64,000 nt of DNA. Origin: Haloactinospora alba. GTDB lineage: Bacteria; Actinomycetota; Actinomycetes; Streptosporangiales; Streptosporangiaceae. Made by a program: the position numbers and the translations under genes. Positions 1 to 64,000 of the stretch are shown piece by piece (positions within the stretch are counted from its first letter, which is position 1; every line of letters begins with the position of its first letter). The DNA lies in NCBI RefSeq assembly GCF_006717075.1, contig NZ_VFQC01000001.1, forward strand, positions 1,783,501 through 1,847,500. Reading direction: 5' to 3'. A model generated the notes under the pieces. The model was not told the DNA's origin. It worked only from the letters and a program-made list of their open reading frames with translations, and searched no databases.

Positions 1-90
1 GTGTGCCACTGGTCGCACACGTTCCGCCTCCGCGATCGGAGAGTTGGCGTCGCCCATGTGGATCGGGGAGAGGTCGTCGCGGTCCGTCAC
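1..90 (-). CDS. 5' end of an unidentified gene running off the left edge
   Basis: Reading leftwards from a GTG at 90 gives 30 uninterrupted codons to the window edge, beginning (M)TDRDDLSPIHMGDANSPI. A GGGAG lies about 10 bases upstream of the GTG and the A+T-richer stretch beyond it could hold the promoter. The composition is ordinary for a coding N-terminus. The product cannot be recognised from so short a piece, and the call rests on frame, start and ribosome-binding site only. Confidence 0.4.
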   Translation of the reverse strand, partial: MTDRDDLSPIHMGDANSPIAEAERVRPVAH

Positions 91-753
91 CGTTCGATGC
101 TCCCGCGAAACATAGCAAAAAGCACCCGTATCCCACGGCTTTTCGTCAATGGACGTGACAACTGGCCGGAGGTGCGCCCCTCCCACACCATCACGGACGA
201 GAAACCCCACAAAAGGTCATCAATGCTCCAAAATCATGTATAACGCAATTTATGCATGAAAAGTACGATCGACCATAAAGCGGTAGAGGGGGGATGAAAG
301 GGGCAGAACAAGCCAACAACAGGACCGGCAGGCGAACCGGTGCGTACCAGTTCGCAACCGTGCCGAACCGACCCTTGGCTGTCTTGCTGTCCTTTCGCCG
401 AACAGGGCGCGGCACGGGCTGCACCCACGGGACACGGACAGGTGCGACGACGCGTACGACAAATCGGCGATGCCGAGGAACCGGCAGAATCCAGCACGGC
501 ATCGGCGGCGCCGCGGAACACGTCGGAGGCGCCCGCGCCGTTCACCGCACCCGACACACCGCGACACGACGAGCCGCCGAAGCGGCCCGGGCGCCGGTCG
601 CATGCCGCTGTGCCAGCGGAACGCACCGCCGACAGAACGGCCCTCAACCCCTCTCGCTCCCACCTCCCAAACACGCCGATAAGAAACATTATGTAAAGTA
701 ATACGGGTGCGGCACTTCCCCGGCGGGCGCCGTAGGGCAGTTATCCTGCAAGG
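91..753. other. intergenic region without a convincing gene
   Basis: About 660 bases between the edge gene and the small zinc-ribbon gene. Positions 215-290 and 680-705 are A+T-rich and could be promoters for the leftward gene and for the gene at 754. The G+C-rich middle is open in several frames on both strands, but every translation is Arg/Pro/Ala-rich with no domain and no credible ribosome-binding site. I see no tRNA-like fold. Confidence 0.5.
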
Positions 754-939
754 ATGGACCTTACGATCGTGTGCCAGGGGTGCCAAGGAAGTGGCCTACG
801 CGTGAACGTCGTCGGTTACACCGGTAGCGACCTCTACGGCGAGATGGTGGTGCCGCGGCCCTGCGGTGACTGCCACGGCTCCGGACGGATCCTGACCACG
901 GGATGGTCGGCTGTTCCCGACCCCGGTGACACCGCGTGA
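754..939 (+). CDS. mini zinc-ribbon protein with two CxxCxGxG motifs
   Basis: A 61-residue protein with CQGCQGSG near residue 8 and CGDCHGSG near residue 40. These are two copies of the CxxCxGxG unit found in the DnaJ cysteine-rich region, so a single zinc-binding ribbon is likely. It has no J-domain or substrate-binding domain, signal peptide or membrane segment. A TATCCT lies about 9 bases before the ATG, which suggests a leaderless mRNA with a -10 element and no Shine-Dalgarno. Function is unknown. Related short ribbon proteins occur in actinobacteria, and a role in protein or RNA binding is only a guess. Confidence 0.75.
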   Translation: MDLTIVCQGCQGSGLRVNVVGYTGSDLYGEMVVPRPCGDCHGSGRILTTGWSAVPDPGDTA

Positions 940-956
940 GCGTTCCCCGCACCGAA

Positions 957-1970
957 TCACCCGAGTCGTAACCAGCCGGTACGTACGTGCCACTGCCCGC
1001 CGTTGCGGAGATGTTCCACAACCGCGCGTTCCAACCGGGTCCGTTGCGGGGCCTCGTCCGGTCTGACCTCGGGCATGCCGAACACGAACCGGAAGACGTC
1101 GGTGTTCCCGGGGTTCTGGCGTTCCACCAGCGTGAACCGCCGCTGGAACGCCATGATGTTGCTCGCGGGATCCAGGTACTCGGCGAGCTGCGGGTCCAGC
1201 AACCATGACGTGCACGTCGCCACCGGATAGTCCGTGCCGAGACACGAGCGGAAGAACGGGCGGGCGCGCGTCAGCGACTCCTCCACTCCCCGAGCGTCCA
1301 ATGGCCCTTCCGCCGGGATATGGACGCGGAGCGCTGGTTGGCCGGGGTGCAGTTCCGCGGGCAGGGAGGCCGCTTCCGAGGCGGGGTACCATGTCACGGC
1401 CGCCTGCTCGGCCAGAACGTTGGGTTCGAACTGCAGGCGCCCCAAGGCGTACAGGCCGGCCCGGAAGTGCAGCGCTATCCAGGACGCGGTCTCCAGCCCC
1501 ACACGGCCGAACATCCTGCGTGTCTGGGCGACGTGGCGCCCAACGTCCCCCAGGGTCGCTGCCGTGGCCTCCCATGGAACACCGAGCCGACGGTGAACCT
1601 CCGCCAGGTGGGGCACGGCGGCCGCGAAAGCGAACACGGAAGCGCACCGTAGCCGCGGATCGTCGGCCTCCACCAGGGCGGGCCAGTGACGCCACTCCGG
1701 CGTTCGGGTGTACAGGTCGGCGACCACCTGGGCGTACATGCGCTCCAGCAGCCACCACAGTTCCGGCGGCCACGAGTCATCGGGCCACCAGTGCACGAGT
1801 TCGGTGGCGTCCTCGTCGGCCAGTCCGAAGACGGAAAGCGCACCGCTTGCCTCCCAACGGGGCGGAAGCGGCACTCCTCCGGACGGTCGCGGCAACTGTG
1901 CGGCCTGGTACAGCCACGCCTCCGTCGTCTCCGAGAGACCGAAGCGTTCGACGACAGTATCGGTGTCCAT
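957..1970 (-). CDS. acyltransferase-like protein with GNAT-like C-terminal domain
   Basis: A 337-residue soluble protein. The C-terminal half carries VHIPAEGPLDARGV, FFRSCLG, CTSWLLDPQLAEYL and SNIMAFQRRF, the pattern I associate with the actinobacterial acyltransferase family made of an N-terminal helical domain plus a GNAT-like C-terminal domain. The N-terminal part is Trp-rich and helical. Acyl donor and acceptor are not known, and no catalytic residue can be assigned. It diverges from the acyl-CoA synthetase at 2094, so the two may share a promoter region and perhaps an acyl-CoA substrate. That functional link is inference. Confidence 0.7.
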   Translation of the reverse strand: MDTDTVVERFGLSETTEAWLYQAAQLPRPSGGVPLPPRWEASGALSVFGLADEDATELVHWWPDDSWPPELWWLLERMYAQVVADLYTRTPEWRHWPALVEADDPRLRCASVFAFAAAVPHLAEVHRRLGVPWEATAATLGDVGRHVAQTRRMFGRVGLETASWIALHFRAGLYALGRLQFEPNVLAEQAAVTWYPASEAASLPAELHPGQPALRVHIPAEGPLDARGVEESLTRARPFFRSCLGTDYPVATCTSWLLDPQLAEYLDPASNIMAFQRRFTLVERQNPGNTDVFRFVFGMPEVRPDEAPQRTRLERAVVEHLRNGGQWHVRTGWLRLG

Positions 1971-2093
1971 TCCCCCATCGTCGCTGACGGCGACCGGTGT
2001 CGCCCAGAAATGAGGGCACCGTCACACACGGGAAATACTCTGGTGTTGGACCGTGCTGATCATGATGTTCCATCGAAAAGAGGACAAGCACCG

Positions 2094-3716
2094 ATGCCTG
2101 CTCCGGCGCAGCAAATCCATGACTGGCTAGCCACATACGACACCCCGGACACCTGTGTGGCCCACCTGCTGTGCGACCGCCATCCCGCCGACACCGTCGC
2201 CATCACCGAGATCGGTCCCGACCTGGGTTCTCGGGACCTCACCTACGGTGAACTCGCTCGGCGCTCCACCGAGCTCGCGGACGGCATGGCCCGACTGGGT
2301 GTCACGCGCGGCGACCATGTCGCCACGCTCATGGGCCGCGGTGCTGACCTGGCCGTTACGGCCCTGGCGCTGTGGCGTCTCGGAGCCGTGCACGTTCCTC
2401 TTTTCACCGCTCTCGCGCCTTCCGCCGTGGCCCTGCGCCTCACCGACCCCACCGTGGCTGTCGTCGTCTGTGACGACGACCAGCGGTTCAAACTGGACCC
2501 CGGCCCGGACATGCCCGCTGAGGCGCCATGGCACGTCGTGACCACCACAACGGCACCGTTGCGGGACGGGGACCACACACTCACCGGCCTCGCCGACCCC
2601 TCCGCTCCCCCGGTGCCGCCTGCGGCGGTCGGCGGGGCAGCACCCTTCATCCTGCTGTACACCTCGGGCACGGGTGGTTCCCCCCGCGGTGTCGAGGTGC
2701 CGGTACGGGCGCTGGCAGCGTTCCACGCCTACCACCATTACGGTCTCGACGTCACCGACGACGACGTGTACTGGAACACTGCCGACCCCGGCTGGGCCTA
2801 CGGGCTGTACTACGGCCTGGTCGCTCCCCTTCTCGCCGGTCACCGCACGCTGCAGCTCCGCGCTGGCTTCGACCCCGAACTGACCCTGGACGTACTCGCG
2901 ACCTTCGGGGTGACCAACATGGCTGCGGCTCCCACCGTCTACCGGACCCTGCGAGCCACGGTGAAGACCCTTCCGCCCGAGATCGCGCTCCGCTGCCTCT
3001 CCAGCGCCGGGGAACCGCTGACTCCCGACGTGGTGGACTGGGCCTTCGACACGTTCGGGGTGGCGCTACGCGAACACTACGGACAGAGCGAACTCGGCAT
3101 GTGCGCCGGACAGCACCACCATCCCGACGTCGCGACCGACCTTCGGGCGGCCTCGATAGGGCGTTCACTGCCCGGCTGGGACATGACCGTCCTGGATCCG
3201 GTTACCGACGAGGAAGCCCCCACCGGCAGCTTCGGGCGTGTCGCGGTGGACGTGGCGAACAGCCCCGCGATGTGGTTCACGGGATACCACGCCATGACCA
3301 CGGAGGCGACGGCGCCCTTCACCCCGGACGGCCGCTGGTACCTGACAGGAGACACCGGTAGCCAGGACGAGGACGGGTACCTGTTCTTCTCCGCCCGCGA
3401 CAACGACGTCATCCTCATGTCGGGATACCGCATCGGTCCCGCCGACGTGGAGTCAGCCCTGTTGCAGCACCCCGCCGTCGAGGAGACCGTGGTGTACGGG
3501 GTCCCCGACGAGCTACGCGGGCAGACCGTGGCCGCCAGCGTCGTGCTGGGGGCCGACGCGCACCCCACCGACGAGCTCGCCGAGGAACTCAAGGAACTGG
3601 TGCGCAACCGTTTCGCCGCACACGCCTATCCCCGCTACGTCACCTTCGTCACCGAGCTGCCACGCACCCCGTCCGGAAAGATCCGGCGTTCCCGGCTGCA
3701 CTTTCCCGTCCGATGA
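2094..3716 (+). CDS. AMP-forming acyl-CoA synthetase
   Basis: A 540-residue member of the ANL superfamily that activates a carboxylic acid to an acyl-adenylate and then the CoA thioester. It shows the phosphate-binding loop LLYTSGTGGSPRG near residue 187, YGQSE near 328, the TGD motif near 418, the hinge and core motif SGYRIGPADVES, and the C-terminal catalytic lysine in PSGKIRR near 528. The layout and the AWGLYYG-like central region (GWAYGLYYG) resemble acetyl/propionyl or medium-chain acyl-CoA synthetases, but the chain length cannot be told. The ATG at 2094 has AGAGGA 10-15 bases upstream. The reading frame stays open further upstream, but that part is a shadow of the gene at 957. Confidence 0.9.
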   Translation: MPAPAQQIHDWLATYDTPDTCVAHLLCDRHPADTVAITEIGPDLGSRDLTYGELARRSTELADGMARLGVTRGDHVATLMGRGADLAVTALALWRLGAVHVPLFTALAPSAVALRLTDPTVAVVVCDDDQRFKLDPGPDMPAEAPWHVVTTTTAPLRDGDHTLTGLADPSAPPVPPAAVGGAAPFILLYTSGTGGSPRGVEVPVRALAAFHAYHHYGLDVTDDDVYWNTADPGWAYGLYYGLVAPLLAGHRTLQLRAGFDPELTLDVLATFGVTNMAAAPTVYRTLRATVKTLPPEIALRCLSSAGEPLTPDVVDWAFDTFGVALREHYGQSELGMCAGQHHHPDVATDLRAASIGRSLPGWDMTVLDPVTDEEAPTGSFGRVAVDVANSPAMWFTGYHAMTTEATAPFTPDGRWYLTGDTGSQDEDGYLFFSARDNDVILMSGYRIGPADVESALLQHPAVEETVVYGVPDELRGQTVAASVVLGADAHPTDELAEELKELVRNRFAAHAYPRYVTFVTELPRTPSGKIRRSRLHFPVR

Positions 3717-3718
3717 CC

Positions 3719-3741
3719 CCGCCCCTAACGGGTCGGGGCGG
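3719..3741. terminator. short G+C hairpin between convergent genes
   Basis: CCGCCCC at 3719-3725 pairs with GGGGCGG at 3735-3741 around a 9-base loop. It starts two bases after the synthetase stop and covers the stop of the facing dehydratase gene, so it could end both transcripts. There is no U-tract. Confidence 0.4.
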
Positions 3742-4030
3742 CATCGGAGACGAGCTCATCGATCCGGGAAGCCATATCCAGATCCTGCTGGGTAACCCCA
3801 CCAGCGGCGTGCGTGGTCTGGTGGAAGGTGATCCGGTTGAACCGGATGTCCATGTCCGGATGGTGGTCGGCCTGTTCCGCGACATGCGCGACCGAGGTGA
3901 CAAGGTTGATGCCGCTCATGAAACTCGGCATCGCCACGGTTCGGCGAATCTCGTTGGACTCGGGATCCCACTCCCAGCCCTCCAACCGGGCCAGACCGTC
4001 CTGGATCTGCTGCTGCTCCAACAGGGCCAT
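3725..4030 (-). CDS. 4a-hydroxytetrahydrobiopterin dehydratase (PCD/DCoH family)
   Basis: A 101-residue protein of normal family length. It dehydrates pterin-4a-carbinolamine in recycling of the tetrahydropterin cofactor of aromatic amino acid hydroxylases. The diagnostic active-site region is visible as HVAEQADHHPDMDI followed by the THAAGGVTQQDLDMASRID block. The ATG at 4030 has an ideal AAGGAGG six bases upstream, and the in-frame codons before it are non-coding. No hydroxylase lies nearby. Some bacteria keep a PCD without one, and then its role is unclear. Confidence 0.92.
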   Translation of the reverse strand: MALLEQQQIQDGLARLEGWEWDPESNEIRRTVAMPSFMSGINLVTSVAHVAEQADHHPDMDIRFNRITFHQTTHAAGGVTQQDLDMASRIDELVSDAAPTR

Positions 4031-4147
4031 GTTGCCTCCTTCGCACACACGGGCAGGCAGGCGCACTCGTTGCGACCTGCCGTTGCAGCGGCAGGGTAAC
4101 CCCTCCTCCCCCGTCTTCGTGGGAAGAAGCACCCCCGAGGGGACACA

Positions 4148-4900
4148 TCAGGCCAACCCCTCAGGGTCCCGGGGGCTTCCGGGCGGGGAACCCTCCGAGG
4201 GAGCCGTCGGCGGCTCGCTGCTGGGCGACGGCTCCCGGGGAGATCCCGGCGACACCTGCGGATCGGCGTCCTCCTCCGGTTTCGGAGCCTCCACAGGGGA
4301 CGGCGGGGGCGAGGAGGGCTGCTGCCACGAGTTCACATCCGCCTGCTGCGACAACGACGACAGCAGGAAGTACAGCAGTACCAACAACACCGCGACCACC
4401 AGCAGCAGCGCCAGCACTCCCCACACCACCGACCGGGACGGCTGTGCGGCGACCGCTCCACCCGCCCCTTGCCCGCCACCCAGCCACGACCAACGTACGG
4501 CCGCGGGCGGGTGCTGGCTGCTGGCCCAGTGGGGAAGATACGACGGCGCTCCCCGCGGTGTCCCCCCGTCCGGAACGGTAACGGCCCTCAGGAACACCTC
4601 GGCACCCGGTTGTCCCGACCGGCGGCGGGCCGCCACCCACGGGGCGCTCGACCCGCCCGTGTTGCATGCCAGAACCTCCGGACGGTACCCGTGTTCGTCT
4701 CCGCCGTGCACGGCGGAGACGAACCGTTCCCACGCAGCCGCGTCACCCGCCGCCCCAGGGTGGAGCACCGCGACGCTCACCGACCGGCCCGCAGCGTCGC
4801 TGCCCGCGTACACCGTGCCGGCCGGTTCCACCCGGTCACGTCCCACCAGCCGAAAGGCCCCGACCTGACGTGGATCAGTATCATTCAGCGGCATCGACAC
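4148..4900 (-). CDS. single-span membrane protein with truncated kinase N-lobe-like domain
   Basis: A 250-residue protein. Residues 10-70 read GAFRLVGRDRVEPAGTVYAG, then GRSVSVAVLHPG and WERFVSAV, which align by eye with the N-lobe of an actinobacterial Ser/Thr kinase such as the one at 50599-52320. The glycine loop is broken and the VAIK lysine is absent. No HRD or DFG part follows. Residues about 155-180 form one hydrophobic span, then comes a tail rich in Pro, Ser and Glu. It is probably a non-catalytic sensor or scaffold, with kinase descent inferred. The start could also be the ATG at 4894. It diverges from the MoxR operon. Confidence 0.7.
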   Translation of the reverse strand: MSMPLNDTDPRQVGAFRLVGRDRVEPAGTVYAGSDAAGRSVSVAVLHPGAAGDAAAWERFVSAVHGGDEHGYRPEVLACNTGGSSAPWVAARRRSGQPGAEVFLRAVTVPDGGTPRGAPSYLPHWASSQHPPAAVRWSWLGGGQGAGGAVAAQPSRSVVWGVLALLLVVAVLLVLLYFLLSSLSQQADVNSWQQPSSPPPSPVEAPKPEEDADPQVSPGSPREPSPSSEPPTAPSEGSPPGSPRDPEGLA

Positions 4901-5069
4901 GCCTGGCTACCGCCCTCCCGGCGCACACACCCGGCCGTGAAACCGCGCCACCCCCACGCCTTCACCCCTCACAACGGAACAGCCAGGTAACATCACCGAC
5001 ACGCGTTCATAAACGTACCCGGCACCAGCGGAGCTAAGACAGCCGCCAGCGGTTGAAAGGCAGAAACAC

Positions 5070-6125
5070 ATGCCGGAAGAGCCCCTCCCCCTGCACGACA
5101 CGGAAACCGCGACAGACAACAGCGACAGACAGGGTGACTCCACCCGGCTGCTTCGTGCCGCGCTACACGAGGTTTCCACCGTTATCGTCGGCCAGAACCA
5201 GATGGTGGAACGCTGCCTGATAACACTCATAGCCAACGGGCACTGCCTCCTCGAAGGGGTGCCCGGAATAGCCAAGACCCTGGCGGTCTCCACCCTGGCC
5301 AAAGTAACCGGTGGCTCCTTCACCCGCCTGCAGTTCACTCCCGACCTGGTTCCCTCCGACATTGTCGGGACCCGCGTCTACCACCCCTCAACCGAACAGT
5401 TCAACGTCGAACTCGGCCCCGTGTTCGTCAACTTCGTCCTCGCCGACGAGATCAACCGCGCCCCGGCCAAAGTCCAGTCATCCCTGCTCGAGGTCATGGC
5501 GGAAAAGCAGGTCTCGCTGGGAGGAAACACGTACCAGCTCCCCCACCCCTTCGTCGTCATCGCCGCCCAGAACCCCGTCGAGTCGGAAGGTGTCTACCCA
5601 CTGCCCGAAGCGCAGCGTGACCGTTTCCTCATGAAGATCACCGTCCCCCACCCCCAAGCACACGAGGAAATGGAAATCCTGCGCCGGATGAGTGCCGACC
5701 CCCCGACGGCACACCGGATACTCGACCCGGTGACCCTGCGGGAGCTCCAACAGGACGCGCAGAAAGTACACGTGCACCAGCTCATCGCCGACTACATCGT
5801 GCGCCTCGTCATGGCAACCCGCGAGCCGGGGAACTACGGCGTCCCCGACCTCACACACGTCGTGGAGATCGGCGCCAGCCCACGCGCCACCCTGGGGCTC
5901 GTCGCGGCCGCACGCGCGCTGGCCCTCATCCGCGGGCGCGACTACGTACTACCCGACGACGTGCACCAGCTCGCCCACGACATCATGGGACACCGGCTCA
6001 TCCTCACATTCGACGCCCTCGCCGACGGCATAACCCCTCACCACGTCATCGACCAGATCCTGGCCACCGTTCCCCCACCACGCGTCATCTGGGACACCCC
6101 CGCAACCGCGACGACCGTCAACTAG
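5070..6125 (+). CDS. MoxR-family AAA+ ATPase
   Basis: A 351-residue AAA+ protein of the MoxR group, chaperone-like ATPases that assemble or activate VWA-domain partners. Walker A GVPGIAKT is near residue 63, Walker B and sensor region VLADEINRAPAKVQSSLLE near 122, followed by ATQNP-like AAQNPVE and the PLPEAQRDRF arginine-finger region. The ATG follows AAAGGCAG. It opens a three-gene unit with DUF58 (12 bases downstream) and a VWA membrane protein, the classic MoxR-DUF58-VWA arrangement. The client of this copy is not evident. Confidence 0.93.
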   Translation: MPEEPLPLHDTETATDNSDRQGDSTRLLRAALHEVSTVIVGQNQMVERCLITLIANGHCLLEGVPGIAKTLAVSTLAKVTGGSFTRLQFTPDLVPSDIVGTRVYHPSTEQFNVELGPVFVNFVLADEINRAPAKVQSSLLEVMAEKQVSLGGNTYQLPHPFVVIAAQNPVESEGVYPLPEAQRDRFLMKITVPHPQAHEEMEILRRMSADPPTAHRILDPVTLRELQQDAQKVHVHQLIADYIVRLVMATREPGNYGVPDLTHVVEIGASPRATLGLVAAARALALIRGRDYVLPDDVHQLAHDIMGHRLILTFDALADGITPHHVIDQILATVPPPRVIWDTPATATTVN

Positions 6126-6137
6126 ACAGCACCAGAG

Positions 6138-7115
6138 ATGCCACCCACCACACGCGCAGCCATCCCCATAGACCGGGAACTCACCGCGGCCCTGCGCCAC
6201 CTGGACCTGCGTGTCGTACGCCGGCTGGAGGGGCTGCTACACGGCGAACACCCCGGCCTACGCGTAGGCCCCGGAAGCGAACCGGCGGAAGCACGCGTCT
6301 ACCACCCCGGCGAAGACGACATACGGCTCATGGACTGGGCGGTGACCGCACGCACCACAACACCGCACGTACGCGACCCCGTCGCCGACCACGAGCTGGA
6401 AAGCTGGACCCTGCTCGACCTCTCAGCCAGCATGGACTTCGGAACCGCCCACCAGGAAAAACGCGAGGTCGCCATGGGAGCGCTCGCCGCACTCACAATG
6501 CTGACCCAACGCGTGGGAGACCGCTTCGGTGTCCACTTCCTCCACAACGGACGCATCCGCCGCTGGCCAGCGCGCTCGGGAAAAGCAGCACTCATCACCC
6601 TGCTCGCGACGATCAAGGCCGCCCCACGCGACGCTCGGCCCACCGCGGACACACCAAACACAACCTCCCTGCCCGAAGCCCTGCACGACATGGCCCGCTC
6701 CCACCCCCGCCGAGGGCTGCGCATCATCATCTCCGACTTCCTCGACACCCCACCCGAGGCGAACCGCGACTCCCCCGCCTCCTGGGAACGTCCCCTGCGT
6801 CACATCTCGGCCCGCCACCAGACACTCGCTGTCACCGTCTCCGACCCCCGCGAAACCGACCTGCCCGCCATGGGACTCGTCCCCATGACCGACCCGGAAA
6901 CCGGAAAAGTCCGAGAAGTACACCTCACCCCGGCCCTCCGCGACACCTTCCACCGGGCAGCCACGGCACAACGCCAAGCCATCCACGACGGCCTCCGCCG
7001 ATGCGGCGTGGAACACATAGCACTACGCACCGACCGCGACTGGGTCGCCGACATCGCCCGATTCGTCACCCAGCAACGACGCAGCGTCCACAACACACCA
7101 CCGATCCCCCGCTGA
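6138..7115 (+). CDS. DUF58 domain protein
   Basis: A 325-residue protein whose hallmark is DDIRLMDWAVTARTTTPHVR near residue 60, the DUF58 signature, followed by a VWA-like fold starting at LLDLSASMDFG near residue 93. DUF58 proteins are the regular partner of MoxR ATPases and are thought to act as adaptors in assembling envelope or enzyme complexes. It lies 12 bases after moxR and 46 before the VWA gene. Unlike many DUF58 proteins it shows no N-terminal pair of membrane spans, so it is probably cytoplasmic. Confidence 0.9.
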   Translation: MPPTTRAAIPIDRELTAALRHLDLRVVRRLEGLLHGEHPGLRVGPGSEPAEARVYHPGEDDIRLMDWAVTARTTTPHVRDPVADHELESWTLLDLSASMDFGTAHQEKREVAMGALAALTMLTQRVGDRFGVHFLHNGRIRRWPARSGKAALITLLATIKAAPRDARPTADTPNTTSLPEALHDMARSHPRRGLRIIISDFLDTPPEANRDSPASWERPLRHISARHQTLAVTVSDPRETDLPAMGLVPMTDPETGKVREVHLTPALRDTFHRAATAQRQAIHDGLRRCGVEHIALRTDRDWVADIARFVTQQRRSVHNTPPIPR

Positions 7116-7161
7116 CACCACCACGAGACCCCACTCCCGGCGAGGAAGAGAGGAAAAGCGG

Positions 7162-8124
7162 GTGACCGTCCTCGGAATGACCTTCCTAGCCCCACGATGG
7201 CTATGGCTACTACTCGCCCTCGCCGCCCTCATCGCCGTATACCTGTGGCTACAATCCCGCCGCACCCACTACACGCTCCGCTTCACCAACCTCGCCCTCC
7301 TCGACCGCGTCGCCCCCAACCGGCCGAAATGGCGCCGACACGTCCCCGCAGCCCTGTTCTGCGCCACCATAGGCCTGATGATCACGGCCCTCGCCCGCCC
7401 CGCCCTACCGGTGGACGTCCCCCGCGAACGCGCCACCATCATGGTCGCCATAGACGTCTCACCCTCCATGGTCGCCAACGACGTCGAACCAGACCGGATC
7501 AGCGCCGCCAAGGAATCCGCCAAAGGCTTCGTCAACGCACTCCCCGACAGGTTCAACGTGGGCATGGTCGCCTTCTCCTCCTCCGCCAGCGTCGTCTCCT
7601 CCCCCACACGCGACCACAAAGCCGTCACCGACTCCATCGAAACCCTGCGGATCTCCACCGGAACAGCGATCGGCGAAGGAGTATTCACCTCACTACAGGC
7701 CATCCAGTCCTACGACACCGAAGAACAGTCCGACCTCCCGCCCTCAGCGGTAGTACTGCTCTCCGACGGAGAGAACACCAGCGGCCGCTCCGTAACCGAA
7801 GCCAGCAGAGCCGCCTCCGAAGCCAACATCCCGGTATCCACCATCGCCTTCGGAACCGAGAAAGCACTCGTCGAGATCAACGGAGAACAGGTACCGGCCG
7901 ACATCGACAAGGACGCCCTCCACCAACTCGCCGACCACACCGACGGCCACTTCTACGAAGCGGAATCCGAAGCAGAACTCACCGACGTCTACTCCGACAT
8001 CGGATCCTCCCTGGGAACCGAAACCGTCAACAAGAACATCGCCAACCGCTTCCTCATCGCGGCACTACTACTCGCCGCCGCCACCGCCACGACCTCACTG
8101 CTCTGGTTCCAACGGCTACCCTGA
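7162..8124 (+). CDS. VWA-domain membrane protein (BatA-like)
   Basis: A 320-residue protein with membrane spans at residues about 10-30 and 66-82, a von Willebrand factor A domain from about residue 92 with the metal-site motif DVSPSM (DxSxS), and a last span near residues 295-313. This is the BatA/aerotolerance-type topology with the VWA domain between anchors. It is the third gene of the MoxR-DUF58 operon and the likely substrate or effector of the ATPase. Start GTG 7162 is preceded by GAGAGGAAA. Only one VWA protein is present where many operons encode two. Confidence 0.9.
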   Translation: MTVLGMTFLAPRWLWLLLALAALIAVYLWLQSRRTHYTLRFTNLALLDRVAPNRPKWRRHVPAALFCATIGLMITALARPALPVDVPRERATIMVAIDVSPSMVANDVEPDRISAAKESAKGFVNALPDRFNVGMVAFSSSASVVSSPTRDHKAVTDSIETLRISTGTAIGEGVFTSLQAIQSYDTEEQSDLPPSAVVLLSDGENTSGRSVTEASRAASEANIPVSTIAFGTEKALVEINGEQVPADIDKDALHQLADHTDGHFYEAESEAELTDVYSDIGSSLGTETVNKNIANRFLIAALLLAAATATTSLLWFQRLP

Positions 8125-8210
8125 ACCACCGGGGCGGCGCTACGGTACGCAGCCGAGAACCGGTAGCGTGGGGATGTTTGCCCTGCTACCGGACGCGATG
8201 GGAAAGTACG

Positions 8211-8975
8211 ATGCGAGATAGCCGCACCGCGCCAACCGTGATCTTCTTCGATCTCGACGACACCCTGCTCGACGACCGCGCGGCCAGCTCAGCCGGCCTG
8301 CGCGCACTCATGGAACGGGTGGGACACCCCAGCTTCACCGCCGCACGCCACCTGTGGGACGTACAGACCGACATCTCGTTCGGCGCCTACATCACCGGAC
8401 GCCTCAGCTTCCAGGAACAGCGCCGCGAACGGGTCCGGGCCCTCACCACCCAGGCAGGCAACTCCCAGATCTCCGACGCCGAGTGCGACGAGCTTTACCA
8501 GGTCTACCTGCAAGCCCACCGTGCCTCCTGGCACACTTTCGACGACGTGGCCCCGGCACTCAGCCGGATCGCCACCCTCGGCATCGGACTCGGCGTCATC
8601 ACCAACGGAGTCGAAACCCTGCAACGGGAGAAACTCACAGCCCTGGGGATCATCAACCAGTTCCACGACATCGTCTGCGCCGACGCCGTCGGAGTGGGAA
8701 AACCCGACGCGCGGGTCTTCGAGATCGCCTGCCAACGGCTCGGCGTCGCCCCTCACCAGTGCTGGCACGTCGGCGACCAGATGCGGGCCGACGCCCTCGG
8801 GGCAGTGGCAGCGGGCCTCCGCCCCATCCTGGTCAACCGCTACGGTCAGCACACCGGGCCGAACAACGAAGCACCCAGTGACATCACCGCGATCGAAAAA
8901 CTGGACGATCTGGTCGACCTCGCAGGAGGTGGCGGCCCCACAGCAGTGCCCAAGGCCGAAACGGAACTGCAATGA
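8211..8975 (+). CDS. HAD-superfamily hydrolase
   Basis: A 254-residue phosphatase-type HAD protein. Motif I is FFDLDDTLLDD (nucleophile and acid/base aspartates, residues about 11-20), motif II threonine is in ITNGV near 130, the motif III lysine in GKPDAR near 163, and motif IV is GDQMRAD near 188. A helical cap lies between I and II. It is similar in layout to YjjG/epoxide-hydrolase-like HADs. The substrate is unknown, probably a small phosphorylated metabolite. The stop overlaps the next start (ATGA), so it is translationally coupled to a Nudix hydrolase, which hints at nucleotide or sugar-phosphate clearance. Confidence 0.9.
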   Translation: MRDSRTAPTVIFFDLDDTLLDDRAASSAGLRALMERVGHPSFTAARHLWDVQTDISFGAYITGRLSFQEQRRERVRALTTQAGNSQISDAECDELYQVYLQAHRASWHTFDDVAPALSRIATLGIGLGVITNGVETLQREKLTALGIINQFHDIVCADAVGVGKPDARVFEIACQRLGVAPHQCWHVGDQMRADALGAVAAGLRPILVNRYGQHTGPNNEAPSDITAIEKLDDLVDLAGGGGPTAVPKAETELQ

Positions 8976-9793
8976 CCGAACACGGCCCCCGCAAGGCCAG
9001 ACGCGTGTGTGCCCATGTGACAGCACACACTCCTGAGGGGTCCGTTCTCGTGGACCAACACGGCAGGAACCAGGGGTTGCCGGGAGGACGAGTACGTTTC
9101 GGCGACGACCCAGCCCAGGTTGCCCATCAAGCCGCGAACCTTCCGCCAGGTGCCGTGCTCACCCCGCACGACTCCTACAGCGAGGTCGTAGCCACGGCTG
9201 ACGCAGCCGGACCGGTCCTGCTACACATCGACCGAATCCACTACACGTGCACCCTTCCCGCAGGGACACTCCTTCCCACCTCACGGGACCCAAACCTTCC
9301 CGCGCTTCCCCAGGCCGACGAACTCGTAACCGAAGAGCCCCAACCGAACACCCCCGTGTTACGCCGGTTCGGCTGTTACGGCGTCGTCACCGACACGGCC
9401 GGGCGCGTCTTGCTGTCCAGGATCGCGCCCGGCTACCCCTCCGCCGGAAGCTGGCATCTTCCCGGTGGAGGGGTCGATCACGGCGAGGACATACGCGAAG
9501 CATTACTGCGGGAAATCACAGAGGAAACAGGCCAGCACGGGAACATCGGTACGCTGACGTCGGCCACATACCATCGACGCCCGAACGCGACCGGCCCGGA
9601 AAGCTCCCACACCGACCTGTACGCGGTGTGGGTATTCTTCCGGGTGCACGTCAGCCATCCCAAACCAGCAGTGGTCTCGGAGAGCAACGGCTCCACCGCG
9701 GACTGCGCCTGGTTCCCCCCTGAGGAACTCGCGCACCTACGGCTGTCCGCGACCGCACGTCACGGCCTCGCTCACCCCCGGGGAGAAGACTGA
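8972..9793 (+). CDS. Nudix hydrolase with extra N-terminal domain
   Basis: A 273-residue protein. The C-terminal half holds a complete Nudix box beginning GGGVDHGEDIREALLREI and continuing TEETG, near residues 163-186, which binds Mg and the diphosphate of NDP-X substrates. The first 120 residues look like a second, degraded Nudix fold (LPGGRVRFGDDPAQVAHQA near residue 33) without the REXXEE core. The ATG overlaps the HAD stop. The last 22 bases overlap the 3' end of the opposing APC permease gene. Substrate unknown. Confidence 0.87.
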   Translation: MTEHGPRKARRVCAHVTAHTPEGSVLVDQHGRNQGLPGGRVRFGDDPAQVAHQAANLPPGAVLTPHDSYSEVVATADAAGPVLLHIDRIHYTCTLPAGTLLPTSRDPNLPALPQADELVTEEPQPNTPVLRRFGCYGVVTDTAGRVLLSRIAPGYPSAGSWHLPGGGVDHGEDIREALLREITEETGQHGNIGTLTSATYHRRPNATGPESSHTDLYAVWVFFRVHVSHPKPAVVSESNGSTADCAWFPPEELAHLRLSATARHGLAHPRGED

Positions 9794-11070
9794 CCACCCG
9801 CCCAACCACGACGGTGGAGGAAACGGGTCAACAACCACGCGAGCCCCCCGGCGAGAAGAACAGTGACCCCCGGAACGACCGAGGTCAACGGGAGGCTGAA
9901 AGCCAGCACCACACATCCGGTCAGCCCCCCGACCGGAACCAGTAGGGGCGGACGGTTCTCCTCCGGCCCCAACCGGAGCGCGGAGGCGTTGGCAATGGCG
10001 TAGTACACCAGGACCCCGAAAGCGGAGAACCCGATCGCGCTCGGCAGGTCGACCAGAAGCACCAACACGCACACGACCAGCGCCACGGCCCACTGCGCCC
10101 GGTACGGCACAGCGAACCGCCCGTGCACCCTCGCCAGGAACCACGGAAGGTTCCGATCGCCGGCCAACGCGTGCACGGTACGCGACACTCCCAGCAACAG
10201 AGTCAGCAACGCCCCCAGACTGGCGAACGCAGCCCCCACCCGGACGAACCCGCCCAGGGACGGCCAACCGGCCGCGGCGACGGTGTCCACCAACGGGGCG
10301 GAGCTCTCCGAGAGGGAACTGTGTCCCAGCACCGTCAGCGCGGACACTCCGACCAGGAGGTACACGAGGAGAACGAAGCCCAACGCGACGGAGATAGCAC
10401 GGGGAATGGTCCGCTCGGGCCGGCGCACCTCAGCACCCAACGTCGCGATACGCGCATAGCCCGCGAAAGCGAAGAACAGCATGCCGGCCGCACCCAGCAA
10501 CCCGAAGAACCCCGGCCAGTGACTGGTCAGGGACAAACGCTCGAACTGAGCGGCCCCTCCCCCCAACGACACGGCAACGGACACTCCCAGCACCACCAGG
10601 ACGACGACCAGCAGAAACCGGGTTACCAACGCCGTGGCACGAATACCGCGATGACTGATCCCCGCGAGCACGACGACCGCGCCAGCAGCCGCCCAACTCC
10701 CGCCCGCCGGCCACGCGTAGGCGGCGAACGTCATCGCCATGGCCGCACACGAAGCCGTCTTTCCCACGATGAACGCCCAGCCTGCGAGATACCCCCACAG
10801 CTCCCCCAGGCGCTCCCGCCCATAGACGTAGCTCCCCCCCGACTGGGGGTGACGTGCCGCCAACCGGGCGGAGGAGGTGGCGTTGCAATACGCCACGAGT
10901 CCGGCGATCAACAAAGCGACAGGCAACCATGCCCCCGCCTCGTCAGCTGCCGGAGCGAACACCGCGAAAACGCCAGCCCCGATCATGGCACCGGCACCGA
11001 TCGTCGCGGCGTCAACAGTGCCCATCACTCGCGCAGGCGTACCCTGCGAACCAGAAGAGGTGGTCATCAC
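9772..11070 (-). CDS. APC-family amino acid/polyamine permease
   Basis: A 432-residue, strongly hydrophobic protein with about 12 predicted membrane spans. The first helix carries GAGAMIGAGVFAVFAP, the glycine-rich unwound helix typical of APC transporters, and the loop HPQSGGSYVYGRERLGEL follows helix 2. It should import or exchange an amino acid or amine in the cytoplasmic membrane. The substrate cannot be read. ATG 11070 and ATG 11067 are both possible starts and the ribosome-binding site is weak. It stands alone, convergent with the Nudix gene. Confidence 0.9.
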   Translation of the reverse strand: MMTTSSGSQGTPARVMGTVDAATIGAGAMIGAGVFAVFAPAADEAGAWLPVALLIAGLVAYCNATSSARLAARHPQSGGSYVYGRERLGELWGYLAGWAFIVGKTASCAAMAMTFAAYAWPAGGSWAAAGAVVVLAGISHRGIRATALVTRFLLVVVLVVLGVSVAVSLGGGAAQFERLSLTSHWPGFFGLLGAAGMLFFAFAGYARIATLGAEVRRPERTIPRAISVALGFVLLVYLLVGVSALTVLGHSSLSESSAPLVDTVAAAGWPSLGGFVRVGAAFASLGALLTLLLGVSRTVHALAGDRNLPWFLARVHGRFAVPYRAQWAVALVVCVLVLLVDLPSAIGFSAFGVLVYYAIANASALRLGPEENRPPLLVPVGGLTGCVVLAFSLPLTSVVPGVTVLLAGGLAWLLTRFLHRRGWAGGQSSPRG

Positions 11071-11250
11071 GCCCGAGTGTGCCCTATCCCGACCCCCTCA
11101 GGGTGAACCGAGGGCCCACTCGATCTGGCCGCAACCGGCCAATTTCCGGTCACCACGCGCCTGGCGCACGCACGAGGACGAGGGACATCCCACCACCGCT
11201 CGTGCTCTGACCAGAGCCGACGGTGCTGTGGCGCCCCTCGTCAACCGGTG

Positions 11251-11526
11251 TCACGGACGCCACGGAGAACCCGTGTGCTCGGAGATATCCTCAGCAGCCA
11301 CTTGACGCAACTGGCGGGACAAGTCCGCCAAAGCGCGCGATACTGCGAGCTCGTCACCGATCTCCGGAACATCGACGTCCAAGGGATGCTTGCGTGCCAT
11401 CCCGTGGCCCCGCAGTGCCGAGCCATCCTCGGAGTCCAGGCCCACTTCGGCCCATGTGCGGGCCGTGTCCCCCTCACTGTCCTCGGAAAGCAGGATGTCG
11501 ACGTTCCACCGCTTCATCGTGTGCAT
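11251..11526 (-). CDS. DUF1876 domain protein
   Basis: A 91-residue protein, (M)HTMKRWNVDILL, with the downstream blocks ARTWAEVGL and VPEIGDELAVSRALADLSRQL. This is the actinobacterial DUF1876 family, small dsRBD-like proteins of unknown function. ATG 11526 is chosen because GGGGGGAAAG sits immediately before it and the homology begins there. It lies 36 bases after the DUF1918 gene on the same strand. The two families often travel together and may be stress related, but no role is proven. Confidence 0.85.
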   Translation of the reverse strand: MHTMKRWNVDILLSEDSEGDTARTWAEVGLDSEDGSALRGHGMARKHPLDVDVPEIGDELAVSRALADLSRQLRQVAAEDISEHTGSPWRP

Positions 11527-11562
11527 CTTTCCCCCCAGGTGTTGCCCGACCACCATCCGGAG

Positions 11563-11769
11563 TCAGGCGGAGTCCTCCTCACCCGGACCTTCCTCGATGT
11601 GGGCGTCCGGCCCGGGATAGACCAGCGCCTCGTGGTCCTCATCCAGCCAGCGCACCTGGTACGGCGGAGCACCTTCGGAACCGCGCACCTCAGTCACCAC
11701 ACCGGTACGCCGATGGGCATCATCGCGTGGAGCTTCGACAACCAGGTGGTCTCCGACCTGTGCTCTCAT
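11563..11769 (-). CDS. DUF1918 domain protein
   Basis: A 68-residue protein starting MRAQVGDHLVVEAPR, with RRTGVVTEVRG, PPYQVRWLDEDHEALVYPGP and a short acidic tail. This is the DUF1918 family, an SH3-like small barrel of unknown function found across actinobacteria. The start at 11769 follows GGAGGACCG. It is the first gene of a two-gene unit with DUF1876. The frame is open upstream but that part is not protein-like. Confidence 0.88.
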   Translation of the reverse strand: MRAQVGDHLVVEAPRDDAHRRTGVVTEVRGSEGAPPYQVRWLDEDHEALVYPGPDAHIEEGPGEEDSA

Positions 11770-11916
11770 CGGTCCTCCCTGATGACGGACTCTACTCCCC
11801 ATCTTCCGCCCGATACGGCATGATTTCAATGGTTGACCGAGCGCATCCGGTCCGGAAAGCACTGCTCCGCGGACAGCGGCCCTGGGACCGCGGAGCAGGA
11901 GCGGGAACTGTTCGGT

Positions 11917-12672
11917 TCACTCGACGCCGGCGCCGAGCGTACGCCCGCCGTCGAGAGTGTGCGTCTGCCCCGTCACCCACGCGGCATCCGCGGAAGCCAG
12001 ATGTGCGATGGCGGCAGCCACGTCCTGGGCTTCGCCCAGACGCCCCAGTGGGTAGCCCTCGGCGACCGCGGCCTCATCCTCCGAGTACAGCGCGGAGGCG
12101 AACTGGGTCTTGACCACGGCGGGCGCGACCGCGTTCACGCGAATCCCGGGGGCGAGCTCGTACGCGAGCTGCTCCGTGAGGTTGATCAGCGCCGCTTTGC
12201 TGGCCCCGTAGATACCGAGACCGGGTGAGGGATGCTGTCCGGCCAACGAGGCGACGTTCACCACCGCCCCGCCGTTGTCCTTCATCCACGCGTGGTAGAC
12301 GGCACTCACCCAGCTTGCGGCGGCTATCACGTTCACGTCGAAGATCTTGGCCATAGCGGCCGGATCGACGTTGACGACGGCGTCGAAGACCGGGTTGATC
12401 CCCGTGTTGTTGATCAGGACGTCGACGCGGCCGAACGTGTCCAACGTCCGTTCGATCGCGTCTTGCCTGTGCTCCTCGTCGTGGGCCTTACCCGCGACCC
12501 CGAGAGCGTTCTCCTTGCCCCCTAGTTCGGAAACCGCGGCCTCGAGCGGATCGGGGTTACGGGCTGTGACGGTTACTTTCCCACCTTCCGCAACGATCCG
12601 CTGGGCGGAGGCCAGGCCGATGCCACGGCTCGCCCCAGTGACGATCGCGACTTTCCCGTCGAAACGTCCCAC
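11917..12672 (-). CDS. SDR-family oxidoreductase
   Basis: A 251-residue classical short-chain dehydrogenase. TGASRGIG (residues 12-19) binds NAD(P), NNTG is at 88-91, and the catalytic residues are Ser142, Tyr155 and Lys159 in YGASK. FabG-like length, ending HTLDGGRTLGAGVE. It probably reduces a 3-oxoacyl or similar carbonyl, and the exact substrate is unknown. RBS GGAGGAGAG precedes ATG 12672. A 22-base perfect palindrome of TetR-operator type sits 43-64 bases upstream, so repression by a TetR-family protein is likely, but no tetR gene is nearby. Confidence 0.92.
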   Translation of the reverse strand: MGRFDGKVAIVTGASRGIGLASAQRIVAEGGKVTVTARNPDPLEAAVSELGGKENALGVAGKAHDEEHRQDAIERTLDTFGRVDVLINNTGINPVFDAVVNVDPAAMAKIFDVNVIAAASWVSAVYHAWMKDNGGAVVNVASLAGQHPSPGLGIYGASKAALINLTEQLAYELAPGIRVNAVAPAVVKTQFASALYSEDEAAVAEGYPLGRLGEAQDVAAAIAHLASADAAWVTGQTHTLDGGRTLGAGVE

Positions 12673-12714
12673 GTGCTCTCCTCCTGAACAGTTGGCTCTG
12701 TCGGCGGCACAACA

Positions 12715-12736
12715 GTACCGACCACTTGGTCGGTAC
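12715..12736. promoter_or_regulatory. TetR-type operator palindrome
   Basis: GTACCGACCA, two bases (CT), then TGGTCGGTAC: a perfect 22-base inverted repeat between the divergent SDR and methyltransferase genes. The half-site matches the form common for TetR-family regulators of acyl-CoA and redox genes. It overlaps where either promoter would be. Confidence 0.75.
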
Positions 12737-12775
12737 TGGTACTCGGGTTGCGTGGCCCACTGGTACCGTCATCGT

Positions 12776-13402
12776 GTGGCCCCGCACTACTTCGAACCCG
12801 ATCCGGAAGCGACGCACCGCCCCGCTACTGTCAATCTCGTCCTTCCCGACCTGCACCTGCGTCTGAGAACCGACCGCGGGGTCTTCTCCCCGGACAGGAT
12901 CGACGTCGGGACACGGGTTCTGTTGGAGAACGTCCCCGCCCCTCCCCCGACAGGCAGGCTGCTGGACGTGGGGTGCGGGTACGGTCCCATCGCCCTGGCA
13001 ATGGCCGCGCGGTGCCCGTTGGCTTCGGTGCTGGGGGTTGAGGTTAATTCTCGTGCTGTTGCTCTTGCTGAACAAAATGCACAACAGAATGGCCTTTACA
13101 ACGTAGATTTTGAGTTGATCCCCGAGGGACAACCGACCGACCGGAGCACCGAGAGCGAGAAACTGTCCGGGCCGTTCGACACGATCTGGAGCAACCCACC
13201 CATCCGGGTGGGCAAACCCGCCCTGCACACGTTGCTGCACACCTGGCTGGGGCGGCTCGCCGACGGGGGCAACGCCTACCTGGTGGTGCAGCGCAACCTC
13301 GGCGCCGACTCCCTGCACCGTTGGCTGGAACACAACGGCTACCCCACCCGGCGCCTCGCCTCGCGTGCCGGATTCCGAGTACTGCATGTCCAGCGCTCCT
13401 GA
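12776..13402 (+). CDS. RsmC-like class I SAM methyltransferase
   Basis: A 208-residue methyltransferase of the 'small domain' type, related to 16S rRNA guanine-N2 methyltransferase RsmC. It has LLDVGCGYGP at residues 62-71 for SAM binding and NPPIRVGK at 140-147, the NPP[Y/F/I] motif of base-N methylation. GTG 12776 gives a typical short form. GTG 12752 is an in-frame alternative, and no good ribosome-binding site is seen for either. Codons for residues 88-114 (13037-13117) are strikingly A/T-ending, unlike the rest of the gene. Likely target is rRNA, by family. Confidence 0.85.
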   Translation: MAPHYFEPDPEATHRPATVNLVLPDLHLRLRTDRGVFSPDRIDVGTRVLLENVPAPPPTGRLLDVGCGYGPIALAMAARCPLASVLGVEVNSRAVALAEQNAQQNGLYNVDFELIPEGQPTDRSTESEKLSGPFDTIWSNPPIRVGKPALHTLLHTWLGRLADGGNAYLVVQRNLGADSLHRWLEHNGYPTRRLASRAGFRVLHVQRS

Positions 13403-13501
13403 CACGGTGTCTCCGCACACCTCAGGCACGCGTTCCACACCCGCGACCGCTATGCTGGCTGCAACTACCATCGCTCTATCCATATAAGGAACGCACTTCA
13501 G

Positions 13502-14059
13502 GTGAGCACACAGCTCCGCCCCACGGACATAAAACGGCTGAACCGCCGATGGCGCAGGAACACACACGGCCGCATCGGCCTCATCGTCGAGTCGGTGACC
13601 CAACCGTTCAACCTGGGATCCATCCTGCGAAGCAGTGCGACGTTCGGTGTGGAACACCTCTGGCTGACCGGCAACTCCGCGGAGCCGACCCATCCGCAGG
13701 TAGGGAAAACGGCCCTGGGAACGGAACGGAAACTGGACTGGCGCAAGCTCCGCACATCCGGCGAAGCAGTCAGTGCCGCCCATGAGGAGGGGTTCTCCGT
13801 GGTCGCCGTGGAGCTCACACGTGACGCGGCGCCACTGCACGAGGCAGCGCTGGAGGGTGACGTCTGCCTGGCTGTCGGCGCCGAGGACCACGGCTGCTCC
13901 CCCGCCCTGCTCTCCAACGTCGACGCGACCGCCTACATACCGCAGGTGGGCCAGGTCGGTTCCCTCAACGTCGCGGTCGCGACGGCCATCGCGCTCGCGG
14001 AGACCCGCCGCAGAGAGTGGCAGAGCCTTCCCAACGGGAATGACTCCTCGGGTCAGTGA
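13502..14059 (+). CDS. SpoU/TrmH-family RNA methyltransferase
   Basis: A 185-residue SPOUT-fold enzyme. It shows the three family motifs: NLGSILRSSATFGV, GAEDHGCS and GSLNVAVATAIALAE, which form the knotted SAM site of 2'-O-ribose methyltransferases acting on tRNA or rRNA. Starts at GTG 13502 with AAGGAACG about 10 bases before. It lacks an N-terminal RNA-binding extension. It follows the RsmC-like gene by 99 bases on the same strand, so both may modify RNA. Confidence 0.9.
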   Translation: MSTQLRPTDIKRLNRRWRRNTHGRIGLIVESVTQPFNLGSILRSSATFGVEHLWLTGNSAEPTHPQVGKTALGTERKLDWRKLRTSGEAVSAAHEEGFSVVAVELTRDAAPLHEAALEGDVCLAVGAEDHGCSPALLSNVDATAYIPQVGQVGSLNVAVATAIALAETRRREWQSLPNGNDSSGQ

Positions 14060-14269
14060 TTCGGTCCGCTCACTGCGGGAATTTCTTACCTCCAGCATTC
14101 GTATCCCCAGGTACAGGCGACCAAAGAGAGGAACAGTGGACCCGTACCGAAGTACCGGCAGCGCCCGAAGCGGGCGCTGCATCCCCGATCCCGAGGACAT
14201 GACGAAACCGATACCGGTGCGTGCGGTAACCGTCCGAGCGGGTGACCGCCCCGAGGTGGTGCGCGCGAA

Positions 14270-15661
14270 GTGAGCGTCGTCCTCAGCATCCTTTTCGGAG
14301 CGGTGGTAGTCATCGCCATCACGGCGGCGACCGGGTACTTCGTCGCCCAGGAGTTCGGTTTCATGGCGGTGGACCGCTCCCGTCTACAAGCGCAGGCCGC
14401 GGAGGGGGACACCGGAGCGCGGCGCGCTCTGAACGTCACCGGACGAACGTCCTTCATGCTCTCCGGTGCGCAGCTGGGTATCACCGTTACCGGGCTACTC
14501 GTCGGCTACGTCGCCGAACCGATGATCGGTTCCGGAATCGGCGAGCTGTTCGGCGGGATCAACGTCCCCACCGGTGTCGGACTGGCGGTGGGGACCGCTC
14601 TGGCCCTGATGTTCTCCACCGTGGTGCAGATGGTCTTCGGCGAGCTGTTCGCCAAGAATCTCGCGATCGCCCGGCCCGAACCGCTCGCCCGCCGGATCGC
14701 CTGGTCCACCAACGCCTACCTGCGCGTTTTCGGCTGGCTGATCTGGTTGTTCGACCAGGCGGCGATCCTGGTGCTCAAAGCCGTACGGATCACTCCGGTG
14801 GAGGACGTCCGCCATGCCGCCACCCCACGCGACCTCGAACGTATCGTGGAAGAGTCGCGCGAGAGCGGTGACCTTCCGGCCGAACTCTCCACTCTGCTCG
14901 ACCGCACGCTGGACTTCCACGACCGCACCGCCGGGCACGCCATGATCCCGCGCCCGCAGGTCACCACGGTCGAGAACGGGGAGCCGGTCAGTCGGGTCGT
15001 CGAACTGATGGCCTCCGGCCACTCCCGTTTCCCCGTGCTGGGCCACGGCCTGGACGACATCGTCGGTGTGGTCTGCCTGCGGGACGTGCTCGCGCTGGAC
15101 GACCGCGACCTGACCTCGATCACGATAGGCGACGTCGCACGTCCGGCGGTGATGGTTCCGGCACCGCTGCCGCTCCCGGCAGCACTCGGCCGGTTACGCG
15201 AGTCGGACGAGGAGTTCGCCTGCGTCGTCGACGAGTACGGCGGGCTGGCCGGCGTCATCACGACCGAGGACATCTCGGAGGAACTCGTCGGAGAGATCGC
15301 CGACGAGCACGATCCCGAGGACGCCGGCGAGATACGCGTGGGCGAGGACGGCAGCTGGCTGCTGCCAGGAGCCCTGCACATCGACGAGGTCGAACGCCTC
15401 ATCGGCCACGACCTACCGAAGAACGACTACGAGACCATCGGCGGGCTCGTCATCCACGAGCTGCGCCGGCTGCCCGAACCCGGGGACTGCATCCAGGTGG
15501 AGCTCCCGCGCCATCCCGGCGCGCACGAGGATGATCCCCAGTACTCCGTATCGGTGAGTGTGCGAGAGGTCGACCGGCACGTACCGGAGACGGTGCGGTT
15601 GGAACTCCATGAGACGCGCGTCGCGGAGCCCACGTCGCCCGACCGGGAGGTAAACGCGTGA
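14270..15661 (+). CDS. CNNM/HlyC-type membrane protein with CBS pair and CorC domain
   Basis: A 463-residue 'hemolysin family' protein: DUF21/CNNM transmembrane domain with about four spans (residues 1-150, GATGYFVAQEFGFMAVDRSR), two CBS domains near 200-330 (VTTEDISEELVGEIADEHD at the second), and a C-terminal CorC/HlyC domain. The family is linked to Mg2+ or Co2+ export. GTG 14270 is preceded by GAGGTGG. It overlaps the next, paralogous gene by four bases (GTGA), so both are coexpressed and may form a heteromer. Confidence 0.9.
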   Translation: MSVVLSILFGAVVVIAITAATGYFVAQEFGFMAVDRSRLQAQAAEGDTGARRALNVTGRTSFMLSGAQLGITVTGLLVGYVAEPMIGSGIGELFGGINVPTGVGLAVGTALALMFSTVVQMVFGELFAKNLAIARPEPLARRIAWSTNAYLRVFGWLIWLFDQAAILVLKAVRITPVEDVRHAATPRDLERIVEESRESGDLPAELSTLLDRTLDFHDRTAGHAMIPRPQVTTVENGEPVSRVVELMASGHSRFPVLGHGLDDIVGVVCLRDVLALDDRDLTSITIGDVARPAVMVPAPLPLPAALGRLRESDEEFACVVDEYGGLAGVITTEDISEELVGEIADEHDPEDAGEIRVGEDGSWLLPGALHIDEVERLIGHDLPKNDYETIGGLVIHELRRLPEPGDCIQVELPRHPGAHEDDPQYSVSVSVREVDRHVPETVRLELHETRVAEPTSPDREVNA

Positions 15662-16668
15662 GCGATCTGCATCCTGTTGTCGCGCTGCTGGTCTCGGTGG
15701 GCATCATCGCGCTCAGTGCCTTCTTCGTCGCCATCGAGTTCGCGCTCGTTGCCGCTCGCCGTTACCGGCTGGAGGAGGCCGCGGAGGACAGTTTCTCCGC
15801 GCAGGCCGCGCTGAAGAGCGCCCGTGACCTCTCTCTGCTGCTCGCGGGTTCCCAGTTGGGCATCACCCTGTGCACCCTGGCTCTGGGCGCTGTCACCAAG
15901 CCGGCGGTGCACCACCTGTTGGAACCGTTACTGCACGAGTTCCTTCCGGGCCCCGCGTCGGCGGTGGTGTCGTTCACACTGTCCCTGGTGATCGTGACCT
16001 TCCTGCACCTGGTGATCGGCGAGATGGCTCCCAAATCCTGGGCCATCTCCCACCCGGAGAGGTCGGCGATCCTCCTGGCGGTGCCGATGCGTGTGTTCAT
16101 GTGGCTCACCCGCCCCGTGCTGGTGCTGCTGAACGGTATGGCGAACTGGTGCCTGCACCGTCTCGGTATCGAGGCCGTGGACGAGGTCGCGGCCGGTCAC
16201 GGTCCCGAGGACCTGCGGGAGCTCGTCGACCACTCCGCCAAGGCCGGGGCTCTTGAGGCCGAGCGCCGCGACCAGCTCGCCACGGCCCTGGAGGTGAACT
16301 CGCGGCCGGTACGTGAGATCGTCACTCCCCGCCAGGAACTGGCCGGCGTCACGCCCGAGGCCACCCACACCGAGATCAAGAACGTCTCCCGCAGTTCCGG
16401 ACACCTGAGGCTCGTCGTCCTCGAGGGCGACGAGCCGGTCGGGGTCCTGCACGTACGGGACGCGCTGGTCAGTCCGGAGAAGACCACTGCCGCGGACCTG
16501 ATGCGTCCGGTGCTGACGATTGAGGCCGCAACCCCCATCTACGCGGCACTGAGTATCATGCGGGAGAGTCGCAGCCATCTGGCTCTGGTGGAGGACAGCC
16601 ACGGGATCGTCGGGCTGGTAACGCTGCAGGACATGTTGGACCGGCTGCTGGTGAACACGGCCGCCTGA
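15658..16668 (+). CDS. CNNM/HlyC-type membrane protein, short paralogue
   Basis: A 336-residue second CNNM protein: DUF21 membrane domain (SAFFVAIEFALVAARRYRLE near residue 20), then a CBS pair ending GIVGLVTLQDMLDRLL, and no C-terminal CorC domain. The pairing of one full-length and one shortened copy is a common actinobacterial arrangement and suggests a heterodimeric divalent-cation transporter, which is inference. GTG 15658 lies inside the stop of the upstream gene. Confidence 0.9.
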   Translation: MSDLHPVVALLVSVGIIALSAFFVAIEFALVAARRYRLEEAAEDSFSAQAALKSARDLSLLLAGSQLGITLCTLALGAVTKPAVHHLLEPLLHEFLPGPASAVVSFTLSLVIVTFLHLVIGEMAPKSWAISHPERSAILLAVPMRVFMWLTRPVLVLLNGMANWCLHRLGIEAVDEVAAGHGPEDLRELVDHSAKAGALEAERRDQLATALEVNSRPVREIVTPRQELAGVTPEATHTEIKNVSRSSGHLRLVVLEGDEPVGVLHVRDALVSPEKTTAADLMRPVLTIEAATPIYAALSIMRESRSHLALVEDSHGIVGLVTLQDMLDRLLVNTAA

Positions 16669-16732
16669 TTCCGCCCCGGAACCAGTGACCCGACGGCGGA
16701 CGCACCGCCGTGCATAGACAGAGGTAACGAAC

Positions 16733-17665
16733 GTGGCTACAACGCGTACCGCTGACCGCATGTGGGCAGTGGCCGTCGCGGCTGGATTGTGGGGGACCTC
16801 GGCCCTGATGCGGGACCCCCTGTCCCAGGTACTCCCCGCACCGACGATCGTCCTGTACGAACACGCCATCATCACCCTGCTGCTGGCGCCGTGGATCGTT
16901 CCGGCACTGCGCGCGCTCCTTCGTGCGGGCCCCAAGGCCGTGGCCGCCATGGTGGTGGTCGGCGGCGGGTCCTCCGTCCTCGCCACCACCCTGTTCACCG
17001 CGGCGTTCACGGTGGGGGACCCGATCACTCCCCAGGTGCTGCAGAAGCTCCAACCGTTGTTGGGCATCCTGCTGGCCGTACTGCTTCTGGGAGAACGCCT
17101 CTCCCCCCGTTACGTCGGGTACGCTCTGCCCGCCGTCGCCGGGACATGGATCCTGGCGTTCCCGGACCCGTTGGATGTCAGCGTCCAGGGTGCCCAAGCG
17201 GCCGGTCTGGCGCTGGGGGCCGCACTGTTGTGGGCGTCCGGCACGGTGCTGGGGCGTCTGGCCGGTATTCGGATGTCCTTCATGCACGTCACCGCCGTGC
17301 GGTTCACGCTCGCTCTGCCGGTCGCGCTGCTGTTGGTGCTCGGGAGTGGCTCGCCGGTGCTGGTCGGTCCCACGCATCTGCCGATGCTGGCCGCGCTGGC
17401 CGTCGTTCCGGGGCTTCTCGCGCTGTCGCTGTACTACTGGGGACTGAGCCGTACTCCCGCGAGCCGGGCCACCCTGGCCGAGCTCGCGTTCCCGCTCGTG
17501 TCAGCCCTCGTCGGGGTCGCGGTTCTCGGTGCGGAACTGACCTGGAGCCAGTGGACCGGCGCCGGGATCATCCTGGCGTGTGTGACCGTGATGGCCCTGA
17601 GCCGTTCCCGGGAGCGCCCCACCGGAGTGGCGACACCTGTCAGCAGGGAGCCGGAGCCGAGCTGA
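16733..17665 (+). CDS. EamA/DMT-superfamily transporter
   Basis: A 310-residue hydrophobic protein with about ten membrane spans arranged as two EamA halves, e.g. VLQKLQPLLGILLAVLLLGE in the first and LSLYYWGLSRTPASRATLAE in the second. Such proteins export amino acids, nucleosides or drugs. The substrate is not evident. GTG 16733 follows AGAGGTAACGAAC. The gene stands alone downstream of the CNNM pair and faces the gene at 17690. Confidence 0.88.
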   Translation: MATTRTADRMWAVAVAAGLWGTSALMRDPLSQVLPAPTIVLYEHAIITLLLAPWIVPALRALLRAGPKAVAAMVVVGGGSSVLATTLFTAAFTVGDPITPQVLQKLQPLLGILLAVLLLGERLSPRYVGYALPAVAGTWILAFPDPLDVSVQGAQAAGLALGAALLWASGTVLGRLAGIRMSFMHVTAVRFTLALPVALLLVLGSGSPVLVGPTHLPMLAALAVVPGLLALSLYYWGLSRTPASRATLAELAFPLVSALVGVAVLGAELTWSQWTGAGIILACVTVMALSRSRERPTGVATPVSREPEPS

Positions 17666-17689
17666 CCGCGACTCGCCGCTTTCCGTGGG

Positions 17690-18217
17690 TCAGGCGGAGA
17701 GTGCAGCGATGAAGGGTTCACGCACCGCGGGGTCGCATCGTGCCGCTTCCAGTACGCGCTTTTCCCTGTTCGGGTCGGGGCCGGCCTCATGGTCGCTCCC
17801 CTCCCCCACGGCGACCGGCATGGAGGAGATCCCGTCCCACTCCGGAGTGTGCGGGAACGTCACGTCGATCGTGACACGTTCCCCTTCCACCGCGACGGTG
17901 AGGTACCGGTGCACGTCCCACAGACCGTTCTCCGGGACGGCGGAGGCCGCTTTCTCACCGAAACGCCCCCGTGCCAGTTCCGGGGTGCACCGGTAGACCC
18001 GGTGCACCAGCCGCGGTTGGGCCTGCGGCCAGCGTTCGGCGACAACCGAGGACAGCAGTTCGTGCTTGGTGGAGCTGGTCCCGCGCCACTCCGCGAGGAC
18101 CGCCTGTGCTGTGGGCTCGCTGGGGCGCCCGTGCGGGATGGCGTGTACGGCCCGAACCACCTCGGCAAGGGAGGGTTGGGGGGAGATACCAGCTTGCGCG
18201 ACCAGAGCCTCGAACAT
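17690..18217 (-). CDS. transglutaminase-like protein lacking the catalytic cysteine
   Basis: A 175-residue soluble protein. Residues about 46-56 read RGTSSTKHELL, at the place where transglutaminase-like proteins have a G-x-C-x-x-K/A-x-L segment. DVHRYLTVAVEGERVTIDVTF resembles the His and Asp strands of that fold. The expected Cys is Ser here, so it is probably inactive as a thiol enzyme. The fold assignment is my inference and an unrelated hypothetical family is possible. ATG 18217 has no clear ribosome-binding site and may be leaderless. Confidence 0.55.
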   Translation of the reverse strand: MFEALVAQAGISPQPSLAEVVRAVHAIPHGRPSEPTAQAVLAEWRGTSSTKHELLSSVVAERWPQAQPRLVHRVYRCTPELARGRFGEKAASAVPENGLWDVHRYLTVAVEGERVTIDVTFPHTPEWDGISSMPVAVGEGSDHEAGPDPNREKRVLEAARCDPAVREPFIAALSA

Positions 18218-18333
18218 GGAGGCTAGGGTAACGAAGACCCGGCGGCCAGGGTAGTGCGGGCCCGTGGCGGGGGAAGAAGGGAACTGCTCCGGAGACCGTT
18301 TTCCGGTCCCACTGGGCTGTTGGGCCGCCCGCG

Positions 18334-18371
18334 GGGCTTCTCCCGGAGCCCAACGGCCCCGGGAGAAGCCC
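18334..18371 (-). terminator. terminator of ohrR-ohr
   Basis: GGGCTTCTCCCGG at 18334-18346 pairs with CCGGGAGAAGCCC at 18359-18371, a perfect 13-base stem with a 12-base loop, beginning 13 bases after the ohr stop. Confidence 0.8.
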
Positions 18372-18384
18372 GGTAGCAGCCCAG

Positions 18385-18807
18385 TCAGGATGTGACGGCG
18401 GTGACCGTCACGTCGATGTTGCCACGGGTCGCCCTCGAGTAGGGGCACGCCTGGTGGGCGGCGTCCACGAGCTTCTGCGCCTCCGCCTGGTCCTTGCCGG
18501 GCAGGTTCACGGTCAGCTCCACCGCGAGAGCCATCCCGTCCTCCTCGCGGCCGAGGCTGACGTTGGCGTTGACCGTGGAGTTCTCGACCGAGGCCTTGGC
18601 CTCACGCGCGACCTTCTTCAGCGCGCCGTGGAAGCAGGCGGCGTAGCCCACGGCGAAGAGCTGCTCCGGGTTCGTCCCCGGGCCGTCGTCCCCGCCCAGA
18701 CCTTTGGGCACGGACAGGTCGACGTTGAGCCGGTCGTCACTGGTACTGCCCTTACCGGTGCGGCCCTCGCCCTCAACGGTCGCGTCGGCAGTGTAGAGAA
18801 CGTTCAC
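18385..18807 (-). CDS. ohr: organic hydroperoxide resistance protein Ohr
   Basis: A 140-residue Ohr/OsmC-family thiol peroxidase that reduces fatty-acid and other organic hydroperoxides in the cytoplasm. The two redox cysteines are Cys58 (AACFHGAL) and Cys121 (ACPYSRATRGN), with the conserved arginine near residue 17 (GRTGKG). Starts at GTG 18807 with GAGGGAGA upstream. It lies 10 bases after ohrR, forming the standard regulator-enzyme unit. Derepression upon OhrR oxidation is known for the family. Confidence 0.95.
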   Translation of the reverse strand: MNVLYTADATVEGEGRTGKGSTSDDRLNVDLSVPKGLGGDDGPGTNPEQLFAVGYAACFHGALKKVAREAKASVENSTVNANVSLGREEDGMALAVELTVNLPGKDQAEAQKLVDAAHQACPYSRATRGNIDVTVTAVTS

Positions 18808-18817
18808 GTTGTCTCCC

Positions 18818-19315
18818 TCAGTGTTCCTTGTTGGATGTGGGTTCCGTCGAAGCACGCACCTCCACGGATGCGGCTTCGGCTGAGGAGGTCACCCGTTCGA
18901 GCAGGGAGCGTAGTTCGGGGATCCTGTTCTCCGGGATCCCGGACGAGCACAACACGTGGTGTGGAATGTGCTCGACGCTGTCCCGCAGCGCTGTCCCCCG
19001 CTGGGTGAGAGCCACGCGGACGACCCGTTCGTCCTGGGAACTGCGGATCCGCCGCACGAGACCGCTGGTCTCCAGACGGCGCAGCAGCGGCGAGAGCGTG
19101 CCCGAGTCAAGCCGCAGTCGCTCCCCGAGCTCCTTGACGGGCACGGTCCCCTGCTCCCATAGCACCAACATCACCAGGTACTGCGGGTAGGTCAGGCCGG
19201 TTCCGGCCAGGAGCTCACGGTACAGCCCGGTCAATGCTCGGGATGCCGAGTACACCGCGAAGCACAGTTGTGCCTGTAGCGCTAGCGGGTCGTCTGGTTC
19301 CGGTGCGTTGGACAT
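18818..19315 (-). CDS. ohrR: MarR-family peroxide sensor OhrR
   Basis: A 165-residue winged-helix MarR protein. The N-terminal sensing cysteine is present at Cys18 (QLCFAVYSASRALT), followed by the Tyr-rich helix LTYPQYLVMLVLWE, the recognition helix LRLDSGTLSPLLRRLE and the wing SSQDERVVRVALT. In this family oxidation of the cysteine by organic peroxide releases the repressor from DNA. It is the first gene of ohrR-ohr. A palindrome TTGTGCACAA lies 40 bases upstream. Confidence 0.94.
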   Translation of the reverse strand: MSNAPEPDDPLALQAQLCFAVYSASRALTGLYRELLAGTGLTYPQYLVMLVLWEQGTVPVKELGERLRLDSGTLSPLLRRLETSGLVRRIRSSQDERVVRVALTQRGTALRDSVEHIPHHVLCSSGIPENRIPELRSLLERVTSSAEAASVEVRASTEPTSNKEH

Positions 19316-19354
19316 GCTCTCTTGCCCTCCTCATTGAGGACCCTACCAGTCTTT

Positions 19355-19364
19355 ATTGTGCACA
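19355..19364. promoter_or_regulatory. candidate OhrR operator
   Basis: TTGTGCACAA, a perfect 10-base palindrome in an A+T-rich stretch 40 bases upstream of ohrR, in its likely promoter. MarR-family operators are of this type and autoregulation is usual. Confidence 0.5.
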
Positions 19365-19486
19365 ACTTTGTTGGGGGCAACCAAAAATTTGACTTTACGA
19401 TGTAGATTCATAATGTTGGGCAGGGCGTCCCGGTTTCCCGGCATCCGGCCGCGGTCCGGTACAGGACCGACCACGCGGCCGAGACG

Positions 19487-21877
19487 CTAGATCGCCCGCC
19501 AACGCTGCAGGAGGTGGAAGGCTCCCCAGCCGGGAAGAACCGGAAGCCAGAACGTCAGGACCCGGAACAGCAGGACGGCCGGAAGCGCGATGGCCGCGGG
19601 AACGGAGGCCACCGTGGTGAGCCCTCCGAGCAGCGCCGCCTCGACCGCACCCAACCCTCCCGGGGAGGGAGCTGCCGAGCCGATCGCGTTGCCGGCCAGG
19701 AACACCACCGCGACCGCCGCCACGCTCGCTTTGCCGCCGAAGGCCGCGACGGAGAAGTGGAGACAGAGCACGAACCCAACGGTGAGCAGCAGGGTTCCGC
19801 CCACCCCCATCGCGAGTTTCCCCGGACGCTGTAGCAGGTCGAGCAGCTGCGGAAGCACCCCCCGGAAATAGGGGCGGAGGCGTTCCAGGATCGCCCGGCG
19901 CAGCACAGGGAACAGAAGCACGGTCGCGCTCAGAGCCGACAGGGACACGCTCACGACGATGACCGTGGCCGAGGGGGAGAAGTCGGCGACATAGTCCGTT
20001 CCGGTGAGGTAGGCGCACACCAGCAGCAGCGGAACATGGACCAGAAGCCCCGCGGCCTGGGAGAGTCCCACCGCGGCTATGGCCACTCCCGTCGACGCGC
20101 CGCTCTGCGTCACATAGCGGGTGTTCAGCGCGAGCGCACCCACGCTCGCCGGGGCGGCGATCCGTAGGAACGACGCCGCGTACTGCACCAGAACCGTCCG
20201 CCACAGTCCCAACCGGAGCGGAACGAATCCCATGAGGGCCATGGCCGCGGCGAGCATGCACACCAGGGAAGCGACGAAAGCGGCCGAGGCCCACCCGGGT
20301 TCGGCACCGGTGATCGTGGAAAAGTCCACGTCCGCGAGCTGGTAGGCGAAAACTATCCCGACCACGGTGGCAGCGATGACGCTGACCACGGTCCGGGGAC
20401 GCATCCGTTCGATGCGGGCCGGTCTCGCCGGAGCTTCCGGGGCGATCAGCGCGATCTGCTCCCGTACGCCGCTGAGGAGCCGTGGGTGAGTGGTCAGGCG
20501 GCGGCGTAGTGCCAACGGTAGTCCCGCGGGCTGCACGAAGGGCAGAACGCCGGCCACGGGAGGCACCCCCAGAACCCGTACGGCGGAGGCCACGGCGCGT
20601 TCCGCCCCCACACGCATCGCCAACACGGTCAGCAGGGCCGCCACGTCCAGGGACATCTTGAGTGGTGCGGCGGCGAGACTCCCGCCGTACACGCCGAGGA
20701 AGGTGGGACGTCCGTTCATCTGCCAGCCGAGGGTGTCGCCGTTGATGCCGTTGTGGGCGACGCGGTGCCGGTGCAGGAGGTCAAGCTCGCTCCACACGGC
20801 GTCGAGGCTCTCCTCGGTGAGGTCGGAGGCGGTGGTGTCGTCCAATGACCGGACACGGCGGTGCTCCCGCACGAGCACCGCCGTCTGGGGACCGAGTTCC
20901 CCGATGGCGATCAGACGCGGGACAGCGGCCCCGGCGGAGCGCGCGGCCGACTCCAACAGGGCGGCGTGTTCCACGCGTCGACGCAGTCCCAGCAGTACCG
21001 GTGGGGCGGCCGACTGGCGCAGCATGGCGATGCCGAGCAGACGCCTCCCGAGGCGTGCGGTGTCGTTGGCGTGCATCAGCATGATGTCCAGGCGGCGGTC
21101 AACGGTGTCCACACTGAGGTGCTGGTTTCCCTCCTGATCGTCCTCGGACGGGGTGATCTCGAGTGGTTCGAGGCCGAACCGACGCAGTTCCCGCACCAGT
21201 TGGCCGGTGATGGAGGCCGGTTGGGACATTCCCACGGCGTAGCTGGTGCCCGTGGCACAGGTCAGTCCGACCACGATGGTCAGTAGCAGGCTGACCGCAG
21301 TGGTGATCCCCGCGAACAGGACCGAGACGGCGGTGACCGTGATGCCGAGCCACATCGCTGTACGCACGCGGGGGACGTGATCGGGCGCCAGTGCGCCCAC
21401 GTAGGCAACGGCGGCGGCGATGTAGGCGTGCAGGGCGATGGTGAAGACGCTGTGCGTGTCCGACGTGGCCAGCACCTCGGGCGGCCCTCCGGGGCCGGAC
21501 GCCGCGAGCACTGCGGCGTTGAGCATGCCCGTGGCGCCGTAGCCACAGATTCCGGCGACGATCCCGCGCACAAGCTGGCGGAGCTGCTTCCGGAGGAGCC
21601 GTTCCACGGTTACCACGCTGATCAGCACCAGAACGGTGAGGTTGGCCGCTCCCGCTATCAGCGCCATCAGAGAGGGGGAGATCAGCGCACGAAGCTCCTC
21701 CGGGTCGGCGGTTCCCGTGTCCTCTGCGGGGATCTCGGCGACCAGCAGGACAAGCGCGACCAACAACGTCCCGGCGAGGGCGAGCAGCAGGTCCTGTGTT
21801 CTGCGTGCGGTCGGTTGGCTGTCTTCGAGTGTTCTCATCGCGCCCTGCGTCGGGGGTGTTTTTCCTCCTGGCTCCAC
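19487..21877 (-). CDS. UPF0104 (LPG-synthase-like) membrane protein with internal kinase-like domain
   Basis: A 796-residue integral membrane protein. About seven N-terminal spans (residues 30-230) are followed by a cytosolic region near 260-450 that looks kinase-derived (LDLLHRHRVAHNGINGDTL, SLDVAALLTVLAMRVGAERA) but lacks HRD and DFG residues. The C-terminal half is a UPF0104/MprF-type flippase domain ending in AAPSPGGLGAVEAALLGGL and a PAIALPAVLLFRVLTFWLP span. A role in lipid or polyisoprenoid transport is inferred. The start is uncertain: GTG 21877 or ATG 21838 (MRTLEDSQ). Confidence 0.85.
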   Translation of the reverse strand: MEPGGKTPPTQGAMRTLEDSQPTARRTQDLLLALAGTLLVALVLLVAEIPAEDTGTADPEELRALISPSLMALIAGAANLTVLVLISVVTVERLLRKQLRQLVRGIVAGICGYGATGMLNAAVLAASGPGGPPEVLATSDTHSVFTIALHAYIAAAVAYVGALAPDHVPRVRTAMWLGITVTAVSVLFAGITTAVSLLLTIVVGLTCATGTSYAVGMSQPASITGQLVRELRRFGLEPLEITPSEDDQEGNQHLSVDTVDRRLDIMLMHANDTARLGRRLLGIAMLRQSAAPPVLLGLRRRVEHAALLESAARSAGAAVPRLIAIGELGPQTAVLVREHRRVRSLDDTTASDLTEESLDAVWSELDLLHRHRVAHNGINGDTLGWQMNGRPTFLGVYGGSLAAAPLKMSLDVAALLTVLAMRVGAERAVASAVRVLGVPPVAGVLPFVQPAGLPLALRRRLTTHPRLLSGVREQIALIAPEAPARPARIERMRPRTVVSVIAATVVGIVFAYQLADVDFSTITGAEPGWASAAFVASLVCMLAAAMALMGFVPLRLGLWRTVLVQYAASFLRIAAPASVGALALNTRYVTQSGASTGVAIAAVGLSQAAGLLVHVPLLLVCAYLTGTDYVADFSPSATVIVVSVSLSALSATVLLFPVLRRAILERLRPYFRGVLPQLLDLLQRPGKLAMGVGGTLLLTVGFVLCLHFSVAAFGGKASVAAVAVVFLAGNAIGSAAPSPGGLGAVEAALLGGLTTVASVPAAIALPAVLLFRVLTFWLPVLPGWGAFHLLQRWRAI

Positions 21878-22159
21878 GTTTCCAGCGTGCCCGACGCGTC
21901 TGCCTTTCGGGGGTTGGGTGGGGGCGTGTTCGGGGGTTTCCCCGTCGCGGGGGTTTGGTGGTTTCGGCTTCCGGCAGCACGACAGTCCCCCGCCGACAAG
22001 TGAGCTTTTTCCTGAATGAAGAAATTTGTACTTTAAGCCCGGATTGTGGAGCTGCTTTCGGGATTTCTGCCGCGTCCTCCTATGGCCACCATGATGTTTC
22101 GCACCCGAGAATGAGGGCTACGTGAGCAGAAAACCCACCAAGAGCAATGGAGCACTTCG

Positions 22160-23734
22160 GTGACCGAGACAACCTCTGCCCAGTCTCCCGCCGACCTTCG
22201 GTCCGTGATCGGCGGTGTCCCCCTGCAGCGCGCGGACCGCCCCATGGCCAACACCAATCCCTCGCTGACGGAGGAGGTGTTGGCCCACGTCAGCCTTGCC
22301 GACCGGGGGGACTTCTCCTCGGCGTGCCGCACCGCGAAGCAGGCCCAACAGGAGTGGGCGCGGACTCCCGCTCCCATCCGTGGCCAGGTCATCGGTAACA
22401 TCGCCGACCTGGCCACGGCCAACAAGGAGGCGTTGTCCCGCGCGGTGACCCGCGATATCGGAAAGACCCTCACGGAGGCGCGCGGTGAGGTTCAGGAGGT
22501 CATAGACACATGCGAGTTCTTCCGCAGTGAGGGACGCCGGTTGTATGGCCATACCGTCCCTTCGGAGATGCCGGACAAACAGCTGTTCACGTTCCGTGAC
22601 CCGCTGGGTGTGGCCGCTGTCATCACGGCGGGGAACTTCCCCGTGGCTGTTCCCTCGTGGTACATCGTCCCTGCCCTCCTCACCGGAAACACGGTCGTGT
22701 GGAAGCCGGCCGAATATTCCGCCTCCTGCGCCTGGGTGCTCTACGAGGTGTTCTCCCGCGCGGGGCTCCCCCCGGGTGTGCTGAACATCGTCTACTGCGA
22801 GGGAGAGGAGGCGTTCGCGGGGCTGAGCGACGCCCTCGACGAGGGACTCGTTGACAAGGTCGGCTTCACCGGCTCCACCACGGTGGGCTCCCGCATCGGG
22901 GAACTGTGCGGCCGTCACCTCCAGACCCCCTGTCTCGAGCTCGGGGGCAAGAACCCCATGGTTGTCACGGAGGACGCCGATGTGGAGCTGGCGGCCGAGG
23001 GAGCGCTGTTCTCCGGATTCGGCACCGCCGGACAGCGGTGCACCTCGTTGGGAACCGCGATCGTGCACGAGTCGGTCTACGAGCGGTTCATCAGCCTGCT
23101 CACGGAGGCGACCGCCTCAGCTGCGGTGGGGGATCCCACCCGCGACGTGCTCTACGGACCGATGATCAACGAGCGTTTCGCGGAGCGTTACGAGGGCTTC
23201 CTCAACTGGATCAGTGACCACCATCGGGTTCTGGGGTCAACGGCGACCGGAAGGATCACCCCCGCCCGTCCGCGGGAGGGGTTCGTCGGAGACCCGGAAT
23301 CGGGCTTCTTCTACCATCCGGTGATCCTGGACGGGGTGCGTCCCAGCGACAAGGTATTCACGGAGGAGACCTTCGGCCCCATCATCGGCGTGACCACCTA
23401 CCGGCACCTCGAGGAAGCGATCGAACTGTCCAACCTCCCCGGTTACGGCCTGTCAAGCGCGGTATACACCACTGACCCACGAACGGCGTTCACGTTCCGT
23501 TCCGGTGTCGGAGCGGGCATGGTCAGTGTCAACAACTCCACCTCGGGTGCCGAGGCGCACATGCCGTTCGGTGGGAACGGCCGTTCCGGCAACGGTGGAC
23601 GGCTGTCCGGCACCTGGGTACTGGACCAGTTCACCCGGTGGCGGTCGATGAACTGGGACTACTCCGGCAAGCTCCAGAAAGCGCAGATGGACGTTGCCCA
23701 GATAGAGGCGGACATGAGTTTCCGGTTGGAGTGA
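22160..23734 (+). CDS. aldehyde dehydrogenase family protein
   Basis: A 524-residue NAD(P)+-dependent aldehyde dehydrogenase. General base Glu is in ELGGKNP near residue 259 and the nucleophilic Cys in GQRCTS near 293. The cofactor region GNFPVAVPSWYIVPALLTGN and the late motif EETFGPIIGV are present. The C-terminal GGNGRSGNGG and LDQFTRWRSMNWDY block suggests the semialdehyde dehydrogenase branch (aminoadipate or piperideine-6-carboxylate type), but substrate is unproven. GTG 22160 follows GGAG. A strong hairpin terminator starts 5 bases after the stop. Confidence 0.92.
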   Translation: MTETTSAQSPADLRSVIGGVPLQRADRPMANTNPSLTEEVLAHVSLADRGDFSSACRTAKQAQQEWARTPAPIRGQVIGNIADLATANKEALSRAVTRDIGKTLTEARGEVQEVIDTCEFFRSEGRRLYGHTVPSEMPDKQLFTFRDPLGVAAVITAGNFPVAVPSWYIVPALLTGNTVVWKPAEYSASCAWVLYEVFSRAGLPPGVLNIVYCEGEEAFAGLSDALDEGLVDKVGFTGSTTVGSRIGELCGRHLQTPCLELGGKNPMVVTEDADVELAAEGALFSGFGTAGQRCTSLGTAIVHESVYERFISLLTEATASAAVGDPTRDVLYGPMINERFAERYEGFLNWISDHHRVLGSTATGRITPARPREGFVGDPESGFFYHPVILDGVRPSDKVFTEETFGPIIGVTTYRHLEEAIELSNLPGYGLSSAVYTTDPRTAFTFRSGVGAGMVSVNNSTSGAEAHMPFGGNGRSGNGGRLSGTWVLDQFTRWRSMNWDYSGKLQKAQMDVAQIEADMSFRLE

Positions 23735-24065
23735 CGACACCGGCGTACCGTCGTGCTTCCGTGGTGGTACGACGGTACGCCGGAGGGGCCATGGCAGGGT
23801 GGGGGCATTGTCCCGGCCCGAAGCGGCGGACGACGCTCCGGGATGCTCGGCCCGGGACGGAGACGTAGCCCGCCGGGGTTCTCCGCCCCCGGGCGGAGGC
23901 GGTCAACCCGCCGGAACGACCGCTACCAGCGCGAGCCACGCGCGGGCAAGGTCGGCCGGTGGGCGCGGTCCCCGACCGACGGCGGGGGCGTCCGCTCCGG
24001 AGACCGGATGCGCGGTAAACTCCGCACCGATCTCGAAGCCCTGCCGCCGCTTCAGTCTGGAAAAG
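23735..24065. other. intergenic region with terminator
   Basis: Apart from the hairpin at 23740-23783 this G+C-rich stretch holds no recognisable gene. Its open frames are Arg/Gly-rich continuations of the downstream gene's frame or shadows. Confidence 0.5.
23740..23783 (+). terminator. terminator of the aldehyde dehydrogenase gene
   Basis: CCGGCGTACCGTCGT at 23740-23754 is perfectly complementary to ACGACGGTACGCCGG at 23769-23783, a 15-base stem with a 14-base loop. Confidence 0.85.
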
Positions 24066-25211
24066 ATGAGTGCCACCACAGCGACCGTCGAGGAATCCCG
24101 CGCCGAGCTGGAGACACCGCAGCTCATCCTACGCCGCTCCGGGTTCGCCGCGGCCGCTCCCCTGTTCTCCGCCGACCTCGCCGCGGCCAGCGACCTGGAC
24201 CAGGCCACCCAAACTGTGTCCTCACACGGCCGCAGACTCTGGTCGGAGGCCGCCCGCCAAGAGACGACCGACGACCGGGTTCTCTACTGGGCCCGGTTGG
24301 CGCTCATCGCACGGCTCCGGTCCTGGCAACCGTCCTTCCAACTCGGACAACGGGACCGGGCCGCTCTGATCACCCGGCTGGAACACGCCTCCCGTGGACA
24401 CGACGACCTGGTCTTCCCGCCGGACGACCGGTTGCTCGGCGTCATCGTGACCGGCTTCGACCCGTGCGGCCTCGACGCCGACATCCGAGCTTCCAACTCC
24501 TCGGGGGTCGCGGCGCTCGCCCTGCACGGCGCCACCTTCGACCTCGATGGACACACCGTGGTGGTACGCACGGCGCTCTTCCCGGTGCGGTGGCGCGACT
24601 TCACCGGCGGGATGGTGGAGAGCGCCCTGTCCCCGCACTACACCGGAGGCGACGGCGGCACGGCGCCGGCGAACGCCGTCGTCGCCCTCGGCCAGGGGGA
24701 CGAGGATTGCTTCGTCCTGGAAACACACAGCGCGGCGTGGCGCAGCGACGCCGCAGACAACGAGGATGTGCGGGCTCCCGGGCCGGTGCCTCTCACCGGG
24801 TCCGGGACCCCGGGGCCGCAGTGGGCCCGCTCCTCACTGCCGCACCGGACCATGGTCACCGAGTCCTCCGGAAACGTTCCGGTGCGGGAGAACACCTCCG
24901 TCGTCGAGGTTCCGGCCGGTTCGGAGGAACCAGTCCTCAGGAGCGACGGCCCTACCGCGGGATCCCGGGCCCGGGAGGGCTCCGGTGGGAACGGACTGTT
25001 CAACGAGCTCGCCTACCGCGGTGCGGTGCTCCGGGACGCCGCGAGCCGGAACGTTCCCACCGGCCATATCCGGACTCCCCCGCTACGGTCCGGCTCCGAC
25101 GAGAGGCGGGAAACCACCGGTCCTGGTATCGGGATCTCCCGTGCCGAACTCGTCGAACAGGTACGCGGCATGGTCCCCGCCGCGTTGGGCGGAAGCACGG
25201 ACACCGACTGA
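24066..25211 (+). CDS. pyroglutamyl-peptidase-like protein without the catalytic cysteine
   Basis: A 381-residue protein. IVTGFDPCGLDADIRASNSS near residue 126 matches the start of peptidase family C15 (VTGF-PFG...NPS), and CFVLETHSAAWRSDAADNED near 214 matches the loop that carries the catalytic Glu. Where C15 enzymes have VCN-x-x-x-Y and then GFIHVP, this protein reads LFNELAYR near 311 and TGHIRTP near 331, so the Cys is Phe and the His is displaced. It has an extra N-terminal 120 residues and a linker insert. Probably a non-peptidase relative. ATG 24066 is chosen by homology and the RBS is weak. Confidence 0.65.
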   Translation: MSATTATVEESRAELETPQLILRRSGFAAAAPLFSADLAAASDLDQATQTVSSHGRRLWSEAARQETTDDRVLYWARLALIARLRSWQPSFQLGQRDRAALITRLEHASRGHDDLVFPPDDRLLGVIVTGFDPCGLDADIRASNSSGVAALALHGATFDLDGHTVVVRTALFPVRWRDFTGGMVESALSPHYTGGDGGTAPANAVVALGQGDEDCFVLETHSAAWRSDAADNEDVRAPGPVPLTGSGTPGPQWARSSLPHRTMVTESSGNVPVRENTSVVEVPAGSEEPVLRSDGPTAGSRAREGSGGNGLFNELAYRGAVLRDAASRNVPTGHIRTPPLRSGSDERRETTGPGIGISRAELVEQVRGMVPAALGGSTDTD

Positions 25212-25314
25212 GGCGACGACCGTGCGTGCCCGCTGGCCGACTGCGACCGCTGTGGGGGACCCGCGGCGTGACCGCGTGTGGGCTTCCCGCGCCCCGGGGC
25301 AGCGGCGGTGATGG

Positions 25315-25343
25315 GGCGTGGTGGCGGCGAGCACCACCACGCC
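25315..25343. terminator. bidirectional hairpin between convergent genes
   Basis: GGCGTGGTGG at 25315-25324 pairs with CCACCACGCC at 25334-25343 around a 9-base loop, between the stops at 25211 (+) and 25351 (-). Confidence 0.65.
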
Positions 25344-25350
25344 TGTCGCG

Positions 25351-25800
25351 TCAGTACGAGTAACTGGAGTCGTAGTCGTAGTAGTAGTCGTAGTAACCGG
25401 GAGTGTCCCACCCCATCGCGAATACCAGTATGAGGTAAACGATCCCGAACAGGATGCAGAGGCCGAACAGGATCCACGACGCGAGGGTGCAGCCACGCGA
25501 GGCCTTGGGGTTACTGTTCACCATGGTCAGGCCGATGATGGCCAGGATCAGCCCGACGAGGGTGCCCCCGCAGCAGCAGAAGAGCCCTACCGCGTTGGCG
25601 ATCAGGGCGCCGATGGCACTGCCCTGGCTGGCTGGCTTCTCGTTTCCCTGCTGCGGACCGGGGGGTGGTGGGGGTGGGGGGCCTCCGGGAGGACCTCCGG
25701 GCGGGGGGCCACCGGGCGGGGGGCCACCGGGCGGAGGAGGCGGCGCTCCCCAGCCCCCGTTGTTCGGTGGTGGTTGTCCAGGACCTGGACCGTAACTCAT
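25351..25800 (-). CDS. proline-rich DUF4190-like membrane protein
   Basis: A 149-residue protein. Residues 1-50 are almost only Pro and Gly with PPGGPP repeats, a flexible cytoplasmic arm. Two membrane spans follow (IGALIANAVGLFCCCGGTL and ASWILFGLCILFGIVYLILV), then a Tyr/Asp-rich tail. This architecture is common in actinobacteria (DUF4190 and similar) and often appears in secretion or division contexts, with no defined function. ATG 25800 has GGGGGGAGAAC upstream. The low-complexity DNA at 25670-25740 may mispair. Confidence 0.8.
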   Translation of the reverse strand: MSYGPGPGQPPPNNGGWGAPPPPPGGPPPGGPPPGGPPGGPPPPPPPGPQQGNEKPASQGSAIGALIANAVGLFCCCGGTLVGLILAIIGLTMVNSNPKASRGCTLASWILFGLCILFGIVYLILVFAMGWDTPGYYDYYYDYDSSYSY

Positions 25801-26262
25801 GATGCGTTCTCCCCCCTTGGGAAGGATGCTTGGGGATTCGTCGCTTGATGGTCTCAGGTCAGATGTGTGGGTGCGTGCTGTGGTTCCATGTGACGTGGGT
25901 TTTGTTATGGAATCGGAGAAGTTGCCATACCAGTTCCTTTACAGTGTAGATTCTTCTGGGACTGCAACTGGGACGCGAGAAGAGTGGGTCCGCGGGTCAT
26001 GGGAGGGAGCTCCGCCAGAGGCGGCGACCGGCAGGGCGCAATCCGGCCCCGCCGACCCCGCGACCACCACTCGCGGCCGCCCGCCCATCAGAGCCTCCAC
26101 CGCGCGTCCTGTCGCGGACCGGCGTTGTTCCTCCGGGGCCGGACGGCATGCCAGCGCCTGGACCCTCCGGAACGGGGCCGCCGCCACGGAGGGTCGAGAT
26201 ACGCCGGACGCGCCACGGCACCGGGTCCGACCGAGCGGGGCGCCGAACGGAGCCACCCGGCG
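25801..26262. other. intergenic region, promoter of the proline-rich gene
   Basis: Positions 25850-25965 are A+T-richer and should hold the leftward promoter. 25970-26262 is G+C-rich, open in several frames, and without a protein-like translation. I see no tRNA or repeat. Confidence 0.45.
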
Positions 26263-27105
26263 TCACTCTCCCGTCGCCGACGTCTCCTCCCCGACGGCCG
26301 AGGGAGCGGCGCGCAGCTGTTCCAGGAATCCGCCGACCGTGATGACCGTGGCCGACCACCCCAGTTCCCGTGCGAGGCGCAGCAGCTGCGGTTGCTCGAC
26401 CCGGGCCTCGTGCAGCTTGTCCTGCTGGGCGAACACCTCGGCGGGGGTGCCGTCGGCGATGATGCTTCCGTGGGCCATGACGATGACACGGTCGAAGTTC
26501 TCCGCGCAGAAGTCCATGTCGTGTGTGATCGCAACGACCGTGGTCCCCTGTTCGTGCAGCTCACCCAGGACGTGCTGGATCCTGGTGACCTCCCGGTGGT
26601 CCTGCCCGGTGGTGGGTTCGTCCAGCACGACCGCCGGGGTTCCCATGGCCAGTACCGAGGCCAGCGCGACACGTTTACGCTCCGCCGGGGACAGGTGGTA
26701 CGGGTGGTGGTCGGCCTGGTCGGTCAGTCCGGTGGCCTCCAGAGCCCACTGGGTGAGGCGGTGCCGTTCCGTCTCCGTCTTCGCGAGGTTGCGCGGACCG
26801 AACTCCACGTCGCGTCGGACCGTTTTCGCGAAGAGCTGGTCCGCCGGGTTCTGGAAGACGTAACCGACGCTGGCCGACAGTTGGGCGATGCTCTGGTCGG
26901 TTGTGTCCTGCCCCGCGATGCGGACGGTTCCGTCGGAGGGTTTGTATATGCCGTTGAGGTGGCGGGCGAGCGTGGTCTTCCCCGCTCCGTTCTGCCCGAT
27001 GATGGCGACCCGCTCCCCCGCGGCCACGTCCATGCTCACTCCCGTGAGGGCGGTGACACCGCTGGGGTAGGTGTAGCTGAGGTTACTGATACTGATCAGG
27101 CTCAT
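26263..27105 (-). CDS. ecfA: ECF transporter ATPase, second copy
   Basis: A 280-residue ABC ATPase of the energy-coupling-factor type. Walker A GQNGAGKT, Q-loop YVFQNPADQLFAKTV (the QNP-x-x-Q-hallmark of ECF ATPases), a variant signature LSPAERKRVALAS in place of LSGGQ, Walker B AVVLDEPTTGQD and the switch His in ITHDMD. ATG 27105 overlaps the upstream ATPase stop (ATGA) and follows GGAAGGAAAG. It pairs with the ATPase at 27102-27956 to power the EcfT/S transporter. Confidence 0.92.
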   Translation of the reverse strand: MSLISISNLSYTYPSGVTALTGVSMDVAAGERVAIIGQNGAGKTTLARHLNGIYKPSDGTVRIAGQDTTDQSIAQLSASVGYVFQNPADQLFAKTVRRDVEFGPRNLAKTETERHRLTQWALEATGLTDQADHHPYHLSPAERKRVALASVLAMGTPAVVLDEPTTGQDHREVTRIQHVLGELHEQGTTVVAITHDMDFCAENFDRVIVMAHGSIIADGTPAEVFAQQDKLHEARVEQPQLLRLARELGWSATVITVGGFLEQLRAAPSAVGEETSATGE

Positions 27106-27956
27106 CGCTTTCCTTCCAGGAACGCTCGGAAACCTGCAGCAGCGGCGTCCAGCGTCACAGGCAAGCTGCGACCGCTCGGCCACGCCCCTTCCCGTCGGGC
27201 TTCCATTGCCGCAGTGGCGAAGCGGGGGCGGCCGATTCCCCACTCCTCCATCCGCGTGTCGGTGAGGATCTCCTCCGGTGTCCCCTCCGCGACGAGCCGA
27301 CCGCCGGTGAGGACGTGGAGCTCGTCAGCGTACTCAGCGAGGAGTTCGAGTTTGTGCTCGATGAGAAGGACGGTCATCCCGGACTGGCGGATGGTCGCGA
27401 GCGCCTCGACTACCATGCGGGAGCCGGCGGGGTCGAGCTGGGAGGTGGGCTCGTCCAGGATGAGAACGCTGGGTTGCATAACCAGCATCGATGCCACCGC
27501 GATGACCTGCTGTTGCCCGCCGGAGAGTTCGTAGGGGGAGCGCTCCGCCAGGTGCGTGATGTCCAGCATCCGCATCACGTCGTCCACCCGGCGCACCATC
27601 TCGCCGCGTTCGGTCCCGAGGTTCTCGCAGCCGAACGCGATCTCTTCCCGGACGCTGAACCTGGCACCGGAGATCTGGTTGAACGGATCCTGTTGGACCA
27701 GCCCCACCCTGGTGACGAGCTCGGGCAGCGACGTGTCACCGACGGTGAGGCCGTCGACCGTGACATCCCCGGTGTACTCGCCGCCCTGTGCGTGGGGGAT
27801 GAACCCGGCGCCGGCCATGGCCAGGGTGGACTTTCCCGATCCGCCGGGGCCGACGAGGCCGTGGAACCGCCCGGGATGCACGTCCAGGGTGATGTCGTGC
27901 AGCACGGGGGACTCACTGGTCGGATAGGCGTAGGTGAAGTCGCGGAACGTGATCAC
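27102..27956 (-). CDS. ecfA: ECF transporter ATPase, first copy
   Basis: A 284-residue ABC ATPase with Walker A GPGGSGKS, Q-loop LVQQDPFNQISG, canonical signature LSGGQQQVIAVAS, Walker B LILDEPTSQLD and switch LLIEHKLE. Starts GTG 27956, one base after the ecfT stop. The two ATPases of the operon differ in their signature motif (LSGGQ here, LSPAE in the other), so the heterodimer may be functionally asymmetric. Confidence 0.93.
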   Translation of the reverse strand: MITFRDFTYAYPTSESPVLHDITLDVHPGRFHGLVGPGGSGKSTLAMAGAGFIPHAQGGEYTGDVTVDGLTVGDTSLPELVTRVGLVQQDPFNQISGARFSVREEIAFGCENLGTERGEMVRRVDDVMRMLDITHLAERSPYELSGGQQQVIAVASMLVMQPSVLILDEPTSQLDPAGSRMVVEALATIRQSGMTVLLIEHKLELLAEYADELHVLTGGRLVAEGTPEEILTDTRMEEWGIGRPRFATAAMEARREGAWPSGRSLPVTLDAAAAGFRAFLEGKR

Positions 27957-27957
27957 G

Positions 27958-28743
27958 TTAGAAAACCCCCAGCGTATTCAGCACGATCGCGGAGACTCCC
28001 AGCAGGATCATTCCCCAGCGCGCGGCTTGCTGGGTGCGGGAATCGCTGACAACGGTGTAGGCGGTCGGGTGGTGGGGAGAGCCGAACGCCCGGGACTCCA
28101 TGGCGATGGAGCGGTTCTCGACATCGGTGAGGGCGCCGAGGAGCAACGGCCCCATGAGCGGGACGAGCCGACGCGCTCGGCTCAGGGCACCGCCCGAGCT
28201 GGTCTCCATCCCGCGCGCCTGCTGTGCCTGCATAATCGCGGAGGCCCGCGCCTGGAAGGAGGGGATGATCTGCATGGTCGCCGAGATCACGTAGGCGATC
28301 TTCGGGGGCAGCCCCGCCTGTTGCATGCCCGACATCAGTGTTCCCGGGTGGGTGGTGAGCAGCAGCAGAATGAACGCCCCCACCATGACCAGCAGCCGCA
28401 GCGCGGTGGTGCCGGCGAAGACGAGACCCTCGGTCTTGATGGCGAAGGGGCCGAATTCGGCGAGCACCGTTCCGGGGTCCGGGTAGGTGAGTCCCTGCAG
28501 CAGGAACAGTATGACCAGGAACGGGCCGAAGAACCCGAGGACGAGCTTGCAGAACCGGAGAGCGGTTCGCGCGATGACCGCACCGGGGAGCTCCAGGACA
28601 ACGAACAGGAGGGCGGGCCACCATACGCTGTCCACTCCGAAGGCGGCGATGGTCACGGCAGCGACGAAGACCAGTTTGGTGACCGGGTTGAGCCGGTGGA
28701 TCCAGGTGGTGCCCTCGTCGTAGAAGTTCAGCGTCTGGCTCAC
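27958..28743 (-). CDS. ecfT: ECF transporter T component
   Basis: A 261-residue membrane protein with about six spans, the coupling scaffold of an ECF vitamin/metabolite importer. The cytoplasmic coupling helices carry QARGMETSSG (ARG motif) and ESRAFGSP (the second A-R-x-F/G motif), which contact the ATPase grooves. GTG 28743 overlaps the stop of the S-component gene. The frame is open much further upstream, but only as the shadow of the S-component gene and the intergenic DNA. Confidence 0.9.
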   Translation of the reverse strand: MSQTLNFYDEGTTWIHRLNPVTKLVFVAAVTIAAFGVDSVWWPALLFVVLELPGAVIARTALRFCKLVLGFFGPFLVILFLLQGLTYPDPGTVLAEFGPFAIKTEGLVFAGTTALRLLVMVGAFILLLLTTHPGTLMSGMQQAGLPPKIAYVISATMQIIPSFQARASAIMQAQQARGMETSSGGALSRARRLVPLMGPLLLGALTDVENRSIAMESRAFGSPHHPTAYTVVSDSRTQQAARWGMILLGVSAIVLNTLGVF

Positions 28744-29603
28744 GCTCGCCCTCCTTGCAACGTGTCCTCCTGGTGGGTGGCGTCCGCGGTTTCGGTCCGT
28801 GCCAGGGCCGAGGCGCGCCTGGGGGCGAACACCGCGTGCTTCCGGGCGAACGGGAAACGGGTCGAGAAGCGGCTGGGGAGGGATCGCAGGATCAACACCG
28901 CGATGAGGAAGGCGATTGCCTTGTCCAACGGGTCGACGGTGAGCCCCTGGGCTATCGCGGCGCCGAGCGTGTCCAACCCCAGGGTCTGGAACAGGGCGAC
29001 TATGGCGCTGCGTCCCGCCGAGGCGTTGGCGCCGCCGAAGACGAAGGCGGATATCGGACCGGAGATGAAGGCGGCCACTCCGCCGGTGATCACTCCCGCC
29101 GCGACGCACGTGACCAGACGCCGGGTCCAGCCCCAGCGGGCGAACAGACCGGCGAGCAGACCGATCCCGACCTGGGTGGTGGAGAACGGCAACGAGGCCG
29201 GGCTGATACTGATGCCCCAGATGACGTTGCTCAGTGCCCCCGTAGCGGCACCGGCCGCCGGCCCCGCGAGCAGGCCGACGAGTACCGTCCCGATCGAGTC
29301 GAGGTAGAGCGGCAGACCCACCATGTTGTTGATCTGTCCGGCCACGATGTTGATCGCGATGGCGATCGGCAACAGTGTCACCGTCGAGGTGGGCATCCGG
29401 GACATGGCGCCGGCGATGATCAGGGCGGAGCCGGCCAGGTAGCCGGCGAGAGCGACGAGTGCGGCTGGTCCGACCCCCGCACCACCCACCAGGCTTTCCG
29501 GCTGCCACACCACCAGGTAGAAGTACGTGGCGAGGATGATGGCAGCGCCTGCGGCGATGAGGAGCCAGGGTGGGTATCGTCGCTTTTCCGGTGAGGTGGT
29601 CAT
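28740..29603 (-). CDS. ECF transporter S component, unknown substrate
   Basis: A 287-residue membrane protein with about six to seven spans. INIVAGQINNMVGLPLYLDS and GTVLVGLLAGPAAGAATGAL match the S-component (substrate-binding) type of ECF transporters. First gene of the four-gene unit S-T-A-A, so this is a dedicated, group I transporter. Substrate is not evident. In other genomes this S subtype is seen near nucleoside or vitamin genes, from memory. ATG 29603 follows GGAGCTGCT. It has a long charged C-terminal tail. Confidence 0.85.
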   Translation of the reverse strand: MTTSPEKRRYPPWLLIAAGAAIILATYFYLVVWQPESLVGGAGVGPAALVALAGYLAGSALIIAGAMSRMPTSTVTLLPIAIAINIVAGQINNMVGLPLYLDSIGTVLVGLLAGPAAGAATGALSNVIWGISISPASLPFSTTQVGIGLLAGLFARWGWTRRLVTCVAAGVITGGVAAFISGPISAFVFGGANASAGRSAIVALFQTLGLDTLGAAIAQGLTVDPLDKAIAFLIAVLILRSLPSRFSTRFPFARKHAVFAPRRASALARTETADATHQEDTLQGGRA

Positions 29604-30105
29604 AGCAGCTCCGGGTCGGGACAGGGACAGGGTGTGCCGGACAACGCGCCAACGGTCCGGAGGGCTCGTGCCCCGCAACACGCTTTCTGCGAACGATGTC
29701 CCATATCACACCGTTTACCTGCTCGAACTCTACCCCGGACACGCAGATGGTCCGGCATGTTGTCTCCGCTGGCACCAGGGCTTCCGCTCGAAGCCCTGTC
29801 ACCGTATGTGACAGTCCTGTTTCCCTGGGATCATGAAAACCACACACGTCCGGAGGGCGACGCACCGGCTTCCCGGAAGGGCCCCGCAGCGGGCGGCCCG
29901 ACCCCCGCCCGGGTTCCACGGCTGTACGTGTCGCCGCCGCCGGGATGGTCCCGCTGTGGGCGCGGGACTCTTCCCGGCGGCGGCTCCGCGGGTGGATACT
30001 CGGTGCGAGGCGGGAACAGGAACGGGGCATGTCCGCCCGACACACCAGGGGTGCCCGTGGCCGGGCGCACTGGTCCGAACACGAGGTTCCGAAAGGCACG
30101 AAACT
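29604..30105. other. divergent intergenic region between ECF operon and fdhD
   Basis: About 500 bases. It holds two adjacent inverted repeats at 29778-29814 (listed separately), an A+T-richer stretch near 29690-29740, and a G+C-rich block with several short inverted repeats at 29870-30010 that could be a structured leader for fdhD. I could not match a cobalamin or TPP riboswitch core on either strand. Confidence 0.5.
29778..29814. promoter_or_regulatory. two adjacent inverted repeats upstream of the ECF operon
   Basis: GGGCTTC-CGCTC-GAAGCCC (29778-29796) is followed directly by CTGTCAC-CGTAT-GTGACAG (29796-29814). The second is a 7-5-7 palindrome of regulator-binding type, the first a compact hairpin. 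They lie about 175-210 bases before the S-component start. Role unknown. Confidence 0.45.
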
Positions 30106-30930
30106 ATGGGTCGGGTGACGGTCCGCGAGAAGATACTGCGGATTCGGGAAGGCGCGGTGAGCGACCGTGTCGACACGTTGGTGGTGGAGGAACCGCTCGA
30201 GGTCCGCGTCAACGGGCGGCCGCTCACGGTGACGATGCGCACGCCCGGCAACGACTTCGACCTCGCCGTGGGTTTCCTCGCTGGTGAGGGGGTTGTCCAC
30301 CGGTCAGACGAGGTGGTGGGCATCCGTTACTGTGCCGGTTCCACCACGGAGGGCAGCAACACGTACAACATCGTGGACGTGGCTCTCGCACCGGGCGTCG
30401 TCGTTCCCGAGGCGTCCGTGGAGCGGAACTTCTACACCTCCTCCTCGTGCGGACTGTGCGGGAAGGCGAGTCTGGATGCGGTACGCACCGCCTCCCGCTG
30501 GACCGTCACCGAGGACCCGGTGGCGCTGACCCCCGCCACTCTGTCCGAGCTCCCCGAGAAGATGCGTGCGGCCCAGCGGGTGTTCGAACGCACGGGCGGG
30601 CTGCACGCTGCGGGGTTGTTCACCGCCGAGGGTGATCTCGTGGCGGTACGCGAGGATGTGGGACGGCACAACGCGGTGGACAAGCTCGTCGGCTGGGCGT
30701 TGCAGCACGGTCGGCTCCCGCTGCGGGAGACCGCGCTGATGGTCTCGGGGCGCGCCTCGTTCGAACTGGCGCAGAAAGCGCTGATGGCGGGGATCCCCGT
30801 GTTGGCCGCCGTGTCGGCTCCGTCGTCGCTGGCTGTCGAGCTGGCGGCCGAGTCCGGCCTGACACTGGTGGGCTTCCTGCGCGGGTCCTCGATGAACGTT
30901 TACACCCGACAGGAGCGGATCCTGGCGTGA
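30106..30930 (+). CDS. fdhD: formate dehydrogenase accessory sulfurtransferase FdhD
   Basis: A 274-residue FdhD protein, which carries sulfur from a cysteine desulfurase to the molybdenum (bis-MGD) cofactor of formate dehydrogenase. Key features: the mobile-loop cysteines in [10 protein letters not shown] near residue 115, the [15 protein letters not shown] block near 45, [15 protein letters not shown] near 184 and [12 protein letters not shown] near 211. ATG 30106 follows GAAAGG. No formate dehydrogenase or molybdopterin gene is in the window, so its partner lies elsewhere. Confidence 0.95.
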
Positions 30931-30949
30931 GCCCGGGGAGTGGTGCTCG

Positions 30950-31675
30950 CTACTCGGGAAGGTCGCTGCGCAGCCACCGTTCGACCTCCAGCACGTGCAT
31001 GGTGGCGGCGGCGCGGGCGGCCTCGGGATCCCGGTTCAGCAGTCCGCGGTAGATACGCTCGTGGTCCTCCCGAAGCCGGGCGGTGAGTCCCGCTTCGCGG
31101 TGCCCGTGCCATACCCGGGCGTTGAACGTACGCGAGGAGAGTCCGTCGTTGATCGCCGCCAGTGTCGCGTTTCCGGTGATGTCCACGATGGCTTGGTGGA
31201 AGGTGAGGTCCGCGGCGACCGTCTCCCCCTCGCTTCCCCCGCCCTCGATCCGGTCCAGGATCGTCCCGAGCCGGTTGAGCTGTTCCTCGTCCGCCCGCGC
31301 CGCCGCCAGCGCGGTGGCCGCGGGCTCCAGCATGCGGCGGACCTGCAGGACCTCGATAAGGGTCTGTCCCTGTGATACCTCGGCGAGCACGGAGAAGGTG
31401 TCCAACAGGTCCCGCGGGCGCAGCGCCGATACGTAGACACCGGAGCCGTGCCGCACCTCCAGAACCCCGAGCGTTGTGAGCGCACGGATGGCTTCGCGCA
31501 TCGAACTGCGCGAGACCCCCAGCTCCCCGGCGAGTTCCCGCTCGGTGGGGAGCCGGTCTCCGGGGCTGAGCGTCCCGTCGGCGATCATCGTCTTGATGCG
31601 CTCGGTCGCCCATTGCGTGACCGGGGTCCGGCCGGCTGGTGGGGTCGCGCCGGGGGGACTGTCGGAAATAGGCAC
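30950..31675 (-). CDS. GntR-family regulator, FadR/LldR subfamily
   Basis: A 241-residue regulator with an N-terminal winged helix (LPTERELAGELGVSRSSMRE and LEVRHGSGVYV) and a C-terminal all-helical FCD ligand domain with metal-site histidines (DLTFHQAIV, NARVWHGHREAG, DHERIYRGLL). GTG 31675 has GGAGGGAACC upstream. It faces the FAH-lutABC operon across 215 bases containing TGGTCAGACCA. By position and subfamily it is likely an L-lactate-responsive LldR-like repressor of that operon, which is inference. Confidence 0.9.
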   Translation of the reverse strand: MPISDSPPGATPPAGRTPVTQWATERIKTMIADGTLSPGDRLPTERELAGELGVSRSSMREAIRALTTLGVLEVRHGSGVYVSALRPRDLLDTFSVLAEVSQGQTLIEVLQVRRMLEPAATALAAARADEEQLNRLGTILDRIEGGGSEGETVAADLTFHQAIVDITGNATLAAINDGLSSRTFNARVWHGHREAGLTARLREDHERIYRGLLNRDPEAARAAATMHVLEVERWLRSDLPE

Positions 31676-31783
31676 GTGGTTCCCTCCGTGTCGGGCCGCC
31701 GCCATGTTACTGGACAGTTGGTTGCGCCTCCCATCTTGACACCCTCCAAACCCCACACGTAAAAGTGATCATACCAATTTTCC

Positions 31784-31821
31784 GACATGGCGCGGATAGT
31801 TCGCCCACTATCCGCCATGTC
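31784..31821. promoter_or_regulatory. imperfect inverted repeat in the GntR/FAH divergent promoter
   Basis: GACATGGCGCGGATAGT (31784-31800) and ACTATCCGCCATGTC (31807-31821) are complementary over 15 bases apart from a two-base CG bulge, with a 6-base loop. It could be a second operator or a leader hairpin. Confidence 0.5.
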
Positions 31822-31839
31822 TCGTCGGCCATCGAACAC

Positions 31840-31850
31840 TGGTCAGACCA
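31840..31850. promoter_or_regulatory. FadR/LldR-type operator
   Basis: TGGTCAGACCA, a perfect 5-1-5 palindrome 40 bases before the FAH start. It fits the TNGTNNNACNA consensus I recall for LldR of Corynebacterium and the general FadR-subfamily pattern. Confidence 0.7.
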
Positions 31851-31890
31851 ACGAACTATGCCGTAACTGGCCCAACGACACGGGAGCAAC

Positions 31891-32742
31891 GTGCGACACC
31901 TCAGGATCGGCCCGCATGGCAGTGAGCGCCCCGCCGTGATGGCTACGGACGGAACCGTGTACGACCTCAGCGGGGTGACGACGGACATCGACGCCGCGTT
32001 CCTCTCCGGTGGCGGTATCGAACGCACCCGACAGGCCCTGGACGACGGCGGACTCCCCCAGGTCACAGACCCACACCAGCAGCGCGTCGGCCCTCCGGTC
32101 GCTTCTCCCGGAAAGATCGTCGGTATCGGGTTGAACTACCTGGACCACGCAGCGGAGAGTGGAGCCTGCCCTCCCAACGAACCGATCGCTTTCCTCAAAC
32201 CCAGTGACACGGTGGTGGGGCCCGAGGACGACGTTGTCATCCCCCCACACAGCACCAAGACCGACCATGAGGTGGAGCTGGCGGTCGTCATCGGCAGCAC
32301 CGCTCGCTACCTGAGCAGTACGGAGGAGGCGAGGCGTTCCGTTGCGGGTTATACCGTCGCCAACGACGTCTCCGAGCGGGAGTTCCAGTTGGAACGCGGT
32401 GGACAGTGGGAGAAGGGGAAGTCGTGCGAGACTTTCACCCCTCTCGGCCCGTGGCTCGTCACCGGTGAGGACGCCGACGCGGCGCAGGCGGACGTGCGGT
32501 TGTGGGTCAACGGCGCCCTGGTCCAGAGCGGGAACACGTCGAACATGATCTTCGGTGTCGAGTACCTGGTGTACTACCTGAGCCACTTCATGGTGCTGCA
32601 TCCGGGCGACGTGGTCATCACGGGCACACCGGCGGGCGTCGCCATGGGACGTCCGGGACAGCCGTACCTGCGGCCGGGCGACACCATGGAACTGGCGATC
32701 GACGGGTTGGGACGACAGCGCCAGCAGCTCGTGGCGGCGTGA
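31891..32742 (+). CDS. fumarylacetoacetate hydrolase family protein
   Basis: A 283-residue FAH-superfamily C-C hydrolase. IVGIGLNYLDHAAESG (near residue 73), FLKPSDTVVGPEDDV, the metal-binding acidic residues in KTDHEVELAVVIG near 128 and NDVSEREFQ, and ITGTPAGVAMG near 248 are characteristic. Members cleave 2,4-diketo acids. Close relatives split 2,4-diketo-3-deoxy-L-fuconate or -rhamnonate into pyruvate and L-lactate, and lying before lutABC makes that activity attractive. GTG 31891 follows GGGAGCAAC. Confidence 0.88.
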   Translation: MRHLRIGPHGSERPAVMATDGTVYDLSGVTTDIDAAFLSGGGIERTRQALDDGGLPQVTDPHQQRVGPPVASPGKIVGIGLNYLDHAAESGACPPNEPIAFLKPSDTVVGPEDDVVIPPHSTKTDHEVELAVVIGSTARYLSSTEEARRSVAGYTVANDVSEREFQLERGGQWEKGKSCETFTPLGPWLVTGEDADAAQADVRLWVNGALVQSGNTSNMIFGVEYLVYYLSHFMVLHPGDVVITGTPAGVAMGRPGQPYLRPGDTMELAIDGLGRQRQQLVAA

Positions 32743-32860
32743 TCGCGGTGCTCCCGGAACCACGGGAACGGTTCCCGACGAACATGTACCTTACGTGTCG
32801 GCACGGTCTCCGGCCCGGCTACCGCACGGGCTCGTCCAATCTCGGAACGGTGGGAAAGAC

Positions 32861-33601
32861 ATGCGGATCGCGCTGTTCGTCACCTGCCTCAACGACACGC
32901 TGTTTCCCGCCACGGGACGTGCCGTGGTACGCCTGTTGGAACGTCTCGGTCACGAGGTGGTGTTTCCGCGGGCCCAGACGTGTTGCGGGCAGATGCACTA
33001 CAACACCGGGTACCGCAGGGACGCGCAGCGGATCGCGGTGCATTTCGTGCGGACGTTCTCCGACGCCGAGGCAGTGGTCGTTCCGTCGGGGTCGTGCGCG
33101 GCCATGGTCCGGGACAACTACCGGCGGTTGGCCGAACCGGGAAGCCGTCTCGCCCGCCAGGTCGAGAACCTGTTGCCACGCGTGTACGAACTCACTGAGC
33201 TGCTCACCGACGTGTTGGAGGTGCGCGATGTCGGAGCGTACTTCCCGTACTCCGTCACCTACCACCCCACGTGCCACGGCCTGCGGATGCTCGGTCTCGG
33301 GTCGAGGCCCTACGAGCTACTGCAGCGGGTGCGCGGGCTGAGACTGGTCGAGTTGCCGGAGGCCCGGGAGTGTTGCGGGTTCGGCGGGACCTTCGCGGTG
33401 AAGAACGCCGACGTGTCCGCTGCTATGGCCGCGGACAAGCTTGGCCAGGTGTCCGCGACGGGCGCCGAGGTGCTGTGCGCTGTGGACAATTCCTGCCTGA
33501 TGCACCTGGGGGGAACCGCACAGCGCGCCGGCACCGGTGTCCGGACCGTCCACCTGGCCGAGATCCTCTCCTCCACAGAACAGGAGCCGACGGTGCCATG
33601 A
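32861..33601 (+). CDS. lutA: lactate utilization protein LutA (LldE)
   Basis: A 246-residue CCG-domain protein, the first subunit of the iron-sulfur L-lactate dehydrogenase complex LutABC that oxidises L-lactate to pyruvate. Two cysteine-rich CCG repeats are visible: FVTCLNDTLFP with QTCCGQMHYNTGY, and YHPTCHGLRMLG with RECCGFGGTFAVKN. ATG 32861 follows GGTGGGAAAG. Overlaps lutB by four bases (ATGA). It lies 118 bases after the FAH gene, probably in the same transcript. Confidence 0.95.
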   Translation: MRIALFVTCLNDTLFPATGRAVVRLLERLGHEVVFPRAQTCCGQMHYNTGYRRDAQRIAVHFVRTFSDAEAVVVPSGSCAAMVRDNYRRLAEPGSRLARQVENLLPRVYELTELLTDVLEVRDVGAYFPYSVTYHPTCHGLRMLGLGSRPYELLQRVRGLRLVELPEARECCGFGGTFAVKNADVSAAMAADKLGQVSATGAEVLCAVDNSCLMHLGGTAQRAGTGVRTVHLAEILSSTEQEPTVP

Positions 33602-35031
33602 GTACGGCGTTCATGGGAATGCCGGGCTTTCCACGCGCGGCTCGTGCGGCGGTGAACGACGCCCAGCTGCGGAGCAACCTGCGTACGGCCACCCGCACCA
33701 TCCGGGAGAAGCGCGACGCCGCGGTCTCCGAACTGGACGACTGGCAGGACCTGCGGGCGGCAGGCCAGGCCATAAAGAATCGAACGCTGCGCCACCTGGA
33801 CCTCTATCTGGAGCGGTTGGAGTCCGCGGTCCAGGCGGCCGGGGGCAGGGTGCACTGGGCCTCCGACGCTGCGGAGGCCAACCGTCTGGTCACCCGTCTC
33901 GTGCGTGACACCGGCGAGAGCGAGGTCGTCAAGGTGAAGTCGATGACGACCCAGGAGATCGAGCTCAACGAAGCTCTCGGCCAGGCCGGCATCACCGCCT
34001 ACGAGACCGACCTCGCCGAACTGATCGTGCAGCTCAGCGAGGACCGGCCCTCGCACATCCTCGTTCCGGCCATCCACCGCAACCGTGCCGAGATCCGTGA
34101 CATCCTGGCCTCCCACATGGCGGAGTGGGGGACTCCCGCCCCCGAGGGGCTCACCGACGACCCCCGCGCGCTGGCGGAGGCGGCCCGGAGGCACCTCCGC
34201 GACAGGTTCCTGACCACCAACGTGGCGGTGTCCGGGGCGAACTTCGCCGTCGCCGACACCGGGACCATGGTGGTACTCGAGTCCGAGGGCAACGGACGTA
34301 TGTGCCTGACCCTGCCGCGCACCCTGATCTCGGTGGTGGGAATCGAGAAGGTCGTACCGAGCTGGTCCGACCTGGAGGTGTTCCTGCAACTGCTGCCGCG
34401 CTCGTCGACCGGGGAGCGGATGAACCCCTACACCTCGACCTGGACCGGCGTGGCCCCGGGGGACGGCCCCGAGGAGTTCCATCTGGTGCTGCTGGACAAC
34501 GGCCGTACGAACGCACTCTCCGACACCGTGGGGCGTCAGGCCCTGCGCTGCATCCGTTGCTCAGCCTGCCTGAACGTCTGTCCCGTCTACGAACGCACCG
34601 GCGGTCACGCCTACGGTTCGGTGTATCCCGGACCGATCGGTGCGATCCTCACCCCCCAGCTCCGGGGAACCACCGCGGAGCCGGAAGCCTCCCTACCGTA
34701 CGCCTCCTCGCTGTGTGGAGCCTGTTACGAGGTCTGTCCGGTGTCCATCGACATTCCCGACGTTCTCGTACGACTGCGTGAACAGGTGGTCTCGCAACCG
34801 GGCCACCGATCCGAGAAGGCCGCGATGCGCGCTGCCGGTTGGGTCCTGGGCGGCCACCGCAGGTTGGGTCTGGCCCAGGCAGCGGCGACGGCGGCGCGGT
34901 CGGTGGTGCCCCGCCGCCTGCCCCCTCCCGCCTCGGCCTGGACCGACAGCCGGGACCTACCGTCCGTACCCGGCAGAACGTTCCGGGAGTGGTGGCGCGA
35001 CCGGGCCGAGGGGAAGGAGAGCGGCGCGTGA
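33598..35031 (+). CDS. lutB: lactate utilization protein LutB (LldF)
   Basis: A 477-residue LUD-domain protein with ferredoxin-like C-terminal clusters. The LUD domain spans about residues 70-300 (VSGANFAVADTGTMVV near 213). The [4Fe-4S] motifs CIRCSACLNVCPVY (near 317) and CGACYEVCP (near 371) carry electrons from lactate oxidation. ATG 33598 overlaps the lutA stop and the lutC start overlaps its own stop, so translation of lutABC is coupled. Confidence 0.95.
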   Translation: MSTAFMGMPGFPRAARAAVNDAQLRSNLRTATRTIREKRDAAVSELDDWQDLRAAGQAIKNRTLRHLDLYLERLESAVQAAGGRVHWASDAAEANRLVTRLVRDTGESEVVKVKSMTTQEIELNEALGQAGITAYETDLAELIVQLSEDRPSHILVPAIHRNRAEIRDILASHMAEWGTPAPEGLTDDPRALAEAARRHLRDRFLTTNVAVSGANFAVADTGTMVVLESEGNGRMCLTLPRTLISVVGIEKVVPSWSDLEVFLQLLPRSSTGERMNPYTSTWTGVAPGDGPEEFHLVLLDNGRTNALSDTVGRQALRCIRCSACLNVCPVYERTGGHAYGSVYPGPIGAILTPQLRGTTAEPEASLPYASSLCGACYEVCPVSIDIPDVLVRLREQVVSQPGHRSEKAAMRAAGWVLGGHRRLGLAQAAATAARSVVPRRLPPPASAWTDSRDLPSVPGRTFREWWRDRAEGKESGA

Positions 35032-35657
35032 ACGGGTCACGCGAACGGGTCCTGGGACGGATCCGTGCGGCCCTGGCCGACGTACCCGCTGGGGAGGCGC
35101 CCCCGGACGTCTCCGTACCGCAGACGTACGCGGCCAGTCACGAGCAGGGTGAGAGGTTGGAGCTCCTCGCCGGACGGATCGCGGACTACCGGGCGGAGGT
35201 CCACCGGACCACCGGCGGCGGCCTTCCCGACACGATCGCTGCGGTCCTGTCCCAACGGCGAACGCGGCGCGCCGTCACCGCTTCGGACGCTCCTCCGGTG
35301 TGGTTCACCAGTACCGCGGCCGAGGTCGTCCGCGACGACGGGGTGGACGTGGCGACGTTGGAGGGGACCGACAGTGTCGTCACCGGGTGCGCGCTGGCCG
35401 TCGCGGAGACGGGGACGCTGGTGTTGGACAGCGGAGCGGCGCAGGGCCGCCGGATCATCAGCTTGATACCCGACCACCACGTATGTGTGGTGAACGCGTC
35501 CGATGTGGTGGCAAGCGTTCCGCACGCGCTTCACCGACTGGATCCCGACCGCCCGCTGACCTGGATCAGTGGACCCTCCGCCACCAGCGACATCGAGCTG
35601 GAACGGGTGGAGGGGGTGCACGGGCCGCGGGTCCTGGACGTTGTCCTGGTGGAATGA
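35028..35657 (+). CDS. lutC: lactate utilization protein LutC (LldG)
   Basis: A 209-residue LUD-domain protein, third subunit of the L-lactate dehydrogenase complex. VVTGCALAVAETGTLVLDSG near residue 120 and LTWISGPSATSDIEL with ERVEGVHGPR near 182 are the family signature. GTG 35028 lies within the lutB stop. It closes the operon, and no L-lactate permease follows. Confidence 0.94.
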   Translation: MNGSRERVLGRIRAALADVPAGEAPPDVSVPQTYAASHEQGERLELLAGRIADYRAEVHRTTGGGLPDTIAAVLSQRRTRRAVTASDAPPVWFTSTAAEVVRDDGVDVATLEGTDSVVTGCALAVAETGTLVLDSGAAQGRRIISLIPDHHVCVVNASDVVASVPHALHRLDPDRPLTWISGPSATSDIELERVEGVHGPRVLDVVLVE

Positions 35658-35889
35658 GGCTCCTCGGGAGCTCACGGTTCCGGAGCGGCACTGCCAGAAT
35701 CCGTCGGCCCCGGAACGCCTCTCCCTTTCCGAGCGCTTGCCGAACCCGGAGCGGGCGAGGAAACCGGCGTGCGGTGGCGTCGTCGCACGCCGAAACACGA
35801 GCGGCGGCACGCCGAGTTTTGCGGAGCGACCCCACTACTGCTTGACTGCAACCATGCACGACCACGGTAAGCGCCAACGCGGAACGAAA

Positions 35890-36699
35890 ATGGGATTGTT
35901 GGCACGGATCCAGCACGGAATTCGGCACCCTGACCGGATATATCCCTATGTGCGAAGGTTGACCCGCGACGCCAAACTGCGTTTTCTCCATCGCAATCAT
36001 GTCAGTTACTACCGTGCGGTCATGGCACACGACAGTGCTGACGATCCCAACGCGGCGGTCGGTAGCGCCAACCACCGCCGGTGGCTCAAGCTCGGCAAAA
36101 TGCAGTTCGACTACCTGGTGGAGCACGGGCTCACGCCACAGGACCGAATGCTGGAAATCGGCTGTGGAAACCTACGCGCGGGCTGGCGGTTCATTTCCTA
36201 CCTGGAGAAAGGCCACTACTACGGGATAGACATCTCGCCGGATATCCTGTTGTCCGCCCAGCGCACGTTGCGCGATTACGAGCTGCAGAACAAGCTCGCC
36301 AACGTGACACTGGTCAACGACCTGAAAATGGGATCCCTCCCGCGCGGATACTTCACCGTCATCAACGCGCACAGCGTCTTCTCCCACTGCCCCCTGGACG
36401 TGATCGAGGAGTGTTTCGCCAACGTCAGCGACGTGCTCGCGCCCGGGGGCTTCTTCGACTTCACGTTCAACCGCGCTACCGGCCGTGAGCACCACGTACT
36501 GCGTGAGGACTACTACTACCGTACGGAGACACTCCTCGACCTGGCGGCGAAGTACTCGTTGCGGGGCCGGTTCATGGAGGACTGGGAGGAGCTCCCCCAC
36601 AAGCAGTCCAAGATTCGCCTGGTCAGGGAATCCGACACGGGTCGGGAACCGGATGAGGGGACGGCCCGGCGGCACGACCTCTCCGAGGCGTCCCACTGA
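35890..36699 (+). CDS. class I SAM-dependent methyltransferase
   Basis: A 269-residue methyltransferase. SAM site MLEIGCGNLRAGWRF near residue 86, acidic residue in GIDISPDIL near 112, and the post-motif NAHSVFSHCPLDVIEECFAN near 156. It has a basic N-terminal 50 residues. No pathway partner is adjacent, and related proteins occur in polysaccharide or natural-product loci. ATG 35890 has a weak GGA upstream and ATG 35854 (MHDHGKRQ) is an alternative. Its base composition is a little lower in G+C than its neighbours. Confidence 0.8.
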   Translation: MGLLARIQHGIRHPDRIYPYVRRLTRDAKLRFLHRNHVSYYRAVMAHDSADDPNAAVGSANHRRWLKLGKMQFDYLVEHGLTPQDRMLEIGCGNLRAGWRFISYLEKGHYYGIDISPDILLSAQRTLRDYELQNKLANVTLVNDLKMGSLPRGYFTVINAHSVFSHCPLDVIEECFANVSDVLAPGGFFDFTFNRATGREHHVLREDYYYRTETLLDLAAKYSLRGRFMEDWEELPHKQSKIRLVRESDTGREPDEGTARRHDLSEASH

Positions 36700-36722
36700 C
36701 GCCGGTCCCGCGCGCGGTCGGA

Positions 36723-37388
36723 TCAGTGCCCTGCCTCCCGAAGAACCCGTTCGGCGAGCGCGTCGTCGCGGGCCACAGCGACGAGTCCCGCTGCCAGGGC
36801 CGCCATGTCACCAGAGGCGACAAGTCCCTGCAGTTCCGCCCCGGTGGTGTTCAGGCCCAGACGTTGTGCTCCGCGACGGGCAAGGCGGTCCGTGTAGGGC
36901 CGTAGCCAGGGCCAGACCGCCTGGACCTCACGACAGAACATCCCGGCACCGGTGGGACCGATCCCCGGGAAGCGCTGGAGTTCCCGCAGCACCCGCTTCC
37001 GGTCGTACTGCGCTGCTGACGCGAGACCCCGCAGGTCGCCGTGGTACTCGTCGAGCGCCAGTTGGGCGCACTCTCCGAGGCGTGTGGCTGTGCTCTCGTC
37101 GTAGCGTACGTACTTTCCCCTCCCGAGCGCGTCCACGCGTTCCTGCCAGCTGAGCCGGGTCATGTTCGTCGGGGTGGTACCGCCCGCGGTATTGATCTCC
37201 CGCGCGGCGGCAAGGGCGATACTGGCGGAGATCCTGGTGGAGAGGAGGTTCACCAGGGTGAGGAGCTGCCACAACGGTGCGGGTTCGTCCGCCATCCGGA
37301 TTCCCGCTTGCTGCGCCAGCGTGTCCCCCGCCGCACGAAGCACGGCCTGCGCGGTGCGCTCGTGGTCACGTGTTTCCTGGTCTGTCAT
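36723..37388 (-). CDS. HhH-GPD-like endonuclease/glycosylase-fold protein
   Basis: A 221-residue helical protein related to the endonuclease III fold. LQRFPGIGPTGAGMFCREVQ near residue 140 is a helix-hairpin-helix, followed by WPYTD-like WLRPYTDRLA, where GPD enzymes have the catalytic Asp. The catalytic Lys and the C-terminal iron-sulfur cysteines of Nth are not evident, so DNA-binding is more likely than classic glycosylase/lyase chemistry. ATG 37388 follows GGAGGCTGG. Actinobacterial homologues are usually annotated simply as endonuclease. Confidence 0.75.
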   Translation of the reverse strand: MTDQETRDHERTAQAVLRAAGDTLAQQAGIRMADEPAPLWQLLTLVNLLSTRISASIALAAAREINTAGGTTPTNMTRLSWQERVDALGRGKYVRYDESTATRLGECAQLALDEYHGDLRGLASAAQYDRKRVLRELQRFPGIGPTGAGMFCREVQAVWPWLRPYTDRLARRGAQRLGLNTTGAELQGLVASGDMAALAAGLVAVARDDALAERVLREAGH

Positions 37389-37635
37389 GACCAGCCTCCT
37401 CTCCTCGCGTTCGACGGCCGCCCCAACCACGCTGGCACGGGCGGCGGCGGGACGGCCACGGGAGACGGCGCCTCCCGGGAGATGACGCAGAGCCCCGACA
37501 GTGCAGCTTCCCGGACTTGTCCTGCCCGAAGCATCAGCTGGAGACGCGAACGGTGCTGCGTCTCCCGGCAAACGGCGCGAGAGCGGCTTCCCGTGCCGGT
37601 ACGGGCCAGCGGAGCAGTCACTCTTTCTTGTTATA

Positions 37636-37646
37636 TTGTTGAACAA
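37636..37646. promoter_or_regulatory. FadR-type palindrome upstream of the DUF1989 gene
   Basis: TTGTTGAACAA, extendable to ATTGTT-G-AACAAT (37635-37647), fits TNGTNNNACNA like the site at 31840. It lies in the only A+T-rich stretch of the gap, next to TATATT. Confidence 0.45.
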
Positions 37647-37693
37647 TCGCCCTCAGCCGGGTGATGTGAAGGTGTGTACAGCGGTTGGCGAAA

Positions 37694-37799
37694 CGACGGG
37701 GCGCCGTGTGCGTCCCGTCGGCGAGCGACACACGCCCCTGGGACGGACCGCCTCCTGCGGACCGGGAACGCCCGTCCCGGGAGGTACGGGCGTTCCCGG
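37694..37799 (+). ncRNA. candidate structured leader of the DUF1989 gene
   Basis: Perfect 14-base stem CCGGGAACGCCCGT (37762-37775) with ACGGGCGTTCCCGG (37786-37799), loop 10. Upstream, CGACGGG (37694-37700) can pair with CCCGTCG (37714-37720), or else GGGGCG plus TGTG (37698-37710) with CACA plus CGCCCC (37729-37738), so the two folds exclude each other. CGGACCGG (37758-37765) can also pair with CCGGTCCG at 37855-37862, six bases before the Shine-Dalgarno. This looks like a regulatory leader. It matches no riboswitch I can recall with certainty. Confidence 0.45.
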
Positions 37800-37879
37800 C
37801 GTCGCACCAGTCCACGGTCCGGCCACACGCACCACGCCCCTCGACCACTGCCCTCCGGTCCGTAAGCAAGGAGATCATC

Positions 37880-38725
37880 ATGGTGACACCGGAGGCGGCC
37901 TATCGGGCCGCTCCTGGAAGCGCCCTGGACGTGGACAGGGAGTTCTACTCCCGGTTGGCGCGTGAGGACAGCCGCCAGGAGACGGTACAGAGCTTCGTCC
38001 TGCCGGTCCGTTCCGGTCGGGCCTGGGAGGTTCCGGCAGGCCACCTGTGCCGCATCACCACCCCCGAAGGACCGCAGGTGGGTGACCTCAACATCTGGAA
38101 CCGGCACGATCCGCGCGAGCGCATGTGGGCCGCACGCACCCGGCAGTTACACGCCGCTCATGTCACCACCTTCGACCGGCTGTGGTCCACGCTGCCGTTC
38201 CTGCGGCCGCTCGCGACCATCACCGCCGACTCCCTGGAATGGTACGGAACCGACAGCGACGGCGGCCGGGTGCACGACCTGCTCGGCAGCCGGTGCGACC
38301 CCTACGTGAACCGCGTCCTCACCGGAGAGGACGCCGACTTCCACTGCCACTCCAACCTCACCCGGGCCGTGCTCCCCTACGGACTCACCGAGTTCGACGT
38401 GCACGACGTGTTGAACGTGTTCCAGTGCACCGGTCTCAACGGGGAGGATCGCTACTTCATGAAGGCGAGCCCGGCCGCGCCGGGAGACCACATCGAGTTC
38501 TTCGCCGAGACCGACCTGCTGATGGCGCTCTCCACCTGCCCCGGTGGCGACCTGTCCGTGGACCTGTGGGGTCCGAACGCCGGGGATCCCCGGGATGTCT
38601 GCCGCCCGTTGGGTGTTGAGGTGTACCGTCCCCACTCCCGGCTTCTGGCCGGATGGGAACCGCCCCGCCGCGCCCAGTACGCCGGTATGCACGGACTCGG
38701 CTTCCCCAGCGGCCACGAGGGTTGA
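37880..38725 (+). CDS. DUF1989 (urea-carboxylase-associated) family protein
   Basis: A 281-residue protein of the DUF1989 family, which accompanies urea/guanidine carboxylases and allophanate hydrolases. Visible blocks: WEVPAGHLCRITTPEGPQVG near residue 53, DLNIWNRHDPRERMWAARTR near 70, HCHSNLTRAVLPYGL near 155, VFQCTGLNGEDRYFMKASPA near 183 and ALSTCPGGDLS near 216. Cys and His residues suggest metal binding. ATG 37880 follows AAGGAG. No urea carboxylase is in the window, so its present role is unknown. Confidence 0.85.
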   Translation: MVTPEAAYRAAPGSALDVDREFYSRLAREDSRQETVQSFVLPVRSGRAWEVPAGHLCRITTPEGPQVGDLNIWNRHDPRERMWAARTRQLHAAHVTTFDRLWSTLPFLRPLATITADSLEWYGTDSDGGRVHDLLGSRCDPYVNRVLTGEDADFHCHSNLTRAVLPYGLTEFDVHDVLNVFQCTGLNGEDRYFMKASPAAPGDHIEFFAETDLLMALSTCPGGDLSVDLWGPNAGDPRDVCRPLGVEVYRPHSRLLAGWEPPRRAQYAGMHGLGFPSGHEG

Positions 38726-38756
38726 TCCGGGAGGCACCTCCCGCGCTGGCCGTCCA

Positions 38757-38804
38757 GGGCGCTGTCACCTCCGGACCACCAGCCACTCGTGACCGACAGC
38801 GCCC
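38757..38804. terminator. hairpin between convergent DUF1989 and carboxyltransferase genes
   Basis: GGGCGCTGTC (38757-38766) pairs perfectly with GACAGCGCCC (38795-38804). It ends two bases from the carboxyltransferase stop. Confidence 0.5.
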
Positions 38805-38805
38805 G

Positions 38806-40344
38806 TCACCCCGGACCCGACCCCAGGTTCCGGTAGCGCTGGTGCCTGCGGGTCATGCGGTGGTTCGGGTCGTCCGCCAGGAGGGCGGTGAGTTCACGGC
38901 GCAGTGCCTCTCCCATACGAGTGCAGAACTCCTCCGGTTCGTCGGCCGCGTCGGGCTCACCCGCCCCGGTGGCGCCGCTGCCCTCGAGGACGACGCGATC
39001 CGCAATGCCGTTGCGGCGCAACTCCGCGGACCGCACCCCCTGTTGTTCCGCCACCTCGGCCGCGTGACCGGAGCTGCGGTACATGACGGCGCTGGCGCCT
39101 TCCGGGGGGAGTGGGGACAGCCAGGCGTGCTGGGCGCACAGGACGCGGTCGGCGGGGGTCAACGCCAGCGCTCCCCCGCCCGTGCCCTGGCCGAGGAGCA
39201 CCGCGACCGTCGGTGCCTCCAACGTGACCAGCTCGGCCAGGCAGCGGGCGATCTGCCCTGCCATTCCGCCCTCCTCGGCCTCCCTGGAAAGCGCGGCTCC
39301 CGGCGTATCCACCACTGTCACGAGGGGAAGCCCCAGCTCACGCGCAATACGCATGCCCCGGCGGGCTTCACGTAGCGCATCGGGCCCCAACGGGTGCTCC
39401 CTGGTCTGCCGGGCGCGATCCTGGCCCAGCAGGACGCAGGGCGCGGGTCCGAAGCGGGCCAGGGCGAGCAGCAGACCGGGATCGGTCTCTCCCTCACCGG
39501 TGCCGTTGAGCGGGAGGACGTCGGTGGCAGCGCAGTGGAGCAGGTGACGCACCCCCGGACGGCCGTTCCTGCGAGAGCGCGTGATGGACTCCCAGGCCGG
39601 TGTGTCGTCCTCTTCCCTTGTGTCCGTCCCGTGGTTTTCGGGGGCAACGAGTTCGGCTGCTCGCTCCGTTCGTGCCCGCAGCACGTTGAGAGCCCGCTCG
39701 GCGATATCCGGGAGTTCGTGTGGGGCCAGTACCGCGTCGACCAGACCGCGACGGCGCAGGTTCTCGGCGGTTTGCACCCCCTCCGGGAAGGGGGCGTCGT
39801 ACAGGGCCTCGTAGACGCGCGGCCCGAGGAACCCGATGAGCGCTCCCGGCTCGGCAACGGTTACGTGCCCCTGGGAGCCCCACGACGCGAGTACCCCGCC
39901 CGTCGTCGGGTGCCGCAGGTAGACCAGGTACGGCAGCCCTGCCGCCTTGTGCGCGGCGATGGCCGCGGAGATCTTGGTCATGGCGAGGAACGCGAGAGTC
40001 CCCTCCTGCATCCGGGTCCCGCCGGAGGAGGGCGAGGCCAGCAGCGGCATCCCCTCGGCGGTGGCCCGTTCCACCGCGCTGGTGAGGCGTTCGGCGGCGG
40101 CCACGCCGATGGATCCGGCGAGAAAGGAGAACTCGCAGGCGATCACGGCCACGCGTCGTCCGCGTAACCGGCCCTCCCCGGTGACGACCGCCTCGTCGCG
40201 CCCACTGTGCTCGCGCGCCCCGGCGAGCTGGCGGGAGTAGTCAGCGCTGGGGTGCACCTCGACGGGCCGTGTGTCCCAGGAGAGGAACGACCCCGGGTCC
40301 AGGACGGCTTCCAGTAGCTCAGCGACACTGCGATGGCGGCTCAC
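38806..40344 (-). CDS. fused acetyl-CoA carboxylase carboxyltransferase (AccD-AccA)
   Basis: A 512-residue fusion of beta (N-terminal) and alpha (C-terminal) carboxyltransferase halves. The beta half shows FLAGSIGVAAAERLT, SGGTRMQEGTLAFLAMTK and GGVLASWGSQGHVTVAEPGA. The alpha half shows LPLVTVVDTPGAALS, GMAGQIARCLAELV and LGQGTGGGALALTPADRVL. No zinc-ribbon is present at the N-terminus. It would transfer CO2 from carboxybiotin to an acyl-CoA, with a biotin carboxylase encoded elsewhere. GTG 40344. A LysR gene lies 87 bases upstream on the same strand. Confidence 0.92.
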   Translation of the reverse strand: MSRHRSVAELLEAVLDPGSFLSWDTRPVEVHPSADYSRQLAGAREHSGRDEAVVTGEGRLRGRRVAVIACEFSFLAGSIGVAAAERLTSAVERATAEGMPLLASPSSGGTRMQEGTLAFLAMTKISAAIAAHKAAGLPYLVYLRHPTTGGVLASWGSQGHVTVAEPGALIGFLGPRVYEALYDAPFPEGVQTAENLRRRGLVDAVLAPHELPDIAERALNVLRARTERAAELVAPENHGTDTREEDDTPAWESITRSRRNGRPGVRHLLHCAATDVLPLNGTGEGETDPGLLLALARFGPAPCVLLGQDRARQTREHPLGPDALREARRGMRIARELGLPLVTVVDTPGAALSREAEEGGMAGQIARCLAELVTLEAPTVAVLLGQGTGGGALALTPADRVLCAQHAWLSPLPPEGASAVMYRSSGHAAEVAEQQGVRSAELRRNGIADRVVLEGSGATGAGEPDAADEPEEFCTRMGEALRRELTALLADDPNHRMTRRHQRYRNLGSGPG

Positions 40345-40431
40345 GCTGCACGCTCCGCTCTCGTGGTGGGTGCGGTACCGGCGCCGGAGACGTGCCGTCG
40401 CCCGGCGAGCGGCCCCGGCCGGATCCCCCGA

Positions 40432-41337
40432 TTATCCCAGGGCGCGGCACGCGGCCCGGCGCAGGGTACTCACCATCGCCGACACCGGCGCGCGGGGGCG
40501 GCGGCGGTGCACGGCGTAGATCTCCCGGGCCTGTTCCGCTCCGGCGAGCGGCCGCGATACCCAACCGGAGGCAGGGGCGGCACGCAGGATGGTCCTGGGG
40601 ATGAGGCTTATCCCCACCCCGGCCCGGATCAGGGCGAGGGTTACCTCGTAGTCGTGGGTCTCGTAGGCGACCGTGAGCCGTATCCCCTCCGCCGCGGCCG
40701 CGGCCTCGAGCGCTGCCCGGTTGGAGATACCGGGGGCTCCGCATATCCACTCCTCGGTCACGAACTCCGCCAGGCGGGGTGCCGCGGCCGCGGCCGCCGG
40801 GTGGCCGTCGGGAAGGACGAGGAGCAGCGGGTCGGTGAGGAGTTGTTCCCGGTGCAGGCCCGTCGCCGCGGGAAGGGGGGTGCCTGGGTAACGGTGTGTG
40901 ATGAGCAGGTCCAGGTCTGCCGCGGTAACACGGCCGTAGCCGTCGGGTGGTTCGACGTCGGACAGGGTGAGACGCACCTGGGGGTGGGTGGTGCTGAACT
41001 CGGCGAGTGCCGTGGGGACGAGGACCTTTCCCGCACTGGCGAAGGCACCCAGGGAGAGCCTGCTCGGGGCTTCCCCGGCCGCGGCGCGCACCGCTATCTC
41101 GGCGTCCCGGAGCTGGCCCACGGCGCGCTCCCCGTACTCCAGCAGCACTGCTCCCGCTTCCGTGAGTCGGGCCCCGTTGCGGCCGCGCTCCACAAGGCAA
41201 CAGCCCACGTCGCGTTCCAGCTTCGCGAGTTGCTGGGACAGAGCGGGAGGGGTGAAAGCCATGCGTTCGGCGGCTCCGGCGATCGAACCGGCGTGTGCTA
41301 CTTCCACGAGGACCCGAACGCGGTCCGCATCCAGCAT
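40432..41337 (-). CDS. LysR-family transcriptional regulator
   Basis: A 301-residue LysR protein. N-terminal winged helix AHAGSIAGAAERMAFTPPAL followed by SQQLAKLERDVGCCL, then a periplasmic-binding-like effector domain with THRYPGTPLP and the late LIRAGVGISLIPRTIL. ATG 41337 is preceded by GAGGGAAAC. It faces the PLP dehydratase across 194 bases with a classical LysR box, so it most likely controls that gene, and perhaps also the carboxyltransferase that follows it. Confidence 0.93.
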   Translation of the reverse strand: MLDADRVRVLVEVAHAGSIAGAAERMAFTPPALSQQLAKLERDVGCCLVERGRNGARLTEAGAVLLEYGERAVGQLRDAEIAVRAAAGEAPSRLSLGAFASAGKVLVPTALAEFSTTHPQVRLTLSDVEPPDGYGRVTAADLDLLITHRYPGTPLPAATGLHREQLLTDPLLLVLPDGHPAAAAAAPRLAEFVTEEWICGAPGISNRAALEAAAAAEGIRLTVAYETHDYEVTLALIRAGVGISLIPRTILRAAPASGWVSRPLAGAEQAREIYAVHRRRPRAPVSAMVSTLRRAACRALG

Positions 41338-41490
41338 TTGTTTCCCTCGATGCGCGACGGGGAGGTGCCACCGCGCCAGCGGGCACCCGGGCATCCCTGT
41401 GGGACAGCGACAGCAGCGGCGCCGGCCGGGGATCCCGGTCCGGTTCGGCTCCCTCCCCTCGGAAAGGAACACTTAACTGTCTTTAGCAAT

Positions 41491-41507
41491 CTTAACTTTA
41501 ACTTAAG
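41491..41507. promoter_or_regulatory. LysR-type binding box
   Basis: CTTAA-CTTTAAC-TTAAG, an interrupted dyad containing T-N11-A (T41493, A41505), inside an A+T-rich island 25 bases before the dehydratase start. This is the standard LysR recognition form in a divergent promoter. Confidence 0.75.
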
Positions 41508-41531
41508 GATACTCCGGGGCACAGTGAAGGC

Positions 41532-42461
41532 ATGGGATCCAGTACAACAGCGCTACCCCACATCCCCACGAGCGATGACGTGCGTGCGGCAGCCGCCCGC
41601 ATCGGCGACCACGCCCGGCGCACGCCCGTGCTGCGCACGCACGTGGACGGACGTCCCCTCGTGTTGAAACTCGAACAGCTGCAGCGGACCGGGGCGTTCA
41701 AGTTCCGCGGCGCCCTCAACGCGCTCGCCGCGGAGCCCGGAACGGTCTCGGTCATCACCGCCTCGGGTGGGAACCACGGGCTGGGAGTGGCCACAGCGGC
41801 GCGGTCGTTGGGCATCAACGCGACCGTGTACGTTCCCACCAGCGTCCCGGAGGCCAAAGCACGCAGACTGGCCACCTCCGGTGCCGAGCTGGTGCGGGTG
41901 GGAGAGCACTACGCCCTGGCTGCCGAAGCAGCGCACGAGCACGCGCGCACCAGTGGCGTGCGTTACGTGCCCGCTTACGACGACCCGTACGTCGTCGCCG
42001 GCCAGGGAACGATCGGTGGGGAGATCGCTGAGGACTCCCCGGAGTGCGACACGGTCGTGGTCGCCGTCGGCGGCGGGGGACTCGCCGCCGGGGTCGCGTT
42101 GGGCAGCGGCGGGCGCCACACTGTCGCCGCCGAACCCGAGGGGTGCCAGAGCCTGCATGCGGCACTGGCCGCGGGCCGACCCGTCGACACCACCGTGGAC
42201 TCGGTCGCCTCCTCCGCCCTGGGCGCGGCCCGGCTCGGCGAGGTACCTTTCGCGGTACTGCGGTCGCATCCGCCCACTCCGACGCTCGTCACCGACGAGG
42301 AGATCACTGCTGCCCGTGACCGGTTGTGGGAGGAGTTCCGGATCGCTGCCGAGCCCGCTGCCGCTGTTCCGTTCGCGGCCTGGCTCGCCGGCCGGGTCCC
42401 GGGCGAATGCCCCTGCCTGGTCATCTGCGGCGCCAACACCGCCTGGCAGCCTGCCGAGTGA
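41532..42461 (+). CDS. threonine/serine dehydratase-like PLP enzyme
   Basis: A 309-residue fold-type II PLP enzyme. PLP lysine in FKFRGALNAL near residue 58, SGGNHGLGVATAAR near 78 and the phosphate loop VGGGGLAAGVALG near 178. It lacks an ACT regulatory domain, so it is a short, biodegradative or racemase-type enzyme that deaminates threonine, serine or a hydroxy-amino acid. It is divergent from a LysR regulator with a LysR box between. A second, longer relative is at 47919-48887. Confidence 0.88.
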   Translation: MGSSTTALPHIPTSDDVRAAAARIGDHARRTPVLRTHVDGRPLVLKLEQLQRTGAFKFRGALNALAAEPGTVSVITASGGNHGLGVATAARSLGINATVYVPTSVPEAKARRLATSGAELVRVGEHYALAAEAAHEHARTSGVRYVPAYDDPYVVAGQGTIGGEIAEDSPECDTVVVAVGGGGLAAGVALGSGGRHTVAAEPEGCQSLHAALAAGRPVDTTVDSVASSALGAARLGEVPFAVLRSHPPTPTLVTDEEITAARDRLWEEFRIAAEPAAAVPFAAWLAGRVPGECPCLVICGANTAWQPAE

Positions 42462-42494
42462 CGGCGCCGCAGTACGGGGACCGTGGCCGCGAGG

Positions 42495-44009
42495 TCAGGT
42501 GGCGGGAAGGCGCTCGGCGAGCCAGACTTCCACGTCGGAGGAACGGCGCGGCAGGTCCGCCGAGAGAACCCGGTTCCCACCGGCGGTGACGAGCACGTCG
42601 TCCTCGATCCGCACGCCGATCCCCCGCAGCTCCTCGCCCACCGTAAGGTCGTCGGGCTGGAAGTACAACCCCGGTTCCACGGTCAGTACCATTCCCGGCT
42701 CCAGTGTGCCGTACAGGTGGACGTCGGTACGGGCAGTGGCGCAGTCGTGCACGTCCAGACCGAGCATGTGCCCCGTTCCGTGCAGGGTGTAGCGCCGCTG
42801 CAGACCGAGTTCGAGCACACGCTCCACCGGACCCTCCAGCAGCCCCCACGCGATCAGCCCCTCAGCGAGCACGCGCTGGGCGGCCTCGTGGTAGGTGGTG
42901 AACGGCTTCCCCGGCGCCACGGCCGCGATCCCCGCTTCCTGGGCCTCGTATACGAGGTCGTACACGCGGCGCTGGACGTCGGTGAACGTCCCCGACACCG
43001 GAACGGTGCGGGTGACGTCCGCGGTGTAGAGGGTGTCGGTCTCCACGCCGGCGTCGAGAAGCAACAGGTCCCCGGCACGTACCGGACCGTTGTTGCGCTG
43101 CCAGTGCAGGGTCGTCGCGTTGGGGCCCGACGCGGCGATGGTTCCGTAGCCGACATCGTTGCCCTCGACGCGGGCACGCAGGAAGAACGTGCCCTCGACG
43201 TAGCGTTCGGAGGTCGCCTGGGCGTGGGGAAGCGCCGACACCACGTCGTGGAAACCGCGAACGGTGGAGTCGACCGCCTGCTGGAGCTGGGTGATCTCCC
43301 AGTCGTCCTTCACCAGCCGCTGGTCGTGGAGGGCGGTGCCGAGCTCGGCGTCCCTCTCGGCCGCGGCTTCCTCGGCGTCAGGAGTGCCGCCACGCAGTTC
43401 CGCCAGCAGCCTCTCCAGTGAGTCGTCATGGCCGCGCAGGATCCGGGTGGGCGCTGCCGGCGCGTCGCGCAGCACGCTGGTGAGTTCCCGAACGTCGTGG
43501 GTGGCGATCCCGAGGAGGTCGCTGGCCTCCTGCAGGCTGTTCCGTCGCCCCGACCACAGCTCTCCGTGCCCGGCCAGCCAGAACTCGCCGTTCTCCCGGT
43601 TGGAACGGGGGTAGAGGTAGATGGTTACGTCGTGACCGCCACCACCGACATGCGGTTCGAAGACCAGGCACCCCCCGTCCGACTGGTCACCGGAGAGGTA
43701 CACGTAATCGCACGCCGCACGGAACGGGTACTCCGTGTCGTTGGAACGGGTGGTGAGTTGACCCGCCGGGATGACCAGCCGTTCCCCCGGGAACCGCGCG
43801 CTGAGCGCCGCACGGCGTTTCGCGGTGTGGGCGGCCTGTTCGACGGGGTCGAGGTTCCGCCGGTCCGTGTCCGCCCAGCCAGTACGCATCCATGCAGCGA
43901 GTTCCTCGGACACGTGCTGGTACATACCGTTCTTACGGGGGGTGAACACCGGAGCGTCCGTGGTTTCGCCCCCTCGTTCCCCGGCATGCTGGCCCTGATA
44001 CTCGCTCAC
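42495..44009 (-). CDS. Xaa-Pro aminopeptidase (M24B)
   Basis: A 504-residue metallopeptidase that removes N-terminal residues preceding proline. An N-terminal aminopeptidase-P domain (residues 30-190) precedes the pita-bread domain. Metal ligands are seen in order: LDAGVE, YTADVTRT, GTGHMLGLDVHD, VEPGLYF and RIEDDVLV. GTG 44009 follows GAGGAGGGC. The length fits the actinobacterial long form, and the N-terminal 40 residues are a variable extension. The gene is monocistronic. Confidence 0.94.
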   Translation of the reverse strand: MSEYQGQHAGERGGETTDAPVFTPRKNGMYQHVSEELAAWMRTGWADTDRRNLDPVEQAAHTAKRRAALSARFPGERLVIPAGQLTTRSNDTEYPFRAACDYVYLSGDQSDGGCLVFEPHVGGGGHDVTIYLYPRSNRENGEFWLAGHGELWSGRRNSLQEASDLLGIATHDVRELTSVLRDAPAAPTRILRGHDDSLERLLAELRGGTPDAEEAAAERDAELGTALHDQRLVKDDWEITQLQQAVDSTVRGFHDVVSALPHAQATSERYVEGTFFLRARVEGNDVGYGTIAASGPNATTLHWQRNNGPVRAGDLLLLDAGVETDTLYTADVTRTVPVSGTFTDVQRRVYDLVYEAQEAGIAAVAPGKPFTTYHEAAQRVLAEGLIAWGLLEGPVERVLELGLQRRYTLHGTGHMLGLDVHDCATARTDVHLYGTLEPGMVLTVEPGLYFQPDDLTVGEELRGIGVRIEDDVLVTAGGNRVLSADLPRRSSDVEVWLAERLPAT

Positions 44010-44284
44010 GGTGTGCCCTCCTCGTCGAGTGCGTGGTTCCGAGCTCCGCGTCTCGGCGGTCTCCTTCCATCGTAGGCGGAAGCTGTCCCGTGCCAGAGCG
44101 CTGTCGCGCGTTCCGGGCCCGCGCGGAGAGGGGAGAACGGCACCTCCCGCCCGGCGCGGACACCCCGGAAGATCCCTCCCGTAATGGCACTGTCACGTCA
44201 CCCTCCGTCGAGCGCGTCCCGGCATGTGGGACCGGGCGCCAGATCCGGGGGTGGTTGCTCCGATCCAACGAGGGGGCCCTTACA

Positions 44285-45391
44285 GTGTCCGGTATGCCTT
44301 TGACCGAGCGCACTCTTTTGGGACCTGGACCGAGCAATCCCTACCCCGAGGCGACGGCCGGACTGGCCGCGCCTCCTCTGGGACACCTCGACCCGGAGTT
44401 CATCAACGTACTGGAGGGCACGTGTGCCCGGCTTCGGACCGTGTGGGGCACGTCCAACCCGGTGACGCTTCCGCTGTCGGGAACCGGATCGATCGGTATG
44501 GAAACGGCCTTCGCCAACACGGTCCGGCCCGGAGACGTCGCGGTGATCGCCGTCAACGGGCTGTTCGGTACCCGCATGTGCGAGGTGGCTTCCCGGTACG
44601 GCGCCGAGGTGGTCCGGGTTGACCACACGTGGGGCCAACCGGTCGATGTCGAACGCGTACTGGCCGCCCACCCCTCCCCCGCCATCATCGCGGCGGTCCA
44701 CGCGGAGACGTCGACCGGGGTGGCCAGCGACATGGCCGCTCTGGGGCAGGCCGTGCGGGAGCGCCTCCCGGAGACCCTCCTGGTCGCCGACTGCGTCACC
44801 TCGTTGGCGGGCAGCCAGATGGCCGTGGACGACTGGGGCGTGGACATCGCCTACGCGGGCACGCAGAAGTGCCTGGGTGTCACGCCGGGCCTGGCGCCGT
44901 TCACGTTCTCCGAACGTGCCTGGGCACGCCGGGTGGAGGTCCCGCCGGTGTGGTACCTGGACCTGGGTCTGTTGGGTGCTTACGTGCGTGGCGGCCCCGG
45001 GGGTCGGACGTATCACCACACGGCTCCCGTGTCGATGATCGCCTCGCTCGACGCTGCTCTGGAACGGATCGAGCACGAGGGGCTGCAGGAAGTCACCGAA
45101 CGGCACCGGGCCGCCGGAGAGCTTCTGCAGAACGGTCTGCAGGAGATGGGACTGGAGTTGTTCGCCGCCGAGGGGTACCGCCTTCCGCAGCTCACGTCGG
45201 TACGCGTGCCCGAGGGTGTGGACTCCGCCAAGGTCCGCGAGCAGCTCCTCGTCGAGTACGGCATAGAGATCGGCGCGGGCGCTGGCGAGTACGCGTCCTC
45301 CGTGTGGCGTATCGGGCTCATGGGGCACAACGCCCGCCTGGACCGGGCAGAGCTGCTGCTGGGAGCACTGGGCCGCATTCTGGGACGTTGA
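44285..45391 (+). CDS. class V aminotransferase (alanine-glyoxylate type)
   Basis: A 368-residue PLP enzyme of fold type I. LLGPGPSNPYPEA opens the homology, SGTGSIGMETAFAN near residue 66 binds the phosphate, VADCVTSLAGSQM near 163 holds the PLP-contacting Asp, and the Schiff-base lysine is in AGTQKCLGV near 190. Best fits alanine-glyoxylate or serine-glyoxylate aminotransferase. GTG 44285 is chosen because GAGGGGG is 8 bases before. ATG 44294 is the alternative. A strong terminator starts 10 bases after the stop. Confidence 0.9.
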   Translation: MSGMPLTERTLLGPGPSNPYPEATAGLAAPPLGHLDPEFINVLEGTCARLRTVWGTSNPVTLPLSGTGSIGMETAFANTVRPGDVAVIAVNGLFGTRMCEVASRYGAEVVRVDHTWGQPVDVERVLAAHPSPAIIAAVHAETSTGVASDMAALGQAVRERLPETLLVADCVTSLAGSQMAVDDWGVDIAYAGTQKCLGVTPGLAPFTFSERAWARRVEVPPVWYLDLGLLGAYVRGGPGGRTYHHTAPVSMIASLDAALERIEHEGLQEVTERHRAAGELLQNGLQEMGLELFAAEGYRLPQLTSVRVPEGVDSAKVREQLLVEYGIEIGAGAGEYASSVWRIGLMGHNARLDRAELLLGALGRILGR

Positions 45392-45400
45392 CGTTAGGAC

Positions 45401-45430
45401 GTGGCCGGGTCCCGGGCGGGGCCCGGCCAC
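45401..45430 (+). terminator. terminator of the aminotransferase gene
   Basis: GTGGCCGGGTCCC (45401-45413) pairs with GGGGCCCGGCCAC (45418-45430), 13 pairs including one G-U, loop GGGC. Confidence 0.8.
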
Positions 45431-45550
45431 ACACGTCTTCCGGGCTCCGTGTGCCGTTCCCGCGCCCGGCAGGAGCGGTAGCGTTGCCAGGCGTGCCGAC
45501 CCCGCCCGCTCCGTTCCGGAACGGAGGATCGCGTCCGCCGAGGACCACGG

Positions 45551-45796
45551 CTATCCTTCCGGGGGCTTCTCCCCCGGCCGGTCGGCGTTGGGACCGTAAC
45601 GCGCGGCGTGGTCACCGGGATCGCTCGGGTCGGCGATGTTTCCGATGGCCGCGGCGACCGGAGGCAGCAGCATCGCGACGGCGCACATGCCCGCCGCCCC
45701 CCATACTCCCCAAAGGTGGTACACCGGGAACGACCCGGCGAACAGCACCAGGCACGTGACCATGATCGCGGTGTAGCGGCGCTTGCGCCGTTCCAT
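45551..45796 (-). CDS. DUF3099 domain membrane protein
   Basis: An 81-residue protein with basic start MERRKRRY, two membrane spans (IMVTCLVLFAGSFPVYHLW and AAGMCAVAMLLPPVAAAIGN) and a polar tail. This is the DUF3099 family, small actinobacterial inner-membrane proteins of unknown function. It lies 9 bases after the MpaB-like gene and is the last gene of that unit. Confidence 0.85.
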   Translation of the reverse strand: MERRKRRYTAIMVTCLVLFAGSFPVYHLWGVWGAAGMCAVAMLLPPVAAAIGNIADPSDPGDHAARYGPNADRPGEKPPEG

Positions 45797-45805
45797 CCTC
45801 CCAGC

Positions 45806-46702
45806 TTATCCGGTCGGCCATCGGGCCGGTTCCCGCAGCCCGAGCAGGCCGTGGCTGACGTCGTAGCCGGCGGCGTGCAGGCGCACGCGCGCGGCTCGGG
45901 CGCGTTCCCGGGTCTCCTCGGCGAACAGCCGGTCGTACAGGTCGGTGGGCAGCGCGTGCAGACCCGTCCGCAGCGCTCCCAGCGCCGCTGTGGTTGCTAC
46001 CTGGGAGCCGGGCGGTTCCGGCAGCACGTTGTAGGCGCGCCGTGCCCACCGGGGAAGGGTGTGGTACGCCAGAGCCCCCACGAGGAACCAGAGTGGCTTC
46101 AGCGGCGCCAGAAGACGCAACCGTTCGGGCATCTCGGGCCACAGGAGGTAGCGCACGGTGGCCACGGCTTCCGGGCTCGTGCGCAGCTGGGGCCGTGTCC
46201 GTGCGAGGTACGCGCGCAGCTGGGCGACGGAGCTGGGAACATCGGCGGGGTCCACGCCCACGTAAGCAGCGGTGCGGGCCTGCTCGGCGAGGTAGTCGTC
46301 CGCCTCCCGCCTGCGAAGACGCAGGCCGGCGCGGGTGACGACCTCCAGGTAGGAGGCCACCTCGGCGCAGTGCACCCACACCAGCAGCTCGGGCTCGTCG
46401 GGACGGTGGCGGGTAGCGGTGGCAGGGTCGGTGAACGTGAGCTGGTTGTGGACGAGCTGGATGCGCCGCCCGAGTTCGTGGGCTTCCACCGAGTGGCCGT
46501 AGGTGGTGGTGGAGACGAAGTCGGCCGTGCGCAGCAGCCGGCCGGTGGGGTCGTCCAGGAAATCCGAACGTTGCCACACTCCCTGCATCGCTCGGGGGTG
46601 CAGGGCCTGCAGCATGAGGGACCGCACACCGGCGACCCACATGGTCCGGTCGAGGTGCACCTGCCACGTGCTCTCTTCCGGCAGGACGGCTGTCGGCCGC
46701 AC
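45806..46702 (-). CDS. oxygenase MpaB-family (DUF2236) protein
   Basis: A 298-residue helical protein of the DUF2236/MpaB family, to which latex-clearing oxygenase and the fungal MpaB oxygenase belong. Features: SLMLQALHPRAMQGVWQRS near residue 28, the LLVWVHCAEVASYLEVV helix near 106, and TLPRWARRAYNVLPEPP near 217. Heme-coordinating residues cannot be fixed by eye. GTG 46702 has GGGGAGG upstream. It lies 21 bases after the NMO gene, so the two oxygenase-type proteins are coexpressed. Confidence 0.87.
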   Translation of the reverse strand: MRPTAVLPEESTWQVHLDRTMWVAGVRSLMLQALHPRAMQGVWQRSDFLDDPTGRLLRTADFVSTTTYGHSVEAHELGRRIQLVHNQLTFTDPATATRHRPDEPELLVWVHCAEVASYLEVVTRAGLRLRRREADDYLAEQARTAAYVGVDPADVPSSVAQLRAYLARTRPQLRTSPEAVATVRYLLWPEMPERLRLLAPLKPLWFLVGALAYHTLPRWARRAYNVLPEPPGSQVATTAALGALRTGLHALPTDLYDRLFAEETRERARAARVRLHAAGYDVSHGLLGLREPARWPTG

Positions 46703-46723
46703 ACGCGCCTCCCCACGGGTCGT

Positions 46724-47713
46724 CTACATCCGCGCTGACAGTTCGGCGACGATCTCCCCCGCCGGCCGGGCGACCGCCGCACGGTACCCCGTACCCGCCC
46801 ACAGGTGCAGGGTCTCGGTGTCACCCGCACGGGACGCCGCGGCCCGGAGCGGTCCGGTCAGGTAGTGCACGTGGGGATAGGCATGCGGGGCCGCGGCGCT
46901 GTGGGCGCGCAGGAAACGGTTGGCCAGTCCGCGCGCGTTCCTTCCGCTGAAAGCGCGTGTGACCTCCGTGGTGGTGAAACGCGGATCGGCCAGGGCGTCC
47001 TTGTGGGTAGCGCTGGCACCACTCTCCGGCGTACGGAGGAAGGCGGTGCCGAGCTGGGCGGCCACAGCTCCGCTGTCGATCACGGAACGCACTCCCTCCG
47101 CGGTGGTGATGCCGCCGGCCGCGATCAGTGGCACGTCGACCGCGGCGCGCACCAGCGGCAGCAGCTCGGCGAGCGGAAGGGTGCGTTCACCGGCATCGAA
47201 CGATCCCTGGTGCCCCCCGGCGTCGGCCCCGGCCCGCACAGCGGTGCGGGCTTCGTCGGGTGTGGTGACGGTAACCGCGACAGAGCTTCCGGCGCCCTGC
47301 AGTGCCGCTATGTCGCTCTGGCCGGGGCAGCCGAAGGTGAAGCTGACCCATGGCACCGGGTCGTCGACCAGGGCGGCCAGTTTCGCTGGGTAGTCGTCGT
47401 CGCTCCAGTGGGGCTCACCGAGCTGGATGCCGTGGTGCTCGGCTTCGGGTGCGAGCCGCTGCTGGTAGGCGGCGAGTTCGTCGGGGTCCGTGTCGTCCGG
47501 CCCGGGGACGAAAACGTTGACACCGAACGGCCGGCTGGTGAGAGCACGGGTGCGGTGGATCTGCTCGGTCATGCTCTGGACCGTCTTGTAGCCCGCCGCC
47601 AGGAAGCCGAAACCACCAGCGGCGTTCACGGAGGCGACGAGTTCGGGAGTACTCGCTCCTCCCGCCATCGGAGCCGCGATCACGGGGACTCCGCTGTCAC
47701 CGACGATTCCCAT
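46724..47713 (-). CDS. nitronate monooxygenase family protein
   Basis: A 329-residue TIM-barrel FMN enzyme. PVIAAPMAGGASTPELVASV opens the barrel, AGADAGGHQGSFD near residue 172 carries the conserved histidine, and PLIAAGGITTAEGV and GAVAAQLGTAFLRTPES bind the FMN phosphate. It oxidises nitronates such as propionate-3-nitronate. ATG 47713 has GGGGGA just upstream, and ATG 47716 is an equal alternative. It is first in a unit with MpaB-like and DUF3099 genes. Confidence 0.9.
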   Translation of the reverse strand: MGIVGDSGVPVIAAPMAGGASTPELVASVNAAGGFGFLAAGYKTVQSMTEQIHRTRALTSRPFGVNVFVPGPDDTDPDELAAYQQRLAPEAEHHGIQLGEPHWSDDDYPAKLAALVDDPVPWVSFTFGCPGQSDIAALQGAGSSVAVTVTTPDEARTAVRAGADAGGHQGSFDAGERTLPLAELLPLVRAAVDVPLIAAGGITTAEGVRSVIDSGAVAAQLGTAFLRTPESGASATHKDALADPRFTTTEVTRAFSGRNARGLANRFLRAHSAAAPHAYPHVHYLTGPLRAAASRAGDTETLHLWAGTGYRAAVARPAGEIVAELSARM

Positions 47714-47918
47714 CATTCCCCCAATCACCCGGATGAACCCACCCGGTAGGGTGGCACACCCTCCGGACGCGGCCTGCAGGGCGTCGGCCCTCCCCTCGCC
47801 GCGTCCGCGCTCGTCCGTACCGGGGACGGTCCGTTCCCCTGGTGGGGCACCTGCCGCGCGGGCGCGTTCCGGCGCCACGTGATACACGGGCTACGGTCCC
47901 GGACAGGGTGGCCGAGCC

Positions 47919-48887
47919 TCACTCCTGGTGTTCGGACCCGCCAGTCGTGAGGGTTTCGGCCAACAGTTCCGGGTCCACGTTCCCGCCCGAGACGACGGCC
48001 ACTGTCCGGCCGGCCGGGCTCTTTCCGGAGAGGAACGCGGCCATGGCGACAGCTCCGCTGGGTTCGGCGACAAGACGGGCGGAGCGGGCCAGCGTCCCCA
48101 CCGCGGAACGGATCTCGTCCTCGGTCACGGTGACGATTCCGTCCAGACGGATCCGCAGGTGGCGGAACGTGAGCTCCGAGAGAGTCACGCGCACCCCGTC
48201 GGCGACGGTGCGTCCGGTCAGCTCCGGAGGCCAGGAGACGAGCTGGTCGGCGGCCAGACTCTCCGCCGCGTCCGAGGCCAGTTCCGGTTCCACGCCGAGA
48301 ACCGTTGTCCCGGGGTGTTGCTCCTTCACCGCTGTGGCTACCCCGGAGGCGAGGCCGCCGCCCCCGACGGGAACCAGTACGGTGTCAACGTCGGAAAGGT
48401 CCTGGAGTATCTCGGCACCCACGGTTCCCTGGCCCGCGATGACGTGTGGGTGGTCGAAAGGGGGGATCAGGGTGAGCCCCTGTTCGGTGGTGTGTTTCTC
48501 CGCAGTGGGGAGACGCTGTTCCGGCGGAACAGTGACGAGTTCGGCACCGAAGGCACGCATAGCGTCGGTTTTCACGCGGGGAGCGCCCTCCGGAACGACC
48601 ACGACGCAGCGGACTCCCTCCGCTCTCGCCGCGTAGGCGAGCGCCTGCCCGTGGTTGCCGGAGGAGTGGGTCACCACGCCCAGGGAACGGGAGTTCTCGT
48701 CCAGTAGTGCCAGGGCGTTGGCCGCACCGCGGATCTTGAACGCGCCCACGGGTTGCAGGCTCTCGGGTTTGAGCCACAGTGGCGACTCCGGAGGAGCCCA
48801 CGGGTACCAGAGCAATGGTGTGCGCTGCGCCCGGTGTCTGATGCGGACCGCGGCGTCGTCGATGTCGGAGAGCGATATCAGCTCCAT
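47919..48887 (-). CDS. threonine/serine dehydratase, second paralogue
   Basis: A 322-residue fold-type II PLP enzyme close to catabolic threonine dehydratase or serine racemase. PLP lysine in GAFKIRGAANAL near residue 53, SSGNHGQALAYAAR near 77, and phosphate loop VGGGGLASGVATAV near 178. The C-terminal SGGNVDPELLA is the typical PLP-N1 serine region. No ACT domain. The ATG at 48887 is set by homology. The bases before it are C-rich without a Shine-Dalgarno, so translation may be weak or leaderless. Confidence 0.9.
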   Translation of the reverse strand: MELISLSDIDDAAVRIRHRAQRTPLLWYPWAPPESPLWLKPESLQPVGAFKIRGAANALALLDENSRSLGVVTHSSGNHGQALAYAARAEGVRCVVVVPEGAPRVKTDAMRAFGAELVTVPPEQRLPTAEKHTTEQGLTLIPPFDHPHVIAGQGTVGAEILQDLSDVDTVLVPVGGGGLASGVATAVKEQHPGTTVLGVEPELASDAAESLAADQLVSWPPELTGRTVADGVRVTLSELTFRHLRIRLDGIVTVTEDEIRSAVGTLARSARLVAEPSGAVAMAAFLSGKSPAGRTVAVVSGGNVDPELLAETLTTGGSEHQE

Positions 48888-49001
48888 GGGGGGGATTGTG
48901 CCCGGTACCGTTGCGCGGTGCACACCGCGTTGTCGGCTCGGGACGGGTGGAATGGAGGAGGGCCCGTCCGGCCTTACCGGGACAGCGGACGTACTGGCTG
49001 C

Positions 49002-49811
49002 ATACGCGCCGGTCGGCTGTTTCCGGCGCTGCTTCTGCTGCAGAACCGGACCCGGTTGACCGGACTCAGCCCGCAGGAAGCACGGGCGTTGTTGTTCGCC
49101 GGGATTCCGAGCGCGGCCGCCGATATCGGTCCGGGAGCGGAGTCGGCTCTTGCCCGCCACACGGTTCCGGCCTCTCTTCCCGGTGAGCTCCGGGTCCACG
49201 CGCAACGGGTCCGGTCCCGTTTCTCCGGGGGCGCGAGGCGGAGGAGGAGGCTCCCTGTCTGGTCGCTCTCGCCGCGGCTGTGTGGAGGAGAACACGGTCG
49301 AGGTCACCTACCGCCGGTGGGACGGCACCTGGATACAGCGTGCCCCGGAACCGTTGGGCGTTGAAAGGTGGGACGTGGTGCTCCTGGCGCGTCCCGCACG
49401 GACCGGTTCGGAACGGAGGTCCGCACCTTCCGGGTAGCGCGGGTGAGTGCGGTCACCGATACCGGTGCGGGCTTCCAACGCCCGGAGGACTTCGATCCCG
49501 CCGCTGTGTGGCAGGAGCGTACGCGGGCGTTCGAGGAGAACCGACACACGGTTCCGGTCCGGGTCCGTCTCAGCGAACGGGGAATGTCCCTGCTGCGGAC
49601 AGTGTCCCCGCCCCGAACAGCGGCAGGGGCCGAGGACGCTGTTGTCGGCGCCGACGGGTGATACGAAGCGGTCCTCATGGTGGAGTCGGTGGAGTACGCG
49701 GTTGTCGAGTTCGCGGGCTACTGCCCCGGCATCGGGGTTCTGGAACCGTCCGGGCTGCGCAGCGCGATCGCGAGCTATGTCCGCGCTGCGGCGGAGACGT
49801 ACGCGTCCTGA
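49002..49811 (+). pseudogene. decayed WYL-domain (YafY-type) transcriptional regulator
   Basis: Pieces of one protein appear in order in different frames. RAGRLFPALLLLQ (49005 on) looks like the HTH N-terminus, but jumps directly to TRLTGLSPQEARALLFAGIP, so the HTH core is deleted. The start codon position is ATA (49002). Then come PGELRVHAQRVRSRF, a shift to TVEVTYRRWDG (about 49300), another to TFRVARVSAVTDT (about 49420) with FQRPEDFDPAAVWQE, and an in-frame TGA at 49659 where WYL proteins have Trp. The same frame continues to GIGVLEPSGLR and ends at 49811. Deletion, frameshifts and nonsense mutation show a dead gene. Confidence 0.8.
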
Positions 49812-49941
49812 CCACGGTCCGGTTCTCGCCGGTGCTCGCCCCTCGGAGCCCCGGTAACCTACTGGGGTATCCGGGCGAACACGCTGCCCACGGGCCATTG
49901 TGCTACCAATGGCAGGCGCCGGAGTCCTGAGGAGTAGAAGT

Positions 49942-50424
49942 ATGCCCGACCAGCAGACACTGCTGCACTGCCTTCACCACACGCTCCAGGGCACTTCCTA
50001 TTCCGTGGAGGCAACGCGCGACGGAGCACGAGCGTGGGGAACGCTGGACCACGCTACGGGGCTCGCCGCGAACCGGGCCATGGTGGCCGTGGAGATGGAA
50101 CTCGACGCGGAGGCAGGAACCGCCAGGATCATCGAGCGGGTTCACAGCGGACAGCGGACACCCGTGGGACAGGAGCACGCCTTCGATCGTGGCGCTGGGT
50201 CCTACAAGAAAGTCGTCTGGCAACCGGGCGAGAGGAAGCAGAGGCTCGACGCCGGTGACCTTCGTTCTCGCGTGGTCACCGCCGTCCGACAGGCCGGCTG
50301 GCAACCGCTGGAGGACCCCGTTGCGGGGGTCGCAGGCAGGATCGGGCTTGTCGTGGGGCTGTTCGCGGCCGGTCTCACCGTGCTGGCCCTTCTCGTCTCC
50401 GGGGCGCTGTCCCTCCTCTCCTGA
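49942..50424 (+). CDS. small C-terminally anchored membrane protein, unknown
   Basis: A 160-residue protein of unknown function. Residues 1-125 are soluble, with MVAVEMELDAEAGTARIIER and GAGSYKKVVWQPGERKQRLD visible. The last 30 residues form one hydrophobic stretch (GLVVGLFAAGLTVLALLVSG), a C-terminal membrane anchor. ATG 49942 has GAGGAGTAGAA upstream. It faces the Ser/Thr kinase gene. I do not recognise the family. Confidence 0.7.
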   Translation: MPDQQTLLHCLHHTLQGTSYSVEATRDGARAWGTLDHATGLAANRAMVAVEMELDAEAGTARIIERVHSGQRTPVGQEHAFDRGAGSYKKVVWQPGERKQRLDAGDLRSRVVTAVRQAGWQPLEDPVAGVAGRIGLVVGLFAAGLTVLALLVSGALSLLS

Positions 50425-50598
50425 CCAACGGACCCGTACGGTTCCCTCCGTTTGCTGGTGCCGCCCCCGGCCACCCGCTGGCAGCGGCGACGACGCGGCC
50501 GCGCACGGCGGCGGGTCCGGATTCTCCCGTCCGGTCCCTCACCGTGCGCTGGCACCGCGGTGGGCGGCCTCCCCGCAGGCCCGGGGATGCGGAGTGGT

Positions 50599-52320
50599 TC
50601 AGCCGAAGAACCCGTACGACAGCAGTATGCCGTTGGTCGCGGCGATCACGGCGCCGGCCAGTACCACTCCGGTGACGAAGCCGGTGCGTAGCGAACGCAC
50701 CAGGTATTCCAGCCCGATCGCGTTGTTCAGCAGGAAGTACCCCAGGAACATGGCGTGGAAGAAAGCACCCGTGGTGAACGGGTCCCCGAAGTACCAGGAC
50801 GCCCCGCTCCACGCCTGTGTCGTCGTGAACCACTGCCACGCGTACGAGGCTCCGTACCCCAGCGGGATCTGCAGGATCGGCAGGACCAGCAACGGCAGCA
50901 ACTTGACGAAGTTCCACAGGCTCGGCTGGGCCGACCTCCGCGCCTGAGCCTGCGCTTGGCGCGCCGCTCGCTGTTCGGCCCGAACGCGTTCCTGGTGGAC
51001 GCGTTCCTCCTCCTGCTTCCTGCGCTCCTCCTCACGCCGCTGTTCGGACTGCCGACCGCGGTACTGCTGGCCCTGCTGCTGGTACCGGGGATCGGATTGC
51101 TCCTGGCGGGGACCGCGGTACAGGTCCGAGTAGGGGTCGTCACCGGACGGTGCGGCGGACGAGGGAGGTTGCCCGTAGGCCATGGTGGGCGGGGCTCCCT
51201 CGCCGGAACGGGGCCTCGTCTGTCCGGGGGGCGCGCTGCCGGGATAGTGCGCCGTCTGGTCCCGGTCGTCTCCCAGTGCCCTCGTTTCCGCCGGTGTGTT
51301 TCCCGCCTGCTGGGTGGTGTCCTCGTCGCCGAGTGCCTCTCCCGCCGCGCTTCCCGCGACCGCGCCTCCGGCGGCACCGGCTGCCGCGCTACCCAGGACC
51401 GAGGTCCGGCCGCCGGAGTCGGCAGTTCCCCCCTCTCCCGGTGCCTCGCTCAGAGCCGTATTGACCTTGTTCACCTGTTCGTGGACACCCTGCATGTAGG
51501 CGGGGGGAAGCCAGGAACCGCCGGCGGGGACATCGCCCAGCGCGTCCAGCAGGTCCGTCGGCCCGGGACGGAGTCGGGCCTCCTTCGCGAGGCAGCTGGA
51601 AACGATCCGTTGCAGGGATGCCGGCACGGCGGAAATATCGGGTTCACGCTGCATGATGCGCATCACCATGGTGGGCATGGCGCCCTCACCGAACGGCCCC
51701 GTTCCGCTCGCGGCGTACACCAGGACGGCCCCCAGCGCGAACATGTCGCTCACGGGTGTCATCCGTTCGCCCTGCACCTGTTCGGGAGACATGAATCCGG
51801 GGGTCCCGATCACTGACTGGGTTGCGGCTGTCCCCTCGGTGGCCCGGGCGATACCGAAGTCGATCACGCGCGGACCGTCCTCCGCCAGGAGCACGTTGCC
51901 CGGTTTCAGGTCACGGTGGATCAGACCGACACGGTGGATGTCGTTGAGCGCCTCAGCGAGTCCGGCGGCGAGCACCCGTAGCGAGTGTTCCGGGAGGCCA
52001 CCATGCGCACGCACCCCCTCGTCCAACGGCAGCGCGGGAACGTAGGAGGTGACGAGCCAGGGGACCTCCCCCTCAGTGTCGGCGTCGATGACCGGTGCGG
52101 TGAAGGCTCCGCTGACCTGGCGCGCTGCGGCCACCTCGCGGGCGAAACGCTCCCGGAAGGAGGGATCGGTGGCCATGTGGGGGTGGATCCGCTTGATCGC
52201 CACGGCTCGGCCGCCGGCGGAACGGCCGAAGTAAACCTGGCCCATTCCCCCAGCACCGAGGCGGCCGATCAGTCGGTAGCGGCCGATTCGGTCCGGGTCG
52301 CCGTTCTCCAATGGGGCCAC
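50599..52320 (-). CDS. Ser/Thr protein kinase with C-terminal membrane domain
   Basis: A 573-residue PknB-type kinase. Gly loop GRLGAGGMGQVY (near residue 19), VAIK lysine, HRDLKPGN catalytic loop near 134, DFG in VIDFGIA near 153 and GTPGFMSPEQ near 172 are all intact. Residues 285-440 are a low-complexity linker rich in Gln, Arg, Pro and Glu with a coiled-coil-like EEERRKQEEERVHQERVRAE. Three or four membrane spans follow (450-570) instead of the usual single span and PASTA domains. GTG 52320 is the start. Confidence 0.93.
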   Translation of the reverse strand: MAPLENGDPDRIGRYRLIGRLGAGGMGQVYFGRSAGGRAVAIKRIHPHMATDPSFRERFAREVAAARQVSGAFTAPVIDADTEGEVPWLVTSYVPALPLDEGVRAHGGLPEHSLRVLAAGLAEALNDIHRVGLIHRDLKPGNVLLAEDGPRVIDFGIARATEGTAATQSVIGTPGFMSPEQVQGERMTPVSDMFALGAVLVYAASGTGPFGEGAMPTMVMRIMQREPDISAVPASLQRIVSSCLAKEARLRPGPTDLLDALGDVPAGGSWLPPAYMQGVHEQVNKVNTALSEAPGEGGTADSGGRTSVLGSAAAGAAGGAVAGSAAGEALGDEDTTQQAGNTPAETRALGDDRDQTAHYPGSAPPGQTRPRSGEGAPPTMAYGQPPSSAAPSGDDPYSDLYRGPRQEQSDPRYQQQGQQYRGRQSEQRREEERRKQEEERVHQERVRAEQRAARQAQAQARRSAQPSLWNFVKLLPLLVLPILQIPLGYGASYAWQWFTTTQAWSGASWYFGDPFTTGAFFHAMFLGYFLLNNAIGLEYLVRSLRTGFVTGVVLAGAVIAATNGILLSYGFFG

Positions 52321-52489
52321 GTCGAGAACCTCCGCATGCGCCGTACTGTCCGATCCGTTAAGAGGCTAGTGCAACCGTGCGGGTGCGTTGGTCCGCGTGA
52401 ACGCCCGCACCGGCCGCCGGCGCGGGAGGAGCGTGGCTGCCCGCGGGGGTGGCCGTTCCGGTGCAACGGCAGCGTCGTAGTCTGCCGGT

Positions 52490-52960
52490 ATGCCGCATAC
52501 CTTTCTCCCTCCAGAACAGTGGTTCGCCTCCCTTCCCACGGCCTATCTGGCGTCGTCCGGTCTGATCACTGACGAGTCCGGCAACGTTCTGCTCGTGGAC
52601 CCCAACTACCGGGAGCACTGGACTCTTCCCGGTGGTGTCGTGGAGGAGGGGGAGGCTCCCAACAGTGCCTGTGCCCGGGAGATCGCTGAGGAGGTCGGGC
52701 TGAGGCTGCCCGTGGGAGACCTGCTGGCACTGCAGTGGAGCGCCCCGTACGGACAGCGTCCGAAGCCGTTCGTCTCGTTCGTCTTCGACTGCGGCCGGGT
52801 CGCGTCGGACACGCCGATCCTGCTGCAGGAGGAGGAACTCGATGACTACGCGTTCGTTCCCCCCGATTCCGCCGTTGACCTGCTGCATCCGGCGATCGCC
52901 CCACGGCTGTCCGCCGCTCTGCGAGCACGCACGACCGGAAGCACACAGTACGTGGAGTGA
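52490..52960 (+). CDS. Nudix hydrolase
   Basis: A 156-residue single-domain Nudix protein. The box is complete: [20 protein letters not shown] followed by EVGL, near residues 48-70, preceded by [11 protein letters not shown]. Likely a housecleaning pyrophosphatase for nucleotide derivatives, and the substrate is unknown. ATG 52490 has GTAGTCTGCCGGT before it, with no clear Shine-Dalgarno. A G+C palindrome 60 bases after the stop probably terminates it. Confidence 0.9.
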
Positions 52961-53345
52961 CCCTCGGTGGGGTCCGCACCGCGAGAGCGCCCGCATCCGG
53001 TCGGGGCACACCGCCTTCGGGGGCCGGTGCGCACCGGCCCCGTCACATGTTTGCCTTCATTTCAACAACCGCTGCCCCCGCAAAAAGAAACAAAAACAGG
53101 AACCATATTATGCCAAATATCCTCCACAGCAAACAATAAAAATTGGATGTTTTCTTTCGTGCATGTATCCTGACGCCTCCGGATGGGGAAAATCCGATCC
53201 CCTTCTTTTCGGACACGCGACAGGTCTCGCTTTCCGCCCCCATTCCGACGTAGTGTGCCACGATCGTGAGGACGATGAGCGCTACCTTCCTCTTTCCGTG
53301 GGTGGCGAGGAGGAAGCGGCGCTTCGCGCGTGGAGGACGGCGTCA
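52961..53345. other. intergenic region with an A+T-rich island
   Basis: After the terminator at 53020-53041, positions 53060-53170 are unusually A+T-rich (runs of AAAAAG, AAACAAAAACAGG, AATAAAAATT), in sharp contrast to the flanks. This is a probable promoter region for the GAF-ANTAR gene. The short hydrophobic open frame on the minus strand here is a composition artefact. Confidence 0.55.
53020..53041 (+). terminator. palindromic terminator of the Nudix gene
   Basis: GGGGCCGGTGC followed directly by GCACCGGCCCC. As RNA it forms a 9-base stem with a GCGC loop. Confidence 0.65.
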
Positions 53346-54095
53346 ATGCACACTCGGAGTGACCAGTCTCTATCGCCCGGAAGAATCGCGGACCTCGTAC
53401 GGTCGCTGTTCGTCGGACCGGATATGCAGGACGCCCTGCAACGTATCGCCGACAGCGCGGTTGATCTCGTCGGTGGTTGCGACTACGCGGGTGTGTCGGT
53501 CACTGACGGCGAGGGAGGGATACGCACGCTGTGCTACACCCACGGTGTCGTCCTCAAGCACAACACGCTGCAGTCCCGAGTGGCCGAAGGCCCCTGTGTC
53601 GACGTCGCCGAGGGTGTGGAGTTCCTGCACGTGGCCGACCTGGCGCACGAACACCGCTGGCCGCACTACGCCGCGGAGGCCTCGGAGCTCCCCTTCGGGA
53701 GCATGCTCCTCTACCGCCTGTTCACCCGAACCGACGTGCTGGGAGTGCTGGCGATGTACTCCGACTCCCCCGACGCGTTCCCCCCACACACCCATGAGGT
53801 GGGGACAGTCCTCTCCGCCCACGCCACAGCCGCGCTGGCGGCCTCGCACCACATCGCCAACCTGAACCGCGCCCTGAAGACCAGGGAGACCATCGGACAG
53901 GCCCAGGGCATCCTCATGGAGCGCCACCGTATGACACCCGACCAGGCCTGGGAGCACCTGAGAGCGGTGTCCCAGGACCGCAACGTCAAGGTCGCGCAAC
54001 TGGCTGAGCAGATCTCGCGCACCGGCGAGGATCCGCACCGCACCGTGCGGTCTCACACGGCCTCGAAACGGGAAAAGCGCGACAATACCCCGTGA
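53346..54095 (+). CDS. GAF and ANTAR domain antitermination-type regulator
   Basis: A 249-residue regulator. A GAF sensory domain spans about residues 20-165 (DYAGVSVTDGEGGIRTLCYT, EGPCVDVAEGVEFLHVADL), then an ANTAR domain near 180-235 (IGQAQGILMERHRMTPDQAW, EHLRAVSQDRNVKVAQLAEQ). ANTAR proteins bind paired RNA hairpins and prevent transcription termination. The GAF ligand is unknown. ATG 53346 follows GGAGGACGG. It is followed by a SigB/F/G-type sigma factor, a pairing that suggests stress control. Confidence 0.9.
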   Translation: MHTRSDQSLSPGRIADLVRSLFVGPDMQDALQRIADSAVDLVGGCDYAGVSVTDGEGGIRTLCYTHGVVLKHNTLQSRVAEGPCVDVAEGVEFLHVADLAHEHRWPHYAAEASELPFGSMLLYRLFTRTDVLGVLAMYSDSPDAFPPHTHEVGTVLSAHATAALAASHHIANLNRALKTRETIGQAQGILMERHRMTPDQAWEHLRAVSQDRNVKVAQLAEQISRTGEDPHRTVRSHTASKREKRDNTP

Positions 54096-54450
54096 CTCCC
54101 CGGGCTTCAACCGTAATTTTCCGCACATCCACCCCTTTTGAAATATTGCGCTATTACCCGATTTTGGCGCAATACTAGATTACGGCTACCTGTCAGCTGT
54201 TCACGAACCGGGAGGTTATCGTTAGTGTTGTGCTGTGTCGTGCACAAGGTCCGAAAGCGTGGCCTCATGACGTCTCGCACGTCGCTCTGACGAGTTCCGG
54301 AGTTCCGTTCTCCGCAGTGGACCGGACGCAAAGCGATACCCGTCGACGGGACACGACCGGCACAGTGACGGGTTCCATTGTCCACACACCACCACCGGCA
54401 GGGCGTGTGCGCGGCGGGACGATTCTGTGAGTAGCTGAGGATGCCATCCG
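54096..54450. other. intergenic region upstream of the sigma factor gene
   Basis: About 355 bases. 54105-54185 is A+T-rich and contains the inverted repeat listed at 54144-54174. The remainder is mixed composition and presumably holds the sigma gene promoter. I could not find a convincing GTTT-N15-GGGTA stress-sigma promoter. Confidence 0.5.
54144..54174. promoter_or_regulatory. inverted repeat between GAF-ANTAR and sigma factor genes
   Basis: TATTGCGC (54144-54151) and GCGCAATA (54167-54174), perfect 8-base arms with a 15-base spacer of TATTACCCGATTTTG. Either a weak terminator of the ANTAR gene or an operator. Confidence 0.45.
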
Positions 54451-55290
54451 ATGTCTACACCGAACGCGCTTCGCAACCCGACAACGACCGTGCCCTCGCA
54501 GCCCCGTTCGAACGGGACACGCCGTTCGGACGAGGAGTACTACGCCAAGACCAGGCGCCTCTTCCACGACCTGCGCATGACAGACTGTGGAACCCCGCAC
54601 CGCACCAGGATCTACCAGGAGCTGGTGGAGTTACACGTCCCCGTGGTACGCCGCATCGCGCGGCAGTACCGACACCGCGGTGAGCCGGAGGAAGACCTCA
54701 AGCAGGTGGCGATGGTGGGGCTCATCCAAGCGATCCGCAACTTCGACCCTGACTACGGCAAGGAGTTCATCTCCTACGCCCTACCCATGATGACCGGCGA
54801 GGTGAAACGCCACTTCCGTGACCGGACGTGGACGGTACGGGTACCGAGGAAGCACCAGGAGAAACGCTCCGAGCTGAACCGGGTCACCGCCTCGTTCAGC
54901 CAGGAGTACGGCCGTTCACCGACGGTGTCGGAGATCGCCGCCCGCCTTGAGCTGTCCACGGAGCAGACGCTCGAACTGATCGACGCCGCCAGTGCCTACA
55001 GTGCGCTCTCCCTTGACGTTCCCTACGGGAGTGACGAAGAGGACAAGACGCTCGGCGACACGCTCGGCGAGTACGACTCCGAGCTGGAGAACGTCACCGA
55101 CCGGGCCACCCTGCGCTCGGCACTGGCCGAACTCCCCCCACGTGACAGGCGCATCCTGTTGCTGCGCTTCGCCGGAAACAAAACGCAGGCGCAGATCGCG
55201 GAACGGGTGGGACTCTCCCAGATGCACGTGTCCCGGACACTGTCGGCGACGTTGGCGGAGCTCCGGAAGAAGCTCGTCACGGAGATGTGA
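54451..55290 (+). CDS. SigB/SigF/SigG-subfamily RNA polymerase sigma factor
   Basis: A 279-residue group 3 sigma factor. Region 2 is seen in HVPVVRRIARQYRHRGEPEE, DLKQVAMVGLIQAIRNFDPD and GKEFISYALPMMTGEVKRHF with RDRTWTVRVPRKHQE. Region 3 is near 150-200, and region 4 ends LPPRDRRILLLRFAGNKTQA and AERVGLSQMHVSRTLSATLA. This subfamily drives general stress and developmental genes in actinomycetes and is usually held by an anti-sigma factor, none of which is encoded nearby. ATG 54451. Confidence 0.94.
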   Translation: MSTPNALRNPTTTVPSQPRSNGTRRSDEEYYAKTRRLFHDLRMTDCGTPHRTRIYQELVELHVPVVRRIARQYRHRGEPEEDLKQVAMVGLIQAIRNFDPDYGKEFISYALPMMTGEVKRHFRDRTWTVRVPRKHQEKRSELNRVTASFSQEYGRSPTVSEIAARLELSTEQTLELIDAASAYSALSLDVPYGSDEEDKTLGDTLGEYDSELENVTDRATLRSALAELPPRDRRILLLRFAGNKTQAQIAERVGLSQMHVSRTLSATLAELRKKLVTEM

Positions 55291-55318
55291 GCCGCGGGTG
55301 TCCCACCCGGAGCACTGC

Positions 55319-55360
55319 AGCGGAGCCGTTTTCCTCGCCCGCCCGTACCACGGCTCCGCT
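55319..55360. terminator. hairpin between convergent sigma factor and glycosyltransferase genes
   Basis: AGCGGAGCCGT (55319-55329) pairs with ACGGCTCCGCT (55350-55360), 11 perfect pairs and a 20-base loop, 28 bases after the sigma stop. Confidence 0.65.
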
Positions 55361-55446
55361 CCCCGGGAACGCTGCCGTAGTCCGGCTGGTGCGCGCGGCG
55401 CGTTCATCGACGGCGGCGGGCGAGGGCAACGCCACCGCGCCCGCTC

Positions 55447-56673
55447 TCACGCGCTCTCTGGCGACACCGTGTCCGCCCGAGCGACAGGACCGGGGGTGTT
55501 TCCCCACTGGTACGCCTTGTGGTAGACGCCCTCGAGCTGGCCAGCGACCATTGGCCACCCGTACCGGGCGGCAGCGCGGTCGGCTGCGGCGATGCCGTAG
55601 GTCTCCCGCGCCACTGGGTCGTTCATCAGGTTACGGATCCGGCGCGCCAGGGCCGCCGGATCCGCCGGTGGAATCAGCCTCCCCGTCACACCGTGGACCA
55701 TGGTGTCCAGGTGCCCTCCGACACTGGAGGCGATGACAGGGGCGCCACATGCCATGGCCTCCACTGTGGCCAGCCCGAACGGTTGCCAGCGGGCCATGTC
55801 CACAGCGAGGTCGGCGGATCGCAGCAGCGAGGGGATCTCCCGGTGCGGCACCCAGCCCAGCAGCCGGACTCGCTCGGCCACACCAGCCTCGACGGCGACA
55901 CCGCGGATCCGGGCAGCGTCCGGGTCGTCGTCGAGCTCGGAGGAGGGGGGCCCGCCCGCAACGACGAGCTCCGCGTCCGGTACGTAGGCCAGCGCGCGTA
56001 CGACCGTGTCGATGTCCTTGTCACTGCCCAACCGTCCCGTTGTGACGATGCGCTGGTTTCTCCCCCGGTCGCACACGGCTCCCTCAGGCCGGAAGAGGGT
56101 CGTGTCGATGCCGTAGGGCACCATGACGCAGCGCTCTCCGGGTACTCCCGACGCGCGCATCTCCTGACGGGCCTGGGTGGAGGTGGTCACCACCATTGCG
56201 GCCTGTTTCGCCGTCTCCACGGTCTCTCCCGGCGATCCCCGGGAGGCGCCCTGGGGCAGCGCCGGTTCCCCGTACGTGTTCCCGGCCGAGGCGTGGACGG
56301 TCTGTACCACCGGAATACCCAGACGAGAGGCACCGGCGAGAGCGAACCGGGCGTTCACTCCCGGCTGTGCGTGTACGACGTCCGGAGGATCGGCGGACCA
56401 CTCGGCCGCCAGACGCTCGCCCACCTCTGTCACGTACGCCGTGGTGCAGCCGGGGTCCGCGGTTGTGGGAACGTGTTGTCCCCACAGACCGTCGGCGACG
56501 TCGACCGTTCGCTCCAGGGGAGGAACACTGCTCGGCGCATAGACCGTCACACGGTGCGTCCGAGCGCTCATCGCACGTGCGAGCCCAGCGACGTGGATGC
56601 TGCTTCCGTCCGTGTGCTCTCCTGACAGCGCAGCCAGTGGACCAGTGCCGTCACAGACCATAGCGATCTTCAT
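55447..56673 (-). CDS. GT4-family glycosyltransferase
   Basis: A 408-residue GT-B glycosyltransferase. N-domain: DGSSIHVAGLARAMSARTH and DVVHAQPGVNARFAL. C-domain: TGRLGSDKDIDTVVRAL near 225 and the nucleotide-sugar motif MARWQPFGLATVEAMACGAP near 315 with the E-x7-E glutamates, then GHLDTMVHGVTGRLIPPADP. The pattern is like MshA/sucrose-synthase-type retaining enzymes. Donor and acceptor unknown. ATG 56673 follows GGGGAAG. Confidence 0.9.
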   Translation of the reverse strand: MKIAMVCDGTGPLAALSGEHTDGSSIHVAGLARAMSARTHRVTVYAPSSVPPLERTVDVADGLWGQHVPTTADPGCTTAYVTEVGERLAAEWSADPPDVVHAQPGVNARFALAGASRLGIPVVQTVHASAGNTYGEPALPQGASRGSPGETVETAKQAAMVVTTSTQARQEMRASGVPGERCVMVPYGIDTTLFRPEGAVCDRGRNQRIVTTGRLGSDKDIDTVVRALAYVPDAELVVAGGPPSSELDDDPDAARIRGVAVEAGVAERVRLLGWVPHREIPSLLRSADLAVDMARWQPFGLATVEAMACGAPVIASSVGGHLDTMVHGVTGRLIPPADPAALARRIRNLMNDPVARETYGIAAADRAAARYGWPMVAGQLEGVYHKAYQWGNTPGPVARADTVSPESA

Positions 56674-57344
56674 CGCACACTTCCCCGCTCCCTGAGACTC
56701 GAGATGACACGCACCCGCCGGGGGCGGCTGTTCGGCCGCCGCCCCGCTGGAACTCCTTCGGCTACCATCCGGCCTCCGGCGTCGCAACGCTTCCCGCGGA
56801 CAACGGGCCGGCCGAACGGGCCACAACCCAAAGAAGCATCCCCTCCGAAGGGATCTCCCGTTTCCGCGGAGGACCTGCCGCGACAGCAGCGTGGCCCCCA
56901 CCGTTCGCACATGGGAGTACGCCCTGCCGGACCTTCTCCCAGCGCCCCGTGAGCACGCCATACCAGCTGTCACTTCTCTATCGCTTTTTGTCACTGTCCC
57001 ACGCGTCACGTGGCCACCCAAGGCGGCACTCGGAGAAGGGAGCGGACACGCGCGATGCCGACGCCCCATCAGAGGACACAGCGCGACGCCTGCCGAGCAG
57101 GACAGCGCGGAGACAGTGAAGAAGCGCAGCGGTGGGACCGCTCCCGCCGGGCTCCCGGGCGGCGCGTGTGACGCCGCCCCCGACCGGAACGGTGCGTGGT
57201 TGTCCAACGGTGACGGGAGCACTGCGCACCGTTCGGTTCGGCACACGGCCGGACAGCCGCGCGACAGGCCACACACGGCACGCTGCGGACCCCCGGGAAC
57301 GGACTCCGAGCCGCGGGGGACGCGGGAGCTACCCCGCGGGGTCC
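56674..57344. other. long intergenic region upstream of the glycosyltransferase gene
   Basis: About 670 bases with no convincing gene. On the minus strand, the 230 bases before the glycosyltransferase are rich in short inverted repeats (for example GGCGGC near 56730 against GCCGCC, ATCCC/GGGAT near 56838-56856, and GGCCGG/CCGGCC near 56778-56812) and could be a structured leader. The distal half is G+C-rich with Arg/Pro-type shadow frames. Confidence 0.45.
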
Positions 57345-58238
57345 TCAGTGGGGGTCCGGTACCAGCACCCGAACGGCGCGCGGCACGACCCTGCACGTGA
57401 TGGGGAGCTCCCCGAGCCGCTCACCATCGGCGTAGCCCGTGGGCGGCCTGCGGGTTCCCTCCTCCCGGCTGGTAATGGTGATCTCCCGCCCCCGCAGTGT
57501 CGTGACCTCGTCCAACCTGGTGTGCGTGCCGTTGAGGACGCTGGGAAAGAAACGCAGGAAAGCAGCGCGTGGTACCTCGTGCACCAGCACCACGTCGAGC
57601 AGGCCGTCGTCGTGCACGGCGTCGGGGCAGACCCGCATCCCGCCGCCGTAACTCGCGGTGTTGCCCACAGCCACGAGCATCCCGTTGAAGTCCAGTTCCC
57701 TACCGTCCACACTGACAGTGAACGGTACCGGCTGGAACGCTCCCAGCTCGGCGACGAGACCAGCGAGATAGTTGACCCGGCCGAACGAGTACGGGAACCC
57801 GTTCACCCGTTCGTTCACCTGCGAGTCGAAACCGCAGGCAAGCACACTCAGGAAGTGTCGCCCCGCGGCGTGGACGGTGTCGCTGGCAACCGTCTCGTCA
57901 CGCAGGATCATGTCGACCGCCGCGGTGAGCGAACGGGGGATGCCAAGTTCCCTGGCGATGTCGTTTCCCGTACCCGTGGGGACCACTCCCAACGGTACGT
58001 CCGTGTCGGCCACCGCTTGCAGGGCCATATGCGCCTGCCCGTCGCCGCCCACCGCAACGAGGGCGTCAGGGCCTGCCAGAACAGCTTTCCGTGCGCGCTC
58101 GGCGCTCTCTTCCGCCGAGCGGCCAGCCACCACCGTGACCCCGGCCCCGCGGGAACGAAGTCTCTGTACGAGCCGGGCCCCCGTTCTGGCTGCTCTGGGG
58201 GAGGCCGGGTTCACGAGAAGGGCGACGGAGGGGGGCAT
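57345..58238 (-). CDS. diacylglycerol/sphingosine-kinase-family lipid kinase (YegS-like)
   Basis: A 297-residue DAGK-catalytic-domain protein. ALLVNPAS near residue 6, VAVGGDGQAHMAL near 62 (GGDGQ rather than the usual GGDGT), PLGVVPTGTGNDIARELGIP near 83 and GGGMRVCPDAVHDDGLLDVV near 200 are the family blocks. It phosphorylates a lipid, probably diacylglycerol, at the membrane. ATG 58238 or GTG 58241 start with GGAAC upstream. It closes the FKBP-pafBC-tat gene block, where a diacylglycerol kinase is a usual member. Confidence 0.92.
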   Translation of the reverse strand: MPPSVALLVNPASPRAARTGARLVQRLRSRGAGVTVVAGRSAEESAERARKAVLAGPDALVAVGGDGQAHMALQAVADTDVPLGVVPTGTGNDIARELGIPRSLTAAVDMILRDETVASDTVHAAGRHFLSVLACGFDSQVNERVNGFPYSFGRVNYLAGLVAELGAFQPVPFTVSVDGRELDFNGMLVAVGNTASYGGGMRVCPDAVHDDGLLDVVLVHEVPRAAFLRFFPSVLNGTHTRLDEVTTLRGREITITSREEGTRRPPTGYADGERLGELPITCRVVPRAVRVLVPDPH

Positions 58239-58272
58239 CACGTTCCTATCGGTAGGGACCGGTGGGAACAGA

Positions 58273-58662
58273 CTAGTCGGTGTGGCCGCTGTCGCCTTCC
58301 GTGGCCCCGGGATTGTTGTTCGGGGAGGGAACTGCCGTCACCGGCACCTCTCCGCGCTGTATGGCGGCTTCCTCCTCGGTGAGATACTCCTCGGGGATGT
58401 CGAACTCCCCGTCCTTCGCGCCGAGGACGAAGGCCTCCCACTCCTCGGGGGTGAAGAAGAGCGTTCCCTTCTCCGGGTTCTTCCCGTCACGCACGGCCCG
58501 GTAGCCGTCGTCGAACTTGGCGACCTCGACGATGGCGTCGGAGTCCTCCGTCGACAGGGAGGAGCGTTTCCAGACCGCGTTCGTCGTGTCGTGCCACTTC
58601 GGGTTGCCCCGCGCTTCCGGTGGCAGTTCGGTACGGGACGTGTCGGCGGTGTTCTCGCTCAT
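58273..58662 (-). CDS. DUF397 domain protein with acidic tail
   Basis: A 129-residue protein. WKRSSLSTEDSDAIVEVAKF, then YRAVRDGKNPEKGTLFFTPE and EWEAFVLGAKDGEFD match the DUF397 domain, but the residue before the VEVA strand is Ile where most family members have Cys. An acidic, proline-rich C-terminal tail of about 40 residues is extra. DUF397 proteins normally sit beside an XRE-type HTH regulator as a toxin-antitoxin-like or developmental pair, and none is here. RBS GAGGAGAAG precedes the ATG. Confidence 0.88.
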   Translation of the reverse strand: MSENTADTSRTELPPEARGNPKWHDTTNAVWKRSSLSTEDSDAIVEVAKFDDGYRAVRDGKNPEKGTLFFTPEEWEAFVLGAKDGEFDIPEEYLTEEEAAIQRGEVPVTAVPSPNNNPGATEGDSGHTD

Positions 58663-58745
58663 CTTCTTCTCCTCACAGGTGGGCGGGACGCTGGCTGGGA
58701 GGGTCCTCTTCTTCTCCCGTACCTACCCGGACCGCGGGAGTGATT

Positions 58746-59600
58746 CTAACTCTTGTGGCCGTCTGGGGAGGCGTGTTCCGTCTCCTCCAGCGGCGAGATC
58801 TCGTCGTCGCTGAGGCCGGCAAGCGGGTCGTTGTTCCTCCTGCGACGGTCGTTGAGGAAGCAGAACAGTTCGGCCGCTTCGAACAGCAGGATGACCGGAA
58901 CCGCCAGTGCCAGCATGGAGAGGGGCTCGGCGGGTGTAGCGACCGCTGCGGCGACGAAGGCGCCGAATATGATCATCCGCCGCCAGCGGGCGAGGGCCGC
59001 GTGGGTCACCACGCCCAGCACGTTGAGCACGGCCACCAGTAGCGGAACGACGAAACCGATCCCGAACACCACCATCATCAGCATCATGTAGCTGAGGTAG
59101 TTGGTGATCGTGATCGTGGGGAGCGCGTCCGGTGGGGCGAAACCGAACAGCACCTGCATCGCCAGGTCGGTGATGGCATAGGCCAGGGCCGCGCCCACGG
59201 TGAACAGAACAGCGGCCACGGGAACGAACAGGTACGTGTACTTCTTCTCCCGCCCGTTGAGCGCCGGGAGGAGGAAGGCCCAGAGCTGGTAGAGCCAGAA
59301 CGGACTGGACACCAGGATCCCGACGATAAGCCAGACCTTGAAAGCGAGGAAGAACGCGTCGAACATCCCGGTGAAGATGAGACTGCACGACTCACCGTCG
59401 ATCTCGCGTGCCTCGGGCAGGGAACAGTACGGCGCCTTCAGGACCTCCCACACGGGCTCGTACACGAAGTACCCCACGACAGTGCCGAGCGCGATGAAGA
59501 TCAGCGCCTTGACCAGACGGTCACGGAGCTCGCGCATATGGCCCATGAACGACATGCGCCCTTCGGAGTCCGGTTTCTCCTGTTGTCGCCGACGCTGCAT
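58746..59600 (-). CDS. tatC: twin-arginine translocase subunit TatC
   Basis: A 284-residue membrane protein with six spans. MSFMGHMRELRDRLVKALIF (signal-peptide recognition Glu in the first cytoplasmic segment), FTGMFDAFFLAFKVWLIVG, SSPFWLYQLWAFLLPALNGR and GIGFVVPLLVAVLNVLGVVT are typical. It recognises folded proteins with RR signal peptides and exports them with TatA. ATG 59600 follows GGAGAG. It is 98 bases downstream of tatA. Confidence 0.96.
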   Translation of the reverse strand: MQRRRQQEKPDSEGRMSFMGHMRELRDRLVKALIFIALGTVVGYFVYEPVWEVLKAPYCSLPEAREIDGESCSLIFTGMFDAFFLAFKVWLIVGILVSSPFWLYQLWAFLLPALNGREKKYTYLFVPVAAVLFTVGAALAYAITDLAMQVLFGFAPPDALPTITITNYLSYMMLMMVVFGIGFVVPLLVAVLNVLGVVTHAALARWRRMIIFGAFVAAAVATPAEPLSMLALAVPVILLFEAAELFCFLNDRRRRNNDPLAGLSDDEISPLEETEHASPDGHKS

Positions 59601-59698
59601 TACTCGATTACTCTCCTCGACACCCGGTCCGCACCGCGGGAGACCGGTGGTGGGGACCGTTCAGCGCTTCCGCCCTGACCCATTCCGGCGCTGGGTCG

Positions 59699-60046
59699 CT
59701 AGCCACCGTACTTCTCGTTGCCGGACACGTGCCGTACCGGCCGGCCGTTCTCGTCGACGACGTACTGCCCCGCGGGCAGCTCGGCCTGACCGGCCTGTTG
59801 GGCGTGGCTGTCAGGTCTCTCCTGTGTCGTGCTCGGAGTGGCCTGCTGCTGGTGCGCATCCTCCGAAGCGGAGGACTTCTCGTCGGTCGATCCGGAATCG
59901 TCCTCCTCGGTCAGCCCCTTCGTCTCGGCTTTGAGGATCCGCGCGCTGCGCCCCAGGGAACGGGCGAGTTGCGGCAACCGGCTCGCGCCGAACAGGATGA
60001 GCGCGATAAGAAGCAGAATGAGCAGCGTTCGGGCATCCAACCCCAT
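59699..60046 (-). CDS. tatA: twin-arginine translocase subunit TatA/TatE
   Basis: A 115-residue protein: one N-terminal span (TLLILLLIALILFGASRLPQ), the FG hinge, then an amphipathic helix (LARSLGRSARILKAETKGLT) and a polar, disordered tail that is longer than usual. TatA multimers form the Tat pore. The ATG has GAGAGAGG upstream. The gene lies between the small membrane protein and tatC. Confidence 0.95.
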   Translation of the reverse strand: MGLDARTLLILLLIALILFGASRLPQLARSLGRSARILKAETKGLTEEDDSGSTDEKSSASEDAHQQQATPSTTQERPDSHAQQAGQAELPAGQYVVDENGRPVRHVSGNEKYGG

Positions 60047-60080
60047 GTTTCAACCTCTCTCCAGGGCGTTGCGCACGTCT

Positions 60081-60308
60081 CTAGCGCTGAGCCCCGGTTC
60101 TCCGATCTCCTCCGCGGTCCCCTACCCCGGAACGCGCTGCCAGCTCGCGCGCGGACGGGTAGCGCCACTCCAGTTCGTGACGGGTCCGACGTAGCTGCCC
60201 GTGCAGTCGCCGTGTCTGGACGAGCAGTCTCAGCGTGAGGACGCCCGTGACGAGCAGCCCACCGAGGACCGCGGCGATGAGGGTAGCGATCGCGAACACG
60301 GCTCCCAC
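60081..60308 (-). CDS. small single-span membrane protein between pafBC and tatA
   Basis: A 75-residue protein with one strong N-terminal span (VFAIATLIAAVLGGLLVTGV) followed by a basic cytoplasmic helix (LRLLVQTRRLHGQLRRTRHE). Unknown function. Small membrane proteins occur at this position in the actinobacterial pafBC-tat block. GTG 60308 is chosen. An upstream in-frame GTG at 60344 adds 12 residues. Neither has a clear Shine-Dalgarno. Confidence 0.65.
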   Translation of the reverse strand: MGAVFAIATLIAAVLGGLLVTGVLTLRLLVQTRRLHGQLRRTRHELEWRYPSARELAARSGVGDRGGDRRTGAQR

Positions 60309-60346
60309 TCTACTCGTCCGCTCTCGACACGCAGCTGTCCACACGG

Positions 60347-62431
60347 TTAACCCGTCGCGTCGGTCCCCTCATCGTAATGTGCAGAATATCCGGCCAGCGC
60401 TCTGCGGGCATCCTCGCCCACCCGTTCCGCCAGTTCCGCCGGAGCCACGACGCGACAGCGCGGACCGAGCAGCAAGGCGAGGCGCCGCACCCACTCGGGG
60501 ACGGGAGTACGCAGTGTCGCCCGCCACCAGCCACTGTCCAGCTCCTGGACGTCAGAGCACACGTACTCCTCTGTCACCCAGCGGGCGGAGGGCGCGAGGT
60601 CCAGCGTCACACGAGCGTCCCCTGTCGAGAGCTGCAGCACACCGTCAGTGAGGTCGCGACGACGGGCCCCGGCGGGAACCACGGAGGAGGTGGGCAACAC
60701 GGCCAGCCTCAGCACCCGGTCCAACCGGAACAGGCGCACGTTTCCACGGAGACGGCACCACCCTTCCAGGAACATGTGTCCGTCCTGGGCAACCAGTCCC
60801 ATCGGGTCGACGTCGCGTTCGGTGACCTCGTCGACATAGCCGGACAGGTAACGCAGGTGCACCGCCCATCCGTTCCGCAACGCTTCGTCGCACTTTCGCT
60901 GGACGGTACGGACCTCCTCGCTGAGGTCCACCCGGACCCTGACGGAGTCGACCAACCGGTCCACCGCCCTCTCCCGGTCGGCGGTCTCCGCTGCGGGTTC
61001 CCCAGCTCCGGCCGCGGAACGCAGCTTGGCGCGTAGGCGGTTGAGGGCCTCGCTGTCCGCGACTCCGGGCAGTTCTCCCAGAAGCTCGACACCGACGATC
61101 ACACTGGCTGCCTCGTCAACCGTCAGTTTCAGCGGGCTCGCCAACGTGTCGGCGTTGGCGATGATGATCTCGCCGGTGCTACGTGCCGCGTCCAGGTCCA
61201 CATCGATGAGATCCCCCGGCGTGTAACCGGGCAGTCCGCACATCCACAGCAGGCTCAGGTCCTTGAGAACCTGCTCCTGGGACAATCCGAAGTGCGTTGC
61301 CACCTCGGAGACGCCAACGTCGTGGCTCAGCGCGTAGGGAACCAGCATCAGCAGACGGCGGAGCTGTTCCGCGGAATCCGCTCGTCTCTCCTGTCCCTCC
61401 TGCTCCACCGGTTCCGCGTTCCCCGCCGGCACCGCGGTGTCGGCGTCCGGAGCCTGTGTCGCTGCGCCGGAGAGGTGCGACATGAGAGCCGTACGAGCCG
61501 AAGCGGGGTGTTCCAGCACCACCCGGTCGCCGAATCCGGCAACACTTTCCACGAGCGCCGCGAGGTCCCCGTAGGGGTATTCCACGTAGTCCCACCAGGG
61601 TTCCTCGGGTCCCCGGCTTCCGGGAACGATCCGCAGCGCCTTCCGGCGTAGCTCGTGTGCCGCGTCGACCCGTACCCGCAGCCGCGCCACCTCCTCCGGT
61701 TCGGAGTGGTAGCCAGTGACCACGGAGCGAACGTCCACTCCCTCCGGCACCACCACCGTGGGGCCGTTGCCAAGAACCGTGACATCGCCACGTATCCGAC
61801 CGAGCCGGAAAACACGGCGCGCCTGCCGGTCCCGGTCGTAGCCGGCCATGTACCAGTGGCCGTTCCTGTTCACCACACCCCACGGTTCCACGTGCCGTCG
61901 GGTCGCTTCGGCCCCGGGCTTGCGGTAGGCGAACGACACCGGTCTGCGGTCCCGCAGGGCGCGCCACACCGCCAGAAACGCCGGTTCGTCGGTGCCCACG
62001 ACGGGGGTCACACCCGGCGCTGTCTCGGAGTCCACGGGAACGCCCGCAGCACGAAGTTTCAGCAGCGCGTTCGCACTCATCCCGCCCAGGGCGGCGTCGC
62101 GCCACGCCCGGGCAGCCAGTCCCAGCACGGCCGCCTCGTCCGCCCGCAGCTCGATCGCGGGGAGCTCGTAGGCGCTGCGCGATATGCGGTACCCCTCGTC
62201 CCCACTCCAGATGTCGGCGTTTCCCGTTTCGATCGGGATACCGCTGTCCCGCAGCTCCTTCTTGTCCCGTTCGAACATGCGCTTGAACGCCGCGTCGTCC
62301 TCAGCGCTGGTCCCGGCCGAGCTGGTGTAGCCAGCGACGGTGGCCCGGATCTCGCGGGCGGTCAGGAAACGCCGAGTGGCCAGTAGGCAGATCACCAGGT
62401 TGATCTGCCGCTCGGTCTTCTTGCGTGACAT
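60347..62431 (-). CDS. pafBC: PafB-PafC fusion, WYL-domain DNA-damage regulator
   Basis: A 694-residue fusion of two winged-helix/WYL proteins. PafB-like half: helix-turn-helix SRKKTERQINLVICLLATRR and WYL core RRPVSFAYRKPGAEATRRHV, then GHWYMAGYDRDRQARRVFRL. PafC-like half from about residue 350: EQLRRLLMLVPYALSHDVGV, GLSQEQVLKDLSLL and WYL core GWAVHLRYLSGYVDEVTERD. In mycobacteria PafBC is the main LexA-independent DNA-damage activator. ATG 62431 follows GGCAGGG. It lies in the Pup-proteasome-linked block with FKBP upstream. Confidence 0.94.
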   Translation of the reverse strand: MSRKKTERQINLVICLLATRRFLTAREIRATVAGYTSSAGTSAEDDAAFKRMFERDKKELRDSGIPIETGNADIWSGDEGYRISRSAYELPAIELRADEAAVLGLAARAWRDAALGGMSANALLKLRAAGVPVDSETAPGVTPVVGTDEPAFLAVWRALRDRRPVSFAYRKPGAEATRRHVEPWGVVNRNGHWYMAGYDRDRQARRVFRLGRIRGDVTVLGNGPTVVVPEGVDVRSVVTGYHSEPEEVARLRVRVDAAHELRRKALRIVPGSRGPEEPWWDYVEYPYGDLAALVESVAGFGDRVVLEHPASARTALMSHLSGAATQAPDADTAVPAGNAEPVEQEGQERRADSAEQLRRLLMLVPYALSHDVGVSEVATHFGLSQEQVLKDLSLLWMCGLPGYTPGDLIDVDLDAARSTGEIIIANADTLASPLKLTVDEAASVIVGVELLGELPGVADSEALNRLRAKLRSAAGAGEPAAETADRERAVDRLVDSVRVRVDLSEEVRTVQRKCDEALRNGWAVHLRYLSGYVDEVTERDVDPMGLVAQDGHMFLEGWCRLRGNVRLFRLDRVLRLAVLPTSSVVPAGARRRDLTDGVLQLSTGDARVTLDLAPSARWVTEEYVCSDVQELDSGWWRATLRTPVPEWVRRLALLLGPRCRVVAPAELAERVGEDARRALAGYSAHYDEGTDATG

Positions 62432-62603
62432 CCCTGCCTTTCCGCAGCAGCAGGAACACAGCCGCCCCCGCTCTGCCCAAGCGTCTGTACTACCAGGGGA
62501 GCCCGACCGCACCGGCCTCCGCGCACCGGCGGTCGGGGCCGCTCCCCCGGCGCTGCCGCTGATGGCGCCAAAGGAATACGGGAAGGGGCGTGGCCCCTCT
62601 CCC

Positions 62604-63656
62604 TCACTCCTCCTTGTCCTTCTCGCTGTTCCCATCCCCGCTGCCACCGGACTCCTCGTCCGGCGCGGGCGGCTGGTCGACAGCGCCCAGGATGTCCACA
62701 ACGAAGACGAGGGTTCCTTCGGGAGCGTTGCCGCTTCCGGCGTCCTCCCCGTAAGCCATGTCCTCGGGGACCACGAGCATAACCCGGCTGCCGACTTTCT
62801 GGCCGGTTATCCCCTTGTCCCAGCCCTCAACCATCTGGCCGACACCCACCGGGAAAGCCGTGGGAGTCCCGCCCCGTTTCCAGGTGGAGTCGAAAACCTC
62901 ACCGTTGTTCCAGGAAACCCCGGTGTACTGGACGACGACCTGCTGTTCCTTCTCGACCTTGGGGCCCTCGCCCTCGATCAGCTCCACGGTTTCCAGGTCC
63001 TCGGGGGGATCCGTGTCCTCGGGAATGGAGATGTCGGGCTGCTCACTGCCCTCGTCGCGCACGGCCGGCAGACCATCACCGCCGTTGGTGGTCTGTTCGC
63101 CACTGACAGTGTCACCCTTACCGTAGCGTTTCTCGATGTCGACGATCGACACCGAGCTTCCCGGCTCCGGTGACGGCTGTCCCTGCTGGCTCTGCTGGGA
63201 GTTCTGCTGGGAGGGGAACACGAAGACCACGCGGCTACCGACGCGCTGGTCCACCAGGTCCGAGGTGAGCTCCTCCCCCATCTGGCTCAGCTCCAGCAGC
63301 ACGGGCGTGTCCGTCTCGTAGGTGGACTGGCTCTTCTCGGTCTCGCCCTTGGCCTTCCACTGGTAGTCGACGATGTTGGCGAGGACCATGTCGTCGGAGC
63401 GTACGAGCTCACCCTCTCCCTCCCCTTTTTTCACCACACCCGAGACCTGCTCCTCCGGCGGGGCGATCTTGGGGAATTCCACCTCGGGCTCGCTGCCGAC
63501 ATCACCGGTCACGGTGGGCAACCGGTCGTCAAGCTCCTCGTCCTGGGACTGCATGAAGGCAGGGGTCTTCCAGTCCTCCGGGATGGCGTTGCAACCAGAA
63601 ACCGCCAGCAGAACGGCGGAGAACGGCGCTGCTAGGAGAGCGGCGCGACGTCGCAT
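62604..63656 (-). CDS. FKBP-type peptidyl-prolyl isomerase lipoprotein
   Basis: A 350-residue secreted lipoprotein: signal peptide with lipobox LAVSGC (Cys22), a first, weakly conserved FKBP domain (residues about 80-175) and a second, clear FKBP domain (residues 230-330) with VVQYTGVSWNNGEVFDSTWK, MVEGWDKGITGQKVGSRVML and PEDMAYG. The tail is acidic. It folds exported proteins by cis-trans isomerisation at Xaa-Pro bonds. FKBP genes precede pafBC in many actinobacteria. Confidence 0.94.
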   Translation of the reverse strand: MRRRAALLAAPFSAVLLAVSGCNAIPEDWKTPAFMQSQDEELDDRLPTVTGDVGSEPEVEFPKIAPPEEQVSGVVKKGEGEGELVRSDDMVLANIVDYQWKAKGETEKSQSTYETDTPVLLELSQMGEELTSDLVDQRVGSRVVFVFPSQQNSQQSQQGQPSPEPGSSVSIVDIEKRYGKGDTVSGEQTTNGGDGLPAVRDEGSEQPDISIPEDTDPPEDLETVELIEGEGPKVEKEQQVVVQYTGVSWNNGEVFDSTWKRGGTPTAFPVGVGQMVEGWDKGITGQKVGSRVMLVVPEDMAYGEDAGSGNAPEGTLVFVVDILGAVDQPPAPDEESGGSGDGNSEKDKEE

Positions 63657-64000
63657 AGGTCATTACCTCAATTGTCCGGCTCGGGTCTTCGACACACTAC
63701 CGAACGGGCCACACGGCCCGGGACCGCCGATTCCGCGACGCTTCACCGTCCTTCGCACCGACCAACGCCTCCGCTTCCGGACCGCTGGGAGAGGACCGCG
63801 GTCCCGGTACACCACCACTGTTGGCGTCCCCTCGCCCGTCCGCAGCGAGGGAGCCACGCGCGGACGCTGGTGCGTCTTCCCGCGACGGGGCGCCCCGCTC
63901 ACACACCACGGCGCTCCAGCCCTCGGAGTCGGACCGGCCGGCACCGCAGCGCCTACGGTGGACCGTCCCGCGCCGCAGCGGGGGCGATCCTGCCACCCGG
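63657..64000. other. right-edge region, no gene seen
   Basis: About 340 bases upstream of the FKBP lipoprotein gene. Two minus-strand frames stay open, but their translations are Arg/Gly/Ser-rich and not protein-like. The region may hold the promoter of the FKBP-pafBC-tat block. Confidence 0.45.

Follow-up and report, generated by a model that had tools for sequence, protein, structure and literature searches.

In Haloactinospora alba, a gene for an FAH-family hydrolase stands ahead of lutABC, and this arrangement raises the question of what such an enzyme contributes to an operon for L-lactate oxidation. A first-pass annotation of this DNA had proposed that the hydrolase completes a non-phosphorylating L-fucose or L-rhamnose route. 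We analyzed the window, a 64,000-nucleotide stretch of contig NZ_VFQC01000001.1 (positions 1,783,501 to 1,847,500), together with the rest of the genome and related loci. The explanation that we favor, and that we hold to be somewhat probable, is that the locus carries the terminal module of L-fucose catabolism, left stranded inside a LutR-lutABC operon. Our best reading is that this FAH module is intact in the window and has been eroded or repurposed in sister genera.

Organization of the locus

We verified a divergent FadR/FCD regulator gene, the FAH-family hydrolase gene, and lutA, lutB and lutC at the locus, which confirms the earlier placement of the hydrolase ahead of lutABC. The LutR-like GntR regulator of FadR/FCD type (30950..31756, minus strand; PF00392 and PF07729) has an uncertain start, at either 31705 or 31756. 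The remaining genes of the unit lie on the plus strand. The hydrolase gene (31891..32742; PF01557, 228 bits) encodes 283 amino acids and is followed by lutA, encoding a cysteine-rich CCG protein (32861..33601; PF02754), lutB, encoding LUD, 4Fe-4S and LutB_C domains (33598..35031; PF02589, PF13183 and PF11870), and lutC, encoding a LUD domain (35028..35657; PF02589). The LutABC domain set is thus complete and in order, with LutB falling narrowly under the TIGR00273 equivalog cut-off (435.6 against 444.8 bits), as do the three relatives tested (431.6-436.4 bits).

The lutA/lutB and lutB/lutC junctions are 4-nt overlaps, and 118 nt separate the hydrolase gene from lutA. No terminator-like hairpin was found in this gap (folding z-score 0.34), and we rejected it as a terminator site; a search for promoters of the sigma-70-like type gave no match there. 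A gap of this length could accommodate a separate promoter. Since nine other genomes (9 of the 62 FAH loci compared) share the order of regulator, FAH and lutABC, the hydrolase gene is not a chance neighbor. Upstream lies fdhD, encoding a formate dehydrogenase accessory sulfurtransferase (30118..30930, plus strand; NCBIfam NF001943, 390 bits, cut-off 269). It also adjoins loci L046 and L047 and the FAH-less operon L227, and is a neighbor outside the operon.

The hydrolase is of the FucG/LRA6 type

The closest solved relative of the window hydrolase by sequence is PDB 8gsr (E 2.8e-73; next best 7.1e-52), and an AlphaFold2 model (pLDDT 90) finds its best fold match in the same protein (8gst/8gsr, TM 0.91, Z 38.8). 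This protein is the L-2,4-diketo-3-deoxyrhamnonate hydrolase LRA6, and the chemistry first suggested for the window enzyme therefore agrees with its family. His86, Glu89, Lys103, Glu127, Glu129, Asp159, Gln166 and Lys177 are all as in LRA6. His86 and Glu89 (codons 86-89, 32146..32157, plus strand), in helix 84-90 of the model, are the equivalent of the FAHD1 dyad His30-Glu33, in a register taken from a phmmer match of query residue 75 to 6fog_A residue 19 with a gapless start assumed. We identify the protein as a FucG/LRA6-type hydrolase. Its score of 315.6 bits is under the NCBIfam NF053535 equivalog cut-off of 500, which is likewise missed by four FAHs of fucose loci outside the lut clade (306-355 bits). 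Two other assignments were rejected, namely a tyrosine-pathway fumarylacetoacetase, of which a separate copy over cut-off exists at C1:883704, and an HpaG-type isomerase (TIGR02303, only 176.6 of 276.4 bits).

The upper L-fucose pathway in the H. alba genome

We searched the H. alba genome for the FucD, SDR, MR/MLE and IlvD/EDD families. L-Fuconate dehydratase (FucD) was not found; the best match (E 4.6e-13) is an o-succinylbenzoate synthase over its own cut-off. Nor was a close SDR dehydrogenase found; the best candidate, at 39% identity, exceeds the cut-off of a different model, and the second is 37% identical. The MR/MLE proteins comprise two MenC-like (o-succinylbenzoate-synthase-like) proteins, one over cut-off and one below, and an enolase, and we rejected them as sugar-acid dehydratases; the only IlvD/EDD dehydratase is IlvD. 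Thus, at the sensitivity used, neither the L-fuconate/rhamnonate dehydratase nor the 2-keto-3-deoxy dehydrogenase that the proposed route would call for was found.

FAH loci in related genomes

We compared 62 FAH loci, comprising ten linked to lut genes (the window included) and 52 others. The loci were chosen by hand and not at random, as best matches together with a spread of others (40 places from one search and 20 from another), so lut-linked FAHs may exceed the ten found. L-Fuconate dehydratase is present at 38 of the 52 other loci, accompanied by an SDR at 37, an AKR at 34, a lactonase at 27 and a mutarotase at 17. The hydrolases of these 38 loci are 59-68% identical to the window enzyme in 36 cases and 49% identical in two. 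In a tree of FAH proteins, the ten lut-operon hydrolases form one clade (94/96) nested within mostly fucose-linked FAHs.

At four of the 38 dehydratase-bearing loci, lut genes occur within the fetched stretch, with lutA at the stretch edge in L062 and L104. The other two hold fucose genes together with lutABC, in a single gene row in L069 (genome G016) and in neighboring gene groups in L110 (genome G267). In G007, FAH-lutABC occupies one locus and a second is an L-fucose cluster with alpha-L-fucosidase and without FAH. The idea that FAH and LutABC form the lower part of a fucose route thus appears to hold in some relatives but not in H. alba, where the dehydratase and dehydrogenase were not found.

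Nine of the ten genomes with a lut-linked FAH lack the dehydratase, the tenth being G007, whose dehydratase lies in the FAH-less fucose cluster. At the thresholds used, FucD is missing from 16 of 163 FAH genomes, these nine and seven others (G052, G061, G151, G248, G280, G317 and G330). The survey scored five candidates per genome. For G000, G075, G020, G101, G008, G072 and G061, the absence was rechecked by scoring every candidate, and for G189, G190 and G191 it rests on the five-candidate survey. Among the seven others, we read the loci of G061 (L074), where the dyad is intact, and of G052, where an FAH with its dyad kept lies with an SDR and an AKR on a 5.4-kb contig, so that FucD may be missing there by fragmentation.

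In a tree of LutA and LutB, the FAH-bearing operons do not group as a single clade (four changes, two of them forced by starred branches), so that losses, exchange or repeated insertion must be invoked in their history. At 20 of the 30 LutA loci fetched, no FAH gene lies beside lutA. LutR-lutABC operons with similar operators and without FAH are common, once also beside fdhD, and this resemblance makes a dedicated sugar-acid operon unlikely in H. alba.

Operators and regulator

Two putative operators, neither assigned to a strand, lie between the regulator and hydrolase genes. The second, TGGTCAGACCAAC (31840..31852), contains the operator proposed in the first-pass annotation, which is present as TGGTCAGACCA at 31840-31850; the first, TGATCATACCAAT (31766..31778), had not been noted. 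Across the 4.94-Mb genome, TGRTCNKACCAAY is matched exactly at these two sites only. The pattern was composed after both sites were known; with one mismatch allowed, it matches 39 times, compared with 38 for a reversed control. Sugar-acid genes had been expected to share the 31840 operator, but no third exact copy was found genome-wide, and we rejected control of distant sugar genes by this regulator on that basis.

At least one TGRTCNKACCA site lies upstream of FAH at seven of the nine other lut-clade loci, with none in L067 and L087. The same motif occurs within 400 bp upstream of lutA at 14 of 20 FAH-less lut loci, with a looser one at a fifteenth; a looser operator pattern also occurs at 8 of the 52 other FAH loci. 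In the regulator tree, the window protein sits with regulators of FAH-less lutABC operons, and the fucose-cluster regulators form a separate sister group (SH-aLRT 99 for each group). All NCBIfam matches of the regulator are below cut-off, with NanR (112.5 of 260 bits) ahead of LldR (101 of 311), and the name LutR accordingly rests on context and the tree.

Catalytic dyad and selection in lut-linked hydrolases

The dyad residues are conserved at the FAH loci outside the lut clade, His86 at 52 of 52 and Glu89 at 51 of 52. Within the lut clade, Glu89 has been lost from eight of the ten hydrolases and His86 as well from six; the enzyme of Nocardiopsis halophila (L218) is dyad-less, and the window copy retains both residues. 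All ten hydrolases retain Lys103, Glu127, Glu129, Asp159, Arg163, Gln166 and Lys177, and each gene has an intact reading frame with no internal stops. The dN/dS values of the lut-clade hydrolases are 0.19-0.43 in seven pairs, six of which come from a single genus and have sequences in common, compared with 0.07-0.19 in six pairs outside the clade; LutC gives 0.21-0.37 in the same pairs as the lut-clade hydrolases, which are not out of line with it. Dyad loss is not always paired with FucD loss, given that the window and L074 lack FucD but keep the dyad.

These losses could mean that a captured sugar-pathway hydrolase has become a metal-enolate enzyme that is linked to L-lactate oxidation and no longer acts as a hydrolase, a reading that we regard as possible but doubtful. 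C-C hydrolysis would have given way to, for example, oxaloacetate or pyruvate-enol tautomerase or decarboxylase activity, perhaps aiding the flux from L-lactate to pyruvate. The sparing of the metal, lysine and glutamine residues and the dN/dS values well below 1 are consistent with such a change, as are passages of PMC8398924, PMC7115867 and PMC12176266, which propose that the FAHD1 dyad activates the hydrolytic water and that Lys123 and Gln109 serve in tautomerization and decarboxylation. The L-fucose route would have been lost first, then Glu89 and then His86, with the Mg/Lys/Gln enolate machinery kept under purifying selection; the window copy might, in a tentative placement, stand at the start of that path as a still-intact intermediate. 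However, that copy does retain the dyad, the dN/dS pairs overlap heavily, and the FAHD1 dyad has also been proposed, in part of the literature, to help quench the enolate.

It is unlikely that the hydrolase is instead a relic, functionless in FucD-less genomes and carried in the lactate operon until lost. The dyad losses, the dN/dS values above those outside the clade and the many LutA loci without FAH are consistent with decay, but intact reading frames in all ten genomes, unchanged metal and lysine sites, a complete active site in the window and dN/dS values on a par with LutC argue against it. A working L-fucose or L-rhamnose route, with this operon converting the two fragments of the diketo acid to pyruvate, suits the enzyme types and has its module in relatives with the upper pathway (L069, L110 and G007), but is very unlikely in H. 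alba given the results for FucD, SDR, MR/MLE and IlvD/EDD proteins and operator copies in its genome.

Discussion

In the stranded-module explanation that we favor, a FucG-type gene, descended from FAH genes of L-fucose clusters, lies between the operators and lutA of an L-lactate oxidation operon, LutR-lutABC, and the upper pathway would have been lost from the lineage or never present. FucG, which ends the non-phosphorylating L-fucose route, cleaves L-2,4-diketo-3-deoxyfuconate, chemically L-lactoyl-pyruvate, to pyruvate and L-lactate. We infer that LutR switches on the hydrolase jointly with LutABC, probably via L-lactate, and LutABC would take the L-lactate released to pyruvate. Because the active site is complete, hydrolysis of lactoyl-pyruvate-like acylpyruvates is still expected.

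The genomes compared offer a natural series, from the pathway and lutABC in one row, through a split into two loci, to loss of the dehydratase with the enzyme intact and, finally, loss of both the dehydratase and the dyad. With this series, one can test what becomes of a terminal enzyme once its pathway is lost. It also warns that an FAH gene adjoining lutABC is no proof of growth on L-fucose. Should the dyad-less proteins prove active, they would represent a lactate-oxidation-linked FAH subfamily that awaits description.

LutABC (LldEFG) constitutes an L-lactate utilization operon with a GntR regulator. The window shares its lutA-lutB-lutC order and divergent regulator, and has putative operators like those of FAH-less relatives, but differs from the plain operon in the FAH gene between operators and lutA. 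LRA6 of Sphingomonas sp. (PDB 8gsr/8gst) is 46-47% identical to the window hydrolase over the full length, with dyad, metal and lysine residues identical. Portions of PMC11199699 place LRA6 in a nonphosphorylated L-rhamnose pathway and FucG in route 3 of non-phosphorylating L-fucose catabolism; the FucG of H. huttiense is C785_RS20550 (PMC13406643, in part). The window hydrolase is linked to FucG of route 3 by the 38 related FAHs in L-fuconate dehydratase loci. It differs from LRA6 in lying in a lactate operon, and from both in that the upstream dehydratase and dehydrogenase were not found in its genome. PMC3870299, whose text mentions neither "diketo" nor "GntR", describes how RhaR regulons take in lldD/lldEFG where the genome has RhaEW. 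Those regulons differ from the window in serving a phosphorylated rhamnose route with the sugar genes present, but the two have in common the idea that lldEFG extends a deoxysugar route from L-lactate to pyruvate.

Results

Within the window, the FAH-family hydrolase gene (FAH; 31891-32742) lies ahead of lutA (32861-33601), lutB (33598-35031) and lutC (35028-35657), all on the + strand, which confirms the gene order reported in the first-pass annotation. The lutA/lutB and lutB/lutC junctions are 4-nt overlaps. FAH and lutA are spaced by 118 nt, and a scan of this gap revealed no terminator-like structure and no sigma-70-like promoter; in one related locus, L058, the gap is only 4 nt by our own gene calls. 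The - strand upstream of FAH carries a divergent FadR/FCD regulator gene, and fdhD lies on its far side. By visual inspection, 26263-29603 on the - strand of the window also looks like an ECF-type transporter operon, with genes for two ATPase-like proteins, a T-like protein and an S-like protein; a Pfam scan of the S-like protein alone placed it below the ECF_trnsprt cut-off.

By sequence, the top solved relative of the window FAH is LRA6 (L-2,4-diketo-3-deoxyrhamnonate hydrolase, 8gsr; E 2.8e-73, runner-up 7.1e-52). A structure model built from 25 input sequences (pLDDT 90) has 8gst/8gsr as its top fold match (TM 0.91; Z 38.8, rmsd 1.7 over 273 residues). The NCBIfam model for the LRA6-type enzyme is likewise the top family match, yet the score is below cut-off (315.6 of 500 bits). 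Since four fucose-locus FAHs also miss it (306-355 bits), all from outside the lut clade (the ten FAHs of regulator-FAH-lutABC operons), this cut-off cannot tell the window FAH from fucose-locus FAHs.

We surveyed 341 genomes from the window's family (FAH at E<=1e-80, L-fuconate dehydratase, FucD, at E<=1e-120) and observed FAH in 163, FucD in 168 and both together in 147; among PDB entries, the FucD query itself matches the L-fuconate dehydratase 2hne best (E 2.5e-204). Besides the window, 61 FAH loci, picked by score and spread, were inspected, 52 of them outside the window's clade. FucD lies inside the fetched stretch in 38 of these 52, accompanied by the fucose-cluster dehydrogenase (SDR) in 37, an aldo-keto reductase (AKR) in 34, an L-fuconolactonase-like amidohydrolase in 27, a sugar-binding protein in 27 and a RhaM-type mutarotase in 17. 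Locus L069 has the order FAH-FucD-SDR-AKR-lutABC-mutarotase-lactonase, closely packed on a single strand; in L110, fucose genes are followed by an opposite-strand GntR gene and then lutABC; and in L062 and L104 a lutA is visible at the stretch end. Because fucose and lut genes share stretches in these four genomes, reading FAH and LutABC there as a lower L-fucose route that converts both halves to pyruvate is reasonable. LarA (nickel lactate racemase) was seen in the FAH stretch in 18 of 80 named loci and in 11 of the 52 (L048, L050-L053, L057, L060, L084, L099, L100 and L106), eight of these with FucD; in L048 it is accompanied by LarC and an AIRC-domain protein. Perhaps LarA offers an alternative disposal of the L-lactate half.

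The genome of the window (4 contigs, 98.65% complete) presents a different picture. A FucD search found none, the top match (E 4.6e-13) being an o-succinylbenzoate synthase over its cut-off, and no close SDR was found, the best sharing 39% identity with the fucose-cluster dehydrogenase and scoring over another model's cut-off, and a second sharing 37%. Three MR/MLE matches were obtained, enolase and two MenC-like proteins, and IlvD is the only IlvD/EDD protein. The sequence TGRTCNKACCAAY has two exact copies in the whole genome, both between the regulator and FAH, so the regulator looks local; with one mismatch allowed there are 39 matches versus 38 for the reversed control. The search for fuconate dehydratase and dehydrogenase genes elsewhere that share this operator found no FucD, no close SDR and no further exact copy. 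The diketo-acid-to-pyruvate route, a sound idea for those four relatives, is not supported here, where FucD and a close SDR were not found.

LutA (E<=1e-95) is present in 271 of the 341 genomes, and no FAH adjoins lutA in 20 of 30 fetched LutA loci. Fifteen of these 20 have an opposite-strand regulator upstream of lutA that is at least 70% identical to the window's. A TGRTCNKACCA site is present in the 400 bp ahead of lutA in 14 of the 20, and in one more when the pattern is relaxed. L227, which covers a longer piece of genome G042, has the fdhD-regulator-lutABC order of the window, minus FAH. NCBIfam alone does not fix the subfamily of the window's regulator. A regulator tree places it in a lut group, separate from a sister group drawn from fucose clusters (99 for each). 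Given these like regulators and sites in FAH-less operons, and the regulator's place in the lut group, the window's FAH looks like an extra gene within an apparently ordinary lactate operon. Separately, an operator-like site of the fucose-cluster regulator of G041 (L045, upstream of FAH), TGGTCCGACCAAT, resembles that of LutR, the divergent lut regulator, and a similar site lies upstream of lutA elsewhere in G041 (L136); cross-regulation of fucose and lactate use is possible in that genome.

The ten lut-clade FAHs form one clade (94/96 bootstrap/SH-aLRT; in 96% of 200 bootstrap trees) nested within mostly fucose-linked FAHs, with G007 branching first, the window next and then two further genera. 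In G007, the sole FAH at E<=1e-60 adjoins lutABC, and an L-fucose cluster at another locus has alpha-L-fucosidase, transporter genes, FucD, SDR, AKR, mutarotase and lactonase, without FAH. FucD was not found in the other nine genomes, all candidates having been scored for six. The LutA+LutB tree, which does not unite the FAH-bearing operons, speaks against a simple single insertion of FAH, so that the history has to leave room for losses, exchange or repeated insertion. L074, in G061, is a separate linkage: FAH-lutABC lacks a LutR-type regulator and lies downstream of ABC transporter genes, a SASA-type esterase and a 777-aa protein with no Pfam match.

The phmmer match to FAHD1, which sets query 75 against residue 19 of 6fog_A, aligns His86 and Glu89 of the window FAH with FAHD1 His30-Glu33, a dyad proposed to activate the hydrolytic water (PMC8398924, PMC7115867). 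Outside the lut clade, His86 is kept in 52/52 FAHs and Glu89 in 51/52; the exception, L082 (G044:C19:286066-302902), has Ala at 89, lies away from lutABC, is in a genome with no FucD match at E<=1e-120, and likely represents an independent loss. Among 80 FAH loci from named GTDB genomes, 78 keep both residues, and the two exceptions, from Nocardiopsis halophila (G191) and N. endophytica (G190), adjoin lutABC and already belong to the clade of ten, so they are no extra cases. Within that clade the dyad is complete in the window and G007; residue 89 is Arg or Ala in the two genomes of genus g21, and the six of genus g9 carry Tyr86 together with Ala89. Lys103, Glu127, Glu129, Asp159, Arg163, Gln166 and Lys177, assigned to metal and enolate chemistry on the FAHD1 analogy, are invariant in all ten. 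Dyad loss is not universal in FucD-less genomes, as the window and G061, which has no FucD match, retain both residues, in a comparison that leaves out five further such genomes.

Rough NG86 estimates of FAH dN/dS are 0.19-0.43 in seven overlapping dyad-less pairs, six within one genus, versus 0.07-0.19 in six pairs outside the clade, from FucD-bearing genomes. In the same seven pairs, values are 0.09-0.21 for LutA, 0.18-0.30 for LutB, 0.21-0.37 for LutC and 0.09-0.41 for the regulator. Because dN/dS exceeds that of the fucose-linked pairs yet is in keeping with the LutC range, constraint on the dyad-less FAH is weaker than in its fucose-linked cousins and comparable to LutC, not absent.

Discussion

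The window FAH, whose active-site residues are complete, is best seen as a FucG-type hydrolase left stranded in a lactate operon, with the dehydratase and dehydrogenase gone. The sister-genus FAHs, having lost the hydrolytic dyad, are either in decay or engaged in metal-enolate chemistry of another kind. Our literature search, mostly without subscription journals, found no report joining lutABC to fumarylacetoacetate hydrolase and none on such a module. Prolongation of a deoxysugar route by lldEFG is already published for RhaR regulons (PMC3870299).
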